A stretch of 40,319 nucleotides of DNA, taken from the IMG/VR virus record IMGVR_UViG_3300027865_000019, positions 1 through 40,319 of that record, one strand, 5' to 3'. The translations under genes were made by a program, and so were the position numbers. Position 1 is the stretch's first letter; each line of letters starts with the position of its first letter. Source of the stretch: a virus. The notes beneath the pieces are model-generated. The model had not been told where the DNA came from, did not search any database, and worked only from the letters and a program-made list of their open reading frames with translations. This document shows, one piece after another, positions 1 to 40,319 of the stretch.

Positions 1-160
1 TACTATTGATTGGGCTTACGGCGATTCTAATTATGATAATGTTTGGGATAATCGTGCAGCACTAAGTTATAGTTAAAATTATGGCTAATAAATTAAAATT
101 TAATGCTTTAACTCCTCCCTTTGATTTGATCAGAAATGATTTAGATGATTTGGAAACAAA
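1..160. repeat. Left copy of terminal redundancy
   Basis: Bases 1-160 match 40160-40319 except at position 17 (T here, G at 40176) and 139 (A here, T at 40298). The simplest reading is a circular or circularly permuted genome whose contig overlaps itself, with a unit of about 40,159 bp. The repeat spans the end of one gene and the start of the next, so it is unlikely to be a biological terminal repeat, but that cannot be excluded from sequence alone. Confidence 0.9.
2..76 (+). CDS. C-terminal fragment of tail-associated structural protein
   Basis: This open frame ends in TAA at 74-76 and repeats the last 24 codons of the gene at 39324-40235. It is the same gene seen again through the terminal overlap. 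Position 17 changes an Asp codon of the right-hand copy to Tyr here, so one of the two copies is probably a variant or an end-of-contig error. See the full copy for function. Confidence 0.85.
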   Translation, partial: TIDWAYGDSNYDNVWDNRAALSYS

Positions 161-1253
161 AGATCATGGTGTATTAACTGGTAAAGATGATGATGACCAC
201 CCTCAATATTCATTTGATATATATGATGCTATTGTTGATGCTGCTGGGGGAGGAGATTTTACAGATATTCAATCAGCTATTGATTCAGGAGCTTTAAGTA
301 TTTGGATAAGAAGTGGAACATATACACTTTCTTCTGATATAATTATTGCTTCTTCGGGAACATTATTGATGGGAGAAGATAAGGTTGATGTAATAATTGA
401 TTTTGATAGTAATAGTAATCAAATTACAACATCAGGTGGAATTATTGAAGATTGTCTTATTTCTGGATTGACTGTTAAACATTCAAATCACGCAAATGGG
501 GCATTACATTTTTTATTGATTGGAGCAACTTATCGTCGTTGGGAAATCTCTAATTGTATTTTTATTGACAATGTGAAAGCGATAGAAGCAAATAGTTTTT
601 CATTTGGAAAAATATTTAATAATAATTTTAATGATACTGATGATGGAGGAAAACCACACGCCACTACAGTAATGATTGATTTTATTGGAGGTTCTAAAAA
701 TATTATTGCATTTAATAATTTTCAAAGAGAAAGTCTTGGAGGAGATTTAGCGATAAGATTAGATGGTACTCCAACAGAGTATCAAATATCATCTAATATT
801 ATTCAAAAGTTTGAAGGCAATACTATGCAAATTGGTGCTACTAGTACTGGAAATAGGATTTTTGTAGATAAAAATATTATTTCTGCTTTACCTACTGGAT
901 TTGGTAATGGGTCTGCGGCAGGTATTTTAATAAATGCCTCAATATGTGTTATTTCTAATAATAGAGTAGATGGTTTTAAGACAACTGGAATTGTTGTACA
1001 GGGTTCTAAAAATACTATTACAAATAATCTTATTGATGCAGGAGGATTTACATCAGCAGACGGTATATTGATAGATGGTAATTATGATAATAATATATTA
1101 ATTAATAATTATATAAACGCAACTAATAATGGAATTAATATAGCAAGTGCGGACGTTAATAACACAATTGTAACTAATAATAATTTAGCTGATTCCGCAA
1201 CTGCTTTTGTAGATTCTGGTACAAATTCAGAATTAGCTCATAATTTAGTTTAA
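81..1253 (+). CDS. Tailspike-like right-handed beta-helix protein
   Basis: 390 residues. The N-terminus carries HGVLTGKDDDDHPQY (about residues 29-43), a motif that recurs in phage tail-fibre and tailspike proteins just before the trimeric shaft. From about residue 55 to the end the protein is a run of short turns rich in Asn, Ile and Gly (for example NNNFND, SNNRVDG, TNNLIDAGG), as expected of a parallel beta-helix of the pectate-lyase type. Such proteins bind or cleave surface polysaccharides; no catalytic residues can be assigned here. It sits 4 bp upstream of a second fibre gene and follows the structural gene across the genome junction, so all three are probably co-transcribed. The start ATG has no clear Shine-Dalgarno. 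The fold is strongly suggested; enzymatic activity is unknown. Confidence 0.8.
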   Translation: MANKLKFNALTPPFDLIRNDLDDLETKDHGVLTGKDDDDHPQYSFDIYDAIVDAAGGGDFTDIQSAIDSGALSIWIRSGTYTLSSDIIIASSGTLLMGEDKVDVIIDFDSNSNQITTSGGIIEDCLISGLTVKHSNHANGALHFLLIGATYRRWEISNCIFIDNVKAIEANSFSFGKIFNNNFNDTDDGGKPHATTVMIDFIGGSKNIIAFNNFQRESLGGDLAIRLDGTPTEYQISSNIIQKFEGNTMQIGATSTGNRIFVDKNIISALPTGFGNGSAAGILINASICVISNNRVDGFKTTGIVVQGSKNTITNNLIDAGGFTSADGILIDGNYDNNILINNYINATNNGINIASADVNNTIVTNNNLADSATAFVDSGTNSELAHNLV

Positions 1254-1257
1254 AAAT

Positions 1258-4200
1258 ATGGCAAGAGTACATTCACCAATGGAAATGTTAGGAAATATAT
1301 TGGTAGATACTGATAATGCTTATGATTTGGGTTCAATTTCAAAATATTGGCTAAATGGATATATTAGAAATTTAACCACAACAGGTATTTTTGATGCTGA
1401 TGGTGATACTTCAATACAAGTGGAAGAATCAGCAGATGAAGATATAATACGTTTTGATATAGGTGGAACAGAACAAATAACTTTAACAGATGGAGCATTA
1501 ACACCAACGACTGATAGTGATATTGATTTAGGAAGTCCAACTAATTGTTATGATGAAATATATGTTGATGATCTTCGTGGACCTGCTGATAGTAGTAGTT
1601 TTAGAATGTTTAATACAACAAGTGATGGTTCTGACAATAAAAGAATTCAACTTTGCCCTGGTGGAGCAGTATCGAATACTCGTGGGCCAGTATTAAATCT
1701 ATATGGTAATGAATATTCAATCAATAAAGGATATGTGTCTATTACATTAGGTAATGCAGCTGGAGAAGAACAGTTTTATATAGGGCAAGGTGCCTCAGAT
1801 GTTAAAAAACTTATAGTTGATCGACTGGCAGTATATCCAGGAGTAGATTCATCTGTTGATCTTGGGACTTCATCGGCATATTGGGATTATTGTTATTTTG
1901 ATAATATAGTTGGCCCCACAGTATTCAACGAAGCAGGTTCAGATATAGATTTCAGATTTGAAGGGAGTGGAGATGCTAATTTACTTTATACTGATGCAGG
2001 AAATGATAGAATAGGTATTGGCACAGCAACACCAGCTGCTCATTTAGATATTAATAAAGTTGATCCAGAAATAAGATTAACTGATACAGGAGATTCTAAT
2101 AATACTCGCATAACTAGAGCTGATACTGATGCAGTGGCACAAAGATTTAATACATCAATGAAGCCTGGTGGACCTGGAAATGCTTTAGATTTTGATGGTA
2201 ATGGGGATTATATTGATGTAGGAACATTAGGTTCCTTTGGAAGTAATCTGAATGCGTTTACTATTTCCATGTGGTTGAAATGGTCGCATTCAAGTGCTTG
2301 GCAAACTCCTTTTGGCTGGAGAAATGTTGATGCTACTCCTGCTTTGTATCTTTACGTAAATAGAAGAGGTGATACTGGTGCAAATAGCGCAGGAGATATT
2401 GCTTTTCATCTTGAAGATAATGATAACGATAAATTACAATTTGGGACAGTAGGAGAAAGTTTTAACGATGGAGCATGGCATCATGTTGTCTTTAGAATAA
2501 TCGATGCATCGAGCAATAGTGCGGAACTTTATGTAGATGGCGATAGTCAGTCTATACAGTTCGATGCCACAGATAGTCCGAATAATTTTAGTAATGCTGA
2601 TCGTAACATTTATTTGGGGGCAAGAAATGTCGCGGGTTCTACTAAAAATTACAATGGAATGATAGACGAAGCAGCAGTTTGGAACGTAACGTTGAGTGCG
2701 AATGATATTGGAGATTTATATAATTCAGGAAATGGACTTTTAATTGATCCAGCAGAAGACTGGCCAACAGACGGTGGTAGTATAGGAACAAATCTTGAAG
2801 CACTTTGGCATCATGACGAAACAGAGTTAAATTCTGCGCCAGGAGGAACTGATACAGAGGATGATTCAGGAAATGGAAATCATGGAACTGCGTCAGTAGG
2901 TATGACCGATGGTGATTTTGTAGCTGGAAAAATTTTACTTCCAGGATCAGATACAGAACATTCTATTTGGAAATCAGAAGACGGAACAAATCCTGTTGAA
3001 GCAGGAATTATAACTTTCGGAGATTCAGCTGGAAGAAACGTACAAACAGGCAAAACTTTACGATGGAATATATCAAGTTCTGAAAAAGCCCAAATGGATG
3101 CTAATGGAACTTTAACAATAGATAATAGCTCTACTACTTCACAGCAATTAATTTTAAGAGCAGCAGCAAGTGCTACGGAAAACATACAAGAGTGGCAAGA
3201 TTCATCTGATAATATACTTACAGCAATAGAGCCTGATGGTGAAATAATTATAAATCAAGACAGTAAGGCTATAAAATTTGGTGCAGCACAAGATGCAACA
3301 ATACAATTTGACGGAGATTCTTTAAATATAGTAGCAAATGCAGTAACAGGTGGAGATAATATGGAATTTACTGCAAATTCTTATACCTTTAAAACACAAG
3401 CAGATACAGATTTAGCAGTTAATTTTTCAGGGACTACAAACTCAGGTTTATTTACTTGGATGGAAGATGAAGACTATTTTGCTTTTGCAGATGATATTTT
3501 ATTAAACACAACAGAAAAAATTTATTTTAGAGATACAGCAATTAGTATTAATTCAGCAACTGATGGACATCTAGATTTAACAGCAGATGTTAGTGTAGAT
3601 TTTAATACGCCTGTATTAGATTTATCGGCTCAAACTGTAGATGTAACTTTAAATAATGCGGTTGATTCTTTAAATTTTGATAGTAATACTTTAAGCATAG
3701 ACGCTAGTAATAACAGAGTTGGGGTGGGTGATGCTGACCCAGACACTAAGTTGGAAGTAGCAGGAGCGGTAACGATTCAGGAGTTATCGTCTGATCCAAC
3801 TGATCCAGCAGAAGGTAAAGCTGTATTTTGGATGGGTGATGGTACAGGTTCAGGTTCAGATGGGGATTTGCTTTACATGGAACAATCGGGCGCAGTTGTT
3901 ACAACAGGAAGTCTTAAATGGACAGATTTTGTGCCTAGTTCAATAACAGTAAATGCAAGTGATGGTACAACAGGTTCGGTCACAGACGTACAAACAATGT
4001 TTGATGGAAATGTTTATGTGATTGATGAGCTAGCTGCGACACCAGGATATGATGTAGAATTTGTTTTTTCTAATGTAGATAAATGTCCAACATTTGTAGT
4101 AACGAGATGGTTATACGATGGTTCAGCAACACATGATGTTACATGGGATATTTGGAATTATAATAGTTCAGCTTGGGATACTTTAAGAGTGTTTAATGAT

Positions 4201-4371
4201 TCAGATTATTTTGCTAGTATGACCATGTATATTCCACAAGCAAGTGGGGGAGATTATGTAAGTGGAGGAGCGGCTAAAGTTAGGGTTTATCATCGTTCAG
4301 CAGGTAATGCTTCACATGACTTAACCATAGATTATGTAGGTTTAACTCATGGATTACAAGGTGTAATTTAA
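1258..4371 (+). CDS. Large tail fibre / adhesin with LamG-like domain
   Basis: 1037 residues. The N-terminal third has repeated fibre-shaft units (YDLGSISKYWLNGYI, then SDIDLGSPTNCYDEIYVDD, then SVDLGTSSAYWDYCYFDNI). RIGIGTATPAAHLDI near residue 250 and NRVGVGDADPDTKLEV near 825 match a motif common in phage tail fibres. Residues about 308-495 look like a concanavalin/LamG sandwich: ALDFDGNGDYIDVG, ISMWLKW, WHHVVFRI, ELYVDG and IDEAAVWNVTLS are its usual landmarks. The C-terminus is another beta-rich domain. It is probably a long receptor-binding fibre whose LamG domain recognises glycans. It is translated directly after the tailspike-like gene. No chaperone or self-cleavage motif (S74-type) is evident. 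Confidence 0.82.
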   Translation: MARVHSPMEMLGNILVDTDNAYDLGSISKYWLNGYIRNLTTTGIFDADGDTSIQVEESADEDIIRFDIGGTEQITLTDGALTPTTDSDIDLGSPTNCYDEIYVDDLRGPADSSSFRMFNTTSDGSDNKRIQLCPGGAVSNTRGPVLNLYGNEYSINKGYVSITLGNAAGEEQFYIGQGASDVKKLIVDRLAVYPGVDSSVDLGTSSAYWDYCYFDNIVGPTVFNEAGSDIDFRFEGSGDANLLYTDAGNDRIGIGTATPAAHLDINKVDPEIRLTDTGDSNNTRITRADTDAVAQRFNTSMKPGGPGNALDFDGNGDYIDVGTLGSFGSNLNAFTISMWLKWSHSSAWQTPFGWRNVDATPALYLYVNRRGDTGANSAGDIAFHLEDNDNDKLQFGTVGESFNDGAWHHVVFRIIDASSNSAELYVDGDSQSIQFDATDSPNNFSNADRNIYLGARNVAGSTKNYNGMIDEAAVWNVTLSANDIGDLYNSGNGLLIDPAEDWPTDGGSIGTNLEALWHHDETELNSAPGGTDTEDDSGNGNHGTASVGMTDGDFVAGKILLPGSDTEHSIWKSEDGTNPVEAGIITFGDSAGRNVQTGKTLRWNISSSEKAQMDANGTLTIDNSSTTSQQLILRAAASATENIQEWQDSSDNILTAIEPDGEIIINQDSKAIKFGAAQDATIQFDGDSLNIVANAVTGGDNMEFTANSYTFKTQADTDLAVNFSGTTNSGLFTWMEDEDYFAFADDILLNTTEKIYFRDTAISINSATDGHLDLTADVSVDFNTPVLDLSAQTVDVTLNNAVDSLNFDSNTLSIDASNNRVGVGDADPDTKLEVAGAVTIQELSSDPTDPAEGKAVFWMGDGTGSGSDGDLLYMEQSGAVVTTGSLKWTDFVPSSITVNASDGTTGSVTDVQTMFDGNVYVIDELAATPGYDVEFVFSNVDKCPTFVVTRWLYDGSATHDVTWDIWNYNSSAWDTLRVFNDSDYFASMTMYIPQASGGDYVSGGAAKVRVYHRSAGNASHDLTIDYVGLTHGLQGVI

Positions 4372-4388
4372 TTAATAATTTAAATAAT

Positions 4389-4634
4389 ATGGCAAACATA
4401 ACAATAACAATCGCAGACGAAAAAGTAGAACCAATCGTAACTGCATTTTGCAACAAATATAATTACGAGGGCGAAGACACAGCAGGAGCAAAAAAAGCTT
4501 TTGCATTAGGCAAAGTAAAAACTTACATAAGAGAAATTTACAAATCCGATCAAGTGAAAACAGACACAGAAACTACAAGACAAACTACTATTATTGACTC
4601 CGATAATTATACTAATGATTTAACTATTGAATAA
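4389..4634 (+). CDS. Small phage protein of unknown function, after fibre genes
   Basis: 81 residues, mixed alpha/beta, with MANITITIADEKVEPIV at the start and a polar Thr/Asp-rich tail. I do not recognise a characterised family. It is sandwiched between the large fibre and a small helical protein, so a tail-associated or fibre-accessory role is possible but unproven. It ends in TAA one base before the ATG of the next gene. Confidence 0.7.
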   Translation: MANITITIADEKVEPIVTAFCNKYNYEGEDTAGAKKAFALGKVKTYIREIYKSDQVKTDTETTRQTTIIDSDNYTNDLTIE

Positions 4635-4635
4635 T

Positions 4636-4845
4636 ATGGCTATAAACCAAGAACAAATCAAAGAAGCAAAAAAAAGATTAGCAGGAGTTCAAACTAAGGC
4701 TTCTAAAATCTTTGAAATATTGGTAAAGGCTGATGAAGTTATTTATGATGATATATCTTTAACACCAACACAAAAGACTAAATTAATAGCTAAATATGCT
4801 GCTGCAAAAGCTGAATTAAGTGATGCAGTGGATAACTTGTTATGA
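4636..4845 (+). CDS. Small helical protein
   Basis: 69 residues, almost entirely predicted alpha-helix (EQIKEAKKRLAGVQTK, KLIAKYAAAKAELSDAV). I chose the ATG at 4636 rather than the in-frame TTG at 4627, because the ATG follows the preceding stop without overlap. The stop is TGA at 4843-4845 and the next ATG is at 4847, so the two are coupled. Function unknown; it lies just upstream of the holin-like gene. Confidence 0.7.
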   Translation: MAINQEQIKEAKKRLAGVQTKASKIFEILVKADEVIYDDISLTPTQKTKLIAKYAAAKAELSDAVDNLL

Positions 4846-4846
4846 T

Positions 4847-5215
4847 ATGGGTATAGAAGAACAAACAAATGGTTTTAATAATGAAATAATAAAGAACCAT
4901 GTAATAAATAATAAAAATAAGCCAGTAGGAGAATTATATCGTGATATTCAAATTTTAAAAGAATCTTTTGAAAATAGATTTGAAAAAATAGAACATCAAC
5001 TTGATACCATTGTACCTATTGTTCAAGAGCTTAAAGAGATGTTCCCAGACCTTAAAGATATGAAAGAAATTAATGATACTCTTAAAGATATGAAAACATG
5101 GAGTAAAATTAATAAGACGGTTGTTAAAAAAATTACTAAATTTATTTTTGCTTTATCTGCAATCATAGGAGCTATTTATGGTATCTATGAAGGAGCAAGG
5201 CGTTTATTCAAATGA
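4847..5215 (+). CDS. Holin-like coiled-coil protein with C-terminal membrane helix
   Basis: 122 residues, starting at MGIEEQTNG (the upstream ATG at 4820 in the same frame would overlap the previous gene). Residues about 35-85 form a coiled coil (IQILKESFENRFEKIEHQLD, then IVQELKEMFPDLKDMKEI). Residues about 96-116 form one hydrophobic helix (FIFALSAIIGAIYGIYEG) with a basic C-terminal tail. This N-coil/C-membrane layout resembles the XhlA-type holin partners found beside phage endolysins. The neighbours support this: a tiny membrane protein overlaps its stop and an amidase follows within 220 bp. It is probably part of the membrane-permeabilising step of lysis. Confidence 0.6.
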   Translation: MGIEEQTNGFNNEIIKNHVINNKNKPVGELYRDIQILKESFENRFEKIEHQLDTIVPIVQELKEMFPDLKDMKEINDTLKDMKTWSKINKTVVKKITKFIFALSAIIGAIYGIYEGARRLFK

Positions 5216-5331
5216 TTAAATTATTACAAACAATAGTAGTATTAATAGCATTTCAAAATATATTAGTTATGGTATTTATAGGTATTAAGCTCTTTCAATT
5301 AAAGCAAGAAGGTAAATTTAAACGAAAGTGA
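5212..5331 (+). CDS. Tiny membrane protein of the lysis cassette
   Basis: 39 residues. A single hydrophobic stretch (IVVLIAFQNILVMVFIGIKL) is followed by a basic tail ending KRK. The ATG overlaps the TGA of the holin-like gene as ATGA, which indicates translational coupling. Size, charge and position suit a spanin-like or second holin component, but that is inference from context. Confidence 0.6.
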   Translation: MIKLLQTIVVLIAFQNILVMVFIGIKLFQLKQEGKFKRK

Positions 5332-5341
5332 GGTGTTTGAA

Positions 5342-5431
5342 ATGTTACCGCAACAACAAGTAAATTTCCTTTTAATAGCCTTCACCAATTCAGCATACAC
5401 TCTATCTCAATTAAATGAACAAATTATATGA
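5342..5431 (+). CDS. Very small ORF coupled to amidase
   Basis: 29 residues with a weakly hydrophobic centre (VNFLLIAFTNSAYTL). It has one of the better Shine-Dalgarno sequences here (GAGGTG ending about 7 bases before the ATG), and its TGA overlaps the amidase ATG as ATGA. It may serve mainly to couple translation of the amidase, or may be a small lysis modulator. No family recognised. Confidence 0.5.
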   Translation: MLPQQQVNFLLIAFTNSAYTLSQLNEQII

Positions 5432-5967
5432 ATCCTACTTACATAATTTTACACCATAGTTCAGTTTCACAAAAAAAGAATAAGAAACAATTTAGAGCGA
5501 TTAATAATTACCATAAATCTTTATGGGATTTTAAGTCTTCTCTAGGGTATTATGTCGGATATCAATATTTGATAGAACCTTCAGGAAAAGTAATACAAGC
5601 ACGTCGCAACACAGAAACAGGAGCGCATTGTTATCAACAAGACATGAACCATAAGTCAATAGGTATTTGCTTAACAGGACATTTTGACTTAGAACAACCT
5701 AAACCAAAACAGATATTTGCTTTACGTGATTTACTTAGAAAGCTTTGTAAAGATTATGTTATTCCAGTAAAAAATATAAAAACTCATAATGAGTTTGCAA
5801 AAAAGAGTTGTCCGGGATCTAATATAGATATAGTGTTTATTCGTTCACTTGTTACAGAAGTAAAACCAGAACCAGAACCAATCAATAAAGACAAACTAAT
5901 AAATGAATTATTTGAACTTCATCAAAAAGAAAGTGATTTGATTGATAAATTAAAGGGGATTAGTTAA
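5428..5967 (+). CDS. Endolysin: N-acetylmuramoyl-L-alanine amidase (type 2)
   Basis: 179 residues. The fold and motifs match the Amidase_2/PGRP family, as in T7 lysozyme. ILHHSS places the first zinc histidine at residue 9 or 10, GYQYLI supplies the conserved tyrosine near 46, GAHCYQ is at 65-70, and THNEFAKKSCPG gives zinc ligands His120 and Cys128. It should cleave the bond between MurNAc and L-Ala in peptidoglycan at the end of infection. The catalytic domain ends near residue 140; the Pro/Glu/Lys linker (KPEPEPINK) and a short helical tail do not look like a known cell-wall-binding domain. No signal peptide is visible, so export depends on the holin-like neighbours. The stop TAA is nested with the stop of a small gene on the other strand. 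Confidence 0.92.
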   Translation: MNPTYIILHHSSVSQKKNKKQFRAINNYHKSLWDFKSSLGYYVGYQYLIEPSGKVIQARRNTETGAHCYQQDMNHKSIGICLTGHFDLEQPKPKQIFALRDLLRKLCKDYVIPVKNIKTHNEFAKKSCPGSNIDIVFIRSLVTEVKPEPEPINKDKLINELFELHQKESDLIDKLKGIS

Positions 5968-6086
5968 TTTTTGTCTTCACGAATTACTTCAACTAAAGAA
6001 TTAAAAAAAGTTAATGCTAAATCTCTTCTACCTTTTTCACACATTGTAGCAATAGCTTTAAAATCTTCGTAATAATCATTTTCCAT
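5964..6086 (-). CDS. Small convergent ORF, acidic helical protein
   Basis: 40 residues (begins MENDYYEDFKAIATMCEKG). It reads leftward and its TAA shares the TTAA at 5964-5967 with the amidase stop. The composition is protein-like and the codons resemble the leftward early genes, but the leader has no Shine-Dalgarno. A similar nested-stop arrangement occurs at 38715-38813. Function unknown. Confidence 0.5.
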   Translation of the reverse strand: MENDYYEDFKAIATMCEKGRRDLALTFFNSLVEVIREDKN

Positions 6087-6118
6087 AATAAATAAGTTAA
6101 TTAATTAATTAAAAAAGT

Positions 6119-6283
6119 ATGGACTACAAACGAGAAATCCTATTAGCAATTGCCACTATTTTTGTTAGTGCAGGTGCTGTAAAAATAGGAGAAAACACAT
6201 GGGAGGGTGCAGCTTTGTTGGTGTTTGGTGCTATAGTATTCGTGTGTCGCGGATTCTATAAATTGCATATCGGAAAAAAATGA
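6119..6283 (+). CDS. Small membrane protein with two hydrophobic helices
   Basis: 54 residues: MDYKREILLAIATIFVSAGAV forms the first hydrophobic helix, EGAALLVFGAIVFVCRGF the second, and the end is basic (KLHIGKK). A two-helix protein of this size near the amidase could be a class II-type holin. Alternatively it could be a superinfection or membrane-stress protein. It ends with TGA just before the promoter region at 6285. Confidence 0.6.
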   Translation: MDYKREILLAIATIFVSAGAVKIGENTWEGAALLVFGAIVFVCRGFYKLHIGKK

Positions 6284-6284
6284 T

Positions 6285-6355
6285 TTGCATTTTAATTAAC
6301 AATATGATATACTTATATTAGATTGATTGAGCCAGTCTATAAATTATGTTATAAT
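6285..6355 (+). promoter_or_regulatory. Two sigma70-like promoters in tandem
   Basis: TTGCAT (6285-6290), 17 bp, TATACT (6308-6313). Then TTGAGC (6327-6332), 17 bp, TATAAT (6350-6355). The second would start transcription near 6361-6362, exactly at the foot of the hairpin at 6362-6403, upstream of the HNH gene. Confidence 0.6.
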
Positions 6356-6361
6356 TGTTAT

Positions 6362-6403
6362 ACCCGTGGATAAGTGGTTCAATCACTTTGAAACGGGTTT
6401 TTT
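6362..6403 (+). terminator. Rho-independent terminator / attenuator hairpin
   Basis: Outer stem ACCCGT (6362-6367) with ACGGGT (6393-6398), inner stem AAGTG (6372-6376) with CACTT (6384-6388), loop of seven, then six T. It lies between the lysis region and the HNH gene and could end the late transcript. It also begins at the predicted start site of the promoter at 6350, so it could attenuate HNH expression. Confidence 0.7.
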
Positions 6404-6409
6404 AAATAT

Positions 6410-6985
6410 ATGAAAATTTGTAAAGTAGAAAATTGTAAGAATAAATATCATAGTAAAGGATATTGTCAAAAACATTATATGCAAATGTACCAATTTAATA
6501 AAATTTTAAAACGAACTGTTAATGATCCTAATGAAATTATTGATTGTAATAATTATTATGAAATTTGTATTTATAATAATAAATGTGAAGAAATCGCAAG
6601 AACCAAAATCGATAAGGAAGATTTAGAAAAAGTTAAATCATATAAATGGCATATTAATGATCAAGGATATATATTAAGTGGTGATAGAAAAAGATTACAT
6701 CAATTAATATTAGGTAAAAAACAAGAGCTTGAAATTGATCATATTAATCACGACACTTTAGATAATCGTAAACAAAATTTAAGACATTGTACTTCTAGCC
6801 AAAATAGTATGAACAAGAAAAATGTTAAAGGTATTTCTTGGCATAAGAAAGCAAATAAATGGACAGCTCAAATTGTAAGCAATTATAAGCATATTTATTT
6901 GGGATTATTTGAAAACAAACGAGATGCTATTAATGCCAGAAGAAAGGCAGAAAAACAATATTTTGGTGAATTTAGAAATTTATAA
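6410..6985 (+). CDS. HNH homing endonuclease with AP2 domain
   Basis: 191 residues. Residues 3-23 (CKVENC, then GYCQKHY) form a small zinc finger seen at the start of some phage HNH proteins. The HNH_3 core is around residues 95-135: LEIDHINHDTLDNRKQNLRHC, with Asp110-His111 and the Asn/Arg of DNR. The C-terminal third (GISWHKKANKWTAQI, then LGLFENKRDAINA) is an AP2-type DNA-binding domain. Such enzymes nick or cut a target site and promote their own spread. A clear paralog lies at 8886-9386 on the other strand. It starts 7 bases after the T-run of a terminator, and a bidirectional terminator follows it. It is a probable recent mobile insertion between the lysis and early regions. Confidence 0.88.
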   Translation: MKICKVENCKNKYHSKGYCQKHYMQMYQFNKILKRTVNDPNEIIDCNNYYEICIYNNKCEEIARTKIDKEDLEKVKSYKWHINDQGYILSGDRKRLHQLILGKKQELEIDHINHDTLDNRKQNLRHCTSSQNSMNKKNVKGISWHKKANKWTAQIVSNYKHIYLGLFENKRDAINARRKAEKQYFGEFRNL

Positions 6986-7012
6986 AAAGAAATTCGGTAA
7001 ATAAACAGACAT

Positions 7013-7043
7013 AAAAAGTGTACAGGAAACTGTATGCTTTTTT
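7013..7043. terminator. Bidirectional terminator between convergent genes
   Basis: A-run plus G, stem TACAG (7021-7025), GAAA tetraloop, CTGTA (7030-7034), then C and six T. A-rich on the left and T-rich on the right, it can act for the HNH gene (rightward) and for the leftward gene ending at 7055. Confidence 0.75.
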
Positions 7044-7054
7044 AATTGTAGAAT

Positions 7055-7327
7055 TTATTTTAATTCTGATATAAAATCTGTTAAACATTCTGGAGTAATT
7101 ACTTTTGTATCATTCAATATATTTTTTATTTCCTTAATTTGATATTTTCTTTTTAAATCTGTTTTCTTCCACCAAGGTAAAGTTTTAAGTTCAACATAAC
7201 TTTCTATTAAATCACCAAGACCAATAATCATTTCAAATTCTTCTTCTATTATTTCACTTTTACCTTTTCTATAATGATATAAAGTTTTTTCAACTTTTAC
7301 TTTATTTTTTGTTTTTTTTATTTTCAT
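7055..7327 (-). CDS. Small phage protein, unknown
   Basis: 90 residues, strongly basic N-terminus (MKIKKTKNKVKVEK), a central helix (EEFEMIIGLGDLIESYVELK) and a WWKK patch. No family recognised. It is the last gene of the leftward early cluster, ending 12 bp from a bidirectional terminator. Confidence 0.6.
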   Translation of the reverse strand: MKIKKTKNKVKVEKTLYHYRKGKSEIIEEEFEMIIGLGDLIESYVELKTLPWWKKTDLKRKYQIKEIKNILNDTKVITPECLTDFISELK

Positions 7328-7503
7328 ATTTTTATTTGATACATGAGGGAGAACATTACTTCCGAAGAGGCAACACTCAATTACGGTTAAGGTCGAGATA
7401 AACCAACCTCACATACCAGAAGTTCCACAAGGACGTTGATTTTATTCCAGTTATTCATTACAAATAATCCAAAATAAATTAACTGAAATTGTAGAATTAT
7501 TAA
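7328..7503. other. Non-coding spacer with possible RNA structure
   Basis: No convincing gene. Short complementary tracts exist (TGAGG near 7343 with CCTCA near 7410; GGTT with AACC), suggesting some RNA structure just upstream of the leftward gene at 7327. They are weak, and I could not build a tRNA from them. One 23-codon leftward ORF is present but not persuasive. Confidence 0.3.
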
Positions 7504-7614
7504 TTAATTCCAATTATTATTTTTATCTTTATAAATTTTATCAACTAAAAATTTAGTTTTTAACCATTCTTTATGATAATTAAATTTTTTTAATGGTTTT
7601 GATGATGTTTTCAT
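7504..7614 (-). CDS. Small basic ORF
   Basis: 36 residues, Lys/Asn rich (KKFNYHKEWLKTKFL). It overlaps the 3' end of the radical-SAM-like stub by 35 bp in another frame. No Shine-Dalgarno. Coding potential is uncertain; function unknown. Confidence 0.4.
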   Translation of the reverse strand: MKTSSKPLKKFNYHKEWLKTKFLVDKIYKDKNNNWN

Positions 7615-7738
7615 AGATTAGATGGGGGTTAATTTCAATTAAGATTATTAACCCCCTGTAAGACTGCTGGTAACAATGTTTACATCTGTTATTACATCTG
7701 TTCGTCAAATGCCATTGCATGTAAAACTCTGCTTTCAT
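7580..7738 (-). pseudogene. Truncated radical SAM protein (N-terminal stub)
   Basis: 52 residues. The first 24 include LTNRCNNRCKHCYQ, an exact CxxxCxxC signature (Cys15, Cys19, Cys22), which binds the 4Fe-4S cluster in radical SAM enzymes. The preceding MQWH is also typical of the first strand in SPASM-type members. After Cys22 the sequence turns into unrelated hydrophobic residues and stops, where a full enzyme would need at least about 200 more. A good Shine-Dalgarno (GGAG, 7 bases before the ATG) is present, unusual for this genome. A 10-bp perfect inverted repeat starts about 25 bp after the signature. Probably a decayed or recombined gene; an expressed iron-sulfur-binding peptide is a remote alternative. 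Confidence 0.6.
7624..7656. repeat. Perfect inverted repeat, strong hairpin
   Basis: GGGGGTTAAT (7624-7633) and ATTAACCCCC (7647-7656), loop of 13. The stem is strong but neither side is followed by a T-run, so it is not a classical terminator. It lies within the 3' half of the radical-SAM stub and may mark the junction at which that gene was cut. Confidence 0.7.
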
Positions 7739-7763
7739 TTTATTTCTCCTTCATAAAGTGATA

Positions 7764-8129
7764 TTAACTGAAAAATATTAATTGAAAATTCTTTAATATA
7801 TCTGCACACAAATCAATATCAGAATCTCCTATATGCACATGACTACCATAATATCTTTTTAATTTTTTGTAAATTGTACTTCTTTCCCAGTTATTCTCTT
7901 TCCATAATGGATCAATTTTTGCATGTACCTTTTTTCTCCACTCTCTTAATTCTCCATCAGCCATCGTTCCTAGAGGTTTTTTAGAATTATTATGGCAACC
8001 AACATAAGCATTGCAATCTTCACAATAATAACACATATAAGATTTACCATAATTTCTACCGTAAATCACTTTATTCTCGCACCATTTGGCTTCTTTTTCA
8101 CAATAAGGACAAAAGATTGGTTTTTTCAT
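7764..8129 (-). CDS. DUF3268-like zinc-finger protein
   Basis: 121 residues. CPYC at residues 7-10 and CEDCNAYVGCH around 36-46 form the zinc ribbon. PLGTMADGELREWRKKVHAKIDPLW and a C-terminal HVHIGDSDIDLC match the family of phage and bacterial zinc-finger proteins known as DUF3268, whose function is unknown. It is an early-region gene, probably nucleic-acid related. It follows a small membrane-protein gene in the leftward operon. Confidence 0.75.
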   Translation of the reverse strand: MKKPIFCPYCEKEAKWCENKVIYGRNYGKSYMCYYCEDCNAYVGCHNNSKKPLGTMADGELREWRKKVHAKIDPLWKENNWERSTIYKKLKRYYGSHVHIGDSDIDLCADILKNFQLIFFS

Positions 8130-8134
8130 ATTCT

Positions 8135-8311
8135 TTAATTAATTATATATTGAAAAACAAAGATTAAAGCGATTAAAATTAAAACTATTATCCCAAAAAG
8201 AATTGAAGTATCAATCATCATTATAATTGAAAGAGGAAATATAAAGAATAAATAAAAAGTTAAAAATATAAATATGTGTGCGATTCTTTCTCTTTTTCGT
8301 TGTTTATTCAT
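8135..8311 (-). CDS. Small two-helix membrane protein
   Basis: 58 residues: basic start (MNKQRKRERIAH), hydrophobic helix IFIFLTFYLFFIFPLSIIMM, a short turn, and a second helix SILFGIIVLILIALIFVF. Its ATG overlaps the stop of the upstream zinc-finger ORF (ATGAATAA), so the two are coupled. Function unknown. Confidence 0.6.
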   Translation of the reverse strand: MNKQRKRERIAHIFIFLTFYLFFIFPLSIIMMIDTSILFGIIVLILIALIFVFQYIIN

Positions 8312-8444
8312 CTTCTTTTAAGTTAGTAATAACCACCATCATATTATTATCCCATTTTCTCCTATGAATACCACAGGAATACCATGTTTCCAAAGGATTA
8401 TCTATTTTATATTTTGCTTTTTTATCACATTTTTTACATTTCAT
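8304..8444 (-). CDS. Small zinc-finger-like protein
   Basis: 46 residues. MKCKKCDKKAKYKID with SCGIHRRKW gives two cysteine pairs plus His, a likely zinc knuckle. It overlaps the start of the downstream membrane protein. No characterised family recognised. Confidence 0.55.
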   Translation of the reverse strand: MKCKKCDKKAKYKIDNPLETWYSCGIHRRKWDNNMMVVITNLKEDE

Positions 8445-8452
8445 AATAATTT

Positions 8453-8902
8453 TTAATTAATTTTCTCCCCTGTTACTTCTAAAATTCTATGCCAATGTTT
8501 ATGACCTATATCATTGTCAAAATGTTTTATATGTTCATATTTTATATTTTTAAATTTATCTTTTAATAACTCGTTTATTTCTTCTTCTGGTATATGAATT
8601 AAGTGTAAAAAGAATTTACCATTATCTTTTAAGTTATTGTAGATAGAGTCAATAAAAACTTCTTTATTTTTTATTCTGTGTAATACGTAGTTAGAATATA
8701 TTAAGTCAAATGTTCCTCCCCTACCACAAAGAAAAGGTTTGTTTAAATCTGTTCCACTTGATTTTTTGTCTACTCCCCAAACATTCCAACCATCATGCTC
8801 TAAACAAGCTACATCGTACCCTTCACCTTCTCCTAAATCAAGAGCATTAAAACCACAAGTTTTAAATTTTTTGTTTATAAATTGCTTAAGATAAATATTC
8901 AT
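8453..8902 (-). CDS. Class I SAM-dependent methyltransferase
   Basis: 149 residues from the ATG at 8902 (an upstream in-frame start at 8962 would lie inside the HNH gene). Motif I is ALDLGEGEGYD (residues 20-30), a variant of the usual DxGxGxG. GVDKK near 43-47 ends strand two with its acidic residue, and FDLIYSNYVLHRI is motif IV. NNLKDNGKFFLHLIH matches the strand-five region. The substrate is not evident, as there is no DNA-methylase NPPY/DPPY motif. The first residues (MNIYLKQFIN) resemble the tiny ORF at 9383-9430 on the far side of the HNH gene, suggesting that the HNH gene was inserted at this gene's 5' end. The protein is short for the family but the core looks complete. Confidence 0.75.
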   Translation of the reverse strand: MNIYLKQFINKKFKTCGFNALDLGEGEGYDVACLEHDGWNVWGVDKKSSGTDLNKPFLCGRGGTFDLIYSNYVLHRIKNKEVFIDSIYNNLKDNGKFFLHLIHIPEEEINELLKDKFKNIKYEHIKHFDNDIGHKHWHRILEVTGEKIN

Positions 8903-9386
8903 ATTGATAAGTAAATTCTTTATAATATTTTTGTTCCCCTTTTTGTCGTGCTTTAATAGCATCTTCTTCTTTTTTAAATAATCCTAAATTTATACGTTTA
9001 TAGTTTACTTGTATTCGAACTTGCCATTTTTGTGCTGCTTTACTCCAATTATAACCTTTTCTTTTTTTATTCATACAATTTTGGCTATGAGTACAATGCC
9101 TAAGATTTGATTTGCGATTATCTAGTTTATTCGTACTGCGATGGTCAATTTCTAATCCGTCTTTTTTACCTATAATTAATTGATGAAGTTTTATTTTTGT
9201 TTTTTTATTATTATTACAAACATATCCATCACACATTCCCCATTTATATTTTTTAACTTTTTCTAAATCATCTTTGTCGATTAATGCTCTTGCTATTTCT
9301 TTATTTTTAACATTATATAAACATATTTCAAAATATGTTCCACAATCTATCATCTTATTGGGGGTTTTACTACTTCGTTTTTTCAT
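8886..9386 (-). CDS. HNH homing endonuclease with AP2 domain
   Basis: 166 residues, paralogous along most of its length to the HNH protein at 6410-6985. Shared blocks are KVKKYKW, LEIDH (Asp81-His82), LDNRKSNLRHC and the AP2 part GYNWSKAAQKWQVRI and LGLFKKEEDAI. It lacks the N-terminal zinc finger of its paralog. Its 3' end overlaps the methyltransferase start by 17 bp. Upstream is a 15-codon ORF resembling the methyltransferase N-terminus, so it probably invaded that gene. Confidence 0.88.
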   Translation of the reverse strand: MKKRSSKTPNKMIDCGTYFEICLYNVKNKEIARALIDKDDLEKVKKYKWGMCDGYVCNNNKKTKIKLHQLIIGKKDGLEIDHRSTNKLDNRKSNLRHCTHSQNCMNKKRKGYNWSKAAQKWQVRIQVNYKRINLGLFKKEEDAIKARQKGEQKYYKEFTYQYEYLS

Positions 9387-9430
9387 ATTCTTTTATATTG
9401 TTTTATAAATTGTTCTAAGTAGGTGTTCAT
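9383..9430 (-). pseudogene. 15-codon remnant resembling the methyltransferase N-terminus
   Basis: Translates to MNTYLEQFIKQYKRI, against MNIYLKQFINKKFK at the start of the methyltransferase. The differences at DNA level fall mostly in third positions. Its TGA overlaps the HNH start codon and its ATG overlaps the stop of the gene at 9427-9537. Best explained as the original 5' end of the methyltransferase gene, cut off when the HNH gene inserted. The match is short, so chance is possible. Confidence 0.5.
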
Positions 9431-9537
9431 TCGTTTAAATTTTCCCATTTATTAACTTTTTCACAAACCTCCTCAACTTCTTTTGAAGGTTCAACTTTGT
9501 AAGGACATTCTTTTGGGTCTTTTGTTACTTTTTTCAT
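9427..9537 (-). CDS. Small acidic/Lys-rich protein
   Basis: 36 residues with DPKECPYKVEPSKEVEEVCEKV; the two cysteines are 21 residues apart. Coupled to the following ORF by ATGA overlap. No family recognised. Confidence 0.5.
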   Translation of the reverse strand: MKKVTKDPKECPYKVEPSKEVEEVCEKVNKWENLNE

Positions 9538-9539
9538 AT

Positions 9540-9731
9540 TTATTTTAAATTAATTCTTCTATTTATTTCATTGTTAATCATTTCTCCTGATTCTTTGGCT
9601 GGAAAACCCAATAATCTTAATGTTCTGTATGCTTCATCTATTTTGGGGTTTGATGAAAAAGGCATTAGATGTTCTGTTGTTTGTAAACAAGACTGAAAAG
9701 CTGATGAGTTAATTGTTTTTTCTAAATTCAT
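9540..9731 (-). CDS. Small phage protein, unknown
   Basis: 63 residues with SSNPKIDEAYRTLRLLGFPAKESGEMI, a helix-turn arrangement of unknown significance. It follows the leader at 9732-9784 and precedes the ORF at 9427-9537 by two bases. Function unknown. Confidence 0.6.
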   Translation of the reverse strand: MNLEKTINSSAFQSCLQTTEHLMPFSSNPKIDEAYRTLRLLGFPAKESGEMINNEINRRINLK

Positions 9732-9784
9732 ATTATTGTTCTAATATATTCGAATTCTATATTTAAATACGTGAATGTTATATA

Positions 9785-10129
9785 TTAAGGTAATTGATTT
9801 TTAACATTTTGTATAATTTTTTCTAAATATCCTTTATAGAAACTATCAAAATCTTTTGTTGGTTTATTCTGATCCCAATAAACATATAAAACTGCTCTTA
9901 ATCGTTGCCCTGGTGTTTTATCAGATTTAAATTCTTTTGCAAATTCTGGTACTTTAATTTCTTTCTCTTTCATTGGTGATTCTTTAATAGCCACATGACA
10001 ATATTTATTTGCCAACTTGAACAATAATGCAGTATCTTCCTCGCCTAATTCTTGGGTGGCGATTGTAATTTTAAGACTACCGTCTTTTAATGTGCTAATT
10101 TTGTCTAGGATTGATGGAATTTGAAACAT
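9785..10129 (-). CDS. Phage early protein, unknown
   Basis: 114 residues. The start MFQIPSILDKISTLKDGSLKI followed by TQELGEEDTALLFKLANKY, and the later DKTPGQRLRAVLYVYW, have the look of a conserved phage early-protein family, but I cannot name it. One base separates it from the gene upstream. It is probably part of the nucleic-acid block with the SSB-like and nuclease genes. Confidence 0.65.
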   Translation of the reverse strand: MFQIPSILDKISTLKDGSLKITIATQELGEEDTALLFKLANKYCHVAIKESPMKEKEIKVPEFAKEFKSDKTPGQRLRAVLYVYWDQNKPTKDFDSFYKGYLEKIIQNVKNQLP

Positions 10130-10130
10130 A

Positions 10131-10511
10131 TTATTTCATTTGAATTTTAAATAAAACATCTTTAACCGCAACACTAATATCTTCCTCCATAAAATGTTTA
10201 TATAGTTTTTGATTAGTTATATTACACATAGCAAATGATGAATCAAATTCTTCTCGTACAAACTTCTTAACATTTCTTAACCATTCTCTGAATTTGCCTG
10301 TTCCTGGTTCTTTTGAATCCACGAGTGGACATTGATAAAAATATTCATCCTTATGTCCTTTTGTCTTATTCTTTACTTTCCACAAATAACCTACAATTCC
10401 AAATTGTTCAACTTCTATTTCTTCGCCTGATGATAAAAGAATTGGATTAACTGCTTCTCCAGCTTTACATACACGCCATTTGAATTTTGAGAAATCTTTA
10501 TTTTGGGTCAT
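10131..10511 (-). CDS. Phage early protein, unknown
   Basis: 126 residues, beta-rich N-terminus (SKFKWRVCKAGEAVNPIL, then GIVGYLWKVKNKTKG) and helical C-terminus. Its start overlaps the end of the preceding 49-residue ORF by 14 bp. Not recognised; possibly DNA-interacting by context only. Confidence 0.6.
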   Translation of the reverse strand: MTQNKDFSKFKWRVCKAGEAVNPILLSSGEEIEVEQFGIVGYLWKVKNKTKGHKDEYFYQCPLVDSKEPGTGKFREWLRNVKKFVREEFDSSFAMCNITNQKLYKHFMEEDISVAVKDVLFKIQMK

Positions 10512-10647
10512 ACCGATAAATTACTATTAAAAAACCTAAATCTGTATATGAATCCATTATTTTAAAATCACTTATTTGATTTTCATTAATAAAACTCAAC
10601 AAAGCATCATTCGTCAAAAACTTTTTAATTTTCCATTGAATTGCCAT
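10498..10647 (-). CDS. Small phage protein
   Basis: 49 residues: MAIQWKIKKFLTNDALLSFI, then SDFKIMDSYTDLGFLIVIYR. A two-strand, two-helix pattern without recognisable motifs. Overlaps the next gene by 14 bp, which suggests coupling. Confidence 0.55.
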   Translation of the reverse strand: MAIQWKIKKFLTNDALLSFINENQISDFKIMDSYTDLGFLIVIYRYDPK

Positions 10648-10659
10648 ATTTTTATTTAA

Positions 10660-11187
10660 TTACTTACACAATTTAATAATTTCTTTTTTAAATATTTCCA
10701 TTTCTCTTACAGTATTATCCTTTTCAGTAGCAAGAAATTTAGGTATCTTTATCGGACTAACAAATAAACAACTCCGTAAACAACCATCACATTTTATTTG
10801 TAAACCTTGATTTCTTTTTAAGTTTAATCGTCCTGTCTTGTTTACTTGATTTAATATTATTCTTTTAAATTTTAATTTCTTATAAACTTTTTGAAGATAT
10901 TTTTGATAACCCTCTGTTGTTCTCCATTTTGCCGCATGTTTATTAACAATTTCTAAATATCCATCAGTTTCTTTAAATTTTAAATACCATTTTTCCCAAG
11001 CTTTTCTTCTTGTTTGTTTCCGTTTTTGGCTTTTTCCTCTTTCTTTATCCCAACAACTCATACAAAGCCCTCGTCCCTTGTGTTTATGCTTGCCATCTTT
11101 TTTTCTAGTTTCACACCATCGACATTTATCAAATTTCCATGACCATTTATTTGGTGGTATTGGTGCGCACATATTAATCTTGCTCAA
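10660..11187 (-). CDS. Zinc-binding protein, HNH-region-like, unknown
   Basis: 175 residues. The N-terminal region has CRWC and later GRGLCMSCW, a four-cysteine zinc site. A very basic middle (KSQKRKQTRRKAWEKWY) could contact nucleic acid, and a second cysteine pair (CDGC, CLF) lies near residue 135. No HNH catalytic histidine pair is visible, so I do not call it an endonuclease. Function unknown, nucleic-acid binding likely. Confidence 0.55.
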   Translation of the reverse strand: MSKINMCAPIPPNKWSWKFDKCRWCETRKKDGKHKHKGRGLCMSCWDKERGKSQKRKQTRRKAWEKWYLKFKETDGYLEIVNKHAAKWRTTEGYQKYLQKVYKKLKFKRIILNQVNKTGRLNLKRNQGLQIKCDGCLRSCLFVSPIKIPKFLATEKDNTVREMEIFKKEIIKLCK

Positions 11188-11192
11188 TTTTT

Positions 11193-11336
11193 TTAATTAC
11201 TATCTTCTTGTTTTAATTGTTCAAAGTGTTCAGGACAAAGAGATTGTCCGCGATAAATATATTGACCTCTTTCTTCACACATTGTACACCAACTAGACAA
11301 CATTATGTCTTTTGTTCTAATCTCCTGATTTTTCAT
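11193..11336 (-). CDS. Small zinc-finger protein
   Basis: 47 residues. WCTMCEERGQYIYRG with LCPEHFEQL gives a CxxC...CxxH zinc site typical of small phage regulators or RNA-polymerase-binding peptides. Overlaps the start of its operon neighbour by 20 bp. Function unknown. Confidence 0.55.
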   Translation of the reverse strand: MKNQEIRTKDIMLSSWCTMCEERGQYIYRGQSLCPEHFEQLKQEDSN

Positions 11337-11763
11337 ATTTTTTAATTACTTTTTTACAATTATCTATAAGATTTTTAAGAAGCCACTTATCATTAGGATT
11401 AAATGATGTTACTGTCTGTACTTCATCTTTTTGTTTTTTAACTAATTCTATCCAGTCATACAAATCCATAACAACTAATGATTCTTTAAATTCAGGTTCT
11501 TTAGGATTCCTAATCACTAACACTCCAAGATTACCAGATGTTAATTGTCGCTTAGTTTGCTCCCAATCTTTCGGAATATGATATTCAGTAGCATTTTTGG
11601 CTTCTATTTCTATATTAAAATTAGGAATACGAATATCGTTCTTGTCTAATCCTGATCCACTCCCTGCTGTTCTGTAAGCCTTGCTGTCTAAGTTTTCTCG
11701 TAATACTTCAACTAAATGCCGCTCAAATCTATTTCCTTTTGCTTTTGGTGATTTTTTATTCAT
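11317..11763 (-). CDS. PD-(D/E)XK nuclease, Holliday-junction-resolvase-like
   Basis: 148 residues. GNRFERHLVEVLRE supplies the early Glu14. AGSGSGLDKNDIRIPNFNIEIEAKN carries Asp43 and the E-x-K pair Glu54/Lys56, and WEQTKRQL follows with Gln residues. The order Glu, Asp, ExK and the basic/Gly-rich loop match the archaeal Hjc-type and phage resolvase members of this superfamily. It would cut branched DNA during replication or packaging. Encoded in the same operon as the SSB-like protein, which fits a recombination role. Exact substrate is unproven. Confidence 0.7.
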   Translation of the reverse strand: MNKKSPKAKGNRFERHLVEVLRENLDSKAYRTAGSGSGLDKNDIRIPNFNIEIEAKNATEYHIPKDWEQTKRQLTSGNLGVLVIRNPKEPEFKESLVVMDLYDWIELVKKQKDEVQTVTSFNPNDKWLLKNLIDNCKKVIKKYEKSGD

Positions 11764-11764
11764 T

Positions 11765-11908
11765 TTATTTACGTTTAGCTTCTTCTATTAAAATTATCAA
11801 CATACTAATATCTTCATCACATCTACGACAACGATAATTACACCTACCAATTCTTTTAGGATTTTCTGTGTCATGATCTGATAATTCTTTACATTTTTCT
11901 TCTTTCAT
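11765..11908 (-). CDS. Small cysteine-rich protein
   Basis: 47 residues from the ATG at 11908 (a longer frame from 11950 would overlap the upstream gene). GRCNYRCRRCDEDISML contains CxxxCxxC, and with a further Cys near residue 5 could bind zinc. The surrounding residues do not look like a radical SAM enzyme. One base before the resolvase-like gene. Confidence 0.5.
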   Translation of the reverse strand: MKEEKCKELSDHDTENPKRIGRCNYRCRRCDEDISMLIILIEEAKRK

Positions 11909-11909
11909 A

Positions 11910-12077
11910 TTATTTACAATATTTAATTTTATATTGCTCAAATCCTTCAAGCATTATTCCTCTTTGGTCTTTCATTCCTTGGTTGTAAGATTTTTCAATT
12001 ACAATAGAAAAAGTAATACAAACAGCTAAGAATAAAAAGAAAAATAAAATTGTAGTGTAAAAAGTTTTTTTATTCAT
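11910..12077 (-). CDS. Small single-pass membrane protein
   Basis: 55 residues: short basic start (MNKKTFY), hydrophobic helix TILFFFLFLAVCITFSIVI, then a polar tail (EKSYNQGMKDQRG). Resembles phage Rz-like or other small inner-membrane proteins in layout, but no specific family. Overlaps its neighbours by a few bases. Confidence 0.55.
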   Translation of the reverse strand: MNKKTFYTTILFFFLFLAVCITFSIVIEKSYNQGMKDQRGIMLEGFEQYKIKYCK

Positions 12078-12310
12078 AATTCTTTAATATTATTTTTTAT
12101 TTCCTTAATACATTGATTGTAACCAAGATTAAAAGAGTCAGATTCAGAATCAATTTCTTCCTGAATAATCTCATCAATAGATTGTTTTATGGCTTTGGTT
12201 ATAAATTCTTTAATCTGATTAGGTGTTCCACCGCAATATAATTGTCCAAAATCTTTATCTCGACTAACAAATTCTTTATCAAATTCTTTTAATATGGATT
12301 TTATTGGCAT
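12074..12310 (-). CDS. Small acidic helical protein
   Basis: 78 residues from ATG at 12310. A longer frame to 12436 would lie inside the SSB-like gene, so the short start is preferred. Contains TPNQIKEFITKAIKQSIDEII, an amphipathic helix. Unknown function. Confidence 0.6.
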   Translation of the reverse strand: MPIKSILKEFDKEFVSRDKDFGQLYCGGTPNQIKEFITKAIKQSIDEIIQEEIDSESDSFNLGYNQCIKEIKNNIKEL

Positions 12311-12326
12311 GTTAGTGGTGTTAATA

Positions 12327-13067
12327 TTAAAAGGGTGCAGGTGGATTAGTCTTTTCTGGATAACCATTTGTTTGTTCTTTTGAAAATTGAGGAACATTAT
12401 TACCATCTTTATCGAAAGTCGCTGTCTGCCCGACAACTGTCGCAGTATTGGTGTTAGGAGGCTTTGGTATACCTTCTGATGGTTCTAGTTGATAAATAAA
12501 ATTAGCAATATTAATCACTTTATGGAATTCTCCACCTTTAGCATTTTCATCAGAGTATGGACTTATTAATTTTCCATTGGCCACTAACAAGCAAGCATTA
12601 TTTAAAGCATTACACCATCTAATATTTTTTTTTACATCATCACTATTAGTATTGTTTACATTTGTGTTTACTTTTCCTTGAGCATACGGTATTACATTAG
12701 GGTTTATTTGGCTCTGAGGAGCTGTTGGTGGGGTTTGAGGAGGATTTGTGGGTTGTGGAACGTTCTGAGGTTGTGGAGCAGGTAGAGGCAATGAACACGG
12801 TTTTATTCCTGTAATGTTTTTATATGGATATTGAGGGCTTTTAGGGTTAGGTTTCTCTATATAGCTAATCATTACGTTATTTCCATTTCCTCCGTTGGGT
12901 AAGGTTATAAAATTAGTATAAGCTTGTGATTGACTACCATCTTGTTTGTTTTGAAAGAAAGAATAAGAAAGACCGTCTTGATCTTTAATTTTTATTCTTG
13001 TTACACCATTTGAAGTAGTTGACTCTACTCCTGAAATAATGATTTGTTTCTCAATAAAATTTGACAT
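12327..13067 (-). CDS. Single-stranded-DNA-binding-like protein (OB fold, Pro-rich linker)
   Basis: 246 residues. The first about 90 form a beta-barrel pattern (QIIISGVESTTSNGVTRIKI, then YSFFQNK, NNVMISYIEKP, YPYKNITGI) consistent with an OB fold. Residues about 93-120 are Pro/Gln rich (PAPQPQNVPQPTNPPQTPP), the flexible linker seen in many phage SSBs. A helical domain with WCNALNNACLLVANG follows, then a second Pro-rich tail ending PPAPF, reminiscent of the acidic/Phe tail of SSBs though not acidic. It probably protects ssDNA during replication and recruits partners. Location in the nuclease-containing early operon agrees. Confidence 0.6.
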   Translation of the reverse strand: MSNFIEKQIIISGVESTTSNGVTRIKIKDQDGLSYSFFQNKQDGSQSQAYTNFITLPNGGNGNNVMISYIEKPNPKSPQYPYKNITGIKPCSLPLPAPQPQNVPQPTNPPQTPPTAPQSQINPNVIPYAQGKVNTNVNNTNSDDVKKNIRWCNALNNACLLVANGKLISPYSDENAKGGEFHKVINIANFIYQLEPSEGIPKPPNTNTATVVGQTATFDKDGNNVPQFSKEQTNGYPEKTNPPAPF

Positions 13068-13079
13068 AGGTTTATTTTG

Positions 13080-13448
13080 TTATTTATTAAATCTAATCAT
13101 CGGAGATTTTTTAACATCAACACTAACTCCTGTAAATTCCTCTATACCATTTTTAACGTCTTTCTCAAAATCTTTGTTAATCTCTTTATGTTCTGGTATC
13201 ACTTCAATATATTTAACAAGGTTACGAGCTTCTAGAGTTTTTAATACTTCTTCTTTATTGTCATATTTAACAGTTTTTCGCTCCACATAAGATATAGTAG
13301 CAATATCTGTCTTATACTGCGCTAAATTTTCCGACTCCAAAACATTAAATACGTTTTGTCGCTCCTCTTTAATCTTTGTTTCTAATAAAGTTTTCTCTTC
13401 TTCAAGAGTTTTAATCGATTTTAAACTTTCTTCTAATTGATTGTTCAT
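13080..13448 (-). CDS. Coiled-coil early protein, unknown
   Basis: 122 residues: an N-terminal coiled coil (ESLKSIKTLEEEKTLLETKI), then a compact alpha/beta part containing ISYVERKTVKYDNKEEVLKTL. The second part has the look of a conserved phage early-protein family, often beside SSB or recombination genes, but I cannot name it. It ends 12 bp from the SSB-like start. Confidence 0.6.
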   Translation of the reverse strand: MNNQLEESLKSIKTLEEEKTLLETKIKEERQNVFNVLESENLAQYKTDIATISYVERKTVKYDNKEEVLKTLEARNLVKYIEVIPEHKEINKDFEKDVKNGIEEFTGVSVDVKKSPMIRFNK

Positions 13449-13458
13449 AGGTTTATTG

Positions 13459-13614
13459 TTATTTATTATTTAAACTTTTTAATTCATCAGATAAGGTTTT
13501 TTGATTTTTTGGCGTAACCCCACATAGAAAACAGGGTCTGTTTTGTAATTTTTCAGGAAAGGAATTATACCAAGTTTCTGTTTCTTTTATAAAGTTTTTA
13601 AAAATTTCTTTCAT
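13459..13614 (-). CDS. Small protein with CxxC
   Basis: 51 residues: helical start (EIFKNFIKETETWYNSFPEK) followed by RPCFLCGVTPK, half of a zinc knuckle that would need a partner chain. Unknown function. Confidence 0.5.
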   Translation of the reverse strand: MKEIFKNFIKETETWYNSFPEKLQNRPCFLCGVTPKNQKTLSDELKSLNNK

Positions 13615-13630
13615 ATTGTATTATTTTAAA

Positions 13631-13789
13631 TTATTTAAGCTTTAAAAAACTTATTAATATTTTTTTATTATATTTAAGGGTTTCTTCATCTATCCGTGTT
13701 TCCATAAATTCCAGACCTAATGACACGGCATTTGAAACAATATCATCTACACTCCAATCTTTCATCCATTCTTTTTTTAGTTTATCCAT
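13631..13789 (-). CDS. Small helical protein
   Basis: 52 residues: KKEWMKDWSVDDIVSNAVSL, then EFMETRIDEETLKYNKKIL. No motif recognised. It sits in the leftward operon between two small genes. Confidence 0.5.
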   Translation of the reverse strand: MDKLKKEWMKDWSVDDIVSNAVSLGLEFMETRIDEETLKYNKKILISFLKLK

Positions 13790-13847
13790 AAATCTCAAAT
13801 TATTTCTAAATTTAATAATTCCCTAGTGGGGTTAGGATTAAATATTA

Positions 13848-14120
13848 TTACTTACAATTTTCCCACTCAGCATATTGTCTTTTTTCTATTGTCCATTTTC
13901 CGCAAGCAATGCGATTGTTAAAATGAATACATCCATTATCTGCAACTTGATATTCTCCGTCGATAAATTCGTTATTTCCTTTTCCTATAAAATAATCTTT
14001 TTGAGGACAAGGTGGTAAAGTATCAAAATATTTTTTGAATTTATAAACAGCTGAAACTATTATAATAATTGATATTGTTACTCCACAATATTGAGCTAGT
14101 TGTCTTAGTGATGTTTTCAT
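13848..14120 (-). CDS. Membrane-anchored or exported small protein
   Basis: 90 residues. Residues about 14-28 (VTISIIIIVSAVYKF) form a membrane helix or signal anchor. The rest is polar with four cysteines (PPCPQKD, GCIHF, IACGKW, ENCK) that could pair as disulfides outside the cytoplasm. A superinfection-exclusion or envelope role is possible. The HNH gene upstream overlaps its first 80 bp in another frame. Confidence 0.55.
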   Translation of the reverse strand: MKTSLRQLAQYCGVTISIIIIVSAVYKFKKYFDTLPPCPQKDYFIGKGNNEFIDGEYQVADNGCIHFNNRIACGKWTIEKRQYAEWENCK

Positions 14121-14421
14121 ATTTTTCCCTATTCAATAAATGTTTTCTTACAATGTGTACATTTGTTAAATTAATATCATTATTATTTAAAATTAAAGTA
14201 TGTACATATTCATGGCAATAACGACACAATGGTATTAAATCTTTATTTCTTTCTCTAAAAACTGAATAAACAATATGATGTAAATCTATAAAATCACTTT
14301 TATTAGTATCTCCACAACAATAACATATTTTAGGAAATTTACGCCAATACTGTTCTTTACGTCTTTTCCAATATTTAGATTTAATATATTTATTCCATCC
14401 TTTTTTTTTCATTATATCCAT
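14041..14421 (-). CDS. HNH endonuclease
   Basis: 126 residues. ICYCCGDTNKSDFIDLHHIVY gives the first zinc cysteines and the HH pair, and LIPLCRYCHEYVH gives the second cysteine pair and final His, a complete HNH core of the phage/5-methylcytosine-restriction-like type. Basic N-terminus. The last about 25 residues are read from DNA that also encodes the start of the next gene, so the C-terminus may be an overhang acquired by insertion. Confidence 0.82.
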   Translation of the reverse strand: MDIMKKKGWNKYIKSKYWKRRKEQYWRKFPKICYCCGDTNKSDFIDLHHIVYSVFRERNKDLIPLCRYCHEYVHTLILNNNDINLTNVHIVRKHLLNREKYENITKTTSSILWSNNINYYNSFSCL

Positions 14422-14560
14422 ATTTTTCTAAAATTAATTCATTTAATATCTTAGCCATTGATATTTTCTGCTCTTTTTTTTGCCTTCTTAATATACCATG
14501 ACATTTTTTTATAAGCCATACTTGTCGATATTGTTCTAATTCTGGTTCTCTGTACTGCAT
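14390..14560 (-). CDS. Small basic helical protein
   Basis: 56 residues (EPELEQYRQVWLIKKC, then QKKEQKISMAKILNELIL). Starts at 14560, just before a stretch holding TATAAT elements on both strands, and ends inside the HNH gene in another frame after a run of nine A. Unknown; could be a regulator. Confidence 0.5.
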   Translation of the reverse strand: MQYREPELEQYRQVWLIKKCHGILRRQKKEQKISMAKILNELILEKYGYNEKKRME

Positions 14561-14564
14561 ATAT

Positions 14565-14580
14565 TATAATCTACTATAAT
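14565..14580 (+). promoter_or_regulatory. Tandem -10 elements for the rightward RNA
   Basis: TATAAT at 14565-14570 and again at 14575-14580. The -35 region is poor. A start about 7 bases after the second falls at about 14587, at the foot of the long stem that begins at 14590. A TATAAT also reads leftward at 14563-14568. Confidence 0.45.
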
Positions 14581-14586
14581 GTATTA

Positions 14587-14800
14587 TGTCCCTTTTCTTT
14601 AAGTCCACTCCTGCCCGATAAACACTTGTCATGGTCTTGGTAGCCCACTTGCCCTAGCCCTAAAAAAAAGTCTTAGGTCTTGGAAGGTTATTTATTATCG
14701 GTGTAGGAGAATTGTTAAGAAAAGGGTAAAAGAATATAGGAGGCTAACAATAAGGAGTCATTTAATTTATGTAATCCCGACTCAAGAGATTACTTTTTTT
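14587..14800 (+). ncRNA. Predicted structured small RNA with terminator
   Basis: About 214 nt. Base stem CCCTTTTCTT (14590-14599) with AAGAAAAGGG (14717-14726), then CTCCT (14608-14612) with AGGAG (14705-14709), then CCGATAA (14615-14621) with TTATCGG (14695-14701). These are three consecutive helices enclosing a loop region with an inner hairpin (CCTAA/TTAGG). The 3' end has a rho-independent terminator: GTAATC (14771-14776), GATTAC (14788-14793) and seven T. A TATAAT precedes it. An AGGAGG near 14739 is not followed by an ORF. No protein fits on this strand. Not recognised as a known family; a comparative search would decide. Confidence 0.6.
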
Positions 14801-14802
14801 AT

Positions 14803-14944
14803 TTATATTATTAGCTTTCTATGTTCTTTTAGTTTTGTAAAACCTAAACTCTTAAACGCTTTAGACGTCAGTCGCCCTTAGAGGCTAATAATATAAGGGC
14901 TAAAACAAAAGTTGAAGTACTTCACTGAAACTTATATTATTAGC
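14803..14944. repeat. Three alternating copies of a 13-bp arm
   Basis: TTATATTATTAGC at 14803-14815, its reverse complement at 14884-14896, and the forward form again at 14932-14944. The middle copy can pair with either outer copy but not both, so two alternative hairpins exist. A separate stem GCCCTTA (14874-14880) with TAAGGGC (14894-14900) competes with both. No gene lies here. Confidence 0.75.
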
Positions 14945-14959
14945 TTTTAAGGATTATTG

Positions 14960-15050
14960 AAAAAAAATACAATATTAGACTTCGCTTCGCCTAGAAACCT
15001 CGCTACAAGGTGGCTAAGCTTAGCCTAATATTGTATTCATTGTAGCGAGG
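14960..15050 (-). ncRNA. Pseudoknot-forming element with leftward terminator
   Basis: A 13-bp perfect stem (14966-14978 with 15025-15037) is followed on the minus strand by eight T, a strong leftward terminator. The loop contains CCTCGCTACAA (14998-15008), which is perfectly complementary to TTGTAGCGAGG (15040-15050) just outside the stem, so an 11-bp H-type pseudoknot is possible on either strand. The loop also holds a 14-bp palindrome, GGCTAAGCTTAGCC (15011-15024). It may be the 3' end of a leftward structured RNA. Confidence 0.6.
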
Positions 15051-15110
15051 GGATTGAGTTGTATTTAAATTGTAATTTATTTAAAGAACTTTGTCAAGTG
15101 AGTTATCAAC

Positions 15111-15240
15111 AGGCTTATTTACTTAATGAGATAGAGGTAAGGAATTGCCGAGAGTTTCACTAATACCCATGAATCCGGGTTGACACTCGTATAGTCACCT
15201 TGTGCGTCTACGCCCTCTACCTCACTAAATAAATAATCTT
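15111..15240. ncRNA. Multibranch structured element
   Basis: A long closing helix (15115-15137 with 15214-15236, few mismatches) encloses a hairpin, CGAGAGT (15149-15155) with ACACTCG (15183-15189) and an inner ACCC/GGGT, and a second branch (CAC/GTG or GCG/CGC near 15196-15213). It looks like a three-way junction. Strand is undetermined and no protein fits. The 12-mer AGGCTTATTTAC at 15111 recurs at 15480. Confidence 0.5.
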
Positions 15241-15277
15241 ATTATAATAGGTGGGTTTGTTTGCTTAAGCCCTTGAC

Positions 15278-15382
15278 TCAGGAGGCTGTTATCCCATATT
15301 TAAACGATAAATTTATTCTTTGTATTTTATGCGCTGTCTTAAAGCAGTTCTTACAATAAAGTCCATCATTTAAACGATACAT
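15278..15382 (-). CDS. Possible tiny zinc-knuckle ORF
   Basis: 34 residues with NDGLYCKNCFKTAHK, a CxxC followed by His. It lies in the otherwise non-coding block and could equally be a chance frame within a structured RNA. Low confidence. Confidence 0.3.
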   Translation of the reverse strand: MYRLNDGLYCKNCFKTAHKIQRINLSFKYGITAS

Positions 15383-15425
15383 GAACTCGGTTTTTTCTTT
15401 TTCATAATATAATTAATAACTTTTC

Positions 15426-15524
15426 TTAAAAGCTGATAATAAATAATATACCTATACGGTTTACATACTGCTATTTAATAGGCTTATTTACAGTCGTGGG
15501 CACCGTTATATTACCAGCTTTTAA
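15426..15524. ncRNA. Long hairpin element
   Basis: TTAAAAGCTG (15426-15435) pairs perfectly with CAGCTTTTAA (15515-15524). Inside, AATATA (15445-15450) pairs with TATATT (15507-15512), ACGGT (15456-15460) with ACCGT (15502-15506), and ACTG with CAGT. If transcribed leftward it would be the first domain of a roughly 570-nt RNA ending at the terminator near 14960. Confidence 0.5.
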
Positions 15525-15567
15525 AAACAAACAATATTTTTATTCTTCTAGTAAATACTCTCATCAA

Positions 15568-15810
15568 TTAATAATTTTTATTATATATTACTCCAATTTT
15601 TTTAAAATATTTTATAACACGTCTATACTCTTTAGTTTTTTTATAATCTATTATTCCGATTATCTGGCTTATTGTGTCTTTGGGGATTTTTTGTAATATT
15701 GCTCCGAAATTATCAGGACGTTCTTCCCAAACCTTATTCCATGTTTCGCTGTCGGAGTTCATTAGTTGGAATGTAAGTTTTTCTTGTTGTTTTGGGGTTG
15801 CTTCTTGCAT
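15568..15810 (-). CDS. Small early protein, unknown
   Basis: 80 residues from ATG at 15810, just after the stop of the upstream gene at 15815. Polar and helical with TFQLMNSDSETWNKVWEERP and a basic C-terminus (YRRVIKYFKKIG). Not recognised. Last gene before the structured non-coding block. Confidence 0.6.
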   Translation of the reverse strand: MQEATPKQQEKLTFQLMNSDSETWNKVWEERPDNFGAILQKIPKDTISQIIGIIDYKKTKEYRRVIKYFKKIGVIYNKNY

Positions 15811-15814
15811 ATGT

Positions 15815-15973
15815 TTAAAATACTTCTTTGTTGTCGTCAAGAGTTTTTTTCATATCAGTAACAAATTTATCAAGCTCTGATTCAGGGTTTTGTAAAATAT
15901 AAAATAAATCTACATTTTTTGAAATCTCTTGACTTGTCTTTTTGTTTTTTAAAGTTATTTCGTATATAGACAT
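15815..15973 (-). CDS. Small early protein, unknown
   Basis: 52 residues: beta-strand start (MSIYEITLKNKKTSQEIS) then an acidic helix (NPESELDKFVTDMKKTL). Operonic with its neighbours. Unknown function. Confidence 0.55.
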   Translation of the reverse strand: MSIYEITLKNKKTSQEISKNVDLFYILQNPESELDKFVTDMKKTLDDNKEVF

Positions 15974-16009
15974 ATTATTTATTTTTAGGATTAAATAAAC
16001 TTGGGTTGG

Positions 16010-16396
16010 TTATTTAATTAATTCAGGGTTTTTGTAGATGTTGCCGATTATTTCAGGATATGATTCTTCTCCAAATTGTTCTTTTCTAATTACTGTTTGG
16101 TTGTGAATTAAATTACTAAGTCTATCTCCTTTTGAAGTCCACCAACCACCACAATCCCATTCAATAGAAATGATTTTTTCTTCTTCTGTTTCATTTTTAT
16201 ATTTTAAAATATCCCCCTCATAAATATCTTTTCCTTTTTTGTCTTTTGTTCCTGTAAATTGATTGGGTTTTTCAAAAGATTTATTTTTAATCATTTCCCA
16301 AAATATTCCGTCATAATTATTGTCTTTAGCATTCCAATATTCAAATTTCCCACCTTGTAAATTGTCCCAAGCACGAAATTTTATTTTTCTAGTCAT
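16010..16396 (-). CDS. yopX: YopX family protein
   Basis: 128 residues with the full YopX signature: KIKFRAWDN at the start, QFTGTKDKKGKDIYEGDIL in the middle and EIIGNIYKNPEL at the end. The family is widespread in phages and prophages; its molecular role is not established. It begins at an ATG overlapping the TGA of the tiny membrane ORF upstream. Confidence 0.9.
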   Translation of the reverse strand: MTRKIKFRAWDNLQGGKFEYWNAKDNNYDGIFWEMIKNKSFEKPNQFTGTKDKKGKDIYEGDILKYKNETEEEKIISIEWDCGGWWTSKGDRLSNLIHNQTVIRKEQFGEESYPEIIGNIYKNPELIK

Positions 16397-16494
16397 ATAA
16401 TTGAATTTTGACTACTCAAAGCCAATAAGATTAAAAAGATTAATAGGAATAAAGGGAGTTTTTTGATTAGTTTTTTGGTTTTTCTACAATACAT
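16393..16494 (-). CDS. Tiny membrane peptide
   Basis: 33 residues: basic start (MYCRKTKKLIKK) then LPLFLLIFLILLALSS. Overlaps the 3' end of the HNH gene upstream by 11 bp and is coupled to YopX by ATGA. Function unknown. Confidence 0.5.
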   Translation of the reverse strand: MYCRKTKKLIKKLPLFLLIFLILLALSSQNSII

Positions 16495-16744
16495 ATAATA
16501 ATTTTATAAAAATTTCTTTAAATACTCTTTGTGATTCATGTAAAGCTGAATGACACTGATTGCAATAAGTAATTAAATTAGATAATTTATTGTTTTGTTT
16601 TTTAATTCTTAATTTTTTTCCTTTTTTACTAGAACCATTTCCGTCAATATGATGAACATGTAATAATTGGTATTTTCTTTTTATACCACAACTTTGACAG
16701 GTATAATTATCTCTTTCTTTAATTTGTTGTTTTATATTTTTCAT
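16484..16744 (-). CDS. Small HNH endonuclease
   Basis: 86 residues. CQSCG at residues 16-20, LHVHHIDGNG (HH at 31-32), then NLITYCNQCHSALH giving the second cysteine pair and the terminal His: a minimal complete HNH fold. Its start overlaps the end of the XRE gene. Could be a homing enzyme or a packaging-associated HNH, but it is far from the terminase, so homing is favoured. Confidence 0.82.
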   Translation of the reverse strand: MKNIKQQIKERDNYTCQSCGIKRKYQLLHVHHIDGNGSSKKGKKLRIKKQNNKLSNLITYCNQCHSALHESQRVFKEIFIKLLYVL

Positions 16745-16934
16745 TGTCTAGTACTTTTTTAATTTTATTCCAAGTTTCTTCATTCATTATTCTGTAACCG
16801 TGAGCATATTTACTGAAATTGCTTTCTGCTATATTAGCTTGTCTTGCTACTTCTCTCATTGTCATATTTGCATGTCTGCATAATTTAATTAAATCAACTG
16901 TATGAATTGCTATTGTTTTATATTTTGCTGTCAT
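16719..16934 (-). CDS. XRE/Cro-type helix-turn-helix regulator
   Basis: 71 residues. TMREVARQANIAESNFSKYA (about residues 25-44) is a classical helix-turn-helix with the AxxANIxxSxxSKY pattern. It is the first gene of the leftward early operon, 28 bases after a near-consensus promoter, and very likely controls the divergent region 16935-17100. No partner integrase or larger repressor is present, so a Cro-like early regulator is more likely than a lysogeny repressor. Confidence 0.75.
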   Translation of the reverse strand: MTAKYKTIAIHTVDLIKLCRHANMTMREVARQANIAESNFSKYAHGYRIMNEETWNKIKKVLDNEKYKTTN

Positions 16935-16961
16935 AAATATTGCTTATTTAATAGTATCTAA

Positions 16962-16990
16962 AGTATATATTATTTGTACAAAACTGTCAA
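16962..16990 (-). promoter_or_regulatory. Leftward early promoter
   Basis: On the minus strand: TTGACA (16985-16990), 17 bp, TATACT (16962-16967). The -35 is perfect and the -10 has five of six matches. Predicted start about 16955, 20 bases before the regulator's ATG. Drives the early operon. Confidence 0.8.
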
Positions 16991-17004
16991 GTCCCATTAC
17001 TGCT

Positions 17005-17019
17005 CTAAGTTATACTAAG
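17005..17019. promoter_or_regulatory. Possible operator: CTAAG direct repeat
   Basis: CTAAG-TTATA-CTAAG: two copies 10 bp apart, one helical turn, immediately upstream of the leftward -35 and between the divergent promoters. A plausible binding site for the XRE regulator; inference only. Confidence 0.35.
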
Positions 17020-17063
17020 ATTAGCTCAAATTTTAGCCTGTTAATAACTTGTTAATTAAAATT

Positions 17064-17092
17064 TTGATAAATAATAGTAAAACATTTATAAT
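17064..17092 (+). promoter_or_regulatory. Rightward promoter for a leaderless gene
   Basis: TTGATA (17064-17069), 17 bp, TATAAT (17087-17092). The ATG of the next gene is at 17100, eight bases after the -10, so the transcript would begin at or next to the start codon. Confidence 0.7.
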
Positions 17093-17099
17093 AAACTAC

Positions 17100-17291
17100 A
17101 TGGAAAAGAGAAAATTAATACAAAAATTAAATGGGATGCAGATTAAAGCTGAAAAGTGGCGTAGCTATATGAGTTATCAATATTTTATTAGAAATCAAGG
17201 AGTAAATGATTTATATCGTGAAATGGATGTGCTTTGCGGAATAGTACTTGAAAAACAAAAGGAAAAAAAGTTTTCCACTATTAGAATTTGA
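17100..17291 (+). CDS. Small basic protein, probably from a leaderless mRNA
   Basis: 63 residues from ATG at 17100 (MEKRKLIQKLNGMQIKAEKW). The in-frame upstream start at 17049 would precede the promoter's start site, so it is rejected. Basic and helical, with LYREMDVLCGIVLEKQKEK. First rightward gene opposite the XRE regulator; possibly regulatory. Its TGA overlaps the -35 of the following RNA promoter. Confidence 0.6.
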   Translation: MEKRKLIQKLNGMQIKAEKWRSYMSYQYFIRNQGVNDLYREMDVLCGIVLEKQKEKKFSTIRI

Positions 17292-17316
17292 CAATATTAT
17301 ATTAAATTGGTACTAT
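17288..17316 (+). promoter_or_regulatory. Consensus -35 promoter for structured RNA
   Basis: TTGACA (17288-17293), 17 bp, TACTAT (17311-17316). Predicted start about 17322-17324, where the 13-bp helix of the structured RNA begins. Confidence 0.7.
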
Positions 17317-17320
17317 AAAT

Positions 17321-17700
17321 ATAGATATCTAGTGAGGTCGTCAGATCTCCGTTCGGTCAAGTTAGCAAGCTAACACATATTTCAAACTGAAGACTAGATA
17401 TCTATATGAATACATATTCGAGGATTCGCTCGAAAACAAATAACTGCGTTACGTGTACCTTATTATCGTCCGTTTCGAGAAATAAGTAAACTACGTAATT
17501 GCGATAGAGGATTATCATAATCTATCATCGACCCTAGCGGATAAATCTAGGGAAGCGGCTGGGCTGGGATAACACTACGGGATAGGTATGTGCCAGCCTT
17601 GTTACTAAATAATATTCTTACATCTCTTGCTAAATGCATCTTAGTAGAGAACAGATTAGTTTTTTGTTCGTTGATCTTCAGCTTTTTGCTGGAGATGTAA
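17321..17700 (+). ncRNA. Large structured non-coding RNA with its own promoter
   Basis: No ORF fits, the bases are visibly richer in G and C than the surroundings, and helices are dense. ATAGATATCTAGT (17321-17333) pairs with 17393-17405 (13 bp) and encloses GTTAG/CTAAC and TTCA/TGAA hairpins. Further helices: TTCGAG/CTCGAA (17417-17422, 17429-17434); TTACGT/ACGTAA (17449-17454, 17493-17498) around CTTATT/AATAAG (17459-17464, 17481-17486); GATAGA/TCTATC (17503-17508, 17521-17526); CCCTAG/CTAGGG (17532-17537, 17547-17552); GGCTGG/CCAGCC (17557-17562, 17593-17598); and TTACATCTC/GAGATGTAA (17618-17626, 17692-17700). TTCGAG at 17473-17478 could swap into the second helix. The transcript may run on to the terminator at 17908-17934, about 610 nt. 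Size and complexity recall the large phage RNAs ROOL and GOLLD, but I cannot show homology. Confidence 0.75.
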
Positions 17701-17710
17701 AAATGTTATT

Positions 17711-17875
17711 ATGTTAAAATTTCTATTAACAGTAAATAATCAACATAGAGATGGTTTTAAACTATCTGCTCAAGCTGAAACCAAAGAAGAGTAAGAGATA
17801 GTTAATAGTTTAACTAGTAAATTAATAGAGAAAATTCGATCTATTGAAGTTAAAGTATCAAACGATTATGAATAG
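17711..17875 (+). pseudogene. Small ORF interrupted by an in-frame TAA
   Basis: Codons 1-27 read MLKFLLTVNNQHRDGFKLSA and on to KEE, then TAA at 17792-17794. The same frame continues for 26 protein-like codons (EIVNSLTSKLIEKIRS...) to TAG at 17873-17875. The downstream part has no start codon of its own. A single substitution (for example GAA to TAA) would explain it; so would a sequencing error or a real nonsense allele. The GGAG preceding the gene lies in two competing helices of the upstream RNA. Confidence 0.5.
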
Positions 17876-17907
17876 ATTATTAAAAATTAGACAGGCATTA
17901 AAACAAT

Positions 17908-17934
17908 CCTAATTATTATAATTGGGTTTTTTTT
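17908..17934 (+). terminator. Rho-independent terminator
   Basis: CCTAATT (17908-17914), loop ATTAT, AATTGGG (17920-17926) with one T-G pair, then eight T. The next ATG follows directly at 17935, so this could terminate the RNA/ORF unit or attenuate the downstream operon. Confidence 0.7.
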
Positions 17935-18087
17935 ATGATAAAAGAAAAAAAAGAAATAAAAATAATAAAAGAATATTTTTGTGATAAATGCAAATCAGGG
18001 TTAATTGTAGATTTTTTAGGTGAGTATATACACTTAAATGATTGGTTTTTAAGCAAAGATAGTCATATTTGTGAAAATTGTCAATAA
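17935..18087 (+). CDS. Small zinc-ribbon protein
   Basis: 50 residues: basic N-terminus, then YFCDKCKSGL and HICENCQ, two CxxC pairs about 26 residues apart forming a likely zinc ribbon. Unknown function. Starts at the last T of a terminator. Confidence 0.55.
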   Translation: MIKEKKEIKIIKEYFCDKCKSGLIVDFLGEYIHLNDWFLSKDSHICENCQ

Positions 18088-18091
18088 TTTG

Positions 18092-18158
18092 TTTCTAGTT
18101 CTTTCTTAATTGAAAGAAATGATTTAGACATAGCTTATCTTTAGGGATGAGCTAGAAA
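18092..18158 (+). ncRNA. Three-way-junction RNA element upstream of a small gene
   Basis: TTTCTAG (18092-18098) faces CTAGAAA (18152-18158). Between them are the hairpins TTCTTTC/GAAAGAA (18099-18105, 18112-18118) and AGCTTATC/GATGAGCT (18132-18139, 18146-18153). The second hairpin shares two bases with the closing stem. It ends 14 bases before the ATG at 18173, so a leader regulator or riboswitch-like role is possible. Confidence 0.5.
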
Positions 18159-18172
18159 TAAGTTAACAAGAT

Positions 18173-18343
18173 ATGTATATATTCAATAGAAAATTAAAAA
18201 AAAGAATAAAGTCATTAGAGTAATTTTTAGGTATTTATTACAGTCAAGATGATGATTTGCATGTTCCAGAAACTGATTATGGATTTATTAAAAAAGTAAA
18301 TGATTTATTAGAAGAAAAAGATAAAGAAGATAAAAAGAAATGA
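18173..18343 (+). pseudogene. Small ORF interrupted by an in-frame TAA
   Basis: Codons 1-16 (MYIFNRKLKKRIKSLE), TAA at 18221-18223, then 39 further protein-like codons (FLGIYYSQDDDLHVPETDYG...) to TGA at 18341-18343. That TGA overlaps the next ATG as ATGA, exactly as intact genes of this operon do, so the whole frame was or is a gene. TTG at codon 29 could restart translation. Compare 17711-17875 and 24931-25053. Confidence 0.55.
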
Positions 18344-18498
18344 AAAACAATTTTACAATAGCTGATAGTGTAGGTAAAGATAAAATGTATGAAATTATGA
18401 TGTTAGCTGCTAAAGGAGCTAATGAAGATCAGGCTAAGTTAATGGAAAGATATAAACAAAGTAAAAAACATTTAACAAAAGATGGTGAAGATATATGA
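18340..18498 (+). CDS. Small helical protein
   Basis: 52 residues: ADSVGKDKMYEIMMLAAKGA, then EDQAKLMERYKQSKKHL. Coupled at both ends by ATGA overlaps. Function unknown. Confidence 0.6.
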   Translation: MKNNFTIADSVGKDKMYEIMMLAAKGANEDQAKLMERYKQSKKHLTKDGEDI

Positions 18499-18683
18499 AA
18501 TTAGAAATACATGTTTATCATCATTATGATGAGAAAATAAATATAAGAGATAAATGTGATTTAGCTATTGATGGTGGGAAAGGCGGTATTTCTTATCATG
18601 ATTGGAATGTTAAATTTGCTGATAATCATGAATGTGGTTATTGTGGAGAAAAATTAGTGCGAGGTAAATTAATTAATCGGTAA
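18495..18683 (+). CDS. Small protein with C-terminal CxxC
   Basis: 62 residues: MKLEIHVYHHYDEKI, then HECGYCGEKLVRGK. The His-Cys-Cys cluster may bind zinc. No family recognised; operonic with neighbours. Confidence 0.6.
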   Translation: MKLEIHVYHHYDEKINIRDKCDLAIDGGKGGISYHDWNVKFADNHECGYCGEKLVRGKLINR

Positions 18684-18685
18684 TT

Positions 18686-18760
18686 ATGAAATATTTAGAA
18701 TCAAAGACAATGAATTCAACAATTCCAGATAATATTATTTTAATATACATAACTAAATAA
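18686..18760 (+). CDS. Tiny ORF
   Basis: 24 residues ending in a short hydrophobic run (DNIILIYITK). Fits neatly between two genes with 2-bp spacers, but evidence for translation is weak. Confidence 0.35.
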   Translation: MKYLESKTMNSTIPDNIILIYITK

Positions 18761-18762
18761 TT

Positions 18763-19086
18763 ATGTCAGATGAAAAACAAAAAGAGAAAGAAGTTAAAGA
18801 AAAAGCGGAAGCGAAAAAGAAAGCTATAGAAAAACAAGCAAAAGAGAATGAAGAAAAGTTGGATGCTCAATTAGAAGCAGAAGAAAAAACAAAAGAGAAG
18901 GAAGAGCAGGAAAAAGAGGAGCAAGATAAAAAAGATAAAGAGGCAGAGAAAGACAAAGTGGGTGTTTATGATTTTAGTGGAAAGAATATTTTATTAATTC
19001 GTGAATATTCAAAAGAATTACATGGAGATGATTTTAAGGAGTTAGCAGAGGGATTTGCTAAGAAGAATGGGTATAAGGTTAAATAA
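18763..19086 (+). CDS. Charged coiled-coil protein before terminase
   Basis: 107 residues. The first about 65 are almost only Lys, Glu, Asp, Ala and Gln, a long single helix or coiled coil. The C-terminal 40 (VGVYDFSGKNILLIREYSKE, then LAEGFAKKNGYKVK) form a small alpha/beta unit. Position suggests a packaging or capsid-assembly accessory role; no family recognised. Confidence 0.65.
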   Translation: MSDEKQKEKEVKEKAEAKKKAIEKQAKENEEKLDAQLEAEEKTKEKEEQEKEEQDKKDKEAEKDKVGVYDFSGKNILLIREYSKELHGDDFKELAEGFAKKNGYKVK

Positions 19087-19095
19087 ATTAAAACA

Positions 19096-19497
19096 ATGAG
19101 TGAGAATAAAGTTGGGCGACCAACAGTAATGACAGAAGAAACAGTCAATAAATTAGAGGAGATATTTGCATTAGGTGGAAGTGATAGAGAAGCTTGCTTT
19201 TATGCTAATATTAGCAAACAAACGCTGTATGATTATCAAGAAAAACATCCAGAATTTATTGACCGAAAAGAGGCATTGAAAGAAACGCCTATTCTTAAAG
19301 CTAGACGAGAAGTAGTAAAAGGATTGAGTAATTATCAAAATGCAATGGACTTTTTAAAGAGAAAGCGCAAGAAAGAGTTTAGCGAAAGAATAGAGAATGA
19401 TATTACAAGTGGAGATGAGAAACTTAATCAAGTATTAGTTAAATTTATAGATGGAAAAGACAATCAACATACCAACAGAGTATCAGAGGTTGTTTGA
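19096..19497 (+). CDS. terS: Terminase small subunit
   Basis: 133 residues. VGRPTVMTEETVNKLEEIF followed by ACFYANISKQTLYDYQEKHP is the helix-turn-helix DNA-recognition region of phage small terminases. A helical oligomerisation part follows (RREVVKGLSNYQNAMDFL). It overlaps the large-subunit gene by 47 bp, the usual coupled order. It would recognise packaging DNA and stimulate the large subunit. Confidence 0.82.
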   Translation: MSENKVGRPTVMTEETVNKLEEIFALGGSDREACFYANISKQTLYDYQEKHPEFIDRKEALKETPILKARREVVKGLSNYQNAMDFLKRKRKKEFSERIENDITSGDEKLNQVLVKFIDGKDNQHTNRVSEVV

Positions 19498-20677
19498 TAA
19501 TGATTGGAGAGAAGCAGCAGTATATGGTGGTAGATATTCTTTAAAATCTCATACAGTAGCGAGATTCTTATTGATTAGAGCAAGAGAGAAGAAAACTAGA
19601 GTAATGTGTTGTCGTGAGTTTCAGAATTCAATAGCTGATAGTTCACATCAATTACTATCTGATTTGATAAATAAATATGAATTGAGGGATTTTGAAATAA
19701 GAAATAACGCAATATATAATAAAATAACTGAATCAGACTTTATATTTAAAGGACTGCATAACAACGAGCAAAGCATTAAATCAACAGAGGGTATAGACAT
19801 AGCATGGGTAGAAGAAGCTCAAACAGTTTCAAAAAATAGTTTAGAAATATTAACACCGACAGTTAGGAAAAAAGGTTCAAAAATAGTATATACATATAAT
19901 CGGCTTATAGAAGATGACCCTGTACACACTAGGCTCATAATAGAGGGAAGGCCAAAAACATTAATTATAAATGTAAATTATGACATCGCCATAAAGTATG
20001 AGATGATGCCGGATGAGATATTGCAAGAGATAGAGGATGACAAAAAGAACAGACCAAGTTTATACAAACATAAATGGCTGGGAGATCCTTATAACTTAGA
20101 GAGAAAGATATATAAGAACTGGAAGATAATTGATAATGATATACCGCACGAAGCAAGATTAGAGCGTAGAGGATTAGACTTTGGTTATTCAGTAGACCCA
20201 ACGGCAATAGTAGATATTTATAAATACAATCAAGGATTTATCTTAGATGAAGTAACATACCAGAAGGGACTTAGCAATAAACAAATAGCAGATATTATAC
20301 AAGGAAGGGAAGACAATATTACGGTTTACGCAGATAGTGCAGAACCCAAGAGCATAGATGAGATAAGAGATTACGGTGCGAATATCTTCCCAGCACAGAA
20401 AGGACAAGGGAGTGTTAATCAAGGCATACAGTATTTGCAAGACCAACGTATTTCAGTAACAAGAAGAAGTACAAATATAATAAAAGAATATAATAGTTAC
20501 TTTTTCAAGGAGGACAGAGAGGGAAGAATGCTTAATGTGCCAGAAGATTTATATAATCACATGATGGATGCTATAAGATACGGATTAAGCGGCTATGACC
20601 CAGAGTTAGGCACGCCAGAGGAAAGAGAAAGAATAGAGTTTAATCGTCAAAATAAAATGAGAAATGAGTTTTTTTAA
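19451..20677 (+). CDS. terL: Terminase large subunit
   Basis: 408 residues, typical size. The ATPase has Walker A GGRYSLKS (26-33) and Walker B IDIAWVEE (115-122) with the catalytic Glu. YTYNRL near 147-152 fits the coupling-motif area. The nuclease domain starts about 235: GLDFGYSVDP with Asp243, YADSAEP with Asp295 and HMMDAIRYG with Asp373, the three metal-binding acids of the RNase H-like fold. It packages and cuts phage DNA, docking on the portal encoded downstream. The family is Terminase_3/PBSX-like. The packaging mode (cos or pac) cannot be read off. Walker A carries Tyr and Leu at usually small positions, but the Lys-Ser is intact. Confidence 0.95.
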   Translation: MEKTINIPTEYQRLFDNDWREAAVYGGRYSLKSHTVARFLLIRAREKKTRVMCCREFQNSIADSSHQLLSDLINKYELRDFEIRNNAIYNKITESDFIFKGLHNNEQSIKSTEGIDIAWVEEAQTVSKNSLEILTPTVRKKGSKIVYTYNRLIEDDPVHTRLIIEGRPKTLIINVNYDIAIKYEMMPDEILQEIEDDKKNRPSLYKHKWLGDPYNLERKIYKNWKIIDNDIPHEARLERRGLDFGYSVDPTAIVDIYKYNQGFILDEVTYQKGLSNKQIADIIQGREDNITVYADSAEPKSIDEIRDYGANIFPAQKGQGSVNQGIQYLQDQRISVTRRSTNIIKEYNSYFFKEDREGRMLNVPEDLYNHMMDAIRYGLSGYDPELGTPEERERIEFNRQNKMRNEFF

Positions 20678-20680
20678 GAT

Positions 20681-20833
20681 ATGAAAGACAAATATCTATC
20701 ACTAAGTGAGCCTGGCAGACAATTCAACATGATAATGGATGAGTTGCATGATCCGATAGCTAAAGAAAGAAGAAGGATTAAAGAGGCTAGGCTTAATAGA
20801 TTAAAAAATACTAAATTAGATTTAGGGTTATGA
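20681..20833 (+). CDS. Small basic protein between terminase and portal
   Basis: 50 residues: LSLSEPGRQFNMIMDELHDP, then a very basic helix (KERRRIKEARLNRLKN). Overlaps the next gene by ATGA. Unknown; possibly a packaging accessory by position. Confidence 0.6.
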   Translation: MKDKYLSLSEPGRQFNMIMDELHDPIAKERRRIKEARLNRLKNTKLDLGL

Positions 20834-21060
20834 GTGATGAATTAATTATTGACGACAATGAGAGTGCATTATTGAAAATTGATTATGATGTACCAATATT
20901 AACATTTAACAAGAACGGCAAAGAATCTTATTTTGATTATAAAGATGGTAAATGGCAGTTTTGGGGTAATGTGCCTATAGATGAATCAGCTCAGTTATTA
21001 TTTGAAGAATTTGGAATAAGATTAGATGGAGAGTTTATGAAACATAAATTAAATAAATAA
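20830..21060 (+). CDS. Small acidic protein before portal
   Basis: 76 residues: acidic N-terminus (MSDELIIDDNESALL) followed by beta strands (ILTFNKNGKESYFDYKDGKW). Function unknown. Confidence 0.6.
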   Translation: MSDELIIDDNESALLKIDYDVPILTFNKNGKESYFDYKDGKWQFWGNVPIDESAQLLFEEFGIRLDGEFMKHKLNK

Positions 21061-21083
21061 TCGTTTGTTCCTTACCAAACCAC

Positions 21084-21109
21084 GGTGGACATATTAATAA
21101 ATATTCACC
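21084..21109 (+). promoter_or_regulatory. Hairpin abutting the portal start codon
   Basis: GGTG (21084-21087) with CACC (21106-21109), inner ATATT (21091-21095) with AATAT (21100-21104), loop AATA. The ATG begins at 21110. TGGACATATT occurs at 21086 and again at 21111. There is no Shine-Dalgarno outside the stem, so initiation may be modulated by this hairpin. Confidence 0.45.
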
Positions 21110-22879
21110 ATGGACATATTTAGTCAAATAACTAAAGAAATTGACACATTCCTTGAAAAAGACATTGATCTTGCAGAAGGATATAACTATAATCAATACA
21201 AATTGATTAGACGTTTGAATTTGTACATGAATAAGTTTTACCCTACTGGTAAGATAGATAGTCAGGGTGATTATAAGTATTGGTATGATATTATAACACC
21301 AAGAGTTAATTCAGAGATTAAGAATATAGACTTTGATACTAAAGACATATTAATCTTTTCAGAGCGTAAAAGAGATTTTCTACCCATCTTTCTAGCCAAT
21401 GCAGCATTAGGTGAATGGATGAGAGACAAGAAGATGGATGCAGAGATAAATGATAGTATAGAGAATGGGAGTGCTTGGGGAAATCTTGTGTGGAAGAAGA
21501 TTAAAGATGGATTTATACAGATAGATTTAAAAGAGTTTTATATACTTAATCAGAAAGCTGAATCTTTACAGGATAGCGCAGTTATTGAACATCATTTAAT
21601 GACACAATCACAATTACGCAAGAAGAGTGATGTGTGGGATAATGTCGAAGATGTAATCAAGAATAACGGAGATAAGTTTTTTAGAGAAGGAGATCAAAGA
21701 ATAGTAAATGAAAGCCCTTCGCCTATTTATGAGATTTATGAGCGTAACGGTGAGGTAAGCCGGAAAGTGTTTAATCAAGCTAAGGGATTAGAAGGTGGAA
21801 GCGAAGAGGAATATATTATGGCTAAGATTATTGTTGCAGGATTAGGCGGTCAGGGTCAAGATTCAGTAGGAAAAAATATATTATTTTGTGAAGAGTTAAA
21901 AGACATAAGTGATGTTTACAAAGAGTATCACAGAGGAAAGTTTAACGGCAGATGGTTCAGAGAAGGTTTATATGAAATTCTATTTGATTTGCAGACTAGA
22001 GCTAATGAAATAGGCAATCAGATAGCTAAAGGGTTACAATGGTCATCTAAGACGATCTTTAGGTCATCTGATAGGCAGATAGCACAGAATGTATTAACAG
22101 ATTTAGAGAATGGTGATATAATTAAATCACAAGACTTACAGCAAGTACAGACAAGAATGGAAGGAATGGATCAGTTAATAGCGGATTGGAACAGGGTAAT
22201 ACAGCATGCAGACAGTTTAGCTAATTCATTTGAAGTAACACAGGGTGAGAATCTGCCATCTGGTACACCGTTCAGACTTGGAGCTTTACTCAATGTAAAT
22301 GCCAATAAGTTATTTGACTATATACAGGAGAAGATAGGTATTGCGATGGAAGATATATTTGAAGATTGGATATTGCCAGACTTAGTTAAGAGTTTAAAGA
22401 CAAAGAAGGTGTTACGAATGACTAATGAAGCAGGATTTTTAAAACGATGGTATGAGATGCTTGTTAATAGCTGGTATGTGAGAAATTTGATAGCTTTTGG
22501 TCCACACCCAGAAGAATACGCAGTTATCATTAAAGAACAGAAAATAGCTGAATTGTCGCAAAGTCCTGAAACAGTAGTCAAACTAGAAAAAAAATTATTT
22601 GAAGATATGAAGCCACGCATGCAAGTAGTGATTAGTGGTGAGAATGTTCGATTAGCAGCAGACTTAGAAACATTATCAACATTTATTCAGTTAGAGGCTG
22701 ATCCGATCAGACGCAGTGCATTAATTGAAATAGCAATGAACAAGAAGGGGATTGATGTATCTGATTTGCCTAAGACGGAAGCACCAGAGATACAAACACC
22801 TGCATCTACTCCTCAAGGTGGTGAGCCAAGCACTTTAGATAATATATTAAGTAAACAAGCCGTTTCAATGGCTGTATAA
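21110..22879 (+). CDS. Portal protein
   Basis: 589 residues. Position directly after the terminase and before the scaffold and coat genes, with the size and make-up of a podovirus-type portal. An acidic helical N-terminus (SQITKEIDTFLEKDIDL) precedes a wing region (YWYDIITPRVNSEIKNIDFD) and a long central helix region (TRANEIGNQIAKGLQWSSKT). The late RMQVVISGENVRL, then LSTFIQLEADPIRRSALIEI, is typical of portal C-terminal domains. The C-terminus is Pro/Thr rich. It would form the dodecameric DNA gate at one capsid vertex, bind the terminase and later the head-tail adaptor. No protease is fused. Confidence 0.85.
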   Translation: MDIFSQITKEIDTFLEKDIDLAEGYNYNQYKLIRRLNLYMNKFYPTGKIDSQGDYKYWYDIITPRVNSEIKNIDFDTKDILIFSERKRDFLPIFLANAALGEWMRDKKMDAEINDSIENGSAWGNLVWKKIKDGFIQIDLKEFYILNQKAESLQDSAVIEHHLMTQSQLRKKSDVWDNVEDVIKNNGDKFFREGDQRIVNESPSPIYEIYERNGEVSRKVFNQAKGLEGGSEEEYIMAKIIVAGLGGQGQDSVGKNILFCEELKDISDVYKEYHRGKFNGRWFREGLYEILFDLQTRANEIGNQIAKGLQWSSKTIFRSSDRQIAQNVLTDLENGDIIKSQDLQQVQTRMEGMDQLIADWNRVIQHADSLANSFEVTQGENLPSGTPFRLGALLNVNANKLFDYIQEKIGIAMEDIFEDWILPDLVKSLKTKKVLRMTNEAGFLKRWYEMLVNSWYVRNLIAFGPHPEEYAVIIKEQKIAELSQSPETVVKLEKKLFEDMKPRMQVVISGENVRLAADLETLSTFIQLEADPIRRSALIEIAMNKKGIDVSDLPKTEAPEIQTPASTPQGGEPSTLDNILSKQAVSMAV

Positions 22880-22882
22880 ATT

Positions 22883-23167
22883 ATGAATATTTTATTACAA
22901 GTTCAAGAGTATAAAGAAATAGAAACAGGAAAAATAAGATGGAATTTATTAAGAGGAATTAAAATGGTATTAAAAAATTTCAAGAAATTTTTTACAGAAG
23001 AATTACAATTAACAAGTGGTAATTGCTGGAAAGAAACAACAGGTCAAGTTAATATAACAACAATAGATCGTTCATTAATCATTAATAATGAAGGAGAGCC
23101 TGAATGGATTAGAACACCAGAAAACAATAATCAAGTAGCTTTATTTATAAGTCATAAAATTAATTAA
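22883..23167 (+). CDS. Small protein after portal, unknown
   Basis: 94 residues: LLQVQEYKEIETGKIRWNLL, a basic helix (MVLKNFKKFFTEELQ), then a beta-rich tail. Not recognised. First of nine small genes between portal and scaffold, an unusually long insertion of minor genes in a morphogenesis block. Confidence 0.6.
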   Translation: MNILLQVQEYKEIETGKIRWNLLRGIKMVLKNFKKFFTEELQLTSGNCWKETTGQVNITTIDRSLIINNEGEPEWIRTPENNNQVALFISHKIN

Positions 23168-23174
23168 AAAAATT

Positions 23175-23801
23175 ATGCTAAGAAAAGAATTAGTAGGACT
23201 GTTTCAAAACCTACAGAGAATACAAAATTTAACACAAATAGGAAAAAATTTAATAAAAAAAGGAGAAGAAGGTTTAAAGCATTGCGAGAAACTAATTGAA
23301 GAAAAAGCTCCAGAGATTGTAGTACAAAATTTACAAATTAAATATAAGAATTTAATTGAAGAAGGAAAACAAGCAGTAAAAGAAGGTGCAGATTTAAAAG
23401 GAGTTAAGTTCAACTATGGTATTCTAAAAAACATTAACAAAATTAAACCAGAGATTGAATCATTGCAAGAATCATCTAAGCCAACACCAGAATTTCAAGA
23501 GTTTGAGAAAAAGCGAGTTGAACTAGCTAAAGAGTGTGCTAAGAAAGATGACAAAGATAAGCCAGTTATTGAAGGTGACCAATACCAAATAGAAGATCGA
23601 AAGGCTTTTGACAAGAAATTAGATAAAATGAGAGAGGAGAGTAAAGTAACTATTGATGCACGAGAAAAACAGATTGAAGAATATAACAAAATGCTTGATG
23701 AGGAAGTCTCTATTGATTTATATAAGATTAAATTAGATGTTATACCAGAAGATATTACATCAGAGCAAATGAATAGTATATCTGAAATTATTGAAGAGTA
23801 A
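23175..23801 (+). CDS. Coiled-coil protein between portal and scaffold
   Basis: 208 residues, predominantly helical with long heptads (LKHCEKLIEEKAPEIVVQNL, then KKLDKMREESKVTIDAREK). It ends in a compact IKLDVIPEDITSEQMNSISE. Part of the C-terminal region has the feel of a conserved phage family, but I cannot name it safely. It could be a second scaffold or chaperone. Confidence 0.6.
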   Translation: MLRKELVGLFQNLQRIQNLTQIGKNLIKKGEEGLKHCEKLIEEKAPEIVVQNLQIKYKNLIEEGKQAVKEGADLKGVKFNYGILKNINKIKPEIESLQESSKPTPEFQEFEKKRVELAKECAKKDDKDKPVIEGDQYQIEDRKAFDKKLDKMREESKVTIDAREKQIEEYNKMLDEEVSIDLYKIKLDVIPEDITSEQMNSISEIIEE

Positions 23802-24044
23802 ATGTCTGAAAAAGAATCAGAAAAACGAGTTAAAAAATATTGCAATCACGAAGAATGGTATAAAGGAAATTGCACAGAATGTGGAGCGATAGAAGAGGTT
23901 TTTAATCATTGGAAAGATAAGGGTATAAATTATTTAGGATTTGGTAACATAATATGTCTTAAATGTTCTGGTGAATTATTATTAAAAGGACAAAGTGGAA
24001 CACCTAATGCTGAATTTTATTGTCCTAAGTGTAATAAATTATGA
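23802..24044 (+). CDS. Double zinc-ribbon protein
   Basis: 80 residues. CNHEEWYKGNCTECG gives one site (C-H, CxxC), and IICLKCSGELL with YCPKCNKL gives a second CxxC...CxxC ribbon. Starts directly after the upstream stop and overlaps the next ATG. Nucleic-acid binding or recruitment role likely; unproven. Confidence 0.65.
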   Translation: MSEKESEKRVKKYCNHEEWYKGNCTECGAIEEVFNHWKDKGINYLGFGNIICLKCSGELLLKGQSGTPNAEFYCPKCNKL

Positions 24045-24298
24045 CAACCTTAAAACAACTAATAGACAGCGAATCAGGTACTCAATTACGTGAGTACTTG
24101 CAAGGACAGATAGATGAATTATGCGATTTGAGCAACTGTCCTGACTTAAAGTCTAAACCGGACATGGTTTCGGAAGTCAAGGCTAGGATAAGAACAGCTA
24201 ATAAGTTTAAAAAGATACTGTCAGAGATAATGTCAATTAAAGAGATTAAATCAAAGATTAAAAACCCTAAAGATAAATATCATCCAGAGGATTTATGA
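24041..24298 (+). CDS. Small helical protein
   Basis: 85 residues: REYLQGQIDELCDLSNCPDL, then helices with RIRTANKFKKILSEI. Coupled by overlap with the zinc-ribbon gene. The layout resembles small phage proteins near the head genes, but no function can be assigned. Confidence 0.6.
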   Translation: MTTLKQLIDSESGTQLREYLQGQIDELCDLSNCPDLKSKPDMVSEVKARIRTANKFKKILSEIMSIKEIKSKIKNPKDKYHPEDL

Positions 24299-24301
24299 GT
24301 T

Positions 24302-24622
24302 ATGAGTAATGAACAAATATTAAAAAAAGCAATAGAGAAAGTTGTTAAGAATGGATTTAAATATGCATCAATATTATTAAGTGATAAAACCGATAAAACT
24401 ATAATCACAATAGAGGAAAAATTTGTTTATAAAAATCTTATCTTCTCTCATGATTTTGCTAAGGCTTTTTGGGGAGAGGAAGAGTGTAAATTTCCAATAA
24501 GAAACAATAAAGATGAAAATGATGTTTTGGCTGAATATACTACTCTTTGTTGGCAAGGTCATATAGTAAAAATGGTATTAGAAAAAGAACCACTTAAATA
24601 TTTAGAGAAGTTTTTAAAATGA
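24302..24622 (+). CDS. Small conserved-looking phage protein
   Basis: 106 residues: FKYASILLSDKTDKTIITIE, then FSHDFAKAFWGEEE and WQGHIVKMVLEKEPLKYLEK. The pattern of a short alpha/beta domain recurs in phage hypothetical proteins. Preceded by GAGG about 10 bases upstream of the ATG. Function unknown. Confidence 0.6.
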   Translation: MSNEQILKKAIEKVVKNGFKYASILLSDKTDKTIITIEEKFVYKNLIFSHDFAKAFWGEEECKFPIRNNKDENDVLAEYTTLCWQGHIVKMVLEKEPLKYLEKFLK

Positions 24623-24750
24623 AAACATTTAAGGCTTGGAATAAAAAATTAAAGAGATATATAACTATTGGGTTTTTAAAAGAAAACATAATAACGATAA
24701 CTGCAAAAAGTTTAAAGAATATAGTTATTGATAAAATGATAATATCATGA
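24619..24750 (+). CDS. Small basic protein
   Basis: 43 residues: KTFKAWNKKLKRYITIGFL then alternating hydrophobics. Coupled at both ends (ATGA). Unknown. Confidence 0.5.
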   Translation: MKTFKAWNKKLKRYITIGFLKENIITITAKSLKNIVIDKMIIS

Positions 24751-24920
24751 GAATAGAACTAAAAGACAATGAAATAAAGATATTTAAGATATTCCGGCAG
24801 TATCAGACTATATGGGAGAAATTGTTTGGCACGGCAATACGAGGCAATAAAGTGATACTTCATTTTGACCATGATGGTCGATTAAGAAAAGCAGAGATAC
24901 CTACTATAATTGAGAATTAA
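24747..24920 (+). CDS. Small protein, unknown
   Basis: 57 residues: MRIELKDNEIKIFKIFRQYQ, then VILHFDHDGRLRKAEIPTII. Beta-rich end. Codon use is a little richer in G and C than its neighbours. Function unknown. Confidence 0.5.
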   Translation: MRIELKDNEIKIFKIFRQYQTIWEKLFGTAIRGNKVILHFDHDGRLRKAEIPTIIEN

Positions 24921-24930
24921 TATAAAATTT

Positions 24931-25053
24931 ATGCCACAAAAAAACATGAGAGTAACTCCAGTAAAAAGAGGTGCAGTTAAATGACCAACTGGAACACCTG
25001 TTAAGAGAGGTAGAGTTAGACCTCGACAAAAAAAATCTCAAATAACAATTTAA
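24931..25053 (+). pseudogene. Very basic repeat peptide interrupted by an in-frame TGA
   Basis: Frame of 40 sense codons with one TGA at 24982-24984. Before it: VTPVKRGAVK; after it: PTGTPVKRGRVRPRQKK. The TPVKRG unit appears on both sides, so the frame was one gene. TGA could derive from CGA (Arg) or GGA (Gly). TGA is a true stop elsewhere in this genome, so global recoding is excluded; nonsense mutation, error or local readthrough remain. A possible DNA-binding or internal head peptide. Confidence 0.5.
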
Positions 25054-25057
25054 ACAA

Positions 25058-25390
25058 ATGAAAAAATGGTTAATACCACAATTTGTAATAGATATTGCAG
25101 AAGAAAAGGCAAAAAATAGTTTCATTGGAAAAGAACCATTTACAAGAAAAGGATTTTTATGTTTATATAATAAGAATTCTAATAGAAATTATTATTTTAA
25201 AAGTCCAGTTAAAAAAGAAAACTCTTATGCTTGGATAGCTGAAAGAAAGAATTGCCCAGATTATTTTAAAAATGTAATATTAGAATTTAAAGAAAAAGAA
25301 GAATTATCTACTTTTTATGTACCATTTCTTAATGAAAGATTAAAAGAAGTTTTTGCTAAATCTGTAGTTTCTAGATTAATTAGTAGTTAA
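25058..25390 (+). CDS. Small protein upstream of scaffold, unknown
   Basis: 110 residues, basic and mixed fold (PQFVIDIAEEKAKNSFIGKE, then YYFKSPVKKENSYAWIAERK). Last gene before the terminator at 25411. Not recognised. Confidence 0.6.
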   Translation: MKKWLIPQFVIDIAEEKAKNSFIGKEPFTRKGFLCLYNKNSNRNYYFKSPVKKENSYAWIAERKNCPDYFKNVILEFKEKEELSTFYVPFLNERLKEVFAKSVVSRLISS

Positions 25391-25410
25391 ATAAACTCCT
25401 CACCTCTACC

Positions 25411-25453
25411 AAAAGGCGGATTACATAGCAAAGCTAGTATATCCGTCTTTTTT
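25411..25453 (+). terminator. Rho-independent terminator before the capsid genes
   Basis: GGCGGAT (25415-25421) with ATCCGTC (25441-25447, one G-T pair), an inner TAC/GTA and AGC/GCT stem with loop AAA, then six T. It separates the packaging/minor-gene unit from scaffold and coat, which may therefore have their own promoter or depend on partial readthrough. Confidence 0.75.
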
Positions 25454-25471
25454 GTCGTGTAAACAACGAAG

Positions 25472-26110
25472 ATGGGTGCTAATACCTTTATTAGCTTAAC
25501 TGCGGATGACAAACCGCTCACAAATATGCCAAATGAAAACGAGAACATCGACTCTCAAAACGATGAGGCTCAAGATGTCGAAAATCTTGAAAATACATCA
25601 GAGGAACTGAACGAAAACGAATCTGATGATGTAGAAGCTCTAAAAGAGAAAAACAGACAACTCTTTGCAAGAGCTAAAAAGGCAGAAGCTAAGGCTAAGG
25701 AATCTGAGAAGAAACCTGAACCAAAGCAGCAGCCAAGCGAAAAAAAAGAGTCTTCCAATCTTTCTGATGATGACAAGAAAGATACCCGAGCAATAGTTCG
25801 AGAAGAACTTCAGCAAGAACATTTAGACTCACTTGATTTAAGTGATGAACTAAAAAAAACCGCCAAGACTTATGCTAAGGTTGAAGGTGTTTCTATAACA
25901 GAAGCATTAAAATCACCTTATATTAAGTTTAGGCAGGAAGAAGCTGAAACTAAGAAGCGAAATGAAGCAGCAGCTGCCGGTGGTGGTGGAGCTTCTTACG
26001 CAAGACAAGATCCTGAAAAGATTGATCCTGGCAAGTTCGACTTACGAACTAAAGAGGGTCAAGACGATAAGACAGCTTGGGAAAAAAGCATCGCAGAAAA
26101 ATTGGGTTAA
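25472..26110 (+). CDS. Scaffolding protein
   Basis: 212 residues. Acidic, Asn/Glu-rich start, then a coiled coil (VEALKEKNRQLFARAKKAEA), a charged linker, a helical region (IVREELQQEHLDSLDLSDEL) and a Gly-rich hinge (AAAAGGGGASY) before a helical end. Composition, helicity and position just before the coat gene match phage scaffolds that guide procapsid assembly and then leave. The start could instead be the in-frame ATG at 25526 (MPNENENID). No protease domain is evident. Confidence 0.75.
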   Translation: MGANTFISLTADDKPLTNMPNENENIDSQNDEAQDVENLENTSEELNENESDDVEALKEKNRQLFARAKKAEAKAKESEKKPEPKQQPSEKKESSNLSDDDKKDTRAIVREELQQEHLDSLDLSDELKKTAKTYAKVEGVSITEALKSPYIKFRQEEAETKKRNEAAAAGGGGASYARQDPEKIDPGKFDLRTKEGQDDKTAWEKSIAEKLG

Positions 26111-26132
26111 TTAATTATTAACTCTTAGACAA

Positions 26133-27323
26133 ATGGCTAATACTCTCACAGCCTTTAATCCGGAGTATTGGACACCGACAATGCAAGAGACTTTCTTAAA
26201 AGAATCTGTTGCTTTAGGTGTTGCCAATACTGACTTAAGGGCGATCTTGAACGATGGCGACGTTGTTCACAAACCTTATTTTTCATATCCTCGTGCACAA
26301 GATTATACTAAAGGTACTGATATTACAGTTAAAGATCTATCTTCAACTGATGATAGTTTGACTGTTGATACTACCAAGGTAGCGTCTTTCTACGTTGATG
26401 ATATTGATAAAGTACAAAACAAATATAGCGCTATTCAAGAAGGTGCTACATTGGCTGGTCAAGTTCTTACCAACGTAATTGACCAAGCTGTTATTTCAGA
26501 ATATTCAAATGCAGGTACTGCTTTAGACGATGGAGATATTGGAGGCACAGCTGGGAACGGTATCGTTGCTTCTACTTCTAATATTTCAGACATTTTTACT
26601 TCTGCTGGTAGAACTCTAAATAAATTTAACCGAATGAAGCGTGAAAGATTTGCTTTGATTGGTCCTAGAATCCTTGAAACATTACAGAATTATATTGGTG
26701 GTCGTGAGACTGGCTTTGGTGAAACTGTAAGCGCTAATGGCGCTGTCGGTAGTCGTTTTGGCTTTGGCTTGAAAATGACTAACAATCTACCATGGACTGC
26801 TACATTAGGTATTGCTACTAACCCGACAGAGGGTGATACAGTAGTAATTGATGGTGTTACATTTACTTTTAATGCTTCTCCATCTGGCGCTGGTTCAGTT
26901 GATATCGGTGGTACTGCTGCTGTTTCAGTAGATAACTTAGTTGCTGCTATTAATGATACAGGTACTGCTGGTACTACTTATATTCAATTAACCGATGAAG
27001 ACCGACATACACTTGAAGAAGGTGGAATCGTTGCTACTGACGCTACTACTTCTATTACTTTTGTTGGTTATGGTGATATTGTGGTGTCTGAAACATTTAC
27101 TGATGGAACAGACGCTTGGGCATCTGAGACTCAATATGCTTTGATGGGAATGACTGGCGCTATTGATTTGGTAGCTCAAATTTCTCCTACTGTTACTTTC
27201 CGTGATGCTCAACTAAGATTAGGTAAGTATGTTCATCCACACACTTTGTTTGGCAAAACAACATTCTTCCGTAATCAGAATAGTTTGGTGTCAGTTCAAT
27301 TCGATGCTAGTAACTGGGTGTAA
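26133..27323 (+). CDS. Major capsid protein
   Basis: 396 residues. The first about 220 (FNPEYWTPTMQETFLKESVA, then DVVHKPYFSYPRAQDYTKGT and VNDITK-like KVASFYVDDIDKVQNKYS) and the end (LVAQISPTVTFRDAQLRLGK, HPHTLFGKTTFF) fit an HK97-fold coat protein of P22/podovirus type. Residues about 227-330 look like an inserted beta-rich domain (GDTVVIDGVTFTFNASPSG, then NLVAAINDTG), probably displayed on the capsid surface. No N-terminal maturation cleavage signal is visible. Encoded right after the scaffold. Confidence 0.88.
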   Translation: MANTLTAFNPEYWTPTMQETFLKESVALGVANTDLRAILNDGDVVHKPYFSYPRAQDYTKGTDITVKDLSSTDDSLTVDTTKVASFYVDDIDKVQNKYSAIQEGATLAGQVLTNVIDQAVISEYSNAGTALDDGDIGGTAGNGIVASTSNISDIFTSAGRTLNKFNRMKRERFALIGPRILETLQNYIGGRETGFGETVSANGAVGSRFGFGLKMTNNLPWTATLGIATNPTEGDTVVIDGVTFTFNASPSGAGSVDIGGTAAVSVDNLVAAINDTGTAGTTYIQLTDEDRHTLEEGGIVATDATTSITFVGYGDIVVSETFTDGTDAWASETQYALMGMTGAIDLVAQISPTVTFRDAQLRLGKYVHPHTLFGKTTFFRNQNSLVSVQFDASNWV

Positions 27324-27340
27324 TTAGATTTTCATACCTT

Positions 27341-27411
27341 GGGGTGTATAGGTCAACCCCTCCTTAATTAATAGGTAAGTGTCCTTTAAATAGGATCTCC
27401 TTAACAGGACA
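27341..27411 (+). promoter_or_regulatory. Two hairpins in the leader of the repeat-rich head protein
   Basis: GGGGT (27341-27345) with ACCCC (27356-27360); TGTCCT (27380-27385) with AGGACA (27406-27411) enclosing AGGA/TCCT. The AGGAC closest to the ATG at 27418 is thus buried in a stem. May limit expression of the minor protein relative to coat, or act as an RNA processing site. Confidence 0.45.
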
Positions 27412-27417
27412 AAATAT

Positions 27418-29580
27418 ATGTCAAGAAAATTAAACCGTGCCTTACAAATCTATGGCGATCAAAAAGTTGTTGGTACTCCTAGTATTACAATATTAGAGAC
27501 TGACCAAAATAACAAAGTCCGTAGAGCGCAAGGTGCAACTGTTCCAACTGATACAGACGCTGGTTATTCTGTTGGTTGTCAATTCGTTGATACAAGTAGT
27601 GGTGTAGGTACAACACTGTATGTCAATGAAGGATCAACAACTTCAGCAGATTTTAATGCTGTAACTGCTGGTGCAGGTGGTGGATCAACTACTTGGGATT
27701 CATTGTATGACAATGATAAAACCCTAACGATTGATAGCACCACATTAACTTTTGCACTCACTCATGCTACTAATGATGGTTTTACATTAACCGGAACTGG
27801 TAGCGCAGGTGATGTTGTAAAAATTCAAAATGCAGGAACTGGTGCAGATATTTCAGGTACTTCAGATCTTTGGTCTTTTTCAAAGGCTGGTGCATTAATT
27901 GCTGCCTCTATTGCTGATTCAACCACTAATGGCACTTTAGCTGTTGATGGTAATGGATCTGGTGGTGTTGATATTTGTTCAGTATCTACTGGTGGAATCA
28001 CTTTAGGTGATGATGTTGGGTTAGCTGCTAATAAAGTATTAACTCTTACTGGCGTTGCTGCTACTGATATAATTGTAATTACAGATGGTGATATTTTAGT
28101 ATCAGATGGTGCTGTTAATATTACAGATAGTGATGAAGCTGTAGGTCTTAGTGTAACTAATGACGCTATTACAACCGCTAATCTGGTTGAGTTAGATTCA
28201 GCTAGTTTAACTACAGGTAGTGCTATTGAAGTGACTGTAGATGCTTTGACTAATGGATTTGTTTTGAGGGGTGTTACTACTGCTGCAGGTTTAGGTACTG
28301 GTGGTTTTGTTTCGTTTGATGATGGTTCAGAGCGCTTTAGTGTAAAAGCTGATGGTGCAACTGAGATTGCTAGTGGTGTTAATTCAACTGCTGCTCTTAC
28401 AGTTACTGGTATTCAGACAAATCAAGACATGGTTACTTTTGATAATACTGGTGGTGTCGTTGCAAGTGATAAAGCAGTTTTATTGATAGATGCTGGTGGT
28501 GCTGTTGCTTCTGGTGGTAATCTTTTAAGAATTGCCCCAACTGGTACGCCTAATGCTGGTGCGATTGGTATTGAATATGTAGGTGCTGGAAAGACTAATC
28601 AAGCATTATACATTGATTCTGATCCAACTGCTGCTCATGTTGTTCATATACATGGTGGTGGTGCGTTAACGAATGGACTTGCTGTTTTAGCTCTTACCAA
28701 TGATGGTAACTTGGCTACTGGTGGTAATGTGTTCAATCTTACGGTAGGTGGAACTCCAAATGCTGCTGCTATAGCCGCTGAGATAGTTTCTGCTAAGGAT
28801 TGTCAGGCTTTGGTTGTTACAACTAGTGCTGCTACTAATCACGCAGTTGAAATTACAGGTTCTGGTGCTGTAGCTGATAATAAGGCTCTTTTGGCTATTG
28901 CTGATACTGGCACTCCTGCTGCTGCTGGTTCTAATATGGTTAGAATTGATGGTTCAGGTCTTACAGATACTAATAAACCTTTATTGGTTGAGATAATTGG
29001 TACTGGTGTAGATGTACAAGGTATCGCAGTTGACGCTGATTCTTCGACTGGTTCAGTTGCAGTATTTAGTGGTTCTGGTGCTATTGCTGATAATAAAGCT
29101 ATTGTAGAGATTGTAGGAGATGGAACACCTGCCGCAGCTGGTTCAAACCTATTGCGTGTAGACGGTTCTGGTCTTACTGATACTAACAAGCCTTTACTTG
29201 TAGAAATTGAAGGTGGCGGCGTAGATTGTGTTGGTTTATCAATAGATGCTGATCCGACTACTTTGTCTGCTGCTATTATTCACTCACAAGGTGCGTTAGC
29301 TGCTGATAAAGCTACCTTAGAGGTAGTATCTGATGTTTCTGCTTGTAATGCTGATAGTTCTGTAGTAAGAATCGAACAAACTCACACAACCGGTGTAGCT
29401 ACTTGTCTTGCTCTTAAACAGGATGATGTAGATATTCCTTTTATTACTCTTGAAGCAACTATCGGAGTCGGTAACGCCATTGAAGCCGCTGGTGGTAAAT
29501 CAGTTACTCATACTCACTTCTTTATGGTTGATGTTGAAGGCGTCGGAACATTATACGTTGGTGCTGGTACTATTGCTTAA
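27418..29580 (+). CDS. Repeat-rich head fibre / decoration protein
   Basis: 720 residues, dominated by Gly, Ala, Thr, Asp and Val with degenerate repeats of about 70 residues over the second half (for example SGAVADNKALLAI, SGAIADNKAIVEI and the shared GSGLTDTNKPLLVEI). N-terminal 60 residues (NRALQIYGDQKVVGTPSITI) would anchor it. A parallel-beta or beta-prism fibre is the likely shape. Located directly after the coat gene, so a capsid-decorating fibre is more likely than a tail fibre; tail location is the alternative. The C-terminus (KSVTHTHFFMVDVEGVGTLY) may be a capping domain. Confidence 0.65.
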   Translation: MSRKLNRALQIYGDQKVVGTPSITILETDQNNKVRRAQGATVPTDTDAGYSVGCQFVDTSSGVGTTLYVNEGSTTSADFNAVTAGAGGGSTTWDSLYDNDKTLTIDSTTLTFALTHATNDGFTLTGTGSAGDVVKIQNAGTGADISGTSDLWSFSKAGALIAASIADSTTNGTLAVDGNGSGGVDICSVSTGGITLGDDVGLAANKVLTLTGVAATDIIVITDGDILVSDGAVNITDSDEAVGLSVTNDAITTANLVELDSASLTTGSAIEVTVDALTNGFVLRGVTTAAGLGTGGFVSFDDGSERFSVKADGATEIASGVNSTAALTVTGIQTNQDMVTFDNTGGVVASDKAVLLIDAGGAVASGGNLLRIAPTGTPNAGAIGIEYVGAGKTNQALYIDSDPTAAHVVHIHGGGALTNGLAVLALTNDGNLATGGNVFNLTVGGTPNAAAIAAEIVSAKDCQALVVTTSAATNHAVEITGSGAVADNKALLAIADTGTPAAAGSNMVRIDGSGLTDTNKPLLVEIIGTGVDVQGIAVDADSSTGSVAVFSGSGAIADNKAIVEIVGDGTPAAAGSNLLRVDGSGLTDTNKPLLVEIEGGGVDCVGLSIDADPTTLSAAIIHSQGALAADKATLEVVSDVSACNADSSVVRIEQTHTTGVATCLALKQDDVDIPFITLEATIGVGNAIEAAGGKSVTHTHFFMVDVEGVGTLYVGAGTIA
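28858..29283 (+). repeat. Two closest copies of the 213-bp coding repeat
   Basis: Copies start at 28858 and 29071, in frame, 71 codons each. They share GGTTCTGGTGCT at the start and the codons for GSGLTDTNKPLL; many differences are synonymous. More diverged copies extend upstream to about 28450. Confidence 0.7.
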
Positions 29581-29592
29581 TCGGTTTTTAAA

Positions 29593-29614
29593 CAGAGGGT
29601 TTAATAGCCCTCTG
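29593..29614 (+). promoter_or_regulatory. Intergenic hairpin without T-run
   Basis: CAGAGGG (29593-29599), loop of eight, CCCTCTG (29608-29614). Strong 7-bp stem after the repeat-rich gene. Lacks a T-run, so an RNA stability or processing element is more likely than a terminator. Confidence 0.5.
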
Positions 29615-29642
29615 GAGAAAGCTTATTAATAATATAAAAAGT

Positions 29643-29933
29643 ATGACTTACAAACCTACACATATTACAGGAACAGTCACAACCACTGTTCATAGTCTTA
29701 AAGGGGTTTTGCATAGTATCACAGTTAATGAGGCCGCTGCTAATGGTGTAATTACCGTTTATGATGGTGTTGCCGCAACTGGTACTGTGCTTGCTATAAT
29801 TACAAGTCCGGGAACACTGCTTCAGAATCATTTTACTTTGATTTATGATGTAGATTTTGATACAAATTTAACTGTGGTTACCTCAGTAGCAGCACAAGAT
29901 ATAACTATTTCAACTAGACCACAAGGTAATTAA
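29643..29933 (+). CDS. Small beta-sandwich structural protein
   Basis: 96 residues, nearly all beta strands (ITGTVTTTVHSLKGVLHSIT, VITVYDGVAATGTVLAIITS). The strand-rich pattern suits a capsid decoration or neck protein, and the neighbours are coat, head fibre and adaptor. No exact family assigned. Confidence 0.6.
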   Translation: MTYKPTHITGTVTTTVHSLKGVLHSITVNEAAANGVITVYDGVAATGTVLAIITSPGTLLQNHFTLIYDVDFDTNLTVVTSVAAQDITISTRPQGN

Positions 29934-29939
29934 AACTTT

Positions 29940-30722
29940 ATGCAATTTAGTGATGTTACAAATGAATTAGGGATAGTTCAAGATATTGACTATCTTGTTA
30001 AGACTAATACCACAACTTATCCCCTGAAAGATAAGGCGAGGAATGTTAATCGTTGGCTTGATTTTGTTGTCGGAGTCCTTTTAACTTCTGATAATCGTTG
30101 GCAATGGGATGATACAAACAATGCTTCTGCCCCTATTCAAACTATTAATTTAGTTGATGGTACTGATAATTATGCCATACCTGATACTACTTATTTAAGA
30201 ATAGAAAGGGTTGAGGTTTTAGATCAAAATAATAGATACCAATTTATAAGACCGATAGACAAAAGGGATGTGAGAAGTCAGTCAATGACAGAATTTCAAA
30301 GCACAGATGGAATGCCGCGATTTTATGATAAAGTCGGTGGTTTTGTTTTTTTATATCCTACTCCATCAGCTTCTTTTGTTACACCGACTGCTGGATTGAA
30401 GATTTATTTCCAACGTGGAGCTTCTCAATTTGCGTCAACTGATACGACTAAGGTGCCTGGATTCGCTGAACCATTCCACAGAATACTCTCATTAGGTGCA
30501 GCAATGGATTATGCGATGATTAATGATTATCCAACAACCAAGATAGCATTATTTCAGAAACAAATTGATGTTTTAACTTTGAAAATGATTGAATTTTACC
30601 AATCAAGAAATAGAGATCAAAAAACTCAAATGAGAGTTAGAAAAACTAATTATGGTGATTTTGATAGATTGGGTACTTATAATCGTGGTTGCTCTTCTCG
30701 TGATAAGGTAGCTTTTTATTAA
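29940..30722 (+). CDS. Head-tail adaptor protein (podovirus type)
   Basis: 260 residues. Helical N-terminus (KARNVNRWLDFVVGVLLTSD, then RWQWDD), then a beta part with IPDTTYLRIERVEVLDQ and GMPRFYDKVGGFVFLYPTPS. The last motif is very typical of podovirus adaptors, which dock under the portal. A basic C-terminal tail may insert into the portal. Order portal, coat, adaptor, nozzle supports the assignment. Confidence 0.7.
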   Translation: MQFSDVTNELGIVQDIDYLVKTNTTTYPLKDKARNVNRWLDFVVGVLLTSDNRWQWDDTNNASAPIQTINLVDGTDNYAIPDTTYLRIERVEVLDQNNRYQFIRPIDKRDVRSQSMTEFQSTDGMPRFYDKVGGFVFLYPTPSASFVTPTAGLKIYFQRGASQFASTDTTKVPGFAEPFHRILSLGAAMDYAMINDYPTTKIALFQKQIDVLTLKMIEFYQSRNRDQKTQMRVRKTNYGDFDRLGTYNRGCSSRDKVAFY

Positions 30723-30734
30723 TATGTTTAAAAA

Positions 30735-32165
30735 ATGGCTGACAATACATTTACAATCTCGATAGATAAAACATATCAGGGTTTTAGCCCCATGGCTTTT
30801 GAGAATTCTTTAACAGAATTCGGAAATGGTGGACATGCTTCAGCGATGACTAATTGTGATGTATTGAGTGCAGATTTTTTTACACAAGGTCCAGGTTTTG
30901 TAGATTTAACAAATGGCACACAAGCAGGTGCAGTAACAGAATTGATCACTTTTATTTATGATAAATCAGTTGCAACAAAAGCATACGGGATTGGACAAAC
31001 TAAATTGTTTGAATTAACTAATACAGCAGTAACTAATGCAGGAGACTTTCCGCATGCAATAACTAATAGTACAGATGGAGAAAGTATAGTTGTTTTAAAA
31101 GGAGTTCTTTATTATTTTTTTAATAAATCAAGTGGTGGTGAAATTGGAAGTTTTGATTTATCTAGTACATTTGATGATGACTGGGGGTCAACCATACCGA
31201 CAGGTGCGGCATCACTTCAAAAAGCATTGCATCCTAGTGATGGTAAAGAAGATGTGATGATATTCGGAAATGGAAGATATGCTGGTGTGTATATCGGAGG
31301 AACTAATACCGTTGCTCCAACAAAATTAGACTTTGGAAATGATGCAGAAGTATCAGATGTGATATTTAGCGGTAATCAATGGCTCATAGCTGTAAATAAA
31401 GGCTCTACAGGGCGTACAGAGGGTCAAATTTATACGTATGAGGCTAGCGGGTTATCTTCTATCTTAGATGATGAAACAGCCGTAGGAATGCAAAAAATAG
31501 GGTTTTTGTATCGTTTAAATGGCATTGTGTACGTTGCTTATCAAGATTTGTCATCAACAGGTTTTAAGATAGGGTATTTGAGCGGTAGGCGTATTATAAA
31601 TTTAGGAAGTTATACTGGAGCATTACCTGGTTTTGCACAAAAAACTTTATTTAAAAACACGATTATTTATTTATCATCGAATGATATATGGTCATCTGGC
31701 TCTTTAGCAGAAGAATTGCCTGTACAAATTTCACAATTAGCAGGTACTGAATTTATAGCAACTGGTGCTTTAGCTGCTCCATTTGGTACTCCAATGATGG
31801 CATCAGCAGAAGAATCTTCTTTTAAATTATCAAAATTTTCTGGTTATAATACAAATTCTAACTGGAAGTCAATTGTATTTCCGACGACACAAGGAAGATT
31901 TAAGGGTTATATAGATGAAATAACAGTTTTGACGAATACTTTAGGTGCCAACGCAAGAGCAGATTTAACGATTGAATATAATCAAGCGGTTGGTACTACG
32001 ACTTTAAAACAGATTACAGGAACAGGAGATAGAAAATTTGTGTTTGATAATTTTGATGTAGGTTCAGTATCAGATTTTAGGATAGCAATTGATTATTCAA
32101 ATGGTGATACGACAAATCCAGTTCAGATTAGAAATATATTAGTTAAAGGACATTGGACATTATAA
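30735..32165 (+). CDS. Tail nozzle-like beta-propeller protein
   Basis: 476 residues, almost entirely beta, with repeated short blades (KAYGIGQTKLFELTN, GVLYYFFNK, GNGRYAGVYIGG, GNQWLIAVNKGS, NGIVYVAYQD, NTIIYLSSND). Such propellers form the nozzle or hub under the adaptor in short-tailed phages, with the C-terminal beta-sandwich (TIEYNQAVGTTTLKQITG) outside. Directly downstream of the adaptor. Assignment is from fold pattern and order, not a diagnostic motif. Confidence 0.6.
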   Translation: MADNTFTISIDKTYQGFSPMAFENSLTEFGNGGHASAMTNCDVLSADFFTQGPGFVDLTNGTQAGAVTELITFIYDKSVATKAYGIGQTKLFELTNTAVTNAGDFPHAITNSTDGESIVVLKGVLYYFFNKSSGGEIGSFDLSSTFDDDWGSTIPTGAASLQKALHPSDGKEDVMIFGNGRYAGVYIGGTNTVAPTKLDFGNDAEVSDVIFSGNQWLIAVNKGSTGRTEGQIYTYEASGLSSILDDETAVGMQKIGFLYRLNGIVYVAYQDLSSTGFKIGYLSGRRIINLGSYTGALPGFAQKTLFKNTIIYLSSNDIWSSGSLAEELPVQISQLAGTEFIATGALAAPFGTPMMASAEESSFKLSKFSGYNTNSNWKSIVFPTTQGRFKGYIDEITVLTNTLGANARADLTIEYNQAVGTTTLKQITGTGDRKFVFDNFDVGSVSDFRIAIDYSNGDTTNPVQIRNILVKGHWTL

Positions 32166-32167
32166 TT

Positions 32168-34267
32168 ATGCCTACAGATATAACAACAAAAGATTTAGAG
32201 ATAATACCAGCAAAAGAGAAAGTGCAAGTAATAGAAGATAATTTTCAACAGACAATGGGTGGATTAAGAGCAAATCCAACAAGTATAGAACGAGGAGCAG
32301 GAGATAATTTGTTTAGATTGGATGATCAAGGTTTATATATGGGAAATGCGGATTTTGCTTCTGCTCCTTTTAGTGTAACATATGCTGGGGTAATAAGTGC
32401 AACTGGTTTAGATTTAACTGCTTATTTTCATAAGACTAATGATGACTTAGATGATGTGATTGATGGTTCAACTTATAGTAAAGTTTTAACAACATCTATA
32501 AGTGCGGGTAAGATACTTTTATCACAGGCTGATGGCGATAGTGATGATATAAGTGAGGGAGCGGCTAACTTTTTTGCGGGAGTGAGTGGAGCGGATTTTA
32601 TAAAAGGAACCGATGATTTAGATGATATAAGTGATGGTTCAACATATGCCAAAGTGTTGTCAACTTCGATTAGTGCAGGACAAATAATATTAGGACAAGC
32701 AACTGGTGATTTAGATGACATAGCAGATGGTGGAACTTATGGTAAAATTTTAGTAACAGATATATCAGCTGGTAAAATAGTTGTTGTAGGCAGTACAGCC
32801 TCAATTAATATAAATGACACGACATTCGGCAATGCAGGTATTCAATTGCAATATAATGGAGGAACACCGAGAGCTTATGTAGGAGATGGAGCAAATGCTT
32901 TTTTTCAACATGATGGCACTAAAATAACATGGAAAGCGGCTAACGCAGAATTAGACGCAAGTGGCAATTTGTCTATAACAGGTGGAGTTATCGAGTGGGC
33001 TACAATAAGTGGAACAACAAATGCTCCCGAAGATGATGCTACAGTTGGGGGTACGATAGGAACTGATATAAAAGATGAAGATAGTGATGTTTCTGCACAA
33101 GATAAGGTTGTTAATTTTAAAAAATACGTTCTAGGGGAAACAATATCAACAGAAGATGTGATTTGTATTAAGCCTGATTTTGAAGATTTTTCACCATCAA
33201 AAGATACTTATGTAGATAGTAACCTCCCTGTTCAGAATTTTGGATCTGATGATGAAATGTATGCATCAAGAGATGGCGGTGGTATCCAGGATAGGCATTG
33301 TTTTATTGAATTTGATATGTCGTCAGTTCCATCACCTGAATTTATTTTAAAAGCAGAAATAATCTTAACAGTAAAAACAAGAACAAATACGCCTGAAGTT
33401 GGAATATCGGATCCTGACGCTGCTTGGGTTGAGGGAACTATTACTTGGAATACTATGCCTGCAACTTCAGCTTTAGAATATGGGGATAACACGGGAACTT
33501 TCGTTGTTGGAGCGGCATTATCAACTTTAGCAATAGATATAACTAGAACAGTACGAAAATGGAAAAACGGATCGACTAATAATGGATTAAGAATTTCTGA
33601 AAATAGTGGCGGAAATAGTGATATATCTCGTTTTTATACAGAAGATGAAGCAACATCATCAAGGCGACCTGTTTTAAGAATTTACAAAACTAACGACACT
33701 GATGGAAAAATATATAAAGCAGATTGTTCAGATTACTTATTATCAAGAAGTATTATAGGATTTGCCGAAGAAGCTGGAAATTTAGATGATACAAAAAAAG
33801 TTCAAATACAAGGAGTGAAAGACGGTTTTTCATTCGGTACGACTAGAGGAGTTGTATATCTTAATAATACCGCAGGTAGTATTACAGAAGTAACGAATAA
33901 TCTTGAAAGAGTTATTGGGGTAGGAGATATAATTTCCGCTTCTGAAATTCAAATAAATTTACAAAGACAAAATATATTAATTGAAAAATTAGGCAGAATT
34001 ATACAAGATACTAGCGGAACAGTTAGAGTTTTTGTTCCATCTGATGCTAGATGGGCAAAAGTTTACATGAGAGATAATTCAACTGCTCCTGATGTATATA
34101 GAGTTATTGATACTTATAGAGATAATGACGGACTGGATAGTTTGATTGATACTTATTACGATGGAAGCGCAGTAAGAAATATTACTTGTACATGGGGTGC
34201 TAACTATATTGATATTACGGGAAGTACAGCCGATTTAGACATATTCAATATTTATTTTTATACTTAA
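32168..34267 (+). CDS. Tail fibre / adhesin with DNRLRE-like domain
   Basis: 699 residues from the ATG at 32168 (MPTDITTKDLEII); the ATG at 32153 would start inside the previous gene. Residues about 90-205 carry three repeats of a DLDDxxDGSTYxKVLxTSISAG unit. Residues about 340-510 (FSPSKDTYVDSNLPVQNFGS, then FIEFDMSSVP, ILTVKTRT, EGTITWNTMP) match the DNRLRE jelly-roll-like domain of surface proteins. The C-terminal 150 residues are a separate beta domain. A carbohydrate-binding tail fibre is likely. Confidence 0.72.
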   Translation: MPTDITTKDLEIIPAKEKVQVIEDNFQQTMGGLRANPTSIERGAGDNLFRLDDQGLYMGNADFASAPFSVTYAGVISATGLDLTAYFHKTNDDLDDVIDGSTYSKVLTTSISAGKILLSQADGDSDDISEGAANFFAGVSGADFIKGTDDLDDISDGSTYAKVLSTSISAGQIILGQATGDLDDIADGGTYGKILVTDISAGKIVVVGSTASININDTTFGNAGIQLQYNGGTPRAYVGDGANAFFQHDGTKITWKAANAELDASGNLSITGGVIEWATISGTTNAPEDDATVGGTIGTDIKDEDSDVSAQDKVVNFKKYVLGETISTEDVICIKPDFEDFSPSKDTYVDSNLPVQNFGSDDEMYASRDGGGIQDRHCFIEFDMSSVPSPEFILKAEIILTVKTRTNTPEVGISDPDAAWVEGTITWNTMPATSALEYGDNTGTFVVGAALSTLAIDITRTVRKWKNGSTNNGLRISENSGGNSDISRFYTEDEATSSRRPVLRIYKTNDTDGKIYKADCSDYLLSRSIIGFAEEAGNLDDTKKVQIQGVKDGFSFGTTRGVVYLNNTAGSITEVTNNLERVIGVGDIISASEIQINLQRQNILIEKLGRIIQDTSGTVRVFVPSDARWAKVYMRDNSTAPDVYRVIDTYRDNDGLDSLIDTYYDGSAVRNITCTWGANYIDITGSTADLDIFNIYFYT

Positions 34268-34271
34268 TTAT

Positions 34272-36869
34272 ATGGCAGAATTTTCACCACAATTTAAACG
34301 AGGACAAGAAAGGTTTATTAAAATTTTATCACCTCAACAAAGGCTTGGTTTGCAACAAGCTAATATTTTAACTGGTACAAGTCAGATTGAAAAAATTGGT
34401 GGTAGTGAATTTTTTAAGATACCTGATATTGCCACTCAACAAAAATTAGCACAAGGTAAATTTTTTGATCCAAGAGGTGAAGCATTGGATTTACCAACAA
34501 TTCAAGCGACTGCTCAACCTACTGTTCAATCAGCCGTTCAGCCTACTCAAGCCGCTCCTCAACCAACTAGAGTTTTAACAGAAGCGCAAAAAACAGGATT
34601 ACAAGCAGCTCAAACAAGAATAGAACAGGGCAATCCAGAAGGACGTGATGTTGAGTTGGTTGAAGAAGCTAAAGCAGGTGGTTTTTTCCCTGAAGCTCCT
34701 ACGCCTGAAATTCCAAGACCAGGTATAGCAGATATTTCAGATGATGTTACCGGTATTGTTGATACATCAGGTTCACAACCTCCTAAAGTTCAAGATAATA
34801 CCGCCGACTTTGAAAGTTTGTTTAATTCGGTATCACAAGATTTAATAGAAAAACGAACAGCTTTTGAATCTTCATTGCAAAAACAACTTGATGATTTAAA
34901 AACTCAAAGAGAAGAAACTCAAGCAAAGATAGATGAATTTACAGCTAAACAGGAGGGAATATTAGGAGAAGCCGAAGAATTTACAACACCATTTCAGGCA
35001 GAATTAGAAGAAAATGAAAGAAAGAGATTAAAGGTAGAAGAAAACTTTTTTGAAAATCAAAAGTTAAGCGAAGAGCTTGGAAGTCTTTTAACAGAAGGTA
35101 ATGATTTAGTTCGACAAATGAAAGAAACAACAGGACTTGCCGCTATTCGCAATCCACGAATTAATAAAACTATTTCTGACATATCCGCTAGGGCTGGTGT
35201 TATTGAGGCTGTAATGAGCGCACGCAATAATCAAATATCTGTTGCAGAGAATTTAATTGATAGATCGGTAAATGCTATTAACGCAGATAGGACAAGTCAA
35301 CTTAATTATTATAATAGTTTGCTTGGTTTTTATGGTGGACTCAAAGACGAAGAAGGGAATAAGTTGGTTAGTATTACAAATGATGAAAAGAAATTCGTTA
35401 ATGCTCAAATTAGTTTGCTTGAAAATGATTTGGCACAAAGTCAAGCGGTTGCAAATCAAATCAAACAAGCCATGACTGATCCTGCAACTGCCGCAATTTA
35501 TGGACAAGCAGGAATAAGTTTAAATGATACGCCACAAGAGATAAATCAAAAATTATCTAATTATACTTTTCAACAAGATAATATAAGGGTAGATAATGAA
35601 ATGGCTGATAATGGATTTGAATTTATTCCAGAAGGAACTTTAGGTAGTAGAGACCCAGAAGGAATTAGAATAAAAAGAGATAGTCAAGGAAATGAACGTA
35701 CTTATTGGAAAGATCCAGCTGTTACTGATAAAGATTTTGAGCTAAGAACAGTTGGTGGTAAAATTATAAGAACAAATCCACAAACAGGAGAAACAGAAGT
35801 AATTTTTGAGGGTGAAGTTGGAGATGATGATTTTACTACTCAACAAAAATTTAGTAATACGTTTAAAATTAGAAGTGAATTATTAGCTCAAAGTAAAGAT
35901 TTTCAAAAAATAAGAAGTTCTTGGGGTAGAATACAATCTGCGGCTAAAGATCCTAGCGCAGCTGGTGATTTGGCAATTATCTTTAATTTTATGAAAATAT
36001 TAGATCCAGGAAGTGTTGTCAGGGAAAGTGAATTTGCGACTGCTGAAAATGCGGCTGGTGTGCCTCAGAGAATAAGAAATTGGTGGAATAAAGTATTATA
36101 CGGTACTAGATTAGGTGCAGCAACGCAAGAGGAAAAAAGACTAGGACTAGATAGCCAGTCTCGTGAAGAAGCAGCAAGTGATGCTTCTAGTCAAAGAGCT
36201 GATTTTGTTAATACTGCAAAAGGATTGTTTGAATCTGAATTATCAACACAAAAAGAAAGACAGGCAGAATCTCGTAGGACAGCAGAATCTTTTAACCTTG
36301 ATCCGAATCAAGCTGTACCTGATTTGACGGGAGAAGGACAACCGCTTGATGAAACTTTTTCTTTTACTAATTTTGATGATTACTTTGATAGTTTATCAGC
36401 AGAAGAGCAACAATCAATAAATAACATACAAATAGAATTTGATATACCGAATGAACAAGATTTATTTGATTTTATAAAAGAGCAATCAGATTTTAATCAA
36501 GTTGGTAGCGACACACAGGCAGCTACAGGAAACATAATAAGCCAAAAAGTAGGAACTAGAAATATAAAAGTTGATGATAGTATCTCTGATAAAATAGCAC
36601 AGGCTGATAAAGAATTTTTTGAAGCTACCGGTAAACATATTTTAATTAATCAATCATTTAGAAGTAGAGAACAACAAGCCGAATTATTTAGAAGATCACA
36701 AGCAGGAGAGATTGGTAGAGCTGCGCCTCCGGGTAAATCTTTTCATGAAAAAGGATTAGCTATTGATGTAACCAATTGGAAAGAAGCTGAAAAATTTTTA
36801 AGAAAATTTGGATTTAAAAATAATCTCGCTGATGATAAAGGACACTTTAGCATTGGAGAGTTTGCTTAA
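34272..36869 (+). CDS. Internal/ejection protein with C-terminal M15 peptidase
   Basis: 865 residues. N-terminal 160 are Gln/Pro/Ala rich, residues about 175-420 are long helices (LQKQLDDLKTQREETQAKID), and a middle region follows with KFSNTFKIRSELLAQSKDF. The last about 100 residues are a D-Ala-D-Ala carboxypeptidase/endopeptidase of the M15 (VanY-like) family: SFRSREQQAELF, then SFHEKGLAIDV with His825 and Asp832, and GHFSI with His858 as zinc ligands. The domain would open peptidoglycan during DNA entry. The large helical part suits an internal virion protein that leaves the head with the DNA. No signal peptide. Confidence 0.8.
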   Translation: MAEFSPQFKRGQERFIKILSPQQRLGLQQANILTGTSQIEKIGGSEFFKIPDIATQQKLAQGKFFDPRGEALDLPTIQATAQPTVQSAVQPTQAAPQPTRVLTEAQKTGLQAAQTRIEQGNPEGRDVELVEEAKAGGFFPEAPTPEIPRPGIADISDDVTGIVDTSGSQPPKVQDNTADFESLFNSVSQDLIEKRTAFESSLQKQLDDLKTQREETQAKIDEFTAKQEGILGEAEEFTTPFQAELEENERKRLKVEENFFENQKLSEELGSLLTEGNDLVRQMKETTGLAAIRNPRINKTISDISARAGVIEAVMSARNNQISVAENLIDRSVNAINADRTSQLNYYNSLLGFYGGLKDEEGNKLVSITNDEKKFVNAQISLLENDLAQSQAVANQIKQAMTDPATAAIYGQAGISLNDTPQEINQKLSNYTFQQDNIRVDNEMADNGFEFIPEGTLGSRDPEGIRIKRDSQGNERTYWKDPAVTDKDFELRTVGGKIIRTNPQTGETEVIFEGEVGDDDFTTQQKFSNTFKIRSELLAQSKDFQKIRSSWGRIQSAAKDPSAAGDLAIIFNFMKILDPGSVVRESEFATAENAAGVPQRIRNWWNKVLYGTRLGAATQEEKRLGLDSQSREEAASDASSQRADFVNTAKGLFESELSTQKERQAESRRTAESFNLDPNQAVPDLTGEGQPLDETFSFTNFDDYFDSLSAEEQQSINNIQIEFDIPNEQDLFDFIKEQSDFNQVGSDTQAATGNIISQKVGTRNIKVDDSISDKIAQADKEFFEATGKHILINQSFRSREQQAELFRRSQAGEIGRAAPPGKSFHEKGLAIDVTNWKEAEKFLRKFGFKNNLADDKGHFSIGEFA

Positions 36870-36870
36870 T

Positions 36871-38718
36871 ATGGCATTAACAGAAGATCAAAAAAATAGA
36901 TTACTTAAAGATTCAAGATTTCAAGCCTTAATTAAAAGGCAGAGTCCTGCTTTAAGTATTCAAGAGCAAATAAGAATTAGAACAGAAAGACAAAAATTAG
37001 AAAAACCGCCAGAAACACCAACATTACCAGAAATTGAAAAAGAAACTGGTACAAAAGATATTACGATTGAAACACGAAAACCTATTAGAGATTTTCTTAA
37101 AGATGCAATAACCATAAAACCCGAACAAGTTGAAAAAGTTAAAAAGTTTTTTGAACCAACAAAAAAAGTTAGAGCAAGAGATGTTTTAAGAGAGGCTGTT
37201 ACGTTCTTAACAGAGTCTGAACAAAAATTTGGTCAAACTCTTGGTGATGCTTTGGCTGTAAAATCTAAAGCAGTTACACAAGCACAAGAATCACAAGAAG
37301 CGTTAGACAGCCTTAATCAGCAAGTAGCTATTAAAATTATCGAGTTAAAAGCACAAGGCAAAGATACTGCTAAATTAGAACAAGTTTATAAAAATAATAC
37401 AGAACAACGATTTAATTTAGAAGAAATTGCTCCATCTGTTTTAAAAAGTGCCAAGCAGATATTTGGTGAAGGTGTAGGTGTGGCTACTGATATTGCTTCT
37501 GCCGGTACTTTTGGAACAGGAGCAATAGGAGCGCGAACTGGTCGATTATTAAAGACAACAAAGCAAGTTGCTGCTCCATTAGCTAAAACAACAAAGCAAG
37601 CATTTGTTGCCGGTGCAAAAGCAACTGCTCCAACTGGGGCTGCTGTTGGTGCGGGATTTGGGTTATCATCGGCATTACAGGAAGATAAAAACCTTGTAGA
37701 TATTACTAAGCAAACAATTAAAGGAATTGCAACTGGTGGAATATTAAGTGGTATATTGGGTGGTTTGTCTAGTACTGCTAAATTTCAAAAAACAGAACGA
37801 GCAACTAAGCTGAAACAAAAAGCCGTAGAGCAATACAAAAAAGGATTAAAAGCTACTAAAGAAAAGCAAAAAGAAAATGTTGATAAAATTGTTGATGAGT
37901 TATTAGAAAAAAAGATTTTTGGTAGTCGTAAAAAATTATTAGCCAAGGCAGAAAAAGGAATTGCTTTAGCAGATGATGAATATGAAAAACTTGGAGAACT
38001 TCAAGGATTTTCATCTTCTGATGAATTATTAAAAAGAGTTCAAAAATTAAAAGAAAGATTGAAAACAAAATCAGGTAAAGTGCTGTCAACGAATAAAACT
38101 AAATTTAATGCTTTGCAAGGATTGGAAGATGATATTGTATCTTTACAATCTTACGATGTTTTAATAAGCGATTTAGCGACAGGAGAGTTAAAACCGTCTG
38201 TATTACAACAAGAATTAAGGGAGTTAGCCCAACAATATGGTAACGAGGTTTACGATACAAGAAAATCAATTAAAACCGTAACTGATAGTAAAACTTTGTC
38301 ACAGGTTAAAAATGTAGATAGCGCAATAAGAGATATACTCAGTTCTGATCCTCGTAACGTTAAATATACACAAATCAATAAAGTTAAAACACTTAATTCA
38401 AGATTAAAGAGTGTTCTTGACGAAACTATTAATAGACAATCTGGGCAATTAAAAACCAAACTAACTGATTTGTTTGGTGCTACTATTGGTGGTGGACTTG
38501 GGAGATTGGTAAGTTTACCTGCTGCAATTATTAGTACTGTTGTTGGTGGTGGATTAGTTCACATGCTTAATTCAACCTGGTGGAATACAATGCAAGCAGT
38601 TAATAAAGCAAAATTGGCGGATAAACTTTTACAACAATCACAAAAACAACTTGGTGTTACTTTGCAATTATTTACTAGACAAGGAATTAAGGCTGTTAAT
38701 GAATTTCTTGAACGTTAA
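36871..38718 (+). CDS. Putative ejection / internal virion protein with membrane-active segments
   Basis: 615 residues from the ATG at 36871; the frame is open further upstream but would overlap the M15 gene. Charged helices dominate, interrupted by Gly/Ala-rich stretches around residues 205-315 (GEGVGVATDIASAGTFGTGA, PTGAAVGAGFGLSSAL, IATGGILSGILGGLSS) and near 555 (GRLVSLPAAIISTVVGGGLV). These could cross membranes. With the M15 protein it forms a likely pair of ejection proteins building a trans-envelope channel, as in T7-like phages. Similarity is only in architecture. Confidence 0.6.
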   Translation: MALTEDQKNRLLKDSRFQALIKRQSPALSIQEQIRIRTERQKLEKPPETPTLPEIEKETGTKDITIETRKPIRDFLKDAITIKPEQVEKVKKFFEPTKKVRARDVLREAVTFLTESEQKFGQTLGDALAVKSKAVTQAQESQEALDSLNQQVAIKIIELKAQGKDTAKLEQVYKNNTEQRFNLEEIAPSVLKSAKQIFGEGVGVATDIASAGTFGTGAIGARTGRLLKTTKQVAAPLAKTTKQAFVAGAKATAPTGAAVGAGFGLSSALQEDKNLVDITKQTIKGIATGGILSGILGGLSSTAKFQKTERATKLKQKAVEQYKKGLKATKEKQKENVDKIVDELLEKKIFGSRKKLLAKAEKGIALADDEYEKLGELQGFSSSDELLKRVQKLKERLKTKSGKVLSTNKTKFNALQGLEDDIVSLQSYDVLISDLATGELKPSVLQQELRELAQQYGNEVYDTRKSIKTVTDSKTLSQVKNVDSAIRDILSSDPRNVKYTQINKVKTLNSRLKSVLDETINRQSGQLKTKLTDLFGATIGGGLGRLVSLPAAIISTVVGGGLVHMLNSTWWNTMQAVNKAKLADKLLQQSQKQLGVTLQLFTRQGIKAVNEFLER

Positions 38719-38813
38719 ATAAAAAGATGTAATAAACACCAAAAAGCTAATAATCCCGCAAAAACAATAAAAGTTTTTGCTAGATAATATAAACAATTAT
38801 CTTTAAAGTTCAT
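38715..38813 (-). CDS. Tiny convergent membrane peptide
   Basis: 32 residues: MNFKDNCLYYLAKTFIVFAG, then LLAFWCLLHLFI. One hydrophobic helix. Its TAA is nested in the TTAA of the ejection-protein stop. It would follow the winged-helix gene (38822-39190) as a leftward pair. Function unknown. Confidence 0.5.
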   Translation of the reverse strand: MNFKDNCLYYLAKTFIVFAGLLAFWCLLHLFI

Positions 38814-38821
38814 ATATTTAA

Positions 38822-39190
38822 TTAATAATTAGTTTGCTCAAAACCGTCTATTCCGTATTTATTCCTTTTAGTTGAAACGTCGTTGTCGTTAGTTTTTTTA
38901 AAAAGTGTTCCTTTAATTAATTCCTTAGTTCCTATGGGTATGGAATTTCCACCCACCTTATAATCCCACTGGGTGATAAATCCACCCCCCTCTAATTCTT
39001 GAAGTGCTAGTCTAACAGTAGAAATATTCATTTTAATTTTTTCAGATATTTTTCTTTTTCCAATACAAACAATATAATCTTTATTTGCGTGGCGTTTTAA
39101 ACAGAAATATACTAATTGGGCTTTATGTGATAATTTTTTTGCATAGTTGTCAATAAATTCATCTTCAACCCAGAATCTTCCAGATGACAT
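38822..39190 (-). CDS. Winged-helix DNA-binding protein, possible replication initiator
   Basis: 122 residues. RFWVEDEFIDNYAKKLSHKA, then AQLVYFCLKRHANKD and RKISEKIKMNISTVRLALQELEGGGFI form a complete winged helix of the HTH_36/replication-initiator-like class. A polar tail follows. This class is found in phage and plasmid replication proteins and in regulators. The upstream region contains a long inverted repeat and TTATCAACA-like sites, which supports but does not prove an origin-binding role. It is the only candidate replication protein seen. Confidence 0.65.
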   Translation of the reverse strand: MSSGRFWVEDEFIDNYAKKLSHKAQLVYFCLKRHANKDYIVCIGKRKISEKIKMNISTVRLALQELEGGGFITQWDYKVGGNSIPIGTKELIKGTLFKKTNDNDVSTKRNKYGIDGFEQTNY

Positions 39191-39201
39191 ATAGTTATAA
39201 C

Positions 39202-39272
39202 ATCAACACCCCATATTATCTAGGGCAACTTCGCAGAAAACCTAGAAAATACAGGGTGTTGATAACGAAGTT
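39202..39272. promoter_or_regulatory. Pseudoknot-forming inverted repeat between divergent genes
   Basis: ATCAACACCC (39202-39211) pairs perfectly with GGGTGTTGAT (39254-39263). Inside, CTAGG (39220-39224) pairs with CCTAG (39241-39245). The apical loop carries AACTTCG (39227-39233), complementary to CGAAGTT (39266-39272) just beyond the stem. It lies between the leftward winged-helix gene and the rightward tail gene. TGTTGATAA (39257-39265) resembles a DnaA box on the other strand. Operator, origin or structured leader are all possible. Confidence 0.6.
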
Positions 39273-39323
39273 AATTAATTAATTTACACTATTATTATAT
39301 ATTAATTTAAAAGAATTGTTAAT

Positions 39324-40235
39324 ATGCCAGATGATCCAAGCAAAATAATAAAGTTTATTTCAAACGCATTTACTATCCTAGGCAATAAACTAGATAAGAT
39401 TTTGAATACAATAAAAAAAAAAGAAACCATTGTAAATGTGGAAGCCCCTATTGTAGAACCAAACATCACTGTGGAACCTACTCCGGTAAAGTTTCCAGAT
39501 ACGATGAAGATAGAGAAATTTGAAGATTTATTGGCTAAGATAAGCGAAAAACCAGAGATTAAAGAAGATGAAGATTTGAAAGAAGTTAAGGATTTATTAG
39601 GAGATGTGATTGAGACGATTAAGAAAAATAAGCCAGTTGTTAATGTCGCAGCACCAAAGGTTGAAGTAGAAGCACCTATTGTAAACGTAGAACCTACACC
39701 TATTACAGTCGAACCTACGCCAGTTGAAATACCTAAAGAGATGAGTGTGGAGGGCTTAACGCAGTTAATTGATTTAGTAGCCAATAAAAGTTTTAATATA
39801 TTTGACGAAGTATCAAGTAAAAGAACATTGCCTGTTTCGGTTATGGTAAACGGTCAGGAAATGAAAAGAGGAGATTTTGGTGGTAGCTTTACCGGACCGT
39901 CAGTAGTTGGCTTGAAAAACAATGCCAGTAAACCTGCACTTATTAATCCTGCCACCGAAGAAAAGCAAGATGATATAATAACAGCCATTGAAGAAATAGC
40001 CGAAGCATCAGAAATTCAACCTACAACAGAAGCGCCACAAGCTATGATTGTGGATGAGGTGAGTGCAGCATTAACATATCAAGGTTGGGCAGTAGTCGGT
40101 GCTGCAACTAATGCGGCTATTTGGAGAATTAGACGAATTTCAGTTGCAGGTGTAATTACTACTATTGATTGGGCTGACGGCGATTCTAATTATGATAATG
40201 TTTGGGATAATCGTGCAGCACTAAGTTATAGTTAA
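39324..40235 (+). CDS. Tail-associated structural protein with Pro/Val repeats
   Basis: 303 residues. N-terminal helices, then two blocks of acidic/Pro-Val repeats (VNVEAPIVEPNITVEPTPV, IVNVEPTPITVEPTPVEIP) that look like a flexible stalk. ALINPATEEKQDDIITAIEE and the C-terminal WRIRRISVAGVITTIDWADG, then DNVWDNRAALSYS, are motifs common in phage tail proteins next to receptor-binding genes. It runs directly into the tailspike-like gene across the contig junction. Probably a baseplate/tail-tip linker for the fibres. Confidence 0.7.
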   Translation: MPDDPSKIIKFISNAFTILGNKLDKILNTIKKKETIVNVEAPIVEPNITVEPTPVKFPDTMKIEKFEDLLAKISEKPEIKEDEDLKEVKDLLGDVIETIKKNKPVVNVAAPKVEVEAPIVNVEPTPITVEPTPVEIPKEMSVEGLTQLIDLVANKSFNIFDEVSSKRTLPVSVMVNGQEMKRGDFGGSFTGPSVVGLKNNASKPALINPATEEKQDDIITAIEEIAEASEIQPTTEAPQAMIVDEVSAALTYQGWAVVGAATNAAIWRIRRISVAGVITTIDWADGDSNYDNVWDNRAALSYS

Positions 40236-40319
40236 AATTATGGCTAATAAATTAAAATTTAATGCTTTAACTCCTCCCTTTGATTTGATCAGAAATGTTT
40301 TAGATGATTTGGAAACAAA
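40160..40319. repeat. Right copy of terminal redundancy
   Basis: Same 160 bp as 1-160 with two mismatches. See the left copy for interpretation. Confidence 0.9.
40240..40319 (+). CDS. N-terminal fragment of tailspike-like protein
   Basis: First 26 codons of the gene that is complete at 81-1253, seen again at the right end. T at 40298 changes the Asp of RNDLDDL to Val. Cut by the contig end. Confidence 0.85.
   Translation, partial: MANKLKFNALTPPFDLIRNVLDDLET

Follow-up and report, generated by a model that had tools for sequence, protein, structure and literature searches.

A non-coding stretch with a predicted dense fold at the head of the late genes of a phage and a second, pseudoknotted RNA candidate on the minus strand

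The window, that is the whole stretch of 40,319 nucleotides analysed here (IMG/VR virus record IMGVR_UViG_3300027865_000019, positions 1 to 40,319), contains a leftward and a rightward block of genes. The leftward (early) block runs from 16934 downwards and begins with a Cro/C1-type HTH gene, followed by an HNH gene and, farther on, by a RusA-like resolvase. In the rightward direction a 63-aa ORF, a structured stretch, several small ORFs, the terminase small subunit (TerS, from 19096), the terminase large subunit (TerL, from 19451) and capsid genes are found in this order. The gene direction switches just upstream of the structured stretch, along which the GC skew changes sign from negative to positive. 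Since leftward genes lie on one side and TerS/TerL and the capsid genes follow rightward on the other, the stretch heads the late block. No tRNA was found in the window and no Q-like gene was recognised among the proteins scanned. The features of the region are the following.

17064–17092, plus strand: second, upstream promoter TTGATA-17-TATAAT (11/12), preceding the 63-aa ORF (17100–17291)
17288–17316, plus strand: sigma70-type promoter TTGACA-17-(TG)-TACTAT from a consensus scan, predicted start at about 17323
17319–17407, plus strand: predicted 5' domain, a 15-bp closing repeat around the hairpins 17334–17349 and 17361–17374 (fold, z −3.5)
17417–17434, plus strand: predicted 6-bp hairpin TTCGAG/CTCGAA (fold, pair probability 0.95)
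17446–17502, plus strand: predicted stem GCG-TTACGT...ACGTAA-TGC with the inner stem CTTATT/AATAAG (fold)
17503–17606, plus strand: predicted central G+C-rich part with the hairpins 17503–17526 and 17532–17552 (CCCTAG/CTAGGG) and a long stem 17554–17606 (fold, z −2.2)
17609–17709, plus strand: predicted 3' domain, an 18-bp interrupted stem 17609–17627/17691–17709 (fold, z −4.5)
17711–17875, plus strand: 27-codon frame (MLKFLLTVNNQHRDGFKLSAQAETKEE) closed by TAA, after which the reading frame continues open for 26 more codons (frame scan)
17908–17934, plus strand: hairpin CCTAATTATTATAATTGGG with a T8 tail resembling a weak terminator (−4.7 kcal/mol), the possible end of a short transcript
19096–20677, plus strand: genes of the small and large terminase subunits, the first ones that can be recognised downstream

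The perfect TTGACA with a 17-bp spacing that had been reported in a first-pass annotation is present at 17288–17293. It is followed by an imperfect −10 element (TACTAT, 17311–17316) with an extended TG ahead of it, so that the whole promoter matches the consensus in 10 of 12 positions. Between 16.9 kb and TerS only the sites at 17064 and 17288 reach at least 10/12 on the plus strand. The scan returned 23 promoter-like sites in 3.1 kb of this AT-rich DNA vs 19.7 expected, so a promoter match alone is weak evidence. Transcription from an own promoter at 17288–17316, as the annotation had it, is therefore plausible as a consensus match carrying the TG, of a kind that is common here.

At most four bases from the predicted start begins a perfect 15-bp inverted repeat (arms 17319–17333/17393–17407), the longest of the phage with a spacer of up to 100. 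The promoter had been described as firing at the foot of a 13-bp helix; the location is right, but the helix is longer. An RNA starting at 17323 would hold about 11 bp of it. Just four perfect repeats with arms of at least 13 bp and spacers of up to 100 exist in the 40 kb, the remaining three sitting in a second non-coding region (14.8–15.05 kb), and 10 dinucleotide shuffles of the phage yielded none with such arms.

The plus strand of 17321–17720 folds with a predicted energy of −117.2 kcal/mol (z about −5.3 to −5.6), a value reached by none of 100 shuffles, whereas the minus strand is weaker (−98.0 kcal/mol, z −3.9). When the domains are folded separately, the 5' and the 3' domain lie clearly beyond their shuffles, the middle less so. 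Besides the foot helix the fold holds about ten helices of 6–10 bp, a few of them with G-U pairs. Perfect helices of at least 6 bp number 10 vs 5.3 ± 2.3 in shuffles; this bears out the annotated seven or more further helices as a count, but 14 of 300 shuffles equal it and the count by itself is only mildly above chance. A few to several coding windows (211 windows of the phage tested) match or beat the z value, so that z alone is not unique to the stretch. The G+C content is 0.367–0.382 vs 0.138–0.243 in the immediate flanks, in agreement with the annotation, and 0.319 in the window; coding regions elsewhere in the phage reach 0.40–0.47. The absence of an ORF was also confirmed, the longest stop-free frames comprising 49–52 aa and the longest plus-strand frame being without a match in Pfam. 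Fold energy and the difference between the strands thus support a predicted structured RNA on the plus strand of 17321–17720, as do the exceptional 15-bp repeat at the start point, the lack of coding and the lack of an Rfam match described below.

The stem of the 3' domain includes a ribosome-site-like GGAG eight bases 5' of an ATG at 17703, which opens a four-codon frame overlapping the start of the 27-codon frame at 17711; translational coupling from the end of the predicted RNA is therefore possible. The segment 17711–17875 itself looks like one small gene interrupted by a stop. No strong intrinsic terminator was found directly after the structured stretch, which may therefore be the leader of a late mRNA and not a free RNA. 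Among the small ORFs before TerS, a long hairpin lies at 18085–18175 on the plus strand (17-bp outer stem, z −4.8, no T tail).

To our knowledge, only a handful of large structured RNAs have been described in phages, most of them without a function. A covariance-model search of Rfam (4227 families including introns, ribozymes, riboswitches, tmRNA, ROOL and GOLLD) gave no match at the gathering score, and none up to E 10 within 16900–18200; the first-pass annotation had likewise recognised no specific motif. It had, however, been reminded of ROOL and GOLLD. ROOL RNAs form a homo-octameric RNA nanocage and are frequently located close to tRNA islands; ROOL env-120 has a length of 659 nt, and GOLLD, whose 3' region is conserved, often exceeds 800 nt (PMC12286853). 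The stretch resembles ROOL, also found in prophages, in being large, densely structured, phage-borne and ORF-free, and GOLLD in being phage-borne, ornate and possibly late expressed. In contrast, it measures only about 390 nt, roughly half the length of GOLLD, matches neither model and has no tRNA in the window, so that beyond size and density the comparison finds no support. A working analogy is the put RNA of phage HK022, about 70 nt with two stem-loops near a phage promoter, where the nascent RNA alone suppresses termination (PMC9378689). Like put, the stretch would be a structured RNA that directly follows a phage promoter and opens a transcription unit, but put belongs to early units, whereas the stretch, though near a promoter, has neither the size nor the two-stem-loop form of put and lies with its roughly ten helices ahead of late genes.

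In phage lambda, too, the late genes are preceded by a promoter and a non-coding leader (pR'-6S-tR'). Here, however, no strong terminator follows and, as mentioned, a Q-like gene was not recognised.

Relatives of the stretch were sought in several ways. A blastn search against phage and plasmid collections found nothing similar. For comparison, 58 loci were collected as relatives by TerL (up to 73 % identity) or by portal, and neither blastn nor nhmmer recognised a copy in any of them. Likewise, no homolog was obtained with exact 21–22-mers in viral and genome contigs, with the frame 17551–17697 as a degenerate probe, with the neighbouring proteins as anchors or with two single-sequence covariance models run on about 0.55 Mb of relatives (one of them also on 25 whole records). 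A match of the foot-domain model on the minus strand of one relative (L008) had an E value of 0.5 and was not significant. A pattern of the loops only, with free helix positions, gave 28 matches in the viral and genome collections, and in none of these were more than 4 of the 6 positions complementary. Most of the small neighbours are also without relatives among the fetched loci, and the sequence therefore comes from a poorly sampled lineage.

The closest TerL relative (L002, 73 %) has a consensus promoter, TTGACA-16-TATAAT, in the same place, followed by a leader of about 200 nt that is also foldable but different and carries a terminator. A layout of promoter, leader and terminator before the terminase seemed by eye to be shared by L002, L008 and L020, but was not enriched when counted (promoter-then-terminator pairs: 4/43 upstream of TerL vs 5/56), so that an attenuation layout common to the relatives is unsupported. 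Near-consensus promoters in the relatives number 35 in 88 kb upstream and 14 in 126 kb downstream of TerL, a comparison in which composition was uncontrolled. Some loci carry structures of other kinds. A strong fold in L006 proved to be a repeat array (1130–1350) of iteron-like direct and inverted GTGACATAC repeats. The region 552–720 of L009, upstream of TerL, has a promoter and behind it a foldable segment of about 90 nt and a tRNA (Rfam match 644–715), and L059 has two structured-looking non-coding stretches upstream of its portal gene (3190–3480 and 3980–4270), the second with a T-arm-like GCAAGGTGCGAATCCTTGC.

Our tentative reading, at a probability somewhat short of even, is that 17323 to about 17714 forms the 5' leader of a rightward late transcript, a densely folded and non-coding RNA that would act in cis. 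This reading is based on the fold and its strand preference, the promoter-like sequence directly before it, the absence of an ORF, the switch of gene direction upstream, TerS/TerL downstream and the missing strong terminator. It also draws on the foot repeat starting by the predicted start, the 5' and 3' domains being significant each on its own, the promoter with a foldable leader in the same place in L002 and the denser near-consensus promoters upstream of TerL. Transcription would start at 17323 and run into the packaging and structural genes, and the RNA would stay joined to the late transcript or be cut from it. In cis it might mediate put-type read-through into the late genes by the RNA polymerase that made it, or alternatively shield the long late mRNA at its 5' end. 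Against the leader reading stand the lack of any homolog, and hence of covariation, and the few coding windows that reach a similar z; against a put-like leader stands its length, about five times that of put RNA. The size and density of the stretch, a promoter-like sequence at its start, its place beside the late genes and its high local G+C would also suit a free-standing, processed ornate RNA that is similar to ROOL and GOLLD and acts in trans or within an RNA assembly; having no match in Rfam it would then belong to another family. A predicted loop-loop contact of four bases between UCCG (17469–17472) and CGGA (17538–17541) would allow tertiary contacts in such an RNA. However, a 3' end without a strong intrinsic terminator, the lack of tRNA neighbours and of a copy in any other phage searched make this second-ranked explanation an unlikely one. 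Antisense targets of the stretch in the phage were only 11–13-mers, judged to be chance.

Two further explanations would make the RNA structure incidental or accidental. The missing homologs, the coding windows with the same z and the modest excess of helices would all fit chance or a remnant, either a degenerate gene or a fragment picked up from elsewhere, with additional helices owing to its higher G+C. However, the shuffles produced neither perfect repeats of at least 13 bp nor a fold as stable, and the missing Pfam match of the longest plus-strand frame and the empty blastn result in phages and plasmids also speak against this explanation, which we regard as improbable. Least weight is given to a DNA element, i.e. 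a pac/cos packaging site, a replication origin or paired operators. The stretch lies in a divergent control region near TerS where the GC skew changes sign, and the foot helix derives from the palindrome TAGATATCTA, which is present twice, once at the start point. On the other hand, the skew tracks the gene direction here, the plus strand folds better than the minus strand and the foot pairing reaches five bases past what the palindromes account for. Such an element is also less likely because DnaA boxes of the form TTATNCACA are absent from the window and iterons from the region, and because TAGATATCTA is confined to the two arms and occurs nowhere else in the window.

It is conceivable, though again not quite an even bet, that the phage carries an undescribed class of large RNA, as the first-pass annotation also considered, about 390 nt long and transcribed at the early/late boundary from a promoter of its own, beside a second undescribed, covarying pseudoknot RNA near 15062–14963. 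If true, an RNA at the early/late switch would have a role in late transcription that can be tested; as the stretch is so far the only sequence of its kind, the conclusions on it are limited.

The second RNA is better supported than the structured stretch at 17321–17720. A minus-strand promoter, TTGACA(15097)-17-TACAAT, is followed at about 15062–14963 by an RNA ordered A-B-A'-B' and by T8, which corresponds to an H-type pseudoknot with a helix A of 10–11 bp, a helix B of 13–14 bp and a poly-T end. The same A-B-A'-B' order is found behind TTGACA-17-TAAGAT on the minus strand of L002 (about 1010–912). Between the window and L002, 11 of the 23 compared pairs are changed on both sides and all pairs are still standard, while GGCTA-AGCTTAGCC and TCTAGGCG are conserved. 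No Rfam family matched this RNA at the gathering score, and a scan of the viral collection for the motif pair GGCTA-AGCTTAGCC/TCTAGGCG found no further member. Judged from the sequences, it is a candidate for a new small RNA or a terminator-coupled switch. The continuation of this non-coding stretch (14560–14960, minus strand) contains GCTAATAATATAA(G)/CTTATATTATTAGC in three alternating copies, which could form mutually exclusive hairpins.
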